A stretch of 40,553 nucleotides of DNA, from positions 1 to 40,553 of the forward strand of contig JACOEH010000044.1 in assembly GCA_024998685.1 (NCBI GenBank), in the 5' to 3' direction. Below are positions 1 to 40,553 of the stretch, one piece after another. The notes beneath the pieces are model-generated. The model saw nothing but the letters and a program-made list of their open reading frames with translations. It was not told the DNA's origin and made no database searches. Position 1 is the stretch's first letter. Every line of letters starts with the position of its first letter. Made by a program: the position numbers and the translations under genes. Source of the stretch: Nitrospira sp. Its GTDB lineage: Bacteria; Nitrospirota; Nitrospiria; Nitrospirales; Nitrospiraceae.

Positions 1-70
1 GCCATGATCGTAGGAGACCGCGTGCCCACCAGTGATTAACCACCATCAGTTACACGGAAAACTTGACACG
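1..70 (+). mobile_element. Possible right end of an upstream IS256-type element
   Basis: The first 36 bases are an open frame ending in TAA (…VPTSD, stop). About 15 bases later comes TTACACGGAAAACTTGACAC at 50-69. Its layout (TTACAC, a short spacer, TTGACA) resembles the sequence just outside the transposase stop further right (567-582), in the same orientation rather than inverted. I infer the end of a second, upstream IS256-like copy fused to the truncated copy that follows. No target-site duplication can be seen because the left part lies outside the window. Confidence 0.3.
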
Positions 71-560
71 CCCACAGCGCTGCTGGAACCATCGGCTCCT
101 CAACGTGCTGGATGCCCTGCCGAAGCGCCTCCACCCGGAGGCGACGTCCCTGCTCAACGCACTGCCGTATGCAGAGACGCAGGCCGCCTGTGAACGGTTA
201 CGCGATCAGTTCAGCCGCCGATACCGCGCACTGGCCCCGCAGGCGGTGGAGCGACTCCATCACGACTGGGAGCGGCTCGTCACCTTGTATCAGTTTCCCA
301 AGAAACACGGGCGGCATTTGCGCACCACCAATGTGGTGGAGTCGCCGTTCGCGGCGGTCCGGCTGCGGACCACCGCGGGCAAGCGGTTCAAGCGGGTGGA
401 GGCAGCGACCGCCTTGATCTGGAAAATCTTGCAGGTCGCGGAGCAGACCTTCCGACGTTTGAATGCGCCGGAGTTCTTGCTACCGGTCTATGCCGGGGTC
501 CCCTTTGTCGATGGGAAGAAGCAGAGATTCGAAGTCCTCCCACAGGAGGTCGCCGCCTGA
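63..560 (+). pseudogene. IS256 (mutator) family transposase, 5'-truncated
   Basis: Only the C-terminal third or so of an IS256-family DDE transposase is present (families run to about 400 residues; about 160 remain). Recognisable family signatures are QRCWNHRLLNVLDALPKR near the start, a helical stretch, then FPKKHGRHLRTTNVVES, which carries the conserved E of the DDE triad, and FAAVRLRTTAGKRFKR. The two catalytic aspartates would lie upstream and are absent. The TTG at 63 is only where the frame happens to open; family similarity begins around base 72, directly after what looks like another IS terminus. The fragment cannot be an active transposase. Confidence 0.85.
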
Positions 561-565
561 TTCCA

Positions 566-590
566 TTTACACACCTATTGACAAGACCTC
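566..590 (+). mobile_element. Probable right terminus of the IS256-type element
   Basis: Six bases after the transposase stop is TTTACACACCTATTGACAAG followed by ACCTC. A short AT-rich end carrying a TTGACA motif just outside the transposase stop is typical of IS256-type elements, and the same layout occurs at 50-69. The matching left inverted repeat is missing because the element is truncated. Confidence 0.4.
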
Positions 591-708
591 ACTCCGGCCA
601 TGATGGCCTCTAAAGTCAATTCCCACAGTTCCCAAAATCAGGTGACAGACTGTCATGCACAGAACAGATGTGATCCCACCTTTTGACTACGCTCTGTCTC
701 ATTATCCG

Positions 709-1248
709 CTATGAGACAGCAAATACGAAAACCCCTCGATCAAGATATGTCCCAACATCATGCCAATTGAATTGCATCAAGCAACTATTCCCAATGTAGT
801 TTGTTTTCTCTACTGTGGACGCCACCGTCAGAGAGTAACTCAGTGTTGTTGATGCTCCGGGAGCCAGCGTCAATCCATCGAACGCTGGCTGCGTCAAACG
901 CGGAAAGCGCGTATCGACGTTCAGCAGAAATGTGCCGACAACCGGGTCGATGTTACCTGAACCGACCCAAACGTGTGCAAACATCCAGATGGCTTGCACA
1001 GGGTCCGGATTGAAGATGCCCAAATTGTAGTTGATTGTTCCTCCAGGCGTAGTCGAATTCCATCCTTGTGACACGATTATCGGAGAGTTGACACGTTTGA
1101 GTTTCTTCTCGATTTCCTCCGGCGTGAGCGACGTGAAATGCTCGCCCTTGTTCTCGCGTTTTTGTTGCTGTATAGCTTTTTGAATTCTCTGAACCTGCTC
1201 TTTTATTGCGTTTGCAGATAACTTTTTCTGTGCACCCTTACCTGCCAT
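709..1248 (-). CDS. Unknown protein: lysine-rich helix plus beta-sandwich-like domain
   Basis: I do not recognise this family. From the ATG at 1248 the protein is 179 residues. Residues 1-55 are very rich in Lys, Gln and Glu and probably helical. Residues 60-179 alternate hydrophobic, Gly/Asn and aromatic residues (INYNLGIFNPDP, LTLAPGASTTLSYSLTV), as in an Ig-like or fibronectin-like beta sandwich. There is no signal peptide or membrane segment. The 1248 start is favoured by AGGGAG about 8 bases upstream. The frame stays open to an ATG at 1308, which would add 20 residues and could be reached by re-initiation from the tiny upstream ORF. It sits alone beside IS debris, so transfer is plausible. 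Confidence 0.55.
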   Translation of the reverse strand: MAGKGAQKKLSANAIKEQVQRIQKAIQQQKRENKGEHFTSLTPEEIEKKLKRVNSPIIVSQGWNSTTPGGTINYNLGIFNPDPVQAIWMFAHVWVGSGNIDPVVGTFLLNVDTRFPRLTQPAFDGLTLAPGASTTLSYSLTVASTVEKTNYIGNSCLMQFNWHDVGTYLDRGVFVFAVS

Positions 1249-1314
1249 AATCCACACTCCCTTCATGTTTGAAGCGGTTATTTGCAAAAGAAATACATAC
1301 AGAGACATTCAGTA

Positions 1315-1348
1315 TCACTGTACGATCATATTCCATCACCTCCTTTTT
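1315..1348 (-). promoter_or_regulatory. Very strong Shine-Dalgarno with a four-codon ORF
   Basis: On the minus strand AAAAAGGAGGTGATGG (1348 to 1333) matches the anti-Shine-Dalgarno tail of 16S rRNA over about ten bases. Ten bases after GGAGG is ATG ATC GTA CAG TGA (1329-1315), encoding M-I-V-Q. Its stop lies six bases before the first ATG (1308) of the next frame. A second out-of-frame ORF from the ATG at 1336 runs 32 codons and overlaps the start of the downstream gene. This looks like a translated leader or coupling device, but no function is known. Confidence 0.4.
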
Positions 1349-1842
1349 GATGCACGGATTAGTTCAACTACTGAACGGATTGCTCCAAGTTTCGGGTTAA
1401 CCGGTCATTACTCATAGAAGTAATCCGTCTACAAAATTATGTATTTTACTCCAACCCGTATATTCTTGAGTAAATTGTACGCCAGCGTCTTACTACGGAT
1501 TGGCATAACACACCCTCCCTAAATGGTTCAAAGACCGCCCACCGGACTGCGAACGCTAGGGGTCGGATCCCTTATCGTGTCTCGCTCAACGTTCAGAGGA
1601 CGGAGTGCCGGCTTCCGACTCGACCTTGTGCGGGGCGTGGTTCTTGGTTATGAGGCAAAGCATTTCTTGCGCCACGCACGGTTCAAAACAGAAAGCATGG
1701 TATTTCAACAACCTGAACGATGGGTATCAAAGTTGGACGGCGCGTAGCTGTATCTAATGGATTCCAGGTGGATCGGATTGGATACAGAGGATGTTGATGT
1801 TAGGGATAGGACTAATCAATGGTTCCTGAACCATATCTGCTG
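1349..1842. other. Intergenic stretch with no recognised gene
   Basis: About 490 bases are without a convincing gene. The plus-strand frame 1523-1747 has no recognisable motif and no ribosome binding site. The left part is AT-rich and should hold the promoter of the minus-strand gene at 709-1248. It repeats the string CGGATT or AATCCG four times. A 16-base palindrome, ATGGTTCCTGAACCAT, lies at 1819-1834, just past the end of the brnA remnant, and could be part of a transcription end. Confidence 0.5.
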
Positions 1843-2043
1843 TCAGCCGGCTTTCGCTCGCTTACGTTTCCGCTCAGGTAACGTCGCGATGACTGAGCGA
1901 AGGAACGTATTGACGGCATCTGAAGAACAAAAAACCTAGGCGACATCCTGATCGAGGATGACCGCGATGGCACCTTGCTTCACGCGAGACATAAACCGGT
2001 TCGGTTTCGCCTTCGCATAGTCGAAGCGGTATTCGATCCGCAT
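1843..2043 (-). pseudogene. BrnA-like antitoxin with internal amber stop
   Basis: Reading from the ATG at 2043 gives MRIEYRFDYAKAKPNRF and continues to residue 35 (…ILDQDVA). A TAG at 1938-1936 follows, and the same frame continues VFCSSDAVNTFLRSVIATLP to a TGA at 1843. With the amber read through, the product is 66 residues and shows the D-V-A-x-V-F…S-x-A-V-N pattern of short antitoxins paired with BrnT toxins. One base change in a sense codon (for example AAG or CAG to TAG) explains the stop. It lies directly downstream of the brnT remnant, in the usual toxin-then-antitoxin order. Truncated at 35 residues it would lack the C-terminal part. Confidence 0.65.
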
Positions 2044-2068
2044 CTCGTCCGTGGTTCTGCGTTGGCGT

Positions 2069-2353
2069 TTATGAGGGAGGGGTTTTCTTCATAATCCTGC
2101 CGTTCCCGTTTGGTGGCCTTCCGGGCGCCGAATATGCGAACGGTCTCTCCACGATCCGTGAAGCAGACGATGAGGAGTCGCTGTTTCTGTGAGGAGCCAA
2201 TGATGATTTCGTGGAATTCGGAAATTGAATGATCGTGATCGTGGAAGATGCGGGCAAGCGGGTCGGCGAAAACGGTCACGGCTTCCTCGAACGATGCTCC
2301 GTGTTTGATCCGGTTCGTGATTGCCCTGCATGCGTCCCAACTGTATCACACAT
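2069..2353 (-). pseudogene. BrnT-family (DUF497) toxin remnant
   Basis: BrnT toxins are small RelE-like ribonucleases. The frame reads WDACRAITNRIKHGASFEEA, then FADPLARIFHDHDHS, EIIIGSSQKQRLLIVCFTDR and RIFGARKATKRERQDYEE, the complete family pattern. The N-terminal part has no usable start: a TGA precedes Y-S-W-D in frame, and the only nearby ATG (2353) is one base out of phase, consistent with a one-base deletion close to 2345-2350. After …DYEEN the frame runs on past the expected end into the antitoxin gene. Removing one C from the CCCC run near 2082 would give …EENPPS and the TAA at 2071-2069. Two small lesions therefore make it a pseudogene, unless these are assembly errors. Confidence 0.7.
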
Positions 2354-2425
2354 ACCGAACGGGCGGCCAGGCCGGTCGCAGCGACGTATCGGCGGTTTCA
2401 GTAGAAGTGGTCATAATAATGCGGG

Positions 2426-3022
2426 CTAGGACTTCCGCTTTTCATATCTCTCCATGATCAACGTCTCCGCCACATTCTGTTCGTTCACAAATACGTCGGC
2501 CAGGAGACGATTGTAGACATCCCGGCCATGCGGCACGATGCGGATCGGGCCGTTGCGCAACAACTCCTCCAACCGCCGCTTGGCCGCTGGCCCGTCGAGT
2601 TCACTCATTTCCGGCGTGTCGATTCCCCGAAGCCTGATGCGCTCGCCTCCAACGCGGATGGTATCGCCATCGACTGCGCGCACTTGGAATGTGCTCAGTA
2701 CTTTCAGCTCGTGCCTCGACCGGGCTCGAAGAGCGGAAAGCCGAGATTGTTTGTGCGCAGGTCCTAATTTGTACCGTCCTTTGGGGTAGCGCTGCGGTCG
2801 GCTATCCGGAGGGCGTGGAGGCCGCCGTTGCCTGTATGTGGGAAGGCGATCAGAATCTTGGTCATTGGGTGACGGATACCAGCAGAGATCACATTGCTGG
2901 TTGAGGGTGGAGCCGAGGGTGGATTTCTCCAGAGATTCTGCCGAAGCGTCGGGTGGTGACAGGACAAGCCACACCCAACCGATGATCAACCAGGCTGTAA
3001 CGGTTCTTAGACACGGACTCAT
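2426..3022 (-). CDS. Secreted thermonuclease-like (SNase) protein
   Basis: A 198-residue protein with a signal peptide (MSPCLRTVTAWLIIGWVWLV…ASA), a Pro/Arg-rich linker of about 75 residues containing a CDLC pair, and a staphylococcal-nuclease domain from about residue 110. All key positions of the SNase active site can be aligned: D120 (VDGDT), R130, D135 and E138 (RIRLRGIDTPE) and R172 (VYNRLLADVF), corresponding to D21, R35, D40, E43 and R87 of the staphylococcal enzyme. The domain is short and ends soon after the R87 equivalent, so the last helices are reduced. Expected activity is Ca-dependent cleavage of DNA or RNA in the periplasm or outside the cell. It stands alone on this strand. 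Confidence 0.8.
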   Translation of the reverse strand: MSPCLRTVTAWLIIGWVWLVLSPPDASAESLEKSTLGSTLNQQCDLCWYPSPNDQDSDRLPTYRQRRPPRPPDSRPQRYPKGRYKLGPAHKQSRLSALRARSRHELKVLSTFQVRAVDGDTIRVGGERIRLRGIDTPEMSELDGPAAKRRLEELLRNGPIRIVPHGRDVYNRLLADVFVNEQNVAETLIMERYEKRKS

Positions 3023-3176
3023 GGCATGTCGTATACGCAGGTGTCGTGCCAGATTCGATCAATTGACAATGTGCAAAACGGCATGTTGGAATGGCTCCCG
3101 GTGCGTTTTTTTGTGAAGCGTCGTTGTCGCTTCTCAGAGGCTTGAGGCATCGGTTACGTAATGGAGGTTAATAGTC

Positions 3177-3407
3177 ATGGATATGATGGGCAAAGTGGGG
3201 CTGGTCGAAATTCCTGTGTTAATCGCCCCCGATCAAAAGGCATGGATGGATCGCATGATTAACGAGGGTAAAATCGCCATTCCGCCCGGCGGAACATTGG
3301 AAAAGGGGTCGCTTTATTCCATGTTTATCCGCATGCTGCTTCACAATGCGATGGAAGAACAGAAGCGGCAAGAAGCTCTAGAGGCGGAAGACGAGGACGA
3401 CGAATAG
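3177..3407 (+). CDS. Small acidic-tailed protein of unknown function
   Basis: A 76-residue protein with a good ribosome binding site (GGAGG nine bases before the ATG). The sequence begins MDMMGKVGLVEIPVLIAPDQ. It has a middle helix with Met-rich hydrophobic positions (SLYSMFIRMLLHNAMEEQKR) and ends in a strongly acidic tail (EAEDEDDE). No known domain is recognised and there is no signal peptide or clear membrane span. The strong ribosome binding site and normal codon use support it as real. Its neighbours (nuclease, hemL) run on the other strand and give no functional hint. Confidence 0.6.
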   Translation: MDMMGKVGLVEIPVLIAPDQKAWMDRMINEGKIAIPPGGTLEKGSLYSMFIRMLLHNAMEEQKRQEALEAEDEDDE

Positions 3408-3576
3408 CAGGCCGATGAAAACGATCGCCAGCTTTGTTCTCACATCTCTCAAGGCCTCAACGTACTGAGAAGTACGTCTCAGCTTTTCGTTCGTTGTGGC
3501 CTCGCTGGACAACCGTTTTGATCTGCCTGCGAATGCAAAATATTCGTGAAGCGCAAACAATATCCGTGACGGTTCT

Positions 3577-3641
3577 GTATCTAAACTGATACCATTTTGT
3601 ATCTTGCAAGATACAGAATACCTGCCATCAAAGATATCTTT
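3577..3641. repeat. Cluster of three palindromes with GATA/TATC cores
   Basis: Three inverted repeats lie within 65 bases: GTATC-TAAACT-GATAC (3577-3592), TGTATCTTGCAAGATACA (3598-3615, perfect 18-mer) and AAAGATATCTTT (3630-3641, overlapping the hemL stop). The middle one can form a hairpin but has no T-run on either strand. They sit just after hemL and may end its transcription or bind a protein. Confidence 0.6.
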
Positions 3642-4923
3642 AGAGTTTTTTGAAGGCGGTGTGAGCCGCCCGGACAGTCTTCTCGATGTCCTGTAGACTG
3701 TGGGCGGTGGAGAGAAAGGCAGCCTCGAACTGAGAAGGAGCGAGGTAGACGCCCTGCTCCAGCATGTGGTGAAAAAACTGACCGTACCGCTTCGTATCGG
3801 ACTGTTTCGCCGTATTCCAATCCACGACAGGACCTGAGGTAAAGAAAGTCGTGAGCATCGATCCCACTCGCGTTTGGGTCACGGGAATTCCGGCCTTCTT
3901 GGCAGCTTCGCCGATTCCTTTGGCGAGAGCTGCTGCTCGCTCTTCGAGTTTCTTGTAAACCCCCTTCACCCGCAACTGTTTGAGGGTTGCCAATCCGGCT
4001 GTGACTGCCAGCGGATTGCCGGAGAGAGTGCCGGCCTGATAAACCGGGCCGACCGGCGCGATGAGATCCATGATTGCTTTCCGTCCGCCGTAGGCACCGA
4101 CCGGCAATCCGCCACCGATGATCTTCCCGAGAACCGTGAGGTCCGGCGTGACGCCATAGAGTGCCTGCGCTCCTCCATAACCGACACGGAAGCCCGAGAT
4201 GACTTCGTCGAAAATCAATAAGATATTGTGATCGCTGGTCAGCTGCCGCAGTGCTGCGAGGAAGTCCGGAGCAGGAGGGACGACTCCCATATTCCCTGCG
4301 ATCGGTTCAACGATGATGCAGGCAAGCCGATCCCGATTGGCTTTGATCAGCTGCTGGACTGTACGAATGTCATTATAGGGAGCGGTGAGAGTATGTTTCG
4401 CAAAGTCGTCCGGTACGCCCGGTGAATCCGGAATCCCCAAGGTCGCCAGGCCTGACCCGGCTTTTGCCAATAGATAGTCGCCGTGGCCATGGTAACAGCC
4501 CTCGAATTTCATGACGTCTGTCCGTTTGGTGAATCCGCGCGCTACGCGGATGGCGCTCATGACGGCTTCAGTGCCGGAGCTGACAAGCCGGATCTTTTCC
4601 ATGGAAGGGAAGGCGTTTCGTATCTCCCGGGCCAGTGATACTTCCCACTCCGTCGGCGCTCCGTAACTCGTGCCGCGCCCGGCCGCGCTCTTGATTGCGC
4701 TGATCACCGCGGAAGGGGCGTGGCCTAAAATCATCGGCCCCCACGACAGCACATAGTCGATATAGACGTTACGGTCCACATCATAGAGCCGGGATCCTTT
4801 CGCCCGTGCGATAAAGCGCGGTTGCCCACCGACCGAGCGGAAGGCCCGGACAGGACTGTTGACGCCACCGGGAATGAGTTGCTGAGCTTCGGTGAAGAGC
4901 TTGGCAGAGCGGGATGTGTTCAT
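3640..4923 (-). CDS. hemL: Glutamate-1-semialdehyde 2,1-aminomutase
   Basis: This is the PLP enzyme that converts glutamate-1-semialdehyde to 5-aminolevulinate, the last step of the C5 route into haem, sirohaem and cobalamin. From the ATG at 4923 it is 427 residues, the normal length. It shows the family start [10 protein letters not shown]…[28 protein letters not shown] (PLP phosphate binding), [20 protein letters not shown] and the Schiff-base lysine K267 in [21 protein letters not shown] at 4944 would add seven residues (MLGCAPV), but family members begin at MNTSRS. Neither start has a strong ribosome binding site. It is monocistronic, and 4924-5180 upstream holds no gene I can support. 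Confidence 0.95.
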
Positions 4924-5180
4924 AACGGGGGCGCACCCTAACACGGAGGGCGAGAGTCGGTCAAGAAACTCATGGTTGTGCGATCTGTTCGGATAACGTC
5001 GTGTGAGGTCAAAAAATGTCGTAACAGAGACAGTTTTATGGAGTCAGATACGGTGACAGCTCTAAGGTTCGACTGAAAAGTTGGAGTTCTCTTTATTCTC
5101 ATCCCGCTCGTTGTTGAACGGACGGCGCGATTCTTGCTGTGCGATTCTTCTGATTGCTCGATCATAGAAGCGAGACGCAT

Positions 5181-5456
5181 ATGCAAGTCATCTGTTCGTG
5201 GTGCCGTGGCGAAGGTCGTGTCGGATTCGTGGGAGAAAAAGCTCCCCTCGACGACCGCCGAGAGACACATAGTATCTGCATCGAGCATGAGAAGGCGGTG
5301 CGAGCTCGATGGACTGCGCGCCCCGGGGGTATAAGTTCATGTCGAACGTCCGGCGAGAGCCTAAAGGATCAGTCTTCGCCTCTTCGTCGAGTGGTGCGAT
5401 CGGTCGTGCGGTTCTATATCGGCTTGAAGGAGGGTGCTCCAAAGATTCATGGCTAG
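5181..5456 (+). CDS. Small Cys-motif protein of unknown function
   Basis: A 91-residue protein from the ATG at 5181. The N-terminal 45 residues look conserved: MQVICSWCRGEGRVG, then EKAPLDDRRETHSICIEH. The C-x-x-C and C-x-x-x-H pairs suggest a single bound zinc. I recall similarly built small proteins (CxWC…DDRRETHGICxxH) in environmental genomes, with no assigned function. The C-terminal half is basic and less ordered. The frame opens earlier at 5154 (TTG), but starting at MQVIC removes an unmotivated leader. The ribosome binding site is weak. The antisense frame at 5188-5622 is a shadow. Confidence 0.55.
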   Translation: MQVICSWCRGEGRVGFVGEKAPLDDRRETHSICIEHEKAVRARWTARPGGISSCRTSGESLKDQSSPLRRVVRSVVRFYIGLKEGAPKIHG

Positions 5457-5500
5457 TTGATTCGAATCGATGTGACCGCTCCAGCTCGTCGTAAACAGTC

Positions 5501-6049
5501 TTATTTTCCGGGTCGCTTGGCTGAACGTGTCGGACTGGGTTTCGTCTTGGGTGTCTTCGAATCGGTACAGGAGAATTCCTCCAGCTCCCAGTGCTTTCTC
5601 CTCGATTTGTCCTGCTCGTCAATTATAAACACGACATGAAATGGGGCGCTTCGACCATCGGCCGTGTGTCCCTTGCTCCAGGCTTCACCGGCGTCGTCAA
5701 GGATTTCCAGCAGTGTGTCGTACTCTTCTTCGTCATCTGGAAGCACGGCTTGGGTGTCGGTAATGAGCAAGATATAACCTTTGGCCGGAAGCCACTCCAA
5801 ATCGGCCAGACATTCTTCAAGTGCATCCCAGTTGTGTCCGAAGTAATCCGGGAAGGCGAGTGCGCGTGCGAACTCATTGAAGAGGCCCGAGGGAGTTCGG
5901 CATTTCTTTCCCTGGATGGTACGCAGGGCATATCCGGGCGGTGTTTTCACCACCCCTGAGGTCGAGGTCCCGCGAGGAACGACAAGAAGGGCCGACCAGG
6001 GAGGTGTGGCATTGCAAAGATGAATTTGTAAGGTAGGGTTTCCCGCCAT
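5501..6049 (-). CDS. Barstar-family ribonuclease inhibitor
   Basis: A 182-residue protein whose centre is barstar-like: a variable beta strand (YALRTIQGKKC), then FNEFARALAFPDYFGHNWDALEECLADL, the signature helix and loop that plugs the active site of barnase-type enzymes, followed by LLITDTQAVLP and a C-terminal strand FHVVFIIDE. It is about twice the size of classical barstar because of a ~40-residue N-terminal strand region and a basic, low-complexity tail, as in longer barstars of actinobacteria. No signal peptide, so cytoplasmic. It starts 23 bases after the stop of the secreted ribonuclease gene on the same strand. This indicates that it protects the producer from that enzyme before export. 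Confidence 0.88.
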   Translation of the reverse strand: MAGNPTLQIHLCNATPPWSALLVVPRGTSTSGVVKTPPGYALRTIQGKKCRTPSGLFNEFARALAFPDYFGHNWDALEECLADLEWLPAKGYILLITDTQAVLPDDEEEYDTLLEILDDAGEAWSKGHTADGRSAPFHVVFIIDEQDKSRRKHWELEEFSCTDSKTPKTKPSPTRSAKRPGK

Positions 6050-6072
6050 AGAGCTATTCGTCGGATTGGACG

Positions 6073-6522
6073 TTAGTTAAGAGGGACAAAGGTTCGGTAG
6101 TGATCTCCGGTATAGTAGGCTTTCCCGGTTCGCTGTTCGATGACCAGTCGTTCGGCATCGCGTCCGCGGCCTCGTCTCTTGGGATTGACATCATACTCCC
6201 GATAGTAACCCCGTGGAAGACGTCGTTCTCGGTTTTGGAAGTCACGCCCCCCGATGTAGCCCGGCAGCGGTATCCCACCGCGCTCTTGGAGTTGTTTGAG
6301 CAGGTCGTAAGCTTTCTGAGGGGGTGTTGCGAGCGAGGTGAGCTGCTCAGTTTGGTCCGGCGAGCTTTTACTTATAGCGGTATCGACATTCAGAGGTTCG
6401 TCCAGAGGTCCGTTGCCGAGGCCGGCAGCGGCGATGGAGGCAGAAGGCGTCAGGCTGAACGCGAACAGTAATAAGATGAGAAGACCGATGAGCTGAATCC
6501 ATCTCCATCGAAGGGTGAACAC
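6073..6522 (-). CDS. Secreted guanyl-specific ribonuclease (barnase/RNase Sa type)
   Basis: A 149-residue protein with a signal peptide (hydrophobic LIGLLILLLFAFSL, cleavage near SIAAAG) and a short linker. From about residue 66 it has a microbial ribonuclease N1/T1-type fold: PLPGYIGGRDFQNRERRLP, YYREYDV, ERLVIEQRTGKAYYTGDHYRTF. Catalytic residues align with barnase: E109 (E73, general base), R125 (R87) and H141 (H102, general acid). It should cleave RNA 3' of guanosine outside the cytoplasm. It is the first gene of a two-gene unit with the barstar gene. Such enzymes may be used for nutrition or as effectors against competitors; the sequence does not tell which. Confidence 0.88.
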   Translation of the reverse strand: MFTLRWRWIQLIGLLILLLFAFSLTPSASIAAAGLGNGPLDEPLNVDTAISKSSPDQTEQLTSLATPPQKAYDLLKQLQERGGIPLPGYIGGRDFQNRERRLPRGYYREYDVNPKRRGRGRDAERLVIEQRTGKAYYTGDHYRTFVPLN

Positions 6523-6639
6523 TGACCCTTTTCCCTTGGCAAGACGGTGACCTGAATGATGACCGTAGCATTCTCATTTCAAGAAGGTCAAACGACGCAG
6601 ACACCATCATCTTGTTACCTGGATGTCTCTAGTTCTGTT

Positions 6640-6648
6640 TGCTAGAAT
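6640..6648 (+). promoter_or_regulatory. Possible extended -10 promoter
   Basis: TG-C-TAGAAT at 6640-6648 fits an extended -10 element. The -35 position (about 6620) is poor. It lies about 100 bases ahead of the start chosen for the next gene and downstream of the longest possible start (6623), which supports the shorter reading. Confidence 0.3.
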
Positions 6649-6751
6649 GAGGCGGCTGAAGTGGATATCTAAAAAACAGGTGTCGGACGTATGTCCATGG
6701 GTCATCGTGCGAGACCAATGCACTGTGTGTGAGATCCATCCGGTTAGACGC

Positions 6752-7315
6752 GTGAATCCTTTACTCAGGTGCTTCATCCAGTCTGTCGTCACCCTGGCTG
6801 TCCTTGCCATGACCGTCCCTTCGAACGCACAACTGAATCCGAGCGGTTCGATGAGGCGGTCTCCGGTGGAAGTCGTGAAGCGCTATGTTCTTTTGGATCA
6901 GAAAGGCGCTCGCTTAGATGCTCCGTCATTCGAGACCGTGACCCCCTATATTGATTGGAGAGAAGAACCTGCCTGGGGTCGTGTCGTTGTCGTTCAGAAA
7001 ACAACCGTCCCGGAGGATTATCGAAAATGGGAGATCCTCAATAATCTGGAAGTGATCATCCCGGTCACATTTCACGTGCGGGGGGCCGTCTATCTGGAAA
7101 CCGGCACCTTCGTGCCTGAGGAAGCGACGGAAGAGGTTCGCTTTCATGTGAAGGTTGTGGAGAACTTTTGGCGCATCGTTTCGCCGGTCATTCCTCCGCA
7201 TGTCGGACTGAAACGGATGGTGAGCTTCGCGCGAGAAGCGGAAGCCCACGAACAGGATGAAGCCCAACGCATCGTGCTTACCTCCCTCGTTGACTCCCTG
7301 CGAAAGGTCGAGTAA
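6752..7315 (+). CDS. Exported protein of unknown function
   Basis: The frame is open from 6623, but the GTG at 6752 places a clean signal peptide at the N-terminus (VNPLLRCFIQSVVTLAVLAM…SNAQ) and gives a 187-residue protein, so this start is preferred. The mature part has no family I can name. It contains VVVVQKTTVPEDYRKWEILN and VRFHVKVVENFWRIVSPVIPP, suggesting an alpha/beta periplasmic domain. The stop overlaps the ATG of the HAD gene by one base (TAATG), so the two are translationally coupled, and the protease genes follow in the same direction. A periplasmic role linked to the M16 pair is only an inference from position. Confidence 0.7.
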   Translation: MNPLLRCFIQSVVTLAVLAMTVPSNAQLNPSGSMRRSPVEVVKRYVLLDQKGARLDAPSFETVTPYIDWREEPAWGRVVVVQKTTVPEDYRKWEILNNLEVIIPVTFHVRGAVYLETGTFVPEEATEEVRFHVKVVENFWRIVSPVIPPHVGLKRMVSFAREAEAHEQDEAQRIVLTSLVDSLRKVE

Positions 7316-7962
7316 TGGATAAAATCCACGTGGATTTGATGATTTTTGACTTGGACGGGACACTGATCGAATCGAAGTGGGACATCGCGCAATCCGTCAA
7401 CTTCACCCTCGTCGAGCTGGGACTGCCCGAACGCCCCACTGAAGAAGTTTTCGGTTTTGTCGGTGACGGCGTCAAGCGGTTGCTGCGTCTTGCAGTCGGG
7501 GAGGGAAATCAGGCCAAGTTCGATGAAGCGCTGAAGATTTTTCGAGGCCATTATCTCGAACATTGCTTAGACCGGACCAGCTTCTACCCCGGTATTGAGC
7601 CGATGCTGCAACATTTCGTTCAGAAAGACAAGGCGATTGCGACCAACAAGTCCATCGAATATACCCGCGTGATCCTGAACGGTTTGGGCCCGCAACACTT
7701 CCGATACATGGTCGGCGGAGATAACGGGTTCGGGCTCAAACCGGAGCCAGGGATGTTATTGCATATCATGGAAAGAGCCGGTGCATCGAAAGAGCGAACC
7801 GTCCTCGTCGGGGACAGCACGAATGATATCAATGGAGGGCATAACGCCGGCATTCGTGTCTGTGCCGTCGGGTATGGCATGGGGAATCGAGCGAAGATGG
7901 AGGCTTGTCAACCCGATTGGTTCATCGAAAAGCCGGAACAACTCATGGAGATTTTCATATGA
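7315..7962 (+). CDS. HAD-family phosphatase, phosphoglycolate phosphatase-like
   Basis: A 215-residue HAD hydrolase of the Gph/PGP branch. Motif I is DLDGT (nucleophile and acid-base aspartates) near residues 12-16, a helical cap (PTEEVFGFVGDGVKRLLRLA) follows, motif II is ATNKS, motif III is the K in GLKPEP, and motif IV is VGDSTNDINGGHNAG. The likely substrate is a small phosphomonoester such as 2-phosphoglycolate; specificity cannot be read from sequence. It is coupled to the exported protein upstream (TAATG) and to the protease downstream (ATGA), so it belongs to one transcript with both. Confidence 0.88.
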   Translation: MDKIHVDLMIFDLDGTLIESKWDIAQSVNFTLVELGLPERPTEEVFGFVGDGVKRLLRLAVGEGNQAKFDEALKIFRGHYLEHCLDRTSFYPGIEPMLQHFVQKDKAIATNKSIEYTRVILNGLGPQHFRYMVGGDNGFGLKPEPGMLLHIMERAGASKERTVLVGDSTNDINGGHNAGIRVCAVGYGMGNRAKMEACQPDWFIEKPEQLMEIFI

Positions 7963-9575
7963 AGTATCGATCCAGGTTAAGGCCATGGCTGAGACAAGAT
8001 CCTGTTTTCATAGGAGGACAGTTTTTTGTTTTTTGCCTGACCCTCGCTCTGATCTTCCACCTCAACATTGGCTTCCTCTTTGCGGCCTCACCGAGCCTTG
8101 CCGAACGAGTGATTGAACACAAACTCGCGAACGGATTGACCATCCTCATGGTCGAACGGCATCAGACGCCTGTGGTCTCCATCAACATCACATTCGCAGT
8201 GGGCGGTATCAATGAGCAAGTCGGCCAAACCGGTCTCGCGCATCTCTATGAGCATATGGCTTTTAAAGGCACACGGTTGGTCGGCACGACCAACTATGAG
8301 AAAGAAAAACCGATTTTGGACGAACTTGCATCGGTCGGGACCGAGCTCGACCAGCGGGAGCGAGATGTAGCCGCCAAAGGAGGCGCCGCAACGGCTGACG
8401 AGCGGGCGGCGATTGAATCGCTTCAGAAGCGTTTCTTGGACCTACAAGCTCAGGCCTCGCGTTACGTTGTCGGGAATGAGATGGCGCTGTTGTACCAGCG
8501 GCACGGCGGGGTGGGACTCAATGCATCGACCGGCAAAGACGTGACGCGGTACATGATCAGTTTGCCGTCCAATCGGTTGCCTTTGTGGGCGGCTATCGAA
8601 TCCGATCGAATGGCCAACCCGGTGTTGCGCGAATTCTATAAGGAACGCGGTGTCGTGATGGAAGAGCGGCGACTGCGGAACGACGACAGCCCGAACGGCC
8701 TGTTGTTCGAAACCTTCACCTCAACCGCATTCCGCGCCCATAGCTATGGAATTCCGACCATCGGATGGGGATCCGATATCCTGTCATTAACACCGGCTGC
8801 GACGGAAGCCTTCTTTAAAGCCCACTACGGTCCGGATCAAGCCACGATTGCTCTGGTGGGCGATATCAATCCGAAAGAAACGATTGCCTTGATCGAACAG
8901 ACATTCGGAAAGATTCCTGCCGCGCCGCCGCCGCCCCCTTTGGTGACGGTTGAGCCGGAACAACGGGGCGAGCGACGAGTCGAGGTGGAATTTGATGCGG
9001 AACCGGCTATCGTCATCGGGTACCACAAGCCGGGGTTAGGGCATCCGGATGACGATGTGTTCGACGTGATCGATGCGGTGCTGAGCGACGGACTCACGTC
9101 TCGCTTGCATCAGACGTTGGTACTGGAGAAACGTCTGGCTGTCTCAGTCGGATCGGATGCGAGTCATCCGGGCGTGCGCGCGCCGAACCTCTTCATTTTC
9201 ACGGCGACGCCGCTGGCCCCTCATACGGCGGCGGAAGTAGAAGCCGCCGTCTATGAGGAGATCGAGCGGCTGAAGCGTGAACCGGTCGCTTCCAAGGAGC
9301 TGGAGAAGGTGCTGAACAATTTGGATGCCGACTTGATACGAGGTCTGCGATCGAACGGCGGTCTGGCTTCTCAATTGGCGTTGTATCAGGCGGTAGCCGG
9401 TGATTGGCGCTACATCCTGACATCACGCGACAAGGTTGCGGCGGTCACGGCCGCCGATGTCCAGCGGGTGGCGACGCAGTACTTTACCAAGTCGAACCGT
9501 ACCGTCGCGGTCTTGGTGAAGAAAGGCACGGATAAAACCGTTGCAGCGATTCCCCTTAACGAGGTGAAGCCATGA
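7959..9575 (+). CDS. M16 (pitrilysin-family) zinc protease, catalytic subunit
   Basis: From the ATG at 7959, which overlaps the HAD stop as ATGA, the protein is 538 residues. An N-terminal hydrophobic segment (FFVFCLTLALIFHLNIGFLF…) acts as signal peptide. The inverted zinc motif HLYEH is at residues 95-99 in TGLAHLYEHMAFKGT. Two M16 half-domains follow, the second containing GLTSRLHQTLV. There is an unusual Glu/Ala-rich insertion of about 80 residues after the zinc motif (ERDVAAKGGAATADERAAIE). Together with the next gene it should form a periplasmic peptide-degrading heterodimer, the usual two-gene arrangement of bacterial M16B enzymes. The 7905 start would lie inside the HAD gene and is rejected. 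Confidence 0.93.
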   Translation: MKYRSRLRPWLRQDPVFIGGQFFVFCLTLALIFHLNIGFLFAASPSLAERVIEHKLANGLTILMVERHQTPVVSINITFAVGGINEQVGQTGLAHLYEHMAFKGTRLVGTTNYEKEKPILDELASVGTELDQRERDVAAKGGAATADERAAIESLQKRFLDLQAQASRYVVGNEMALLYQRHGGVGLNASTGKDVTRYMISLPSNRLPLWAAIESDRMANPVLREFYKERGVVMEERRLRNDDSPNGLLFETFTSTAFRAHSYGIPTIGWGSDILSLTPAATEAFFKAHYGPDQATIALVGDINPKETIALIEQTFGKIPAAPPPPPLVTVEPEQRGERRVEVEFDAEPAIVIGYHKPGLGHPDDDVFDVIDAVLSDGLTSRLHQTLVLEKRLAVSVGSDASHPGVRAPNLFIFTATPLAPHTAAEVEAAVYEEIERLKREPVASKELEKVLNNLDADLIRGLRSNGGLASQLALYQAVAGDWRYILTSRDKVAAVTAADVQRVATQYFTKSNRTVAVLVKKGTDKTVAAIPLNEVKP

Positions 9576-11053
9576 TGCGGGTCACGGGGCACCGATTGGG
9601 ATGGTGGGGGAGTCTTCGTTTCATGGGAAGAGCGATCGGCCTGTTGACGATACTGCTGGCGTCCGCTGTCGTCGCCTATTCAGCCGATCCGACACTCAAT
9701 GATCCCAGAACCATGGCATTTAAGCCGGTGGAATTTTCGCCACCGGAGCCGGAACGAGTCGTTCTGGACAACGGCATGGTCCTCTATCTGCTGGAAGACC
9801 ATGAATTACCGTTGGTGACGATCACGGCTACGATGCGGACCGGGAGTTGGCTCGATCCGACCGATAAGATCGGACTGGCGGGCATGACCGGTGCGGTGAT
9901 GCGCACCGGTGGTGGGGGAGGCCTTTCGGCAGAGCAGGTTGATACGGAATTGGAGCAATTTGCAGGCGATGTGAGTATCGGGATCGGGCGTCAATCAGGA
10001 TCGGCGTCTCTCGATGTCCTGAGCAAGGATGTGAAGCGGGGATTGGAGATCTTTGCCGGTCTTCTGCGAGCGCCGGCGTTCGAACCCGCTCGTGTCGAGA
10101 TGGCCAAGTTGCAGGCCATCGAGGGGATCCGCCGACGGCAGGATCACCCGGGGTCTGTCGTCAGCCGGGAATTTGCCAAGATGCTCTATGGGCCTGCTCA
10201 TCCGAGCGCTCGAGAAAGTTCGGTGGATTCGATCAAACGCATCACGAGGGACGACCTCGTGACGTTCCATCGCAACACGGTTCACCCGAACGGGATGCTC
10301 CTTGGTGTGACGGGAGATTTCAAGTCGGACGAGATGCGGGGTTTGCTGCGCAACATGTTTGGGGATTGGAAGAAGGGCACTGTGCCGGAGTTGAAGATTC
10401 CCGATGTATCGGAAGCGGAGTCGCCTGGATTGGTCGTCAGGTTCGTCGGGAAAGACACCTCGCAGACCCATCTCCGGGTGGGACATCTCTCGATCAAGGA
10501 GAACGATCCCGACTATGTCGCATTGGCCGTCGCGAACGATATTTTGGGCGGGAGTTCGTTCCGCAGCCGCCTGTTCAACGATGTGCGGTCGAAACGGGGA
10601 TTGGCCTATTCCGTCGGCAGCCGACTCAATACGGGAACGCACGATCAAGGTGTCTGGCTGATGCGGGCGGAAACCAAATTGATTTCCACCCAGGAAGTGA
10701 TCGAGCGGTTTGTCGCGAATATCGAACGAATGCGCGTTGAGCCGGTGAGCGATGCCGAGCTTGCGGAAGCGAAAGAAGCGTACGTCAATTCGTTCGTGTT
10801 TTCCTTTTCCAGCCCGTCGGCCATCGTCAGCCGGTTGATTGAGTTGGAGTATGATGGGCTGCCGAAGAACTTTCTCCAACAGCTGCGCGACAGGGTCGTG
10901 CAGCTGACCAAGGAAGACGTCCTGGCGGCGGCCAAGAAACATTTGCGCCCGGATCAATTGAAGATCGTCGCCGTCGGATCAGGGGAGGCCTTGCCGAAGG
11001 CCCTTGCGACGTTTGGAGACGTGAAAGAAATCAAACTCAGTCCGGAAGGATGA
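9572..11053 (+). CDS. M16-family protease, non-catalytic subunit
   Basis: A 493-residue M16 homologue with a signal peptide (AIGLLTILLASAVVAYS). The position where the zinc motif should sit reads GLAGMTGAVMRTGG, with no HxxEH, so it is predicted inactive. It does carry the substrate-side elements of the partner subunit, such as GGSSFRSRLFNDVRSKRGLAY. Its ATG overlaps the stop of the catalytic gene (ATGATG), which favours equal production of both chains. Active plus inactive M16 pairs are common in bacteria; the inactive chain helps form the closed chamber. Confidence 0.92.
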   Translation: MMRVTGHRLGWWGSLRFMGRAIGLLTILLASAVVAYSADPTLNDPRTMAFKPVEFSPPEPERVVLDNGMVLYLLEDHELPLVTITATMRTGSWLDPTDKIGLAGMTGAVMRTGGGGGLSAEQVDTELEQFAGDVSIGIGRQSGSASLDVLSKDVKRGLEIFAGLLRAPAFEPARVEMAKLQAIEGIRRRQDHPGSVVSREFAKMLYGPAHPSARESSVDSIKRITRDDLVTFHRNTVHPNGMLLGVTGDFKSDEMRGLLRNMFGDWKKGTVPELKIPDVSEAESPGLVVRFVGKDTSQTHLRVGHLSIKENDPDYVALAVANDILGGSSFRSRLFNDVRSKRGLAYSVGSRLNTGTHDQGVWLMRAETKLISTQEVIERFVANIERMRVEPVSDAELAEAKEAYVNSFVFSFSSPSAIVSRLIELEYDGLPKNFLQQLRDRVVQLTKEDVLAAAKKHLRPDQLKIVAVGSGEALPKALATFGDVKEIKLSPEG

Positions 11054-11087
11054 AGCGGAGAAAGCACTCTCCGCTCTTGGCTTATTC

Positions 11088-11930
11088 ATGCCGCTCGAAG
11101 ATGATTTTCCCGACATTCTGAAAAAAGCGCGCACCGGCCAAGGGCTCTCGGTCGGGGATGTTGCAAAGATGACGGGGTTGCCCGGCGGCGATATTACGGC
11201 GCTGGAACGCGGCGATCAGCCGAGGGATCGTGCAGAGGTGCGCGCGCTGGCAAAGGCCTTGAGTCTGCGAGCCGAGCCGCTCGAGCAAATCGCCATCGAT
11301 AAGTGGGAACCCGTGGCCCAACGCATGCCGCCTTGGGTGGAGATGGTGCATGGGTCTATTAACGGATATGGTGTACAGGGGTACGTTGTGCATGATGAGG
11401 GTGAGGCGTTGCTGGTCGACACCGCCTATAACGCCTCCGCAATGATCGATCTGCTTCGTCGACGAGGGATGCGCCTTGTCGGTATCTGTCTGACACATGG
11501 CCATGCGGACCATGCGGATGGGATCGATCAGATCCTGAGCCATCGCGAAGTTCCGGTCTATCTTGGTCCCGAAGATGAGAGTTTGCTGAGTTGGAGGCCG
11601 AGGACGGACTTGCTGGTTGCGCCGACGGATGGATCGTCTATCCCGGTCGGACGCCGGGCAGTCCGATGTATGACGACACCGGGTCATACGCCGGGCGGCA
11701 TCTGTTATCAGCTGGATGATGCACAACACCCCGTCTGTTTTGTCGGGGATACCCTCTTCGCCGGATCAATCGGCCGGTCCAATCCCAAGGAGTTGTATTC
11801 GACCCATCTCAATTCGGTTCGCCGCCGTGTGCTGACTCTCGCACTCGATTATCGCCTCTTGCCAGGACATGGCCCTGCCACAACCGTTGAGGAAGAACTC
11901 GATCATAATCCGTTTGGGGCGATTCAATAG
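11088..11930 (+). CDS. XRE-type helix-turn-helix fused to metallo-beta-lactamase
   Basis: A 280-residue fusion. Residues about 8-65 form an XRE/Cro-like domain (LKKARTGQGLSVGDVAKMTG, ALERGDQPRDRAEVRALAKA). Residues 80-275 are a metallo-beta-lactamase fold of the glyoxalase-II type: THGHADHADG (H137, H139, D141, H142), TPGHTPGG (H200), FVGDTLFAGSIGR (D221) and LLPGHGPAT (H261), so all metal ligands are present. It could be a hydrolase of a thioester or other ester whose HTH part binds DNA or serves as a protein-contact domain. It lies 34 bases after the M16 pair and 10 bases before the M50 protease, probably in the same transcript. There is no export signal. Confidence 0.88.
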   Translation: MPLEDDFPDILKKARTGQGLSVGDVAKMTGLPGGDITALERGDQPRDRAEVRALAKALSLRAEPLEQIAIDKWEPVAQRMPPWVEMVHGSINGYGVQGYVVHDEGEALLVDTAYNASAMIDLLRRRGMRLVGICLTHGHADHADGIDQILSHREVPVYLGPEDESLLSWRPRTDLLVAPTDGSSIPVGRRAVRCMTTPGHTPGGICYQLDDAQHPVCFVGDTLFAGSIGRSNPKELYSTHLNSVRRRVLTLALDYRLLPGHGPATTVEEELDHNPFGAIQ

Positions 11931-11940
11931 CCAGGAACAC

Positions 11941-12921
11941 ATGAATGGATTGGGACGTCAGGAACATCGTGATCTCGAAAGAGGTCTCGTCGTGGAAGCG
12001 GGCGAAGAGCGGGTTCCACCGTCGGCGGACCAGCTAGAGAGCGATGCCGACCAAGAACCGTCGTCTTTCTCCAAATGGACCTTGCCGATCGTCCTCTTTC
12101 TCATGACGGTCTTCACCACGTTGTGGGCAGGCGCCTACCAAGCCTACACCGGTCCGGTGCGCGGCCCTCTGAATTTTCTGCTGACCTCTCCTGAGACCCT
12201 TTGGCGAGGAATCCCCTTTGCGGGAGCGTTGCTCTTTATCCTCACGACGCATGAGTTCGGACATTATCTGTTGTCTAAAATCCACCGCGTTCCCGCTTCT
12301 TTGCCGCTGTTCATTCCCGGGCCGCCACACTTCATCGGGACGTTCGGCGCCATCATCCGCATGCGGGGTCCGATTCTGAGTCGCCGCGCTTTGTTCGACA
12401 TCGGAGTCGCCGGTCCCTTGGCGGGCTTTGTGGTCGCCGTCGTTGCGCTGATCGTCGGTCTCAATCTCTCCACCGTCGTGGATCGAACGGCTACCTATGG
12501 CTTGCACCTGGGCGAGCCCTTGTTACTGCAGTTCATGTCGTGGATAGTGATCGGCCCATTACCGCCGGAGGCTGACGTCGTGCTCCATCCGATCGGCTTT
12601 GCCGCTTGGTTCGGGCTCTTTGTCACCTCGCTTAATCTTCTTCCAATCGGTCAGCTCGACGGTGGCCATGTCGCCTATGCCTTATGGGGCCCGCGACAGC
12701 GGACGATGGCGCTTGCTTTTCTGCCCATTTTGTTGATCTTAGGATTCTATGGCTGGTCGGGCTGGTTCCTGTGGGCCTTCATGGCGGGATTGTGGGGGGT
12801 GGGCCATCCTCCTGTCATGGATCCTCATGTGCCGTTGGGTCGCAACCGGACGATCGTCGGGTGGATTGCGTTTGGAGTCTTTGTCGTCACCTTTGCGCCG
12901 GTGCCGTTTTCCTTCCACTAG
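11941..12921 (+). CDS. M50-family membrane metalloprotease (site-2 protease type)
   Basis: From the ATG at 11941 (AGGA seven bases before; the frame opens at 11869 inside the previous gene) the protein is 326 residues. A hydrophilic acidic N-terminus of about 45 residues precedes about six membrane segments. The zinc motif HEFGH is at residues 104-108 in LTTHEFGHYLLSK, and the third ligand is in NLLPIGQLDGGHVAYAL. GVAGPLAGFVVA is the typical segment between them. There is no PDZ domain, so it resembles the soluble-tail-free S2P group seen in cyanobacteria and plants (EGY-like) rather than RseP. It probably cleaves a membrane protein within the bilayer. Substrate unknown. Confidence 0.9.
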   Translation: MNGLGRQEHRDLERGLVVEAGEERVPPSADQLESDADQEPSSFSKWTLPIVLFLMTVFTTLWAGAYQAYTGPVRGPLNFLLTSPETLWRGIPFAGALLFILTTHEFGHYLLSKIHRVPASLPLFIPGPPHFIGTFGAIIRMRGPILSRRALFDIGVAGPLAGFVVAVVALIVGLNLSTVVDRTATYGLHLGEPLLLQFMSWIVIGPLPPEADVVLHPIGFAAWFGLFVTSLNLLPIGQLDGGHVAYALWGPRQRTMALAFLPILLILGFYGWSGWFLWAFMAGLWGVGHPPVMDPHVPLGRNRTIVGWIAFGVFVVTFAPVPFSFH

Positions 12922-13022
12922 CAGGTTCGTCGCTGCTGCCGGGTGTCGAACGATGTACGCGGACACCGGCTATCCGGCTATGGGGCGATCCGTCAAGGGC
13001 AGAACAACGATTCCCGGCCCAT

Positions 13023-13051
13023 TTTGAGTTGATCCGTGAGCTCAACTCAAA
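13023..13051. repeat. Inverted repeat beside the restriction gene
   Basis: TTTGAGTTGA (13023-13032) and TCAACTCAAA (13042-13051) are perfect 10-base arms around nine bases. No T-run follows on either strand, so it is not a standard terminator. It shares its arms and nine-base spacing with the repeat at 14079-14106 on the other side of the endonuclease gene. Downstream, the 12-base string CTTYGTGTAGTC occurs twice (13064 and 13083, period 19). No gene is seen in 12922-13193. Confidence 0.6.
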
Positions 13052-13193
13052 GACTCCCAACCCCTTTGTGTAGTCTCGACCGCTTCGTGTAGTCGGAGTA
13101 TCGAAGCCGTCCGTATGACTATCTGCATGATTCGATCTGAACCAATTTGTGACTCCACTCGAGTTGATGCCGAAGTACTCATGGGTCAGACGG

Positions 13194-14060
13194 TTATAGC
13201 GCAAGGTCGAGCGGAAGATCGCTGATATCTTTAAGACGCTTGCCTTCAATCATTGTCTGCAGGGTTTCTTTCGTTCCTTCTTCATTTTTCAATTTATGAA
13301 CAGTTTCATTGAGCTCGTCCAAGGCAAAGTGATAAACGCAATCAATGTTTCCGGTCCCCAACGCTATGGATGCAATCCGGCTAGGAAGAGGTTCTCCGAT
13401 TATCACGACTACGTGAGGCAAGTGGCCCTTGCGGTTTCCTATTAAATTCAGGGCTTCCGATCGGGCATTTTGGACTCGATCGCTCCTTATCGTCCACTTA
13501 CATGAAATGCTCGCGTGAAGCGTCGGCAAGCATTTATTGCTTTTTCTCAGGGCGGATAATTTTACTGACTTGTCATCGACAAGCTGACCAGGTTCGTTAA
13601 TAACGGCATCCTCTTCCGGCTCTCTACTTATAACTATGTCCGGGGCGATGAGATAATCGCTTCCGATCGCAGCAGCCAGCTGTCGGTTGTTCTTGGCGGC
13701 TTCAGCAATTGCAGTGAGGTGCGAGTATTGCTCATATGAAGCCAATGCCAATCGAGAACGGCCAGGAACTCTGGCAATTTTCCATTGTCCTGGTCGAAGA
13801 TGTTTTAATCGTAAGAAAGTGTTGGTTAGAAAGGTTCGGCAGATTTCCTCGAATTTGCTCCCAGAAGCTTGCGCCGCAAGTCGCGTGCCTCTGGATTCGG
13901 CTTCGATAAGCTTCGCAATACCGGAGGCGATTCGGACACTCAGAGGATTATCTTTGTCGGCATTCGAAGGAACTCCAGCCGTATCGATTAGGAGCACATT
14001 TACGAGTGCTTTGTAGAAGGCCTTTCGTGATTCGGTAATTATGGCGTCCATTTCAGTCAC
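13194..14060 (-). CDS. NgoMIV-type type II restriction endonuclease
   Basis: 288 residues, near the 286 recalled for NgoMIV. The active-site residues recalled for that enzyme are all present, offset by one: E71 (SKFEEICR), D141 (LIAPDIVIS), S186-C187-K188 and E202 within ISCKWTIRSDR…ARSEALNL. The CKWTIRSDR stretch is a strong family marker. NgoMIV cuts G/CCGGC as a tetramer, so the same target is predicted here but not shown. The methyltransferase is transcribed divergently, 113 bases away. The gene looks lower in GC than its surroundings, fitting acquisition by transfer. Confidence 0.9.
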   Translation of the reverse strand: MTEMDAIITESRKAFYKALVNVLLIDTAGVPSNADKDNPLSVRIASGIAKLIEAESRGTRLAAQASGSKFEEICRTFLTNTFLRLKHLRPGQWKIARVPGRSRLALASYEQYSHLTAIAEAAKNNRQLAAAIGSDYLIAPDIVISREPEEDAVINEPGQLVDDKSVKLSALRKSNKCLPTLHASISCKWTIRSDRVQNARSEALNLIGNRKGHLPHVVVIIGEPLPSRIASIALGTGNIDCVYHFALDELNETVHKLKNEEGTKETLQTMIEGKRLKDISDLPLDLAL

Positions 14061-14074
14061 GTTAGGTTATTCTA

Positions 14075-14110
14075 TATATTGAGGTTGACTTGGAAAAACA
14101 ACTCAATATA
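14075..14110. promoter_or_regulatory. Inverted repeat in the divergent R-M promoter region
   Basis: TATATTGAG (14075-14083) is mirrored by CTCAATATA (14102-14110). Including the inner bases the arms are TATATTGAG(G)TTG and CAACTCAATATA, one bulged G. It sits in the 113-base gap between the endonuclease (minus) and methyltransferase (plus) starts, where an operator controlling both would be expected. No controller (C) gene is present, so the methyltransferase itself or a host factor might bind it. Confidence 0.6.
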
Positions 14111-14173
14111 CTGTGCCGTCAAGGGCGCGCGTAACCTATCACTGATTCCAATTCGCGCGCAATCGAGATCAAG

Positions 14174-15394
14174 ATGGCAAAGAAACTCGGCGGCCGTGAG
14201 CAAGTCAAAGTCCCTCCTGACATTAGTCGGATTTTACGTCGGTATCCCGATGAGGCGCATGCCTTACTGAGGCACTCTTTCGGAAAATTAACCCAAGGCG
14301 GTTTCGCTGTTGCTGAGAGCATATCGTCTTACGGAAAAAGGAAGTTTAGAGTCATCGACCTTTTCGCGGGCGCGGGTGGATTTACCTTGGGAATGTGTCA
14401 GACCGAACGATTTCAACCGGTCTTTGCAAATGATTTTAATGCGTATGCGGCAAAGACTTATAACGCAAACTTTGGAGATCACTGTCTGCACGGCGATATT
14501 AACGACATCCTGGCGAATGGATCTTTCAAATTTCCGGAAGCGGAGATTGTGATTGGTGGACCTCCGTGCCAGGGTTTCAGCCCGCTGAATAAACAGCGCG
14601 AAGGTGATCCCAGAAAGCAGTTGTGGATGGCCTTCATGGAAGTCGTCCGTCGAATAAATCCCGTTGCGTTTGTGATGGAAAATGTTCCCGAGTTGCTATC
14701 CTCGGCTGAATTTGAATCCATAAGGGAGCATGCTGAGGCGATGGGGTATTTTGTGACATCGGGCGTTCTGAATGCAGCCGACTATGGAGTGCCGCAGCGC
14801 AGAAAACGTGCAATCGTTTTGGCTAGTCGGTTAGGGCTGCTTTCCCTCCCGACTCCCACGCATTGTAATCCGCAAAAGAATCCTACTCTGTTTCAGAATG
14901 GTATGTTGCCTTGGGAAACAGTGAAGCGAGCCATTTATGATCTGCCTGTGCCGGAAGGGATTGAACTGCGAGCGGGGGATATCCTGCCTCCTCTTGATCT
15001 ACATTTCGGTCGGACACCCACCAAACAGAGTCTCGCTCGATATCGATGTGTCCCTGAAGGCGGCAATCGATTTGATCTTCAAAAGAGGCGACCTGATTTA
15101 ACGCCTGAGTGTTGGATTAGAAAGAAATCAGGTGGGACAGATCTGTTCGGCCGTTTGTGGGAGAATCGGCCTGCCTTCACAATAAGAACTGAATTTTTTA
15201 AGCCTGAGAAGGGGCGATACCTGCACCCGATTCAACATAGGCCGATAACTCACCGGGAAGCTGCCCGCCTGCAATCTTTTCCGGATAGCTTTAAGTTCAC
15301 AGGAACCAAGATTGAGATTGCTAAACAGATCGGTAATGCGGTTCCTCCCTTGTTAGGCAAGAGGATCGCGGAAGTTCTTATCGATCATCTCTGA
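14174..15394 (+). CDS. C5-cytosine DNA methyltransferase
   Basis: 406 residues with the standard order of C5-methyltransferase motifs: motif I FRVIDLFAGAGGFTLGM (AdoMet binding), the catalytic Cys132 in IGGPPCQGFSP (IV), FVMENVPELL (VI), QRRKRAIVLAS (VIII), a target-recognition region of about 110 residues, and RLQSFPDSFKF plus QIGNAVPP (IX-X). A 56-residue N-terminal extension precedes motif I and may bind DNA. It should protect the site cut by the neighbouring NgoMIV-like enzyme, predicted GCCGGC. It lies 113 bases from the divergent endonuclease gene and 42 bases before vsr. Confidence 0.95.
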   Translation: MAKKLGGREQVKVPPDISRILRRYPDEAHALLRHSFGKLTQGGFAVAESISSYGKRKFRVIDLFAGAGGFTLGMCQTERFQPVFANDFNAYAAKTYNANFGDHCLHGDINDILANGSFKFPEAEIVIGGPPCQGFSPLNKQREGDPRKQLWMAFMEVVRRINPVAFVMENVPELLSSAEFESIREHAEAMGYFVTSGVLNAADYGVPQRRKRAIVLASRLGLLSLPTPTHCNPQKNPTLFQNGMLPWETVKRAIYDLPVPEGIELRAGDILPPLDLHFGRTPTKQSLARYRCVPEGGNRFDLQKRRPDLTPECWIRKKSGGTDLFGRLWENRPAFTIRTEFFKPEKGRYLHPIQHRPITHREAARLQSFPDSFKFTGTKIEIAKQIGNAVPPLLGKRIAEVLIDHL

Positions 15395-15436
15395 TACATT
15401 AGTCCGCTCCGGCTTAGTGGTCACAGGAAAGGGACT

Positions 15437-15892
15437 GTGGCTGACGTTTTCACCAAGACAAAGCGTTCAGAAATAATGGCTAGGATCAAGGGAAGGCATA
15501 CTTCTCCTGAAATCCGGCTCGTGATGTTGCTGAAAAGACTGGGGTATAAACCACAGCGACATAGGAAGGATCTACCGGGTTCACCCGATGTTGTTTTAGC
15601 AAGCACAAAGACGGTGTTGTTTGTAAACGGTTGCTTTTGGCACGGCCATAAGAACTGTAAGAGGGCGACTCTACCGAGCAGCAATAAGTCGTTCTGGATG
15701 AGAAAAATAGAAAAGAATATGCAGCGGGATGAACGTCAGCGAAGGGCTCTGAGAAAAATGGGGTGGAGCGTGCTGACCATTTGGACCTGCCGGCCGGTGT
15801 CTCTCGTCACCTTACCTTCTCTGTTGAGGCGGGGAGGCCTTCGTAAGAATCATAGCGATAGGGCCTGTCGAACGGCAAAAGTGAATATATGA
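15437..15892 (+). CDS. vsr: Very-short-patch repair endonuclease (Vsr)
   Basis: 151 residues from a GTG start. Vsr nicks beside T:G mismatches left when 5-methylcytosine deaminates, so it accompanies C5-methyltransferases. Key residues fall at the same numbers as recalled for E. coli Vsr: D51 (LPGSPDVV), F62, F67, W68, H69 and H71 in FVNGCFWHGHKNC, the Cys of which helps hold structural zinc. The N-terminal TKTKRSEIMARIKGRHTSPE is the usual DNA-entering helix. It is 42 bases behind the methyltransferase on the same strand and completes the R-M island. Confidence 0.94.
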   Translation: MADVFTKTKRSEIMARIKGRHTSPEIRLVMLLKRLGYKPQRHRKDLPGSPDVVLASTKTVLFVNGCFWHGHKNCKRATLPSSNKSFWMRKIEKNMQRDERQRRALRKMGWSVLTIWTCRPVSLVTLPSLLRRGGLRKNHSDRACRTAKVNI

Positions 15893-16030
15893 GATCACAG
15901 GTATTCTTTCACTTCTGCCAACTGCTGATCGGTGAGAACTCACCTTGCGAGAAAGAAAGAGGGTTGTTCTGCACAGCGGGTACCATATCACAAGACCTGA
16001 GCCTTATGTAGGATCGAGAATCACCGCAAG

Positions 16031-16205
16031 GTGAGGCGAACGGAGAGAAGGCTGACCGGCGTCCTCTACCGGTACCGGCTCAATTTGGAGTTCCACCTCG
16101 AGTGGGATGGGCGGTATTATCGAGTGCAGCAAATTGCATCGGTAGTCGATGAGGAAGCCGATCGGATTGTCGTCATGACTGTCTGTCTATACCTTCTATT
16201 TCTGA
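16031..16205 (+). pseudogene. DUF4258-like toxin remnant with a 4-base duplication
   Basis: The open frame gives EWDGRYYRVQQIASVVDEEA and then DRIVVMTV, the C-terminal pattern of small DUF4258-type proteins, which usually pair with DUF2283. It then loses phase at a tandem GTCTGTCT (16181-16188). Removing one GTCT gives …VVMTVYTFYF and a TGA at 16203-16205, fifteen bases before the DUF2283 gene, as expected for an operon. As written the frame runs on into that gene. The N-terminal part (from about 16031) is not recognisable and may also be damaged, so 15893-16030 holds nothing I can identify. Confidence 0.45.
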
Positions 16206-16220
16206 GAAGGGAGGCAATCT

Positions 16221-16445
16221 GTGAAGATCGAGTATGATAAGGAGGCCGATGCCATGTATATCCGCCTCCAAGAGGGCAACTTTCAGTGCCGCAACGTACG
16301 ACTGACGGACGAGATTGCACTCGACTTTGCTGCGGGAGAAAAGTTGGTCGGCATTGAGCTGCTTGGTGCAAGCCGCTTGTTCGAGAAGCCTGAAAATCCG
16401 GTGATCGAACTAAAAGACCTGATCCGCAAGGTGATCGCAGCATAA
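16221..16445 (+). CDS. DUF2283 family protein, probable antitoxin
   Basis: 74 residues from a GTG start with a strong ribosome binding site (AGGGAGG, six bases away). The sequence MKIEYDKEADAMYIRLQEG, VRLTDEIALDFAAGEKLVGI, ELLGASRLF is the DUF2283 pattern: three beta strands with the Y-D-x-x-x-D-A-x-Y-I start. These small proteins commonly follow DUF4258 genes and are thought to be the antitoxin half. Here the antitoxin is intact and the preceding toxin frame is broken, so the pair is probably no longer active. Confidence 0.85.
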   Translation: MKIEYDKEADAMYIRLQEGNFQCRNVRLTDEIALDFAAGEKLVGIELLGASRLFEKPENPVIELKDLIRKVIAA

Positions 16446-16481
16446 TCCAGGATTCCGCAGTCGACCATTGTCCCTTTCGTC

Positions 16482-16506
16482 ATTCCCGCGTGCTTCAAGC
16501 GGGAAT
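16482..16506. repeat. Short palindromic intergenic repeat (REP-like)
   Basis: ATTCCCGC (16482-16489) and GCGGGAAT (16499-16506) form an 8-base perfect stem around nine bases. The unit CATTCCCGCG…GCGGGAATCC is of a kind found dispersed in many bacterial genomes as mobile intergenic repeats. Only one copy is seen in this window. Confidence 0.55.
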
Positions 16507-16722
16507 CCAGAAAGTCCGGAACGCCTGGATGCCCGTCTCCTCGGCATGACCCTCTCTTCCACGACCGTACCATCTTCCCATCTTGGAGGGTTTCTCATCG
16601 CTCGCTCGCAATCGCCACCGTTCAACTGCGGAATCGGGTCCATTGTCGTGTCCGTTCGCTCCCCGCCGCATTGTTCTTTTGATTTCCTTGTCCGAATCCA
16701 CGCGCGATCCTACAGTAGAGAC

Positions 16723-17475
16723 ATGCTTACAACCGGTGAACCAGCGACCAGCTGTCCGAAATGCCATGCCCAACGGCTGGATGAGGCGGAGGAGTGTGGA
16801 AAGTGCGGCATTATTTTTGTCAAATACCGACCGGCTGCCATAACGGCTCGCCATACATCACACCAACCGTCGAGGAGAAAGTCTGAATGGTTGATGACGA
16901 CCAAACGGTGGTTGTTTGAATCGGATACAACGACCAATTCAATGACCTTTTACGGTCGAGCAGCCGTGCTTGCGGCCATGGTGTGGTGGGGGTGGAAGTT
17001 CATCGTCACGCCCCTGGAAACGAACTACACCGGCGAGTCGTTTCTTCATCTGATCAATCTGCCTTTTCATGAAGCCGGACATGTGATGTTCATTCCGTTC
17101 GGTCGTTTCATGACCATCCTGGGAGGAAGCCTCGGCCAGATTCTCATGCCGGTCATCTGTCTCGGGACATTCCTTGTGAAAACGCGCGATCCATTCGGGG
17201 CCTCCGTGTCATTGTGGTGGACGGCTGAGAGTCTGATGGATATCGCGCCGTACATCAACGATGCGCGAGCCCTAGATCTCATGCTGATCGGTGGGGTCAC
17301 CGGGAAGGAGACTGACGGGCATGACTGGAACAACATTCTGACGATGCTGAACTTATTGGAATGGGATCATCGGTTGGCTCACCTCACATACAATCTCGGA
17401 ATTCTTCTGATGCTGGGCGCCTTTCTCTGGGGAGGCGCGCTCTTACTGCGTCACTATCGTCGGCTGTCCACCTAA
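16723..17475 (+). CDS. Zinc-ribbon membrane protein with HEAGH motif
   Basis: From the ATG at 16723 the protein has 250 residues; the frame is open from 16468, but that part is repeat sequence. Residues 11-28 hold a zinc ribbon (CPKC…CGKC). About four membrane helices follow (AAVLAAMVWWGWKFIV, GGSLGQILMPVICLGTFLV, the C-terminal LGILLMLGAFLWGGALLL). In between is LPFHEAGHVMFIPFG, with H116-E117-x-x-H120 in a membrane-proximal helix. HEAGH resembles the catalytic site of M50-like intramembrane proteases, but no NPxDG or similar third-ligand motif is obvious; WTAESLMDIAPY may serve. It stands alone between the R-M island and kdp. Confidence 0.75.
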   Translation: MLTTGEPATSCPKCHAQRLDEAEECGKCGIIFVKYRPAAITARHTSHQPSRRKSEWLMTTKRWLFESDTTTNSMTFYGRAAVLAAMVWWGWKFIVTPLETNYTGESFLHLINLPFHEAGHVMFIPFGRFMTILGGSLGQILMPVICLGTFLVKTRDPFGASVSLWWTAESLMDIAPYINDARALDLMLIGGVTGKETDGHDWNNILTMLNLLEWDHRLAHLTYNLGILLMLGAFLWGGALLLRHYRRLST

Positions 17476-17545
17476 CCTATCTCATTTCATAACGCGCCTC
17501 TTTCCCGCCGATTTTAATCTCTTCTTGACGACGAAGCCGACCATT

Positions 17546-17580
17546 TTGACGCCATTTTTATGGCGCATTTTGTAGAGTGC
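17546..17580 (+). promoter_or_regulatory. Probable kdp promoter region with small hairpin
   Basis: TTGACG at 17546-17551 could be a -35 element; the -10 about 17 bases on is weak. A CGCCAT-TTTT-ATGGCG inverted repeat (17550-17565) overlaps it and could be an operator or the end of the preceding transcript. It lies 24-58 bases before the first kdp peptide start, so it is the natural control region for the operon, presumably through the KdpD-KdpE pair encoded at its far end. Confidence 0.3.
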
Positions 17581-17603
17581 TTTCCAAAGGAGGTAACTTC
17601 CCC

Positions 17604-17693
17604 ATGGAGATAATCATCATCGCGCTGTCGGTCGCGTTCTTTCTGCTCTCCGGTTGGCTGATTTTCGGTTTAGATCGTCTAAGGGAGAAATAA
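17604..17693 (+). CDS. 29-residue membrane peptide at head of kdp operon
   Basis: ATG at 17604 with a strong ribosome binding site (AAAGGAGG). The peptide starts MEIIIIALSVAFFLLSGWLI and ends GLDRLREK: one membrane helix and a charged cytoplasmic tail. The KdpF gene starts two bases after its TAA. It is not KdpF, which is the next peptide and has the typical end. Similar peptides of the pattern (short helix, then LDRLRE) precede kdpF in several other bacteria as far as I recall. It may be a second accessory subunit of the KdpFABC complex. Function unproven. Confidence 0.7.
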   Translation: MEIIIIALSVAFFLLSGWLIFGLDRLREK

Positions 17694-17695
17694 AA

Positions 17696-17785
17696 ATGAA
17701 CGCAATGTACGTGCTGGGCGGAATGGTGTCGGCGGGACTCCTGATCTATCTCGTGGTCGCGTTGCTGAAGGCGGAGTGGTTCTGA
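17696..17785 (+). CDS. kdpF: KdpF, small subunit of the potassium-transporting ATPase
   Basis: 29 residues ending …LIYLVVALLKAEWF; compare E. coli KdpF, which ends YLVYALINAEAF. A single membrane helix stabilises the KdpABC complex in the inner membrane. ATG at 17696, preceded by AAGGGAGA in the previous peptide. Its TGA overlaps the ATG of kdpA by one base. Confidence 0.85.
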   Translation: MNAMYVLGGMVSAGLLIYLVVALLKAEWF

Positions 17786-19539
17786 TGACCATGAATGCCG
17801 TTGTCCAAGTTCTCGTGTTCGTTGGTGTGCTGCTGGCTCTCGTGAAACCACTGGGCTGGTACATGGCGAGGGTCTATGAGGGCAAACCCGTTGGCTTGGA
17901 CTGTCTCCTTGGTCCCGTGGAACGGGCTTTGTATCGACTCTGCGGAGTTCGACCAGACAAGGAGATGAACTGGAAGAACTATGGGGCAGCAATGCTGCTC
18001 TTCAATGCAGTGGGGTTCTTCTTTCTCTATGGCTTGCAGCGTCTGCAGAGTCTTTTGCCCCTCAATCCGGCCAACCTTGGTGGGGTCGCACCCGATCTGG
18101 CTTTCAACACAGCGGCGAGTTTCGTGACCAATACGAACTGGCAAGCGTATGGCGGTGAAACGACGTTGATCTCTCCCACGCAGATGCTCGGCCTGACCGT
18201 GCAAAACTTCGTCTCCGCCGCAACAGGAATGGCAGTGCTCGTTGCGTTGATACGGGGCTTGAGCCGAAATACATCAACGACGCTCGGGAATTTCTGGAGC
18301 GATCTGGCCCGTAGCACACTCTATATTCTTCTGCCGCTTTCTCTGCTTTTATCTCTTCTGTTGGTGTCTCAAGGCGTGGTCCAGACATTTGATTCATATC
18401 AAACAGCGACCCTGCTACAGCCAGTGATGAATGAACAAGGAAACTCCAAAATTAAGCCTACAGAGCAGGTCCTCGCAGTAGGACCTGCCGCTTCCCAGAT
18501 CGCCATCAAGCAACTCGGCACGAACGGCGGCGGTTTTTTTAACGCCAATTCCGCGCATCCGTTCGAAAATCCGACCCCATGCACCAATTTTTTGGAAGTC
18601 CTGGCCATGGTTCTTATCCCTGCCTCACTTTGTTACACCTTCGGCGTGATGGTGGATGATACTCGCCAGGGCTGGGCTCTGCTCATGGCCATGATGATTC
18701 TTCTTCTACCTTTTGTGGCCATCGGACTGTCCGCTGAGCAAAGCGGTAATTCGCTCCTGACTGCTGCGGGAGTCGATCAACTGTCCCAAGCCGGTCAGGC
18801 CGGAGGGAATACGGAAGGGAAGGAGACACGATTCGGCATCACCGGCTCGGCCTTGTGGTCGGTGGTTACAACTGCCGCCTCCAATGGAGCGGTGAATTCC
18901 ATGCACGACTCCTATACGCCGCTGGGCGGACTGGTGCCGCTGTTCCTCATGCAGTTCGGCGAAGTGGTCTTCGGCGGAGTCGGATCTGGGCTGTACGGCA
19001 TGATCGTCTTCGCGATCATCGCAGTGTTTATCTCAGGATTGATGGTCGGACGGACACCGGAATATCTCGGCAAAAAGATCGAGCCCTATGAGATGAAGAT
19101 GGCCGCGCTGCTCATCCTCATCATGCCCATCATCGTCTTAAGCTTCACCGCCCTTGCGATCAGCACTGAAACAGGCCGATCCTCTATCTTTAACCCCGGT
19201 TCTCATGGGTTCAGTGAGATTCTCTACGCCTATACGTCCCAGGGCAACAACAACGGCAGTGCATTTGCCGGGCTCAATGTGAACACTCCCTTTTACAACC
19301 TCACGGGCGGCATTGCGATGTTGATATCCCGCTTCTGGCTGGCTATCTCGATCCTGGCGCTCGCAGGCGCCTTGGCTCGCAAAAAATTGGTGCCGGCCGG
19401 TCCTGGGACTTTGCCGACTCACACCCCGTTGTTCGTGGTGCTCTTGATCAGTGTCGTCGTGATGGTCGGCGCGCTCACGTTTCTACCAGCTCTTGCCTTG
19501 GGGCCGATCGTTGAGGAGCTGATGATAAGGGGATCGTAA
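17785..19539 (+). CDS. kdpA: KdpA, potassium-binding channel subunit
   Basis: 584 residues from the ATG at 17785, normal for KdpA. This subunit carries the K+ selectivity filter within the inner membrane and belongs to the superfamily of potassium transporters (SKT). About ten hydrophobic helices can be seen, with filter loops such as [36 protein letters not shown] and [20 protein letters not shown]-like segments. The third and fourth pore loops are complete ([17 protein letters not shown]). Starting at GTG 17776 would add three residues, but the ATG has GGAG at a suitable distance and overlaps the kdpF stop (TGATG), giving coupling. Confidence 0.97.
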
Positions 19540-19540
19540 G

Positions 19541-21676
19541 GTGCCACACACAATGAGTACGCCGGCAACAGCACACAAGTCCCAGTCTCTTTTCGACGCC
19601 GCAGTGTTGCGCCTGGCGTGCCGCGACGCCGTCGTCAAGCTTGATCCCCGTCATCAAGTCAAGAACCCAGTCATGTTCGTGGTGTGGATAGGAAGTATCT
19701 TGGCGACTCTTCTGTTTTTGCAGGCGATAGCCGGAGCAGGGGAGGCGCCGACTTGGTTCATTTTTGCCATTGCTCTCTGGCTCTGGTTCACCATCCTGTT
19801 TGCCAACTTTGCGGAAGCCATGGCGGAAGGTCGCGGCAAAGCGCAGGCCGATTCGCTCCGGCGTGCGCGCCGGGAACTCACGGCCAAGAGGCTTGGCGCC
19901 GTCAATCCTGGAATCGAGCACTATGCCGTATGGAACCGACAGTTCCAGCGGCGCGATACGTTCAGCGTGGTGTCAGCGAATCAACTCAAGCAAGGAGACG
20001 TATTCCTGGTGGAGGCGGGAGATTTCATCCCCGCCGATGGCGAGATCATAGAAGGCGTGGCCTCGGTGAATGAAAGTGCCATTACCGGCGAAAGCGCACC
20101 CGTCATTCGAGAAAGCGGCGGCGACCGCAGCGCCGTTACGGGAGGCACGAAGATTCTATCCGACTGGCTCATCGTTCGTGTCACAGCCAGTCCAGGAGAA
20201 AGCTTCCTGGATCGAATGATTGCGATGGTAGAAGGAGCTAAGCGCCAGAAAACGCCGAATGAAATCGCTCTGACGATTTTGCTCGCAGCCCTAACGATCA
20301 TTTTCTTGTTGGCCACCGTGACCCTGTTGCCGTTCTCTCTGTATAGCGTGCAAGCCATGGGGCAGGGGACACCGGTCACTGTCACCGTCTTGGTCGCGCT
20401 CTTAGTCTGCCTGATTCCGACCACCGTCGGGGCGCTCCTCTCAGCCATCGGAATTGCCGGCATGGACCGCATGGTGCAAGCCAACGTCATCGCGATGTCG
20501 GGGAAGGCCGTTGAAGCGGCGGGGGACGTGGATGTCCTCCTGCTGGATAAGACCGGCACCATCACGCTCGGGAACCGTCAGGCGACCGCCTTCCTTCCGG
20601 CGGAGGGAGTAGACGCTCAGGCGCTGGCCGACGCCGCCCAACTCTCATCGCTGGCCGACGAGACACCGGAGGGTCGCAGCATCGTCGTCCTGGCCAAAGA
20701 GAAGTATGGACTACGCGCCCGAGACATCCATGAGATGGGCGCCACATTTATGCCCTTTACTGCCCAGACGCGGATGAGCGGGGTCAACCTAGAGAGACGG
20801 CAGATCCGTAAAGGCTCAGCGGATGCAATCGAAGCCTATGTGATTTCGCAGGGAGGACACTTTTCTGAATTTGTCCGGCTGAATGTCGAGACGATTGCGA
20901 GGCAAGGAGGAACGCCCCTAGTGGTGGCTGAAAAGGCTAAGGTATTGGGGGTAATAGCGCTGCATGACATCGTCAAAGGTGGGATTAAGGAACGATTTAT
21001 TGAGCTGCGCCGGATGGGCATCAAGACCGTCATGATCACCGGCGACAACCCGCAAACAGCCGCGGCCGTGGCGGCGGAAGCCGGTGTGGATGATTTCCTT
21101 GCGCAGGCCACCCCGGAAGCCAAGCTCAAATTAATCCGTGATCTTCAATCCGAAGGCCGCCTCGTCGCCATGACCGGAGATGGAACAAACGATGCGCCGG
21201 CCCTGGCGCAGGCTGACGTCGCCGTCGCAATGAACACAGGGACCCAGGCGGCAAAAGAGGCGGGCAACCTGGTCGATCTGGATTCTAACCCTACAAAGCT
21301 CATCGAAATCGTGGAAATCGGCAAACAATTGCTCATGACTCGCGGCGCATTGACGACCTTCAGTATCGCGAACGATGTGGCCAAATACTTCGCAATCATC
21401 CCAGCGGCCTTTGCTACGACCTATCCGGCGCTCAATACACTGAACGTGATGCAATTGGCGACTCCCCAGAGCGCCGTCCTCTCAGCGGTCATCTTCAACG
21501 CGTTGATCATCATCGCGCTCATCCCGCTTGCGCTACGAGGCATCAAGTATCGGCCCATTGGAGCAGAATTGCTGCTGCGGCGGCATCTCCTGATCTATGG
21601 ATTGGGAGGTATGGTGGTGCCCTTCGTCGGCATCAAACTGATCGATATGGTTCTGGTGGCCTTGCATCTTGTTTAA
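19541..21676 (+). CDS. kdpB: KdpB, P-type ATPase catalytic subunit
   Basis: 711 residues from a GTG start (AAGGGG about nine bases upstream; an ATG at 19553 is possible). It hydrolyses ATP and energises K+ uptake through KdpA. The P-type motifs are complete: ITGES (actuator loop; its Ser is the site of inhibitory phosphorylation in E. coli), the phosphorylated D336 in [23 protein letters not shown] (nucleotide binding), [10 protein letters not shown], and [35 protein letters not shown] is the conserved membrane segment near the ion path. Confidence 0.98.
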
Positions 21677-21711
21677 CCTGGATACGACGGTCTCTAGAAG
21701 ACAGGAGAACT

Positions 21712-22287
21712 ATGAAAGAACAAATAAGACCGGCTCTGACCATGCTGGTGCTTCTGACTGTCTTGACGGGGCTGATTTATCCGCTGGCGGTCACGGGGCT
21801 GGCCCAAGTGTTTTTCTCAGACCAGGCAAACGGCAACTTGATCATGCGCGAAGGCAAGGCGGTCGGGTCCAAGTTGATTGGGCAGTACTTCGACAAACCG
21901 GAGTATTTCTGGGGCCGTCCATCGGCGACTGCGCCGTTTCCCTACAACGCCGCTGCGTCGGGAGGGTCGAACCTCGGTCCTACCAATCCGGCGCTTATCG
22001 AGGCAGTCAAAGCGAGGGTGGCCGCCTTACGAGCCGCAGATCCAGGCAACGATTTGTCTGTACCGGTCGACCTGGTCACCGCTTCGGGAAGCGGGCTGGA
22101 TCCCCACATCAGTCCGGCAGCCGCCCTGTACCAAGCGAAACGAGTAGCCCGTGCGCGAGGCCTGGATGAGGCCATCGTACAAACGCTTATCGTCACGCAT
22201 ACAGAAGAACGCCAATTCGGATTACTAGGAGAACGGAAAGTCAATCTTCTGCAATTGAATCTGGCGCTCGATTCGTTGATTCGCTAA
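21712..22287 (+). CDS. kdpC: KdpC, potassium-transporting ATPase subunit C
   Basis: 191 residues, normal length. One N-terminal membrane helix ([21 protein letters not shown]) and a periplasmic domain with the family blocks [50 protein letters not shown] and [15 protein letters not shown]. KdpC is needed for assembly and activity of the complex. The ribosome binding site is AGGAGA, 6-7 bases before the ATG, 35 bases downstream of kdpB. Confidence 0.97.
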
Positions 22288-22330
22288 GCCAATTCCTCGT
22301 TGAAACACCGGATACTGGAAGAGGTGCTTG

Positions 22331-22459
22331 GTGTTACTGCTCATCTTATTTCTGATTACGCTCTGGGCAATGGCTTTCTTGATCTGGCTGTTGTGGAAAT
22401 GGCTGCCGCCAAGAGACAAGGTGCGCCGCCCTCTTCAAGGTCCCGCCGCCAAGCCATGA
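22331..22459 (+). CDS. 42-residue membrane ORF between kdpC and kdpD
   Basis: From the GTG at 22331 (TTG at 22328 also possible; GGAAGAGG upstream) the peptide is a single strongly hydrophobic segment, VLLLILFLITLWAMAFLIWL, then LWKWLPPRDKVRRPLQGP and a few more residues. The W-rich helix followed by a basic tail has the look of a real inner-membrane peptide, not of noncoding sequence. Its stop overlaps an ATG of another 20-codon frame (ATGA). I know no named family. Its location inside the kdp operon suggests a role with the transporter or with KdpD. Confidence 0.5.
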   Translation: MLLLILFLITLWAMAFLIWLLWKWLPPRDKVRRPLQGPAAKP

Positions 22460-22584
22460 GCATTTCCGAAGCCGATCTGAGTGACGTAAAATTGGCGGGG
22501 AAGGTGCTGATCCCGTAGACCAAGAACCGTCCCTTAGTCCAAGCATTGTTCGAGCATCCCTGTAACCTGGAATACACATCAGTA

Positions 22585-25275
22585 ATGGATACGCAACGCC
22601 CGGATCCCGATGCGCTGCTTAAACGTGTACAGGCAGACGAAGCCCGTCGGGTGGAAGGGAAACTGAAGATCTTTTTCGGTGCCAATCCCGGCGTAGGGAA
22701 GACCTATGCGATGTTGGAAGCAGCGCACCAGCAGCGGCACGACGGGGTGGATATTGTCATCGGTATCGTGGAGACGCATGGTCGCGTGGAAACCCAGGCT
22801 TTGGTGAATGGACTGGAGGAGGTTCCGCGTCGTGCGGTGGAGTATCGCGGTACCGTGCTGCAGGAATTCGATCTCGACGCGGCTCTCGCGCGATGTCCCA
22901 CCATCATTCTCATCGACGAACTTGCGCACAGCAACGCGTCGGGTCTGCGCCATACCAAACGATGGCAGGATGTATTGGAATTATTGAAAGCCGGCATCAC
23001 GGTGTACACCACAGTGAATGTACAGCACATAGAAAGCTTGAACGATGTGGTCGCGCAGATTACCGGCGTGCGAGTGCGTGAGACCGTCCCAGACTCCGTA
23101 CTTGAACGCGCGGATGATGTGGAACTGATCGACTTACCGCCCGACGACCTGCTTCAACGGCTCAAAGACGGGAAGGTGTATGTCCCGGAACAGATTCAGC
23201 ATGCGATTCATAATTTCTTCGCCAAAGGCAATCTGATCGCGCTTCGTGAACTCGCCTTGCGCCGTACGGCCGAGCGGGTCGACCAGCAGATGGAGGTTTA
23301 TCGGCGCGACCACGCGGTCGTGCGAACCTGGCCTGCGGCGGAAACCATCATGGTGTGCGTCAACATGAAGTCACGCGGTCCGCGCCTGATCCGGGCTGCG
23401 CGCCAAATGGCGGCGGACCTTCATGCCAAATGGATTGCGGTCTACGTGCAGCTTCCTCGGCATCTTGGCTTGCCGCAATCCGAACGGGATCGCCTGGTAC
23501 AAACACTGAGACTGGCAGAGCAGCTTGGGGCCGAAACCGTCACGCTCAGCGGCGAGAACGTCGCCCAGGAACTCTTGAATTACGCGCGGAGCCGAAACGC
23601 GACGAAGATTATTGTCGGGAAACCGGTCAGGTCTTGGTGGAAGGAATGGGTGTTTGGGTCGGTCGTCTCGGAACTCGTCCATCAAAGCGGAGAGATCGAT
23701 ATCTACGTCATTACGGGAGCGGCCGGTGAGGGGCAACCGCTGGTGCGCCGTACCCTCCGAAGTACCGGCGATCCCTCAGGATATGCCTACGCCTTGGCAG
23801 GAGTATTGATTGCGACGGCGGTCGATTGGTTGATGTTTCCCTACTTCGCGACGGCGAATTTGATCATGATGTATCTGATCGCCGTCGTCGCCGTTGCGAT
23901 CGGCTGGGGGCGCGGACCATCGGTCGCGGCTTCCGTCCTGAGCGTGGCGACGTTCGATTTCTTTTTCGCCCCGCCGCATTTTTCCTTTGCCGTCTCCGAT
24001 ATCCAATATCTATTGACCTTCGGCGTGATGCTGGCGGTGGCTTTGGTCATCAGCAACCTCGCCGTGCGGCTCCAACAGCAAGCCGAGCTGGCGCGCTACC
24101 GAGAAAGACGCACGGGAGTGCTTTATGCCATGAGTCGAGATCTCGCCATCCATCGTGGAACCGGCATGCTGGCGCAACTCGCAGTCAAGCATCTCCGTAA
24201 CGCGTTTGACGCTCAAGTTGCCGTCTTCCTCGCGGATGCGGACAAACGAGTGCAGCTGCAACGCGGGGAACTCCTGTTTTTTGAGTTGGACCCAAAGGAG
24301 ACGGGTGTGGCTCAATGGGTATTCGACCACAATGAGCGAGCCGGGCTCGGGACCGATACGCTGCCGGGAGCCAGTGCGCTGTACCTGCCCTTGGTCGGAT
24401 CATCCGGAGCGATCGGGGTTGTCGCAGTCCGGCCACAAGACCTAGGACTCTTACTTGACCCCGAGCAACTTCACTTGCTCGAATCTCTGGTGAATCAGGT
24501 GGCCTTGGCGATCGAACGGACTCGTTTATCCGATGAAGCTCAACAGGCCCATGTGCGGGCGGAAACGGAGCGCATGCGGAATGCTATTCTCAGTTCGGTG
24601 TCTCACGACCTGCGAACGCCGCTCGCTACCATCAGCGGCGCCGCCAGCAGTTTGGCGGAAGACGAGCTGAATGCCGCTGCTCGGAAGGATCTCGCTCGAT
24701 CCATCTGTCGAGAGGCTGATCGTCTGGACCGTTTGCTGAAGAACCTGCTCGACATGATGCGCATTGAGGCAGGAGCGGTGCAGCTCAGCAGGGAGTGGCA
24801 TCCAATTGATGAAGTAGCCGGTGCGGCACTCGCTAGATTGGAGGGACGATTGCACGACCATACCGTCAATACGAGTTTTCCGGCTGATCTGCCGCTGATA
24901 TTTGTCGACGGAGTGCTCTTGGAACAGGTAATGATTAATCTTGTTGAGAACGCTGTAAAGTATACCCCGCCGGGAAGCACGATTGATCTGTCTGCGTCGG
25001 CTGACGATCACCAAGTCATCGTCGAGGTTGCCGATCGTGGAGTGGGAATCCCTTCCGGGGAGGAATCCCGTATCTTCGATAAGTTCTATCGCGATAAAAC
25101 TGCAGGAGAAGGGGGAGTCGGCCTCGGGTTGACTATTTGTCGCGGGATTGTGGAAGCGCATGGCGGCCGCATTTGGGCGGAGAACCGGTCGGGGGGCGGT
25201 GCCATATTTCGGTTCACCATTCCGCTACCGGAGACGCAGCCGGCCGTCGAAATGGAGCAAGCAGAAGTTCGGTGA
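22585..25275 (+). CDS. kdpD: KdpD, potassium-responsive sensor histidine kinase
   Basis: 896 residues from the ATG at 22585, matching the usual KdpD length. Order of domains: KdpD N-terminal domain with Walker A GANPGVGKT (residues 32-40) and the Walker-B-like ILIDELAHSN; USP-like domain (about 245-365, KIIVGKPVRSWWKEW); four membrane helices (about 395-495, containing FFFAPPHFSFAV); GAF-type region; phosphoacceptor His in SSVSHDLRTPLATISG; then NLVENAVKYTPPG (N box), DRGVGIP (G1) and GVGLGLTICRGIVEAHGG (G2). It senses K+ limitation and passes phosphate to KdpE, 45 bases downstream. Confidence 0.97.
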   Translation: MDTQRPDPDALLKRVQADEARRVEGKLKIFFGANPGVGKTYAMLEAAHQQRHDGVDIVIGIVETHGRVETQALVNGLEEVPRRAVEYRGTVLQEFDLDAALARCPTIILIDELAHSNASGLRHTKRWQDVLELLKAGITVYTTVNVQHIESLNDVVAQITGVRVRETVPDSVLERADDVELIDLPPDDLLQRLKDGKVYVPEQIQHAIHNFFAKGNLIALRELALRRTAERVDQQMEVYRRDHAVVRTWPAAETIMVCVNMKSRGPRLIRAARQMAADLHAKWIAVYVQLPRHLGLPQSERDRLVQTLRLAEQLGAETVTLSGENVAQELLNYARSRNATKIIVGKPVRSWWKEWVFGSVVSELVHQSGEIDIYVITGAAGEGQPLVRRTLRSTGDPSGYAYALAGVLIATAVDWLMFPYFATANLIMMYLIAVVAVAIGWGRGPSVAASVLSVATFDFFFAPPHFSFAVSDIQYLLTFGVMLAVALVISNLAVRLQQQAELARYRERRTGVLYAMSRDLAIHRGTGMLAQLAVKHLRNAFDAQVAVFLADADKRVQLQRGELLFFELDPKETGVAQWVFDHNERAGLGTDTLPGASALYLPLVGSSGAIGVVAVRPQDLGLLLDPEQLHLLESLVNQVALAIERTRLSDEAQQAHVRAETERMRNAILSSVSHDLRTPLATISGAASSLAEDELNAAARKDLARSICREADRLDRLLKNLLDMMRIEAGAVQLSREWHPIDEVAGAALARLEGRLHDHTVNTSFPADLPLIFVDGVLLEQVMINLVENAVKYTPPGSTIDLSASADDHQVIVEVADRGVGIPSGEESRIFDKFYRDKTAGEGGVGLGLTICRGIVEAHGGRIWAENRSGGGAIFRFTIPLPETQPAVEMEQAEVR

Positions 25276-25320
25276 GCGCCGGCTTCATCCGAAGTCTGGT
25301 AGCCCAGTCCGAGAAGTCTC

Positions 25321-26013
25321 ATGTCACAGGATTTAACTTTACTCTTGATCGAAGACGAGCCGGAAATTCGTCGGTTTCTCAGGACAACCTTGCCCGCACA
25401 TGGTTTCCGGCTCCATGAAGCCGTGACCGGCAAGGATGGGCTCACAGAAGCTAAAGCAAGGAATCCGGATCTCGTCTTGCTGGACTTAGGACTACCCGAT
25501 CTCGAAGGAAACGAGGTGATTCGCCAGATAAGGGAATGGACCACTATGCCCATCATCGTACTGTCTGCTCGTGACCAGGAGCAGGCGAAAGTCGCGGCGC
25601 TCGATCTCGGCGCCGATGACTATATCACGAAGCCGTTCGGAGTGAACGAACTCATAGCACGGATGCGAGCGGCACTTCGCCATGCTTCTCGACCTGTTGA
25701 CGGCGGCGAATCGGTGTTTGTGCTCGGTGATCTGAAGGTGGATATCGATCGGCGGCAGGTGTTTGTTTCAGAGAAGGAAGTTCACCTCACACCGATCGAA
25801 TACAAGCTGCTCACGACGTTGATCCGATATGCAGGCAGGGTGATGACGCACCGGCAACTGTTAAAAGAGGTCTGGGGGCCGCTTCATGTGGATGAAGGGC
25901 ACTACCTGCGGGTCTATATGCGCCAATTGAGAAATAAATTGGAACGCAATCCGGCGCATCCCCGTTATCTTATGACAGAGCTGGGAGTCGGGTATCGGCT
26001 TCGGACAGAATGA
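25321..26013 (+). CDS. kdpE: KdpE, OmpR-family response regulator
   Basis: 230 residues. Receiver domain 1-120 with acidic pair E11-D12, phosphoacceptor D55 (LVLLDLGLPD) and K105-type lysine in DDYITKPFG. A winged-helix DNA-binding domain follows (about 130-230; LTPIEYKLLTTLIRYAGRVM, HYLRVYMRQLRNKLE). The last gene of the kdp operon; it would activate the kdp promoter upstream of the 29-residue peptide gene. Confidence 0.97.
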   Translation: MSQDLTLLLIEDEPEIRRFLRTTLPAHGFRLHEAVTGKDGLTEAKARNPDLVLLDLGLPDLEGNEVIRQIREWTTMPIIVLSARDQEQAKVAALDLGADDYITKPFGVNELIARMRAALRHASRPVDGGESVFVLGDLKVDIDRRQVFVSEKEVHLTPIEYKLLTTLIRYAGRVMTHRQLLKEVWGPLHVDEGHYLRVYMRQLRNKLERNPAHPRYLMTELGVGYRLRTE

Positions 26014-26138
26014 CCTCACTCTTCTTCATGATTTCTTGATGCTCGCCTGGCCGGTTTTTATCCAGTTTTGATATCTGACGAAGTATAGTTTGTGAGTCGG
26101 GCTTGGGAGTCGGTCTATTATATTTTGTAAGGGTCATT

Positions 26139-27407
26139 ATGAGGCAAGGAGACGCTGCATATCCATTTATGGGCAACGCGAAGGCGGTCAATCATGGCCG
26201 CGGATGGCGCAAGCATATCAACCGGCTTTTAATCGCCTTGGGGCTATTCGCGACGGTGCCTGTCTGTGTGGCTCAAGAATCGAACCAGGTATTAAAAGAA
26301 CCCATGACATCCATGCCTGATGCAAACCATCTCACAGAAGCCGCTACAACCGACTGGCACTATGGGGCTTATGTGGACGTGAGTTACATCGGCAATTTCA
26401 ATTTTCCCGACAACCATCTCTGGCGCAGTCGCACCACAGCATTTCACCATAACGAGCTGTCGCCCAACATGGGACTGGCGTATGTGCGAAAGGACGCGAG
26501 CGTGTCTTCACGCTGGGGGATGGAGCTTGGCTTCCAAGGTGGTCGAGACTCAGAAGAGTTCGCTTTTTTGGTGGGTGAAAGACGAGTCGATGGAGCCGAT
26601 GTGCTCAGGCATGTGCACCGAGCAAACGTGTCGTATCTGGCTCCGGTCGGAAAGGGGATGCTGGTCACTGCCGGCTTGTTCAACAGCCTGATGGGATACG
26701 AGTCTCTCTATGCAAAAGACAACATCAACTATACGAGATCGTGGATCGCGGACAATACGCCCTACATGATGTTCGGTGTGAATGCTCAGTATCCTATCAA
26801 CGACGATTTCACAGTCACTGTCTTTGTCGTGAATGGATACTATCATCTATCCCGTCCGAACGACCTCCCCAGTTACGGTGGAAGATGGGCCTTAAAAGCT
26901 ACGCCAAGATTAACCCTCACACAAACCATCTATGGAGGTCCGGATCAGACAGATACGTCTCTGGAATTCTGGCGTCTGTACGGAAATCACATCCTAGAAT
27001 GGAAAGGCGACGATGTGACGGTGGCGGCGTCCTTTGATATCGGAACCGAAAGCATTGTCGGTCAGCCCGGCAGCCCACGTACGTTCGCCATGGGAGGCAA
27101 CATGGTCGGGAGATGGCATATCACCGGTCCTTGGTCTGCGGCGGTGCGACCTGAGTTCTACTGGGATCGGAACGGCCGGTGGACAGGAGCCGAGCAATTC
27201 GTGAAAGCCATCACATCCACGGTCGAGTACAAGTTCCCGTACAAATGGACCAACACGGTGGTGCGAGTCGAGCATCGTTATGATGATTCAACCGGGGTGG
27301 GAGGGGGGTTTTTCAAGGACGGCGAAATCCGTCCCGGTGTTCCTCGCCTCACACCAGGACAGCACCTCTTGTTACTGGGAGTCCTGTTGAGCTTCGATTC
27401 ACCGTGA
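26139..27407 (+). CDS. Outer-membrane beta-barrel protein (porin-like, BBP2 type)
   Basis: From the ATG at 26139 (AAGGG about 6 bases upstream) the protein has 422 residues; the frame opens at 26103 without a ribosome binding site. A signal peptide (LLIALGLFATVPVCVAQ) precedes repeated amphipathic strands with aromatic girdle residues (YGAYVDVSYIGNFNFP, WGMELGFQGGRDSEEFAF, DFTVTVFVVNGYYHL, TNTVVRVEHRYDDSTG). The final strand ends in a hydrophobic series but in Pro rather than Phe. The pattern fits the BBP2 family of outer-membrane proteins. It is about 125 bases behind kdpE, so it may belong to the potassium locus as the outer-membrane entry, as seen in some other phyla. That link is inferred. 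Confidence 0.75.
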   Translation: MRQGDAAYPFMGNAKAVNHGRGWRKHINRLLIALGLFATVPVCVAQESNQVLKEPMTSMPDANHLTEAATTDWHYGAYVDVSYIGNFNFPDNHLWRSRTTAFHHNELSPNMGLAYVRKDASVSSRWGMELGFQGGRDSEEFAFLVGERRVDGADVLRHVHRANVSYLAPVGKGMLVTAGLFNSLMGYESLYAKDNINYTRSWIADNTPYMMFGVNAQYPINDDFTVTVFVVNGYYHLSRPNDLPSYGGRWALKATPRLTLTQTIYGGPDQTDTSLEFWRLYGNHILEWKGDDVTVAASFDIGTESIVGQPGSPRTFAMGGNMVGRWHITGPWSAAVRPEFYWDRNGRWTGAEQFVKAITSTVEYKFPYKWTNTVVRVEHRYDDSTGVGGGFFKDGEIRPGVPRLTPGQHLLLLGVLLSFDSP

Positions 27408-27428
27408 TGAAAGTGCGTGTCGCAGCCC

Positions 27429-28124
27429 TTATTTGAGGCGTTGCAGCTGATCGGCCACGCGCTTGCAGAGGGACTGGATCGCCTGCTTCTTCGCCTCTTG
27501 TAGCGCGGCCGTATCATCAACCAAGACTGCCGACCCGACCAGTTTTGATACTCCTTCGACTGTCTGTATGGGCGCGTGCCATTCAGAGTGCGTAGCCCAC
27601 AAGCTGCCGGTGACCATGGCTAACGCGGCACTTTCGGTGCCGGGTGCCAAATAAGCGCCGATCATCGTCGGATACAACCACGCAGAGCGGTTGTTGTACC
27701 GATCGATGGCGGCTACGCCTCCTACGATCAAGACCATATCGGCTCCATGCCGGGCACCCGCCTGGCGGATTCCGCGAATGTTCTCTCCCCGCAAAGTGGC
27801 ATCCATCAACACGAACGTATCCGTCAGTATGTGCTCATCCTGCAATGGTGCAAATTCACGGAGAAACCGGCCCCTATCCGCGCTTAGCCATTCCACTTTC
27901 CTGAGGGACTGTCCAGCCGGGATGTTGTGATCGGCGAAAAAGATACCGAGGCGAAACGGTGAGGAAAGGCGCAAGGCTTGATTGGCGAGAGGCTGATTGT
28001 TTTGGTCGGGGATGAGATCCACGTGCAAAATCTCAGTCATCGCAGCCCGATTGAATCCTTGGCTACCTCCACAGCCGGCTAACAACAGAAACATCAGTGA
28101 CCAGGCTACATTACATTCTCGCAT
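27429..28124 (-). CDS. Lipoprotein of unknown function
   Basis: 231 residues with a type II signal peptide: hydrophobic SLMFLLLAGC, lipobox LAGC with the lipidated Cys at about residue 18. The rest is alpha/beta with LRLSSPFRLGIFFADHNIPA, ARHGADMVLIVGGVAAIDRY, LYPTMIGAYLAPGTESAALA and a C-terminal helix. This layout recalls the so-called rhombotarget lipoproteins (short, periplasmic, with the phrase 'vGaYvvPG'), but I cannot prove the match. It is the second gene of a minus-strand pair, 29 bases behind the next feature, and its stop faces the stop of the barrel gene 21 bases away. Confidence 0.7.
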   Translation of the reverse strand: MRECNVAWSLMFLLLAGCGGSQGFNRAAMTEILHVDLIPDQNNQPLANQALRLSSPFRLGIFFADHNIPAGQSLRKVEWLSADRGRFLREFAPLQDEHILTDTFVLMDATLRGENIRGIRQAGARHGADMVLIVGGVAAIDRYNNRSAWLYPTMIGAYLAPGTESAALAMVTGSLWATHSEWHAPIQTVEGVSKLVGSAVLVDDTAALQEAKKQAIQSLCKRVADQLQRLK

Positions 28125-28153
28125 CAGCTTTCCCGCTGCGTCCGAATGCCACC

Positions 28154-28648
28154 CTATTCCACAATCGGAAGAATACGATCGGCCACTGCCTGCACGACTC
28201 CTTCCTGCTCGGTCACTACTTGTACTCCTTTGAAACTGAGATAGTACCCTCCATGGCTCGGTGCCTGAATCGTGGCGCTCACTTCGACACGATCTCCATC
28301 TTCGACTTCCGGATCGCGGATAATTGGTCTACCACAAATGCCCAATACTGCCACCGGAATGGTCGCCTCATCGTCCTCAAGCCGGAACAAGTAAGCGCCG
28401 TAACAGTTATCGCCATTAGGCACTGTGTAGGGGGCGAGTGATTGCACATCCCGTACAATGCCTCGCAAAGTGGCGTGCCGAAGATGATAGCCACGCGGCT
28501 CTTCGAGTATCTGTTGGATGCTGATCGAGTCCTCTGCCCACACCGATATCGGTGTGTCTGCTCCTATGCATGCAAGCAGAACGACTACGAGAAGAGCGAC
28601 GATTCTCGCCGAAATGGTCATGGGAGATGGCAGCCATCTTATCATCAT
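28154..28648 (-). CDS. Exported OB-fold-like protein of unknown function
   Basis: 164 residues with a signal peptide (ARIVALLVVVLLACIGADTPIS). The mature part contains HLRHATLRGIVRDVQSLAPY and DRVEVSATIQAPSHGGYYLS, an arrangement of five strands like the OB-fold of small periplasmic proteins. There are two Cys (NCYGAYLF, LGICGR) that may form a disulfide. An alternative start is the ATG at 28621, which also leaves a usable signal. The upstream ribosome binding site is weak for both. It forms an operon with the lipoprotein and is divergent from the M20 peptidase gene. Confidence 0.65.
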   Translation of the reverse strand: MMIRWLPSPMTISARIVALLVVVLLACIGADTPISVWAEDSISIQQILEEPRGYHLRHATLRGIVRDVQSLAPYTVPNGDNCYGAYLFRLEDDEATIPVAVLGICGRPIIRDPEVEDGDRVEVSATIQAPSHGGYYLSFKGVQVVTEQEGVVQAVADRILPIVE

Positions 28649-28733
28649 TCTTCGTTTGAAGCCCTCGTCGGCTTTCTCTTGGCGGGCACGATCGCTATAA
28701 TCCCCGTCTCTTGATCAAGGAGGATCATTTGTT

Positions 28734-30113
28734 ATGGTGAATGAGCGGCGACTGAGAAGTTTTGTAAAGGAGTCACGACAAAGGTTTGAGGATCTCTTGG
28801 GGCAGATGGTGGAAGTGCCGTCGATCAGCATGGATTCATCCCGTGCAAGCGACATGCGCCGCATGGCCGACCTTGCGAGACAGTATTTGGACGGGATGAA
28901 TGCCAAGGTTCAAGTGGTAGAATCCGGCGGATATCCTATCGTCTCCGGCGGATGGCTCGCAGGGGCCGAGTATCCGACCGTCACAATCTACAATCATCTG
29001 GACGTGCAGCCGGCGCAGGAGCCGGAATGGAAACAGGCGCCGTTCGCCTTTAGGAATAAAAACGGGTTGTATCGGGGGCGAGGGGCGACCGATGATAAAG
29101 GCCCGGCACTCACGGCGATGTTTGCCGCGCAATATGCCATTGAGCAAGGTTGGCCGATCAACATCCGATTTTTATGGGAACTGGAAGAGGAGATCGGGAG
29201 CCCGCATTTTGCCGCTGGGCTTAAAAACCGCAATGCGATTCCACGACCGGATTCCGTGGTTGTGTCGGATACGATCTGGATTGCCAAGGGGCGGCCTGCG
29301 GTGCCCTACGGCTTGCGTGGCCTGCTCGGCGCGCGTCTTATCCTACGCACGGGAGAGAAAGACGCACATTCTGGTGTGACGGGAGGAGCAGCTCGTAACC
29401 CGCTGGCCGAATTGATGGAGGTGGCGAACACGTGTGTTGATGCTAAGACCGGCAAGGTGAAGATTCCGGGCTTCTATGATGAAGTGGTCGAGCCGACTGC
29501 CGATGAAATCAAGAATTTCCTTAGGTCCGGCTTTGAAGTACGACGTTTCAAGGAAGCCTACGGGTTTCGATCACTTCGAGTTCAGGACCCGACAGAAGTC
29601 ATGAGACGGATCTGGGCATCTCCCACCTTTGAAGTTCATGGCCTCAGCGGAGGATACCACGGCCAGGGCATAAAAACGGTTGTGCCCGGTCATGCGGAGC
29701 TTAAGATCAGCATGCGTCTCGTTCCAAGCCAGGTGCCTGAGAGAGTGTTTGCCTTGTTGGAGAAGCATGTCGCGAAGGTAAATTCGGATGTGAAGGTGGA
29801 GAGACAGGGAATGCTCCATCCATTCAAGGGCGACTTCGCAGGGCCATATGTCGATTGTGTGAAACGAGCGGTGAAGGCAGGATTCGGCAACGATCCTGCG
29901 TTCGTGCGGGAAGGCGGATCAATCGGTGCGTTGGTTACCATGCAGAAAGCATGGAAGGTGCCGATCCTCTTCATAGGTTTGAGCCTTCCCGAGCATGGCT
30001 ATCACGCTCCCAATGAGTACTATGATTGGGGTCAGGCCTCAGGGGGAATGAAGACATTCGCCCATTACTTCTCGGAGTTAGCAAAAATGGAGAAGGTATG
30101 GGATCGGCATTGA
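28734..30113 (+). CDS. M20-family metallopeptidase (dipeptidase-like)
   Basis: 459 residues, ATG with AAGGAGG ten bases upstream. M20 signatures: H88 and D90 in YNHLDVQP, the metal-bridging D in GRGATDDKGP (about residue 120), E152-E153 in WELEEEIGS, a dimerisation domain (about 205-325, EKDAHSGVTGG with its His) and the last His in SLPEHGYHAPNEYYDW. All zinc ligands are present. It belongs to the branch of cytoplasmic dipeptidases and carboxypeptidases with two co-catalytic zincs; it has no signal peptide. Substrate cannot be inferred more narrowly. Confidence 0.92.
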   Translation: MVNERRLRSFVKESRQRFEDLLGQMVEVPSISMDSSRASDMRRMADLARQYLDGMNAKVQVVESGGYPIVSGGWLAGAEYPTVTIYNHLDVQPAQEPEWKQAPFAFRNKNGLYRGRGATDDKGPALTAMFAAQYAIEQGWPINIRFLWELEEEIGSPHFAAGLKNRNAIPRPDSVVVSDTIWIAKGRPAVPYGLRGLLGARLILRTGEKDAHSGVTGGAARNPLAELMEVANTCVDAKTGKVKIPGFYDEVVEPTADEIKNFLRSGFEVRRFKEAYGFRSLRVQDPTEVMRRIWASPTFEVHGLSGGYHGQGIKTVVPGHAELKISMRLVPSQVPERVFALLEKHVAKVNSDVKVERQGMLHPFKGDFAGPYVDCVKRAVKAGFGNDPAFVREGGSIGALVTMQKAWKVPILFIGLSLPEHGYHAPNEYYDWGQASGGMKTFAHYFSELAKMEKVWDRH

Positions 30114-30127
30114 GTGCAACCGTGGAA

Positions 30128-30147
30128 TGACCGGAAAGGTCAGTTTT
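30128..30147 (+). terminator. Weak hairpin after the M20 peptidase gene
   Basis: TGACC-GGAAA-GGTCA followed by GTTTT, 14 bases after the stop. The stem is only five pairs, so it is a modest candidate for an intrinsic terminator. Confidence 0.4.
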
Positions 30148-30253
30148 GAACGCCGTGTCCCAAAAATTGTTTGACTGCCACGTTTGCTATGCAGTCGCTC
30201 ACTCTAGAGCCACGGCCTCAAGTGGGTTTATGTCATAAGCCATTGTAAATAAG

Positions 30254-30269
30254 CATAATGCTCATTATG
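30254..30269. repeat. Palindrome upstream of cutA
   Basis: CATAATG-CT-CATTATG is a perfect 16-base palindrome in the AT-rich gap between the M20 gene and cutA, 118 bases before the chosen cutA start. It could be an operator. Nothing else is recognised in 30148-30386. Confidence 0.45.
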
Positions 30270-30386
30270 AATCTTCATTGACTGGGCATAGATGTTGCTC
30301 CTGTGTTGCTCCATTGCGGAGATGGGGTGGTCAGGTCTTTGAATCAGGTTGATCGTAGAGATGCGCTTGGGTATCCTGACCATTCT

Positions 30387-30716
30387 ATGGGGATTCAACC
30401 GATCCATGTAGTGATTGTCATGGTTACAGCAGCAAGCCAAGATGAAGCGGATAAGATTGCCGACCAAGTGGTGCGGTCTCGCCTCGCTGCTTGTGCTTCG
30501 ACGATTCCCACCGTGCGATCAACATACTGGTGGGAAGGAAAGGTGGTAAGCGATCAGGAAACACTACTGCTCATCAAGACGACTTCAGATAAATTCAATT
30601 CCCTCGAAGAAACAATACGGAAGATCCATTCGTACAAAGTGCCGGAAATAATAACAATCCCGGTGAGCAATGGGTTCCCCCCTTACCTTGAGTGGGTTCT
30701 CCGAGAGACCTCCTAG
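30387..30716 (+). CDS. cutA: CutA-family divalent-cation tolerance protein
   Basis: 109 residues from the ATG at 30387; the frame opens earlier (30303), but family members start just before the first strand. Core blocks are VVIVMVTAASQDEADKIADQ, RLAACASTIPTVRSTYWWEG, DQETLLLIKTT, IRKIHSYKVPEIITIPVSNG and YLEWVL, the ferredoxin-like trimer fold of CutA. The molecular role of CutA is uncertain (metal tolerance and signalling have been proposed). There is no good ribosome binding site at any start. It stands 115 bases before the M23 gene. Confidence 0.93.
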   Translation: MGIQPIHVVIVMVTAASQDEADKIADQVVRSRLAACASTIPTVRSTYWWEGKVVSDQETLLLIKTTSDKFNSLEETIRKIHSYKVPEIITIPVSNGFPPYLEWVLRETS

Positions 30717-30745
30717 ATGCTGTGGTTGAAACCGCCTCACCGATA

Positions 30746-30785
30746 CCCCTATTTTAGGGTTGACCAATAGGGGGCCAAATCGGTA
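30746..30785 (+). promoter_or_regulatory. Inverted repeat and promoter candidate before the M23 gene
   Basis: CCCCTATT (30746-30753) and AATAGGGG (30766-30773) form perfect 8-base arms. TTGACC (30760-30765), a good -35, lies in the loop. A GTAATT about 17 bases on could be the -10; a second AT-rich TATATT lies near 30802. A protein on the repeat would cover the -35. Confidence 0.4.
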
Positions 30786-30831
30786 ATTTGCTGGGAAGGT
30801 ATTATATTAGTAGGCGCAGGAGATTGAGGAT

Positions 30832-31851
30832 ATGAACCAGACAAATATTCAAGACGGCGATGCCTATACCGTTGTCGTGTTCAGAGGATCTACTGCGAAG
30901 CCTATTCGCTTCAGCTTTTCAAAAAAACTCCTTCGCCGATTGCTGGTCTGTGTGGGTGTGATCATCCTTGCCGATCTTCTTGTCGTTTCACACTATGTCA
31001 TCAGAACGGGGGAAGTGTGGGAGCTGGCGGCTTTCCGTGCTGAAGCCATGAGCGCACGGGAGCAAACTGTGGCGTTCTCTACCGCCGTTGATGACCTAAA
31101 GAAGCGTCTTGGGGCGATGAATGAGGTCAATCAACGGCTTCGAGTCATGCTGGGTATTGAAGTTCCCAAGACGGGAGACATGGCAAACGGGAGAGGTGGT
31201 GAAGAGCTACCGCTTTCCGAAGAGAGAGAAACGATAGCTGCCGGAAGCGAGCCAACGCCTTTATCTGGTACCTTAAGACAGATATCCGACGGCAATCAGG
31301 AACATTCTTCCACTAGGAGCGTAGAGTCATCTCAGGATAATCTTCAGGCCGTTGCATCAGTGAAAGAAGGACTGGAATGGCTTTCAAAGCAAGCAACGGT
31401 GCAGGAACGCATTCTGGACGAACTGTCACAAGCGGCCGAGCAGCGCTCGTCTCGCTGGGCCTCGACGCCCTCGATTTGGCCTGTGAAAGGGTGGGTCACG
31501 TCTGGGTTTGGTCCGAGAGTTTCTCCTTTCACGGAGAAACCTGCCTGGCATGATGGGTTGGATATCGGGGCTGCGCCGAATACTCCCGTCCATGCCCCGG
31601 CCCAAGGAAGGATTACGTCCATAGGGTACGATTCTAAGCTTGGAAACATGGTCCGCGTAGATCATGGATTCGGAATTGAAACTCTCTATGGACACCTTGC
31701 GAAGGCATTGGTGAAGGAGGGGCAGAGGGTCGAGCGTGGCGATGTCATTGCGCTTGTTGGAAGCACCGGTCTGGCCACGGGTCCTCACCTGCATTATATG
31801 GTAAAATTGAACGGCCAGACGCTTGATCCCACCAAATACATCTTAGAGTAA
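30832..31851 (+). CDS. M23-family murein endopeptidase, membrane anchored
   Basis: 339 residues: a short cytoplasmic N-terminus, one membrane helix (LLVCVGVIILADLLVVSHYV, about 38-57), a coiled coil (about 70-110 and 170-205), and a C-terminal LytM domain from about residue 217 (WPVKGWVTSGFGPRVSPF). Zinc ligands H240 and D244 (WHDGLDIG) and H321 in GPHLHYMVK, with H319 as general base, so all catalytic residues are present. It should cut peptide cross-links of murein in the periplasm during growth or division, unless it acts as an activator. TTGAGGAT precedes the ATG. Confidence 0.93.
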   Translation: MNQTNIQDGDAYTVVVFRGSTAKPIRFSFSKKLLRRLLVCVGVIILADLLVVSHYVIRTGEVWELAAFRAEAMSAREQTVAFSTAVDDLKKRLGAMNEVNQRLRVMLGIEVPKTGDMANGRGGEELPLSEERETIAAGSEPTPLSGTLRQISDGNQEHSSTRSVESSQDNLQAVASVKEGLEWLSKQATVQERILDELSQAAEQRSSRWASTPSIWPVKGWVTSGFGPRVSPFTEKPAWHDGLDIGAAPNTPVHAPAQGRITSIGYDSKLGNMVRVDHGFGIETLYGHLAKALVKEGQRVERGDVIALVGSTGLATGPHLHYMVKLNGQTLDPTKYILE

Positions 31852-31966
31852 CGGCGGGTTCAGCTCCTAATCTGAGGTTTTACCGATCTGTTTTTGTTAA
31901 CTCCAAAGTCAAAACTATTCTCATCCATGCCTTCTGCAAGTCTAGGCAAAACAAGATGAGATTCTC

Positions 31967-33649
31967 TTGACCGACCTCGAAATCGCCCAATCTGCTACCC
32001 TTCGTCCCATTGTCGAAATCGGTTCCCAACTTGGGATCCATGCCGAAGAACTCATTCTCTATGGACGGGACAAGGCGAAAGTCTCTTTACAAGTACTGGA
32101 TCGTCCGGCGGCTGTCCAGAAGGGGCGGTATGTTCTTATCACGGCAATCAACCCCACGCCCTTGGGAGAGGGAAAGACCACGACGTCGATAGGCCTTGCC
32201 ATGGGGCTCTCGCGGCTGGGGCATCGAGCCGCGCTGACTCTTAGGCAACCATCGCTCGGTCCTGTGTTTGGGGTGAAGGGAGGAGGGACCGGTGGAGGCC
32301 ATGCCCAAGTCGCTCCGATGGCAGATATCAACCTTCATTTGACCGGAGATGCCCACGCAGTGACTGCCAGCCATAATTTGCTCTCCGCATTCCTCGATAA
32401 TCATCTGTTCCATGGCAATGCGCTCTCGATCGACCCTCAACGGACTACATGGCCGCGGACATTGAGTATCAGTGATCGCGCGCTCCGGCAGATCCTGTTG
32501 GGAGAAGAAACAGACAGACGGCCGGGGCAATTCGTCATTACCGAGGCTTCAGAAGTGATGGCGGCACTGGCTCTCGCAAAGGATCAGCGGGATCTCCGCA
32601 ATCGGCTCGGCCGAATACTCGTGGGGCTGACGAAGTCCGGTACGCCGGTCACGGCAGAAGAGCTTGGCTGCGCAGGATCGATGGCCGTGCTTCTAAAGGA
32701 TGCCCTCATGCCGAATCTCGTTCAAACGCTTGAAGGAACGCCGGCATTCGTCCATACAGGGCCCTTCGGCAACATCGCGCATGGCAACTGTTCGATCTTA
32801 TCCGATGCCATTGCTCTTCAATGTGCCGACTTCGTGGTAACAGAGGCGGGCTTCGGCAGCGATCTTGGAGCGGAAAAGTTTTTTAACATCAAGTGCCGTG
32901 CGTCGGGATTTGCGCCGACGGTGGCGGTGGTCGTGGCGACGTTACGGGCGCTGAAACTCCATGGCGGTGGAGGTGTTGCCAGGGCAGGCGTTGCCTTGCC
33001 TTCGAGTCTCACGGGTCCGAATCAGGAAGCACTCTCGAGGGGAATCGCCAATTTGAGGCAGCATATCGCCAACGTTCTCGCGCATGAGGTACCGGTTGTT
33101 GTTGCCGTCAATGCCTTCAAGGATGATCCTGAGGATGAATTGAATTGGGTTCGGGAACAGTCGCTCAAGATGGGAGCGGCTGATGCGGCAGTCTCAACCC
33201 ATTGGGCCGACGGGGGGAAGGGAGCCGAACAGCTGGCAGCCGCCGTCGCCAAGGCATCGGAGAGGCCGGCTCACTTCAAACATCTTTACGAGTTGTCCTG
33301 GCCGATCAAGAAAAAGATCGAGACCATTGCGATCTGCATGTACGGAGCGGCGGGAGTGACGTTTGAACCGGAGGCTGAACGTCAAATCGAAACAGCAGAG
33401 GCGTTGGGGTATGGCGGCTTACCCGTCTGCATGGCAAAAACGCCTCTGTCGCTGTCACACGATCCCGCTCTGAAGGGAAGACCAACTGGATTTACGGTTC
33501 CGATCCGAGAGTTGCGCATCTTAGCCGGAGCAGGTTTTGTGACCGCCGTCTGCTCGGGCATTCAGCTGATGCCGGGGTTGCCCAAAAATCCCGCCGGGGA
33601 GCGGATCAACCTTGACCCTGCAACTGGGAAGATTGTGGGCCTTTCCTGA
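31967..33649 (+). CDS. fhs: Formate--tetrahydrofolate ligase
   Basis: 560 residues, slightly above the usual 556. It joins formate to tetrahydrofolate using ATP, giving 10-formyl-THF for one-carbon metabolism. Signs: P-loop region TAINPTPLGEGKTTTSIGLA (about 59-78), LRQPSLGPVFGVKGGGTGGG, NIKCRASGFAPTVAVVVAT and the C-terminal IRELRILAGAGFVTAVCSG. The start is TTG at 31967 with a poor ribosome binding site; no ATG or GTG upstream fits better, since the family N-terminus (DLEIAQSATLRPI) begins right there. Its stop is three bases from the stop of hflC, which runs in the opposite direction. The 115 bases upstream show no clear feature. Confidence 0.96.
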   Translation: MTDLEIAQSATLRPIVEIGSQLGIHAEELILYGRDKAKVSLQVLDRPAAVQKGRYVLITAINPTPLGEGKTTTSIGLAMGLSRLGHRAALTLRQPSLGPVFGVKGGGTGGGHAQVAPMADINLHLTGDAHAVTASHNLLSAFLDNHLFHGNALSIDPQRTTWPRTLSISDRALRQILLGEETDRRPGQFVITEASEVMAALALAKDQRDLRNRLGRILVGLTKSGTPVTAEELGCAGSMAVLLKDALMPNLVQTLEGTPAFVHTGPFGNIAHGNCSILSDAIALQCADFVVTEAGFGSDLGAEKFFNIKCRASGFAPTVAVVVATLRALKLHGGGGVARAGVALPSSLTGPNQEALSRGIANLRQHIANVLAHEVPVVVAVNAFKDDPEDELNWVREQSLKMGAADAAVSTHWADGGKGAEQLAAAVAKASERPAHFKHLYELSWPIKKKIETIAICMYGAAGVTFEPEAERQIETAEALGYGGLPVCMAKTPLSLSHDPALKGRPTGFTVPIRELRILAGAGFVTAVCSGIQLMPGLPKNPAGERINLDPATGKIVGLS

Positions 33650-33652
33650 AGC

Positions 33653-34513
33653 TCAGCGCTGCTTGAGATAGCGGAAGAATTCTGAGTCCGGGCTCATCAC
33701 CAACGTCGAACCGTCTTTGAAGGCGGTCTTGTACGCTTCCATCGAGCGGGTAAACTCGAAAAACTTCTGATCCTGCCGGTAAGCATCGGCATAAATGCGA
33801 AACGCTTTGGCATCCCCGCCACCGCGAAGTTCTTCAGATTCTTTATAGGCTTGCGCAAGGATAATTTCCCGATCCTTTTCGGCTTCCGATCGGATTTTTT
33901 GCGCTTCTTCCGCCCCTTCAGCGCGATACTGTTTGGCCTGCCGTTCCCGCTCCGCTTGCATGCGCGCAAAGACCGCCTTCTCATTCTGTTCCGGTAAGTC
34001 GGCCCGCTTGATCCGCACATCCTGAATTTCAATGCCGTACACCGAGGCCTTTTCCTTCGCTCGTTCGGTGACCACCTTCATGATGTCGGCTCTCGTGCTC
34101 GATACGATTTCGAGCAACTCGTGGCGACCCAACTCCACCCGAAGTTCAGAGTAGATGATATCGTGCAGTCGCTGGAGTGCGCCTCGCTGGCTTTGGAATG
34201 CCTGATAGACTTTCAACGGATCAGTGATACGCCATTTGGCGAAGTTGTCGAGCAACAGGGTCTTCTTGTCCGACGTAATGACGTCCTGGGCGTTCGAATC
34301 GTAATCCAGCAAACGTTTCTCGAAGTAAGTCACTTCCTGGACGAACGGCATTTTCACATACAGCCCGGGTTCGGTAATATTGCGAACGGGTTTGCCGAGT
34401 TGGACCACAATTGCCGTCTGGATCACGTCTACGACGAAAAGGGGAGAAGCACCGAGCACAAACAACGCAACAGTCACAGCCAGAAATGCGATCACCAATC
34501 CCTGTTTCGTCAT
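33653..34513 (-). CDS. hflC: HflC, SPFH-domain membrane protein
   Basis: 286 residues: an N-terminal membrane anchor (LVIAFLAVTVALFVLGASPLF), the SPFH/band-7 domain (about 25-200, with ETGLY-like EPGLYVKMPFVQEVTYFEKR), and a long charged helix (about 190-250, RMQAERERQAKQYRAEGAEE). HflC with HflK forms the large membrane-bound cage that encloses the FtsH protease. The ATG overlaps the hflK stop by four bases (ATGA), so the two are coupled. It ends three bases from the fhs stop. Confidence 0.95.
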   Translation of the reverse strand: MTKQGLVIAFLAVTVALFVLGASPLFVVDVIQTAIVVQLGKPVRNITEPGLYVKMPFVQEVTYFEKRLLDYDSNAQDVITSDKKTLLLDNFAKWRITDPLKVYQAFQSQRGALQRLHDIIYSELRVELGRHELLEIVSSTRADIMKVVTERAKEKASVYGIEIQDVRIKRADLPEQNEKAVFARMQAERERQAKQYRAEGAEEAQKIRSEAEKDREIILAQAYKESEELRGGGDAKAFRIYADAYRQDQKFFEFTRSMEAYKTAFKDGSTLVMSPDSEFFRYLKQR

Positions 34514-35637
34514 GGTCGGGAACCCCTCGATTTCAGCGTGGGGGACGGCTCTGGCCGGGGCTCCTCGATTTCCGATTGAGGGACAGATTTGGCTCCGGCC
34601 ATGGATGTCGGTTTGGAGAGACGGTCCAGAGGAAGATACGGCAAGAGACGCTCTCCACCTTTCCCCTCGATGATGATTTTCTCCATATTGGGGAGGATTT
34701 CTTCCAACGTCTCGATATAGATTCGCTTGCTGATGACGTCCTTTGCTTGATTGTACTCCTTCAAGGTGGCGAGAAACCGATTCGCCTCGCCCTGAGCGCG
34801 ATTGACCCTCGCCTGGGCAAACCCTCTTGCCCGGTTGACCAGTTCAGCGGCTTCACCCTTTGCCCTCGGAATGATGTCGTTGCGATACCCTTGGGCCTGG
34901 TTGATGAGCTTTTCCCGGTCTTCTTTGGCGTTCGTGACATCTTTGAAGGCGGCAGCCACGGCTTCTGGAGGATTGACGTCTTGGAGTTGTACGGCGGCGA
35001 TTTGCACGCCGGAGTGATATTGGTCGAGAATCGTCTGAAGCAGCGTCGTGGTATCTTGCTGAATCACTGCTTTCCCGGTGGTCAAGGCTTCGTCGATCTT
35101 GCTCTTGCCGACCACTTCCCGCATGGAAGCCTCGGCCGCTTTGCCGATGGTCTCATGGATATCGGCCACATTGAACAGGAAGTCGCGACCTTCTTTGATC
35201 TTGTACTGCACGATGAATTCGATCGCCAGGATGTTCATATCGCCGGTCAGCATCAAGGCTTCTTGAGGGACCGTCTGCTGCCGGCCTTGTTGGTTGGTGC
35301 GGAAGCCGATTTCAACGCGATAGAGTTTGGCGACTTTCGGCTGAAGGACGGTTTCAACGAGAGGAATCTTGAAATGCGGGCCCGGCTCCACCTGGCGGAC
35401 CGGGACGCCGAACCGTTTCACGACACCCTCTTCATCCGGTGCGACGATAAACACGCTCTGCCAGACCAGGAAGATCAGCAAGGCGGCAATGACGAGATTC
35501 ATGATACCGCCAGATGGCAGGAAATTTTTCAATCCACCAGGAGGGAAAATCTCCTTGAATTGGGATTTGGCCTGCTTGAAGGCCTCTTCAAGCGGATCGG
35601 GCTTTTTGCCCCACGGATCTTTTGGGTCCCACACCAT
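34510..35637 (-). CDS. hflK: HflK, SPFH-domain membrane protein
   Basis: 375 residues beginning MVWDPKDPWGKKPD, the typical Gly/Pro-rich cytoplasmic start. One membrane helix (NLVIAALLIFLVWQSVFIV, about 48-66), then the SPFH domain (EGVVKRFGVPVRQVEPGPHF, LTGDMNILAIEFIVQYKI) and a long Arg/Glu/Ala helix (AQGYRNDIIPRAKGEAAELV). A Pro/Ser-rich tail ends the protein. It forms the cage around FtsH with HflC. The first gene of the two-gene unit. Confidence 0.96.
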   Translation of the reverse strand: MVWDPKDPWGKKPDPLEEAFKQAKSQFKEIFPPGGLKNFLPSGGIMNLVIAALLIFLVWQSVFIVAPDEEGVVKRFGVPVRQVEPGPHFKIPLVETVLQPKVAKLYRVEIGFRTNQQGRQQTVPQEALMLTGDMNILAIEFIVQYKIKEGRDFLFNVADIHETIGKAAEASMREVVGKSKIDEALTTGKAVIQQDTTTLLQTILDQYHSGVQIAAVQLQDVNPPEAVAAAFKDVTNAKEDREKLINQAQGYRNDIIPRAKGEAAELVNRARGFAQARVNRAQGEANRFLATLKEYNQAKDVISKRIYIETLEEILPNMEKIIIEGKGGERLLPYLPLDRLSKPTSMAGAKSVPQSEIEEPRPEPSPTLKSRGSRP

Positions 35638-36116
35638 TCAGAGATACTGAAGTCTCGTATAGAAGTAAATATGGAGAGACACCTTAACAGAGTGCCGTCT
35701 TAGGAGCAAGATGGTCCTGTGCATGGACGACGAAGGTGGGGTTCATTCAGTGCTCTTCTTTGGTGGTTCCGAAGGCAGATGTCGTTCCGCAATTCATTGA
35801 TCTACGCGCCAGTTCGTTCTCGGGACTTCTGTTCAATCGCGATCAGTGAGGCAACAGGTTGTGACTCTGATCGGCGTGACGGTCTTGGTGAGAGACGTTG
35901 TGCCTAGGTCATGTGCCTTCCCCCCTATGAGCTATGGGCAGAGCTGCATACCCTTGGTGATTTCATGCAGGGAAAAGAGTAATCTTTGGACCGCCGGCGG
36001 AATCAGCAATATATGAACGTCACTCTGTGGGAACATCTAACCCACCGTGCAGCGGGTGCATAGAGCTACAGACGAAAGATGCAATGAGATTAGCCGATAC
36101 GGCACAGGAGGAGATC
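35638..36116. other. Intergenic stretch without a recognised gene
   Basis: About 480 bases between hflK and a small plus-strand gene. The minus-strand region just before hflK is AT-rich and should carry its promoter (for example TATACG near 35655). The plus-strand frames here have no recognised domain or ribosome binding site. No tRNA or known RNA element was recognised. Confidence 0.5.
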
Positions 36117-36332
36117 ATGGAGATAGTACACAATGGGAGAAAAATCGTCAGTGCTGCACGCCGCATGGGGACGAGTTGGTTGCTTGAAACCACCATCTGG
36201 CCCCCAACATCCGATGGGACGGACGATCCGCAGCTCATACAGACGATTGGGGCAGCCAGCGAATCTGAAGAAGAAGCCCATACAAAAGCGATCAAGATTG
36301 GACAGCAATTGATAGATGCCAACTGCATATGA
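36117..36332 (+). CDS. Small conserved-type protein of unknown function
   Basis: 71 residues from the ATG at 36117, chosen for its strong ribosome binding site (GGAGG, five bases before). The frame opens at 36027, but that part shows no protein character. The pattern is MEIVHNGRKIVSAARRMG, then SWLLETTIWPP, ESEEEAHTKAIKIGQQLID: a first strand with 'M-E-I-x-x-x-G-R', a second strand and a C-terminal helix beginning SEEEA. It resembles small proteins (HlyU/DUF6566-like) of the 'MEIEYKG…F…EEA…A…G..WID' type. Function unknown. 36333-36542 downstream holds no gene I can support. Confidence 0.55.
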   Translation: MEIVHNGRKIVSAARRMGTSWLLETTIWPPTSDGTDDPQLIQTIGAASESEEEAHTKAIKIGQQLIDANCI

Positions 36333-36542
36333 CAACCGCATTGCGAAGCTCATAAATGTACTGACGGTTCATGCACGGTGTCGCTGTATTTTCCGAAACT
36401 CTGTCTCGACTGCATGCAGAGTCACTGTTGTGCTATGTGGCTCTTGGATGATTGGTCGTGATCCGGTTTGTCGGTCGGGCGAACGGCTTCGGCAAGGTGT
36501 TGTAAATCTCCGGCTCTCCGGCTCTGAGGTTTCGTAAGCTTC

Positions 36543-37774
36543 TCATGGGCATTTCTTCCGGATGAAGTCATGTTCTTCTTCGTGCTGTCTCAAAACCCTT
36601 CCACCTACCCGTCGAGCAGCCCAGCCGAGCAACGCACCTACCGTGAGCCCCGTCAGGTCGACCCCTGCTATGGCCCATTGCGCCGTCGGGACCGTCATCA
36701 TCAGATGGCTGTTCGTCGTCAATCCATTGAGCAGGGGCAAAAAGACCAACAGGCATGCCGACCCGTACAGTTGATCTCGCCATGCCCGGACGGACCCTTC
36801 TCGAAGCAAGCTATGAATCAGACACAGGCTCCAGACGATAAAAAAGCAGTGGCTCTCCCAGTGCGATCGGTCCGACAGTGCCAGGGGCAAGAGTCGATTG
36901 GCCCAGAAGAACGCCGCCACGGCCATCAGCAATCCTGCCACCGTAGCGACATTCAGAACTTCCACGATGCGATAACCCGTCCGGCTTGTCAGGGATGCCT
37001 GCCGCTTTGCGGTCCATAAGATAAGTCCTGTCGCAATCATCAGAGTGGACGCCGATCCCATGATGAAATAGAGCCACCGTATCGGACTGCCTCCAAATTG
37101 AGCAAAGTGCAGAATGGATAACGACGGCACGATGCCCTCGCTTTCCCGAAGCAGGGAGATGTCCACCGGCATATAAATCGCCCAAAACATCGCGAGACCG
37201 GTGATCACAATCATGAGATGAAACGGGATGACCGTGAGACCCGTCAAGTTGTGAACATCCAACCAGGCGCGGGGATGTGGCCGAATGCGAACCTTCACGA
37301 CGTCCTTGAATGTCCACCGAAGACCACACACGCCGGTGGCGAGGGTCATGAGCATCACAGTCGCGGCGCTACCAACCAGCCAGGCACCAGGCCACCCGAA
37401 TAGAAGTCCATAGTGAAAGTGATAAAAGAAATCGCCGCCCTGGGTATCGCGAAAGATCACCACGCGGCCGGTGACCGGATCAATCGCCTGGCCCGAGAAG
37501 GTTCGCTTCTCCTGCAATTTGACGCGAAGAAGAGCGTCGTCGATGAAGCGTCTCGACCCTCGCGTACAAGCGGCGACATCAGCTGTGCCGGCCAATACGC
37601 AGGATCTTGTCGCGTATCCGATGTGATCTCGTGTAACTCCGGTTGCATCCACGCTGTGATCTCGGTGTCGAAGACCGTCAATGTCCCGGTAAGAAATACC
37701 GCAAACAAGAGCCATCCAAAGAGCAGCCCACTCCATGAATGGAGCCAATTCATCCATGGTGTGAAGCGGATCAT
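36543..37774 (-). pseudogene. PepSY-type membrane protein, broken by a frameshift
   Basis: The N-terminus is in one frame (ATG at 37774: MIRFTPWMNWLHSWSGLLFG, first helix, then …DASSTTLFFAS). The rest is in another (…QEKRTFSGQAIDPVTGRVV, GDFFYHFHYGLLFGWPGAWL and three more helices), the family pattern of PepSY-associated membrane proteins often linked to siderophore or iron uptake. The switch lies at about 37505-37540 and equals one missing base. Repaired, the protein would have about 410 residues with conserved His in HSW, FHYGLLF and DVHNLTG. No homopolymer is present at the site. A 17-codon ORF (37771-37824) overlaps its start as ATGA. No TonB receptor gene is in the window. Confidence 0.8.
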
Positions 37775-38174
37775 GATCGGTCAGGATCGGCGCCGACGAT
37801 GGGACAGTGCTCTTGCTTGGTCATCACCGTACCACCCACGTGTATTTATAAAGGTCCGTCAGGCAACAACATGCGATCAGGGTACACATTCTGCCCGCTC
37901 GCCGCCGTGAACTCAATCGTGTCAACGCAAAATTTCCGTCACCGACCTTCCAGCAGTGCGTGGCAGGCTTTCGGGCTCCGTCAGATTGGAATGGCTTCTA
38001 CCGAGACCCGCGTGGTATTGTTCGCCATGAGCCGCACGCCGCCTACGCAAGTCGATGGACCGGCGGATCGATCGGACATCGCAGCCGGTAAGTCAGGCGG
38101 CTTGTGGGACGGGCCGCACGGTCACAGAATCGAATCGTAGGCCGGGTCTGTAGGCTCGCCAACAACACGACATC
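37775..38174. other. Intergenic stretch between divergent genes
   Basis: About 400 bases between the PepSY gene and cysE. It should hold both promoters. The only other candidate is the 17-codon minus-strand ORF overlapping the PepSY start, with a weak ribosome binding site (GGTACGGTG). The long plus-strand frame 37739-38140 has no protein character. No riboswitch was recognised. Confidence 0.5.
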
Positions 38175-39140
38175 ATGGATGAGACGATTCGACGGCAAGA
38201 TATATCACCGACCAGCTGGAGCCTTGATCAGATTGTCACGGAGCTGCGCGCTTCGCGCGAGCTGACCCGCCACATCCGCCATCAAGGGCGGATTCACAAG
38301 CTGCCGTCACGGAAAGCCCTTCTCGGCATCGTGGAAGGCCTCTGCGCCGTGCTGTTTCCGACGCACTACGGTCGAGCGGATTTGAATGAGGCGAACATCG
38401 ATTATTTTGTCGGGCACACTTTGGATCAAACCTTGCCGCTCTTGCAGGATCAAGTCCGGCGAGGATTGGTCTTTACAGCCAACACCGACAGCCATGACGA
38501 CCGTTCGCTCGCTGAGCGAGCAGGCCACATAACGAGCACATTCGCCGGCCAGCTCCCGACCATCCGCGCGTTGCTCGTCACGGATTTACAAGCCGCGTAC
38601 CGAGGGGACCCCGCAGCCACCAGCCCTTCAGAGATTCTGCTCTGCTATCCCGGCATGACGGCCGTCATTTACCATCGTCTCGCTCATGCCTTGCATCGCT
38701 TGGAGGCACCGTTGGTCTCCCGGTTGATTTCGGACATTGCGCACGCCTCCACCGGGATCGATATTCATCCGGCAGCCGAGATCGGCAGTCACTTCTTTAT
38801 TGATCACGGGACCGGTGTCGTCATTGGTGAAACGACCATCATCGGCAAGCGGGTCCGTCTCTACCAAGCCGTGACGCTGGGTGCCAAACGGTTCACCGAA
38901 GGCGAGCAGGGCATCCTGATCAAGGGGGAGCCTCGCCATCCGATCGTGGAAGACGACGTGGTCATCTATGCGGGGGCCACGATCTTAGGGCGCGTCACCA
39001 TCGGACAGGGCTCCATCATCGGCGGAAACGTGTGGCTGACGCAAAGCGTGCCGGCCAGAAGTCATGTCGTCCAGGCCCAAATGCGGACGTCCGCGACCAT
39101 TCACCCCAACTCGATCAAGGTTCCCCCCACCGACGAGTAG
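38175..39140 (+). CDS. cysE: Serine O-acetyltransferase
   Basis: 321 residues. It transfers acetyl from acetyl-CoA to serine, the first step of cysteine synthesis. An N-terminal helical domain of about 150 residues is followed by the left-handed beta-helix (hexapeptide repeats) carrying D and H of the active site in STGIDIHPAAEIGSHFFIDHGTGVVIGETTIIG, the CoA-contact loop QAVTLGAKRF and a C-terminal coil IVEDDVVIYAGATILG. It is of the longer EpsC type found in plants and bacteria. It faces cysK, the next step, from the opposite strand, with a strong hairpin between them. Confidence 0.93.
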   Translation: MDETIRRQDISPTSWSLDQIVTELRASRELTRHIRHQGRIHKLPSRKALLGIVEGLCAVLFPTHYGRADLNEANIDYFVGHTLDQTLPLLQDQVRRGLVFTANTDSHDDRSLAERAGHITSTFAGQLPTIRALLVTDLQAAYRGDPAATSPSEILLCYPGMTAVIYHRLAHALHRLEAPLVSRLISDIAHASTGIDIHPAAEIGSHFFIDHGTGVVIGETTIIGKRVRLYQAVTLGAKRFTEGEQGILIKGEPRHPIVEDDVVIYAGATILGRVTIGQGSIIGGNVWLTQSVPARSHVVQAQMRTSATIHPNSIKVPPTDE

Positions 39141-39156
39141 GCGTAGCGCTGGATCG

Positions 39157-39181
39157 TCTCGGTCTTGTTTGCAGACCGAGA
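39157..39181. terminator. Hairpin between convergent cysE and cysK
   Basis: TCTCGGTCT (39157-39165) and AGACCGAGA (39173-39181) are perfect 9-base arms with a seven-base loop, 17 bases after the cysE stop. There is no T-run on either side, so termination may be weak or Rho-assisted. Its symmetric place between facing genes suits a two-way terminator. Confidence 0.55.
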
Positions 39182-39291
39182 TTCGTCGAAGTCCAGACCC
39201 ATCGGGAGACAAGCGGCTTACGATCTGGGCAGAGCTGCTCAAGACCATTCGGTCCGGGATGGATTCCGTCTGAGGGCTCGACCGCGCTGCA

Positions 39292-40302
39292 CTACTCGAG
39301 AAGGGTCTCGATGGGCACATCCGTCCTCAGTCCGTTGGACGATAGCCATTCCGGATTGAAGATTCTCGATCGATACTTCGCACCGGAATCGCACAAGATC
39401 GTCACGATGGTCTGGCCCCGTCCGCCCTTAAGAGCCATCCGCACCGCGCCGGCGACGTTGATGCCGGACGATAGGCCAAGAAACAGCCCCTCTTCGCGCA
39501 GAAGCTGGTACAGAACGGTGAGCGCGTCCTGGTCGTGAATGCGCCATGCGACATCGACCGCAATACCCTCGAGATTCTTGGTCACGCGGCCTTGGCCGAT
39601 GCCTTCAGCAAAGGAATCGCCGTCGTTCGTCTCCGTGTTGCCCTTGGTAAACCACGACCACATCGCCGCGCCGTAGGGGTCGGCGCAACCGATCATAATT
39701 TTCGGATTGCGTTCCTTGAGATATAGGGTGGTTCCGCCCAGCGTACCTCCGGTGCCTACGGCGGAGACAAAAGCGCTTACTTCTCCCATGGTCTGATCCC
39801 AGATTTCCGGGCCAGTGGTGCGGTAGTGCGCGAGGCGGTTGGCGATGTTGTCGAATTGGTTGGCCCAAAACCATCTCTTTTCCTCGGCCATTCGCCGGGC
39901 GACATGGTTGTAGTTATCGGGATGGGAATACGGCTTCTCCGGCACGGGGAGCACTTCGGCGCCCAGCGTGCGGAGAAGGTCGATCTTTTCCTGTGACTGA
40001 GTTTCGGGAATGACAATGACGGAACGGTAACCGCGGGCGTGGCCGACAATCGTGAGGCCGATGCCGGTGTTCCCCGCTGTTCCTTCGACGATGGTGCCGC
40101 CCGGCCTAAGGAGCCCTTTCTCCTCGGCATCGAGGATGATGCCGAGTGCGGCACGGTCCTTCACGGATCCACCGGGATTCATGAATTCCGCCTTGCCGAG
40201 GAGTTCACAGCCGGTCAACTCCGACAGGCGGCGCAGGCGGATGAGTGGAGTATTGCCGACGTGATGGTCCACGCCATGGTAGTGCGACGTATTCATTGAC
40301 AT
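39292..40302 (-). CDS. cysK: Cysteine synthase-like PLP enzyme
   Basis: 336 residues from the ATG at 40302 (MSMNTSHYHGVDHHVGNTPL); the frame opens at 40386 with a TTG in the middle of no ribosome binding site. It belongs to the O-acetylserine sulfhydrylase/cystathionine beta-synthase group: PLP lysine K48 in NPGGSVKDRAAL, EGTAGNTGIGL (substrate loop), VGTGGTLGGT (phosphate loop) and ILCDSGAKYRSR at the end. It should convert O-acetylserine and sulfide to cysteine. A related beta-synthase activity cannot be ruled out. Pairs functionally with the facing cysE gene. Confidence 0.93.
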   Translation of the reverse strand: MSMNTSHYHGVDHHVGNTPLIRLRRLSELTGCELLGKAEFMNPGGSVKDRAALGIILDAEEKGLLRPGGTIVEGTAGNTGIGLTIVGHARGYRSVIVIPETQSQEKIDLLRTLGAEVLPVPEKPYSHPDNYNHVARRMAEEKRWFWANQFDNIANRLAHYRTTGPEIWDQTMGEVSAFVSAVGTGGTLGGTTLYLKERNPKIMIGCADPYGAAMWSWFTKGNTETNDGDSFAEGIGQGRVTKNLEGIAVDVAWRIHDQDALTVLYQLLREEGLFLGLSSGINVAGAVRMALKGGRGQTIVTILCDSGAKYRSRIFNPEWLSSNGLRTDVPIETLLE

Positions 40303-40513
40303 AAAGGAGCCAGGTTCACCAGCCGGGCCGTCGTTGCGCTTGTCTTGGATACTGTTCTTCGTGACAAAACGCAAGGGGGTTCTCAAAGAAAGTCGAGCGG
40401 AAGTCGGTAGATCAACGAAGAAACACCAAAACTGCTTCAGTCCTCGATGTTTCAGGTATTGGAGTAATGAAGGACGAGAGGCGAAAAATCTTTGGATCGA
40501 TTAGGGCGTGTCA

Positions 40514-40553
40514 TCAATTAAGCCATGTCATTGAAGCAGCGAGATAGATCGCG
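40514..40553 (-). mobile_element. IS5-family transposase, last 12 codons, cut by window edge
   Basis: Minus-strand reading from the right edge gives AIYLAASMTWLN and a TGA at 40516-40514, the familiar end of IS5-family transposases (…YDKLATNFLAAIYLAASMTWLN pattern, shown only in part here). Outside it is GGGCGTGTCATC, which fits the terminal inverted repeat at 40504-40515. The element continues past the window. No gene is seen in 40303-40513. Confidence 0.75.

Follow-up and report, generated by a model that had tools for sequence, protein, structure and literature searches.

The kdp operon in the window, by which we mean the whole 40,553 nt stretch of Nitrospira DNA analysed here, opens with two small membrane peptide genes, and the question it raises is what the first of these (ORF1) is, and what it could do for a potassium pump which already has a KdpF (Table 1). 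The two successive 29-codon peptides ahead of kdpA described in the initial annotation were both confirmed as frames in the window, with the ORF1 stop codon separated by 2 nt from the start of kdpF (product MNAMYVLGGMVSAGLLIYLVVALLKAEWF). As had also been stated there, KdpF identity is limited to the second peptide, PF09604 and TIGR02115 matching kdpF, while ORF1 has no family above cut-off, and the ribosome binding site of ORF1 (AAAGGAGGT) is stronger than that of kdpF (AAGGGAGA), which sits within the 3' end of ORF1. The closest KdpA with an organism name comes from a Nitrospira MAG, and is 76% identical to the KdpA of the window.

Table 1. Position of the kdp genes and of the signals preceding them in the window
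Feature	Position	Strand	Evidence
KdpE-like direct repeat, TTTTGACGC-CA-TTTTTATGG, 11-nt period	17544..17563	+	By eye and pattern search
Possible -10 element, TAGAGT	17573..17578	+	Conserved T-A pair and later T in aligned upstream regions
Shine-Dalgarno sequence of ORF1, AAAGGAGGT	17586..17594	+	Sequence; 9 nt 5' of the ATG
ORF1, 29-aa single-helix peptide	17604..17693	+	ATG 17604 to TAA 17693; product MEIIIIALSVAFFLLSGWLIFGLDRLREK
kdpF, 29 aa	17696..17785	+	ATG 17696, TGA 17785; PF09604 E 5.7e-7, TIGR02115 E 4.1e-8
kdpA	17785..19539	+	PF03814 E 5.5e-243; ATG overlaps kdpF stop by one base
kdpB reading frame	19541..21676	+	ORF list; assigned from position and visible DKTGT motif
kdpC	21712..22287	+	PF02669 E 6.6e-78
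kdpD, full-length sensor kinase	22588..25275	+	PF02702 E 2.6e-98 and kinase domains (frame from 22546)
kdpE, response regulator	25321..26013	+	Response_reg, Trans_reg_C; best NCBIfam NF007820 (KdpE) E 9.9e-85, at 283.5 bits under that model's cut-off of 325

Short hydrophobic ORFs were first read upstream of 102 kdpA loci (L002-L103, including that of the window), and a similarly built peptide was recurrently found before kdpF; profiles were iterated after this reading and the search was expanded to 261 deduplicated kdpA loci. Members of the ORF1 family were detected in 194 of these (E<0.05) and kdpF in 242, with the ORF1 family spanning nine bacterial phyla. The peptide was present in 55/62 loci of the Gammaproteobacteria including Burkholderiales (a group which also takes in loci with organism names that fit no other group), 48/59 of the Nitrospirota, 23/32 of the Acidobacteriota, 30/31 of the Chloroflexota, 21/22 of the Alphaproteobacteria, 7/18 of the Bacillota set (the phylum of a Limnochordaceae genome), 5/6 of the Actinomycetota, 3/4 of the Planctomycetota, 1/2 of the Deinococcota and 1/1 of the Verrucomicrobiota, where group labels are our own, from record titles or the clade requested, and where close relatives inflate the counts, the 80 loci with organism names being those nearest to the KdpA of the window. 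The profile did not match any of 16 archaeal kdpA loci, any of a panel of three enterobacteria and Moraxella (0/4), or the single loci from Armatimonadota, Lactobacillales, Cyanobacteriota and an unclassified bacterium (0/1 each), and ORF1 was missing by profile in 11/18 Bacillota-set and 9/32 Acidobacteriota loci. A total of 50 loci contain kdpF without an ORF1 profile match, among them that of E. coli K-12, where no ORF1-type frame precedes kdpF. The initial annotation had proposed a conservation survey as the check on ORF1, and a lack of conservation beyond this strain as the outcome that would count against it; the family instead spans several phyla and is linked to kdp operons, which clearly rejects such confinement to one strain.

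Controls with the reverse strand and the reversed sequence of 260 of the surveyed regions gave a best E of only 0.28. Some of the loci counted had also served to train the calling profiles, and a profile free of Nitrospirota (146 sequences) is the cleaner test for the window: among all 1358 stretches given by its six frames, ORF1 was the sole significant match (E 5.5e-10, next-best stretch 0.11), and this profile recovered 45 of the 59 Nitrospirota loci. On the survey, the controls and this profile, a strain-specific or spurious ORF was rejected; ORF1 represents a genuine and conserved microprotein family dedicated to kdp. Counting was restricted to members with E<0.05, by which L033, L039 and L124 were scored as missing (L012, L032, L033 and L039 had first been placed by position), and since look-alikes were recognised by eye at about ten of the 67 loci scored as missing (L033, L039, L114, L124, L159, L161, L166, L234, L284 and L285), 194 is a low-side count. 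Dropped before counting were three loci at contig edges (L006, L052, L263), seven duplicates, four loci that a search with ORF1 had contributed (L104-L107) and six where the kdpA match was weak or started beyond residue 60 (L101, L112, L136, L218, L237, L256); L238-L240 and L253 had no kdpA match. Two loci within the 194, L153 and L154, entered via their ORF1 match and are not unbiased draws, the latter having been set aside initially and added by hand for its swapped gene order.

The link to kdp is equally apparent at the level of genomes. Among 98 Nitrospirales genomes, the 19 with a full-length kdpA are exactly the 19 with an ORF1 match (E<=2.1e-4), and the other 79, one of which contains a kdpA fragment, gave no match below 0.01. 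In a set of 30 genomes, taken from the loci with organism names, all 25 ORF1 matches at E<0.01 were located at kdp operons, 23 by coordinates and two, seemingly unlinked, at the second kdp operon of their genome. Similarly, in 56 genomes or plasmid records that carry kdp but gave no match at the surveyed operon, no stand-alone copy was found elsewhere (E<0.01), the two matches below 0.01 both lying inside long frames. Within the operons kdpF is present in 192/194 ORF1 loci (no kdpF was found at L039 and L215), and ORF1 is upstream of kdpF in 191 of these 192, the one other arrangement being kdpF-ORF1-kdpA in the second kdp operon of an Oryzomicrobium genome (L154). The two genes overlap by 4 nt in 73/192 loci and by 4 or 1 nt in 79/192; their distance is between -8 and +30 nt in 170/192 and exceeds 100 nt in five loci. 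Fusions of ORF1 with KdpF or KdpA were not found. The second kdpA copies of three Nitrospirota genomes (L102, L103 and L155 in G017, G030 and G253) are without both kdpF and ORF1, and thus the two small genes seem to go together. On a FastTree phylogeny of KdpA (258 rows) the presence of ORF1 requires at least 27 state changes, 19 of them forced by well-supported branches, versus 59 with shuffled labels; the distribution is clustered, with repeated loss or gain, which are not told apart on this tree, with its long branches and without a fixed root.

The family is described by the motif MDx9FFx9C[DE][RK]L in a peptide of 24-40 residues (194 members), most of 26-35, with one helix, hydropathy having been computed for a subset of the surveyed loci. 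In the aligned members (157-194 sequences per column) D2 is found in 96% (otherwise E), F13 in 74%, C23 in 59% (L in 28%), D or E at position 24 in 75%, R or K at position 25 in 83% and L26 in 90%. The charged LDRLREK tail to which the initial annotation had drawn attention is therefore conserved in its [DE][RK]L part, but the final REK differs among relatives, and neither REK nor the strong ribosome binding site characterises the family. The first six residues contain 188 D/E versus a single K/R, and the residues from 21 onward 363 K/R versus 197 D/E, and with this acidic N-terminus and basic C-terminus the positive-inside rule gives a topology that is probably N-out/C-in. No conserved helix face was detected (p 0.41). 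The dN/dS of ORF1 is 0.26 in Nitrospira, 0.26 in Burkholderia, 0.43 in Methylobacterium, 0.23 in Rhizobiales and 0.51 in a Chloroflexota group, compared with 0.06-0.29 for kdpF in the same five sets, and ORF1 evolves faster in all five; hence ORF1 is selected as a protein, albeit less tightly than kdpF.

With regard to known families, ORF1 had no match above cut-off in Pfam or NCBIfam (the best was DUF7027, with 14.6 bits versus a cut-off of 27), and its profile did not match any PDB chain (best E 0.29). A single KdpF sequence found nothing in the PDB either, hence the control was run with a KdpF profile of 16 rows, which detected KdpF chains at 9.5e-8, with two distinct sequences, presumably those of E. 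coli. When 59 family members were searched against Pfam the best match was PetM (3.4e-4), together with 17 weaker families, each matched by at most two members, and against NCBIfam it was DUF1146 (0.0063), with no family having more than two members; for a set of 78 members the Pfam bPrPp N-terminal family (0.0041) was the sole match, and in NCBIfam DUF1146 was again the sole match. These scattered weak matches were taken as chance. None of the KdpF models matched any of the 59 (E<=1) or 78 (E<=0.01) members. The gene is mostly absent from annotation: 157 plasmid records had a match, and of the 40 that were listed 32 had no feature at the gene, seven no annotation and one a hypothetical protein, the latter with a longer start, although the gene table behind these counts is incomplete. 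One Mycetohabitans copy is labelled as a potassium ABC transporter ATPase, and a plasmid search with a Burkholderia member as query gave no match. No description of the family was found in open-licence papers, a scope in which an account in a subscription journal could be missed.

The region upstream of ORF1 contains a direct repeat (Table 1) which we take to resemble the E. coli KdpE box, and which is perhaps the activator site of the operon for KdpE. Its pattern occurs once in the window (17544), and by eye the repeat (TTTTGAC.CC.TTTTTA) is seen in 22 of the 25 upstream regions aligned from Nitrospira relatives, L095, L144 and L146 not having it at that position. In Nitrospirota the pattern was found ahead of ORF1 (within 260 nt) in 24/48 loci with ORF1, and in no case between ORF1 and kdpF; outside Nitrospirota it precedes ORF1 in 3/146 loci. 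As the repeat stands upstream of ORF1, this is most likely the first gene of a KdpE-controlled transcript. A scan of positions 17400-17800 with the sigma-70 consensus gave no promoter, and the -10 element of Table 1 is only a possible one. No Rfam family matched positions 17300-18000 at E up to 1, by which a known RNA element was rejected. A single terminator-like hairpin (17550-17565), which falls inside the KdpE-like repeat, precedes ORF1, and by eye it is not a general feature of the relatives. One study (PMC8552747) reports that in Caulobacter kdpF is preceded by a structured 5' UTR of about 100 nt, and this may be a place where an ORF1-type frame could be sought.

With the gene, its family, its conservation, its linkage to kdp, its overlap with kdpF and its purifying selection established, the function is judged from comparative features, and linkage alone is compatible with a subunit and a regulator alike. 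The extra KdpFABC subunit or regulator put forward in the initial annotation fits the linkage, the overlap with kdpF, the purifying selection and the persistence without a membrane-bound KdpD, with binding and an effect on transport as its conjectural part. We favour, with a probability of roughly 60%, that ORF1 encodes a dedicated accessory subunit of the Kdp pump, distinct from KdpF, which would bind the complex. ORF1 would head an orf1-kdpF-kdpA-kdpB-kdpC-kdpD-kdpE operon, probably controlled by KdpE; its peptide would be made together with KdpF, often through overlapping genes, would insert such that the acidic N-terminus points outwards and the C[DE][RK]L end lies on the cytoplasmic side, and most likely would pack beside KdpF, KdpA or KdpB, stabilising or tuning the pump as E. 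coli KdpF does. Like the single-helix accessory peptides of P-type ATPases, it is smaller than about 50 aa, has one hydrophobic helix and is genetically linked to the pump. Since 50 loci have kdpF without an ORF1 profile match, ORF1 is dispensable in principle, and the purified E. coli KdpFABC is reported as active (PMC11018627). Within the subunit reading a structural role is somewhat more likely than a conditional one. A peptide which binds KdpA or KdpB under some condition only, and then alters activity or turnover of the pump, seems unlikely to us: its size, single helix and faster evolution than kdpF would suit a tunable accessory, as would the scattered absences behind the 27 or more state changes on the KdpA tree and the analogy with sarcolipin and FXYD for animal pumps and MgtS for MgtA, but ORF1 lies beside or overlaps kdpF and is therefore probably made whenever the pump is made, and the KdpE-like repeat, which was never found between the two genes in Nitrospirota, also counts against such a regulator.

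The other explanations fare less well than an accessory subunit. It is improbable that the peptide contacts the membrane domain of KdpD and shapes potassium sensing, as MgrB and SafA do with PhoQ. A KdpD match was present in 77 of the 80 kdp-bearing genomes searched, and binding to KdpD in a two-hybrid test is reported for Mycobacterium bovis BCG KdpF (PMC3618439), but ORF1 is present in 16 of the 18 genomes (of the 80) where the single KdpD match lies in a frame of less than 560 aa (the exceptions being G659 and G694), and in two of the three genomes without any KdpD match, one of the two being only 80% complete. Thirteen of the 16 were read (12 Chloroflexota and one Acidobacteriota, chosen among ORF1-bearing genomes), and here the KdpD frame of 389-545 aa contains neither a hydrophobic helix nor a kinase part; PMC11018627 describes such short KdpDs as pump inhibitors. 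Conversely, ORF1 is missing in several Bacillota genomes whose KdpD frame is about 900 aa long, and at the E. coli operon. As ORF1 persists with a short or absent KdpD, a partner of its membrane domain is unlikely, and this was rejected as the main role on the genomes with a soluble KdpD or none. Improbable, too, is a translated leader which would mainly bring in ribosomes and link kdpF and kdpA in their translation, the peptide itself being inert. Its position upstream of kdpF in nearly all loci, the frequent 4-nt overlap and the strong ribosome binding site in the window would agree with this, as would four consecutive isoleucine codons in the window copy, although the run is not kept in relatives; a mere leader would not explain the kdpF-ORF1-kdpA order in L154, however, nor is it expected to have residue-level conservation across phyla (D2, L26), dN/dS below 1 in five groups, distances of more than 100 nt in five loci, or no Rfam element nearby. 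ORF1 does not show the features of an attenuator leader (codon run, RNA element, conserved terminator), and this variant was rejected on the L154 order, the dN/dS, the residue conservation and the distances. We give least credence to a diverged second KdpF. The likeness to KdpF (PF09604, TIGR02115) consists of a length of about 29 aa, one helix, a place at the head of the kdp operon and overlapping genes, whereas the ORF1 motif differs from Y[LIV]..AL..PE.F of KdpF, with both peptides present side by side in 192/194 ORF1 loci. The slot directly before or overlapping kdpA is held by kdpF in the window, with ORF1 one gene further up, and a comparison of ORF1 with KdpF profiles by hhalign gave a probability of 1.4% and E 0.037 over one column; without a PF09604 or TIGR02115 match or a profile relationship, ORF1 as a second KdpF was rejected.

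The arrangement of ORF1 and kdpF has a probable precedent. In Clostridium acetobutylicum, Treuner-Lange reportedly described in 1997 two small ORFs before kdpA, kdpZ and kdpY, coding for hydrophobic peptides, and kdpZ is said to have been described in Alicyclobacillus acidocaldarius by Schleussinger in 2006; to our knowledge kdpZ and kdpY were described in single species, and not as a family. The likeness lies in the two small ORFs for hydrophobic peptides before kdpA, and kdpZ may represent the ORF1 family in Bacillota. MgtS acts on MgtA, and MgrB and SafA act on PhoQ. The operon name kdpZYABCXDE is cited for C. acetobutylicum (PMC5401905), the Schleussinger 2006 paper on A. acidocaldarius appears in a reference list (PMC3035248), and small membrane peptides acting on a membrane protein are described for bacteria with MgrB and SafA (PMC3618439) and MgtR (PMC6813294). 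MgrB, SafA and MgtR differ from ORF1 in having other targets, ORF1 being linked to kdp and showing no dependence on a membrane-bound KdpD. Small single-helix peptides, i.e. sarcolipin/phospholamban and FXYD, associate with animal P-type ATPases (PMC10654040), and they share the small single helix with ORF1, albeit with other pumps and hosts, and with an association which for ORF1 is presumed.

KdpFABC serves as a model both of high-affinity uptake of potassium and of transport by a channel-pump hybrid, and a kdp-linked peptide absent from the E. coli operon could be a component that was missed in structures and mostly in annotation. A fifth subunit is plausible from the comparative data, and we tentatively consider, at somewhat less than even odds, that in many bacteria the Kdp pump has five subunits, with the fifth, single-helix subunit absent from the operon of the lineage in which the structures were solved. 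The textbook pump may then be without a partner that many other bacteria have, and if the five-subunit reading is true, pump stability, regulation or coupling would depart from the textbook in many other phyla. The ORF1 profile could let annotators name the gene.

Finally, several other small or unusual frames were seen at kdp loci. Six Acidobacteriota loci without ORF1 (L273, L276, L277, L279, L283 and L286) contain another, longer hydrophobic ORF before kdpF, of about 48-60 aa and with perhaps two helices. In the Deinococcus sp. D7000 plasmid (L114, 1368-1454) a single-helix peptide, MPGVLLGLLILLVLFGVAAWALKLPDNL, follows kdpF and ends just before the annotated kdpA, and may be a diverged, order-swapped member of the ORF1 family. 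Plasmid pACRY03 of Acidiphilium cryptum (L120) has a 46-aa hydrophobic 'hypothetical protein' (1276-1416) in the gap between kdpF and kdpA, with the ORF1 homologue further upstream, and a Phyllobacterium zundukense plasmid (L108) an annotated 55-aa hypothetical protein (4936-5103) between kdpA and kdpB. In five archaeal loci (L241-L244 and L254) KdpA is found in open frames of 806-845 aa, much above its usual length and perhaps a fusion to another Kdp subunit. The window itself contains a third small membrane ORF of 43 aa, MVLLLILFLITLWAMAFLIWLLWKWLPPRDKVRRPLQGPAAKP, between kdpC and kdpD (22328-22459, + strand), which had no match in Pfam and NCBIfam scans. Similar ORFs were found in three of 20 fetched Nitrospirota regions, some of which do not span the gap, and also precede the second kdpA copies in L102 and L103, which like that of L155 lie a few kb away from the first copy.
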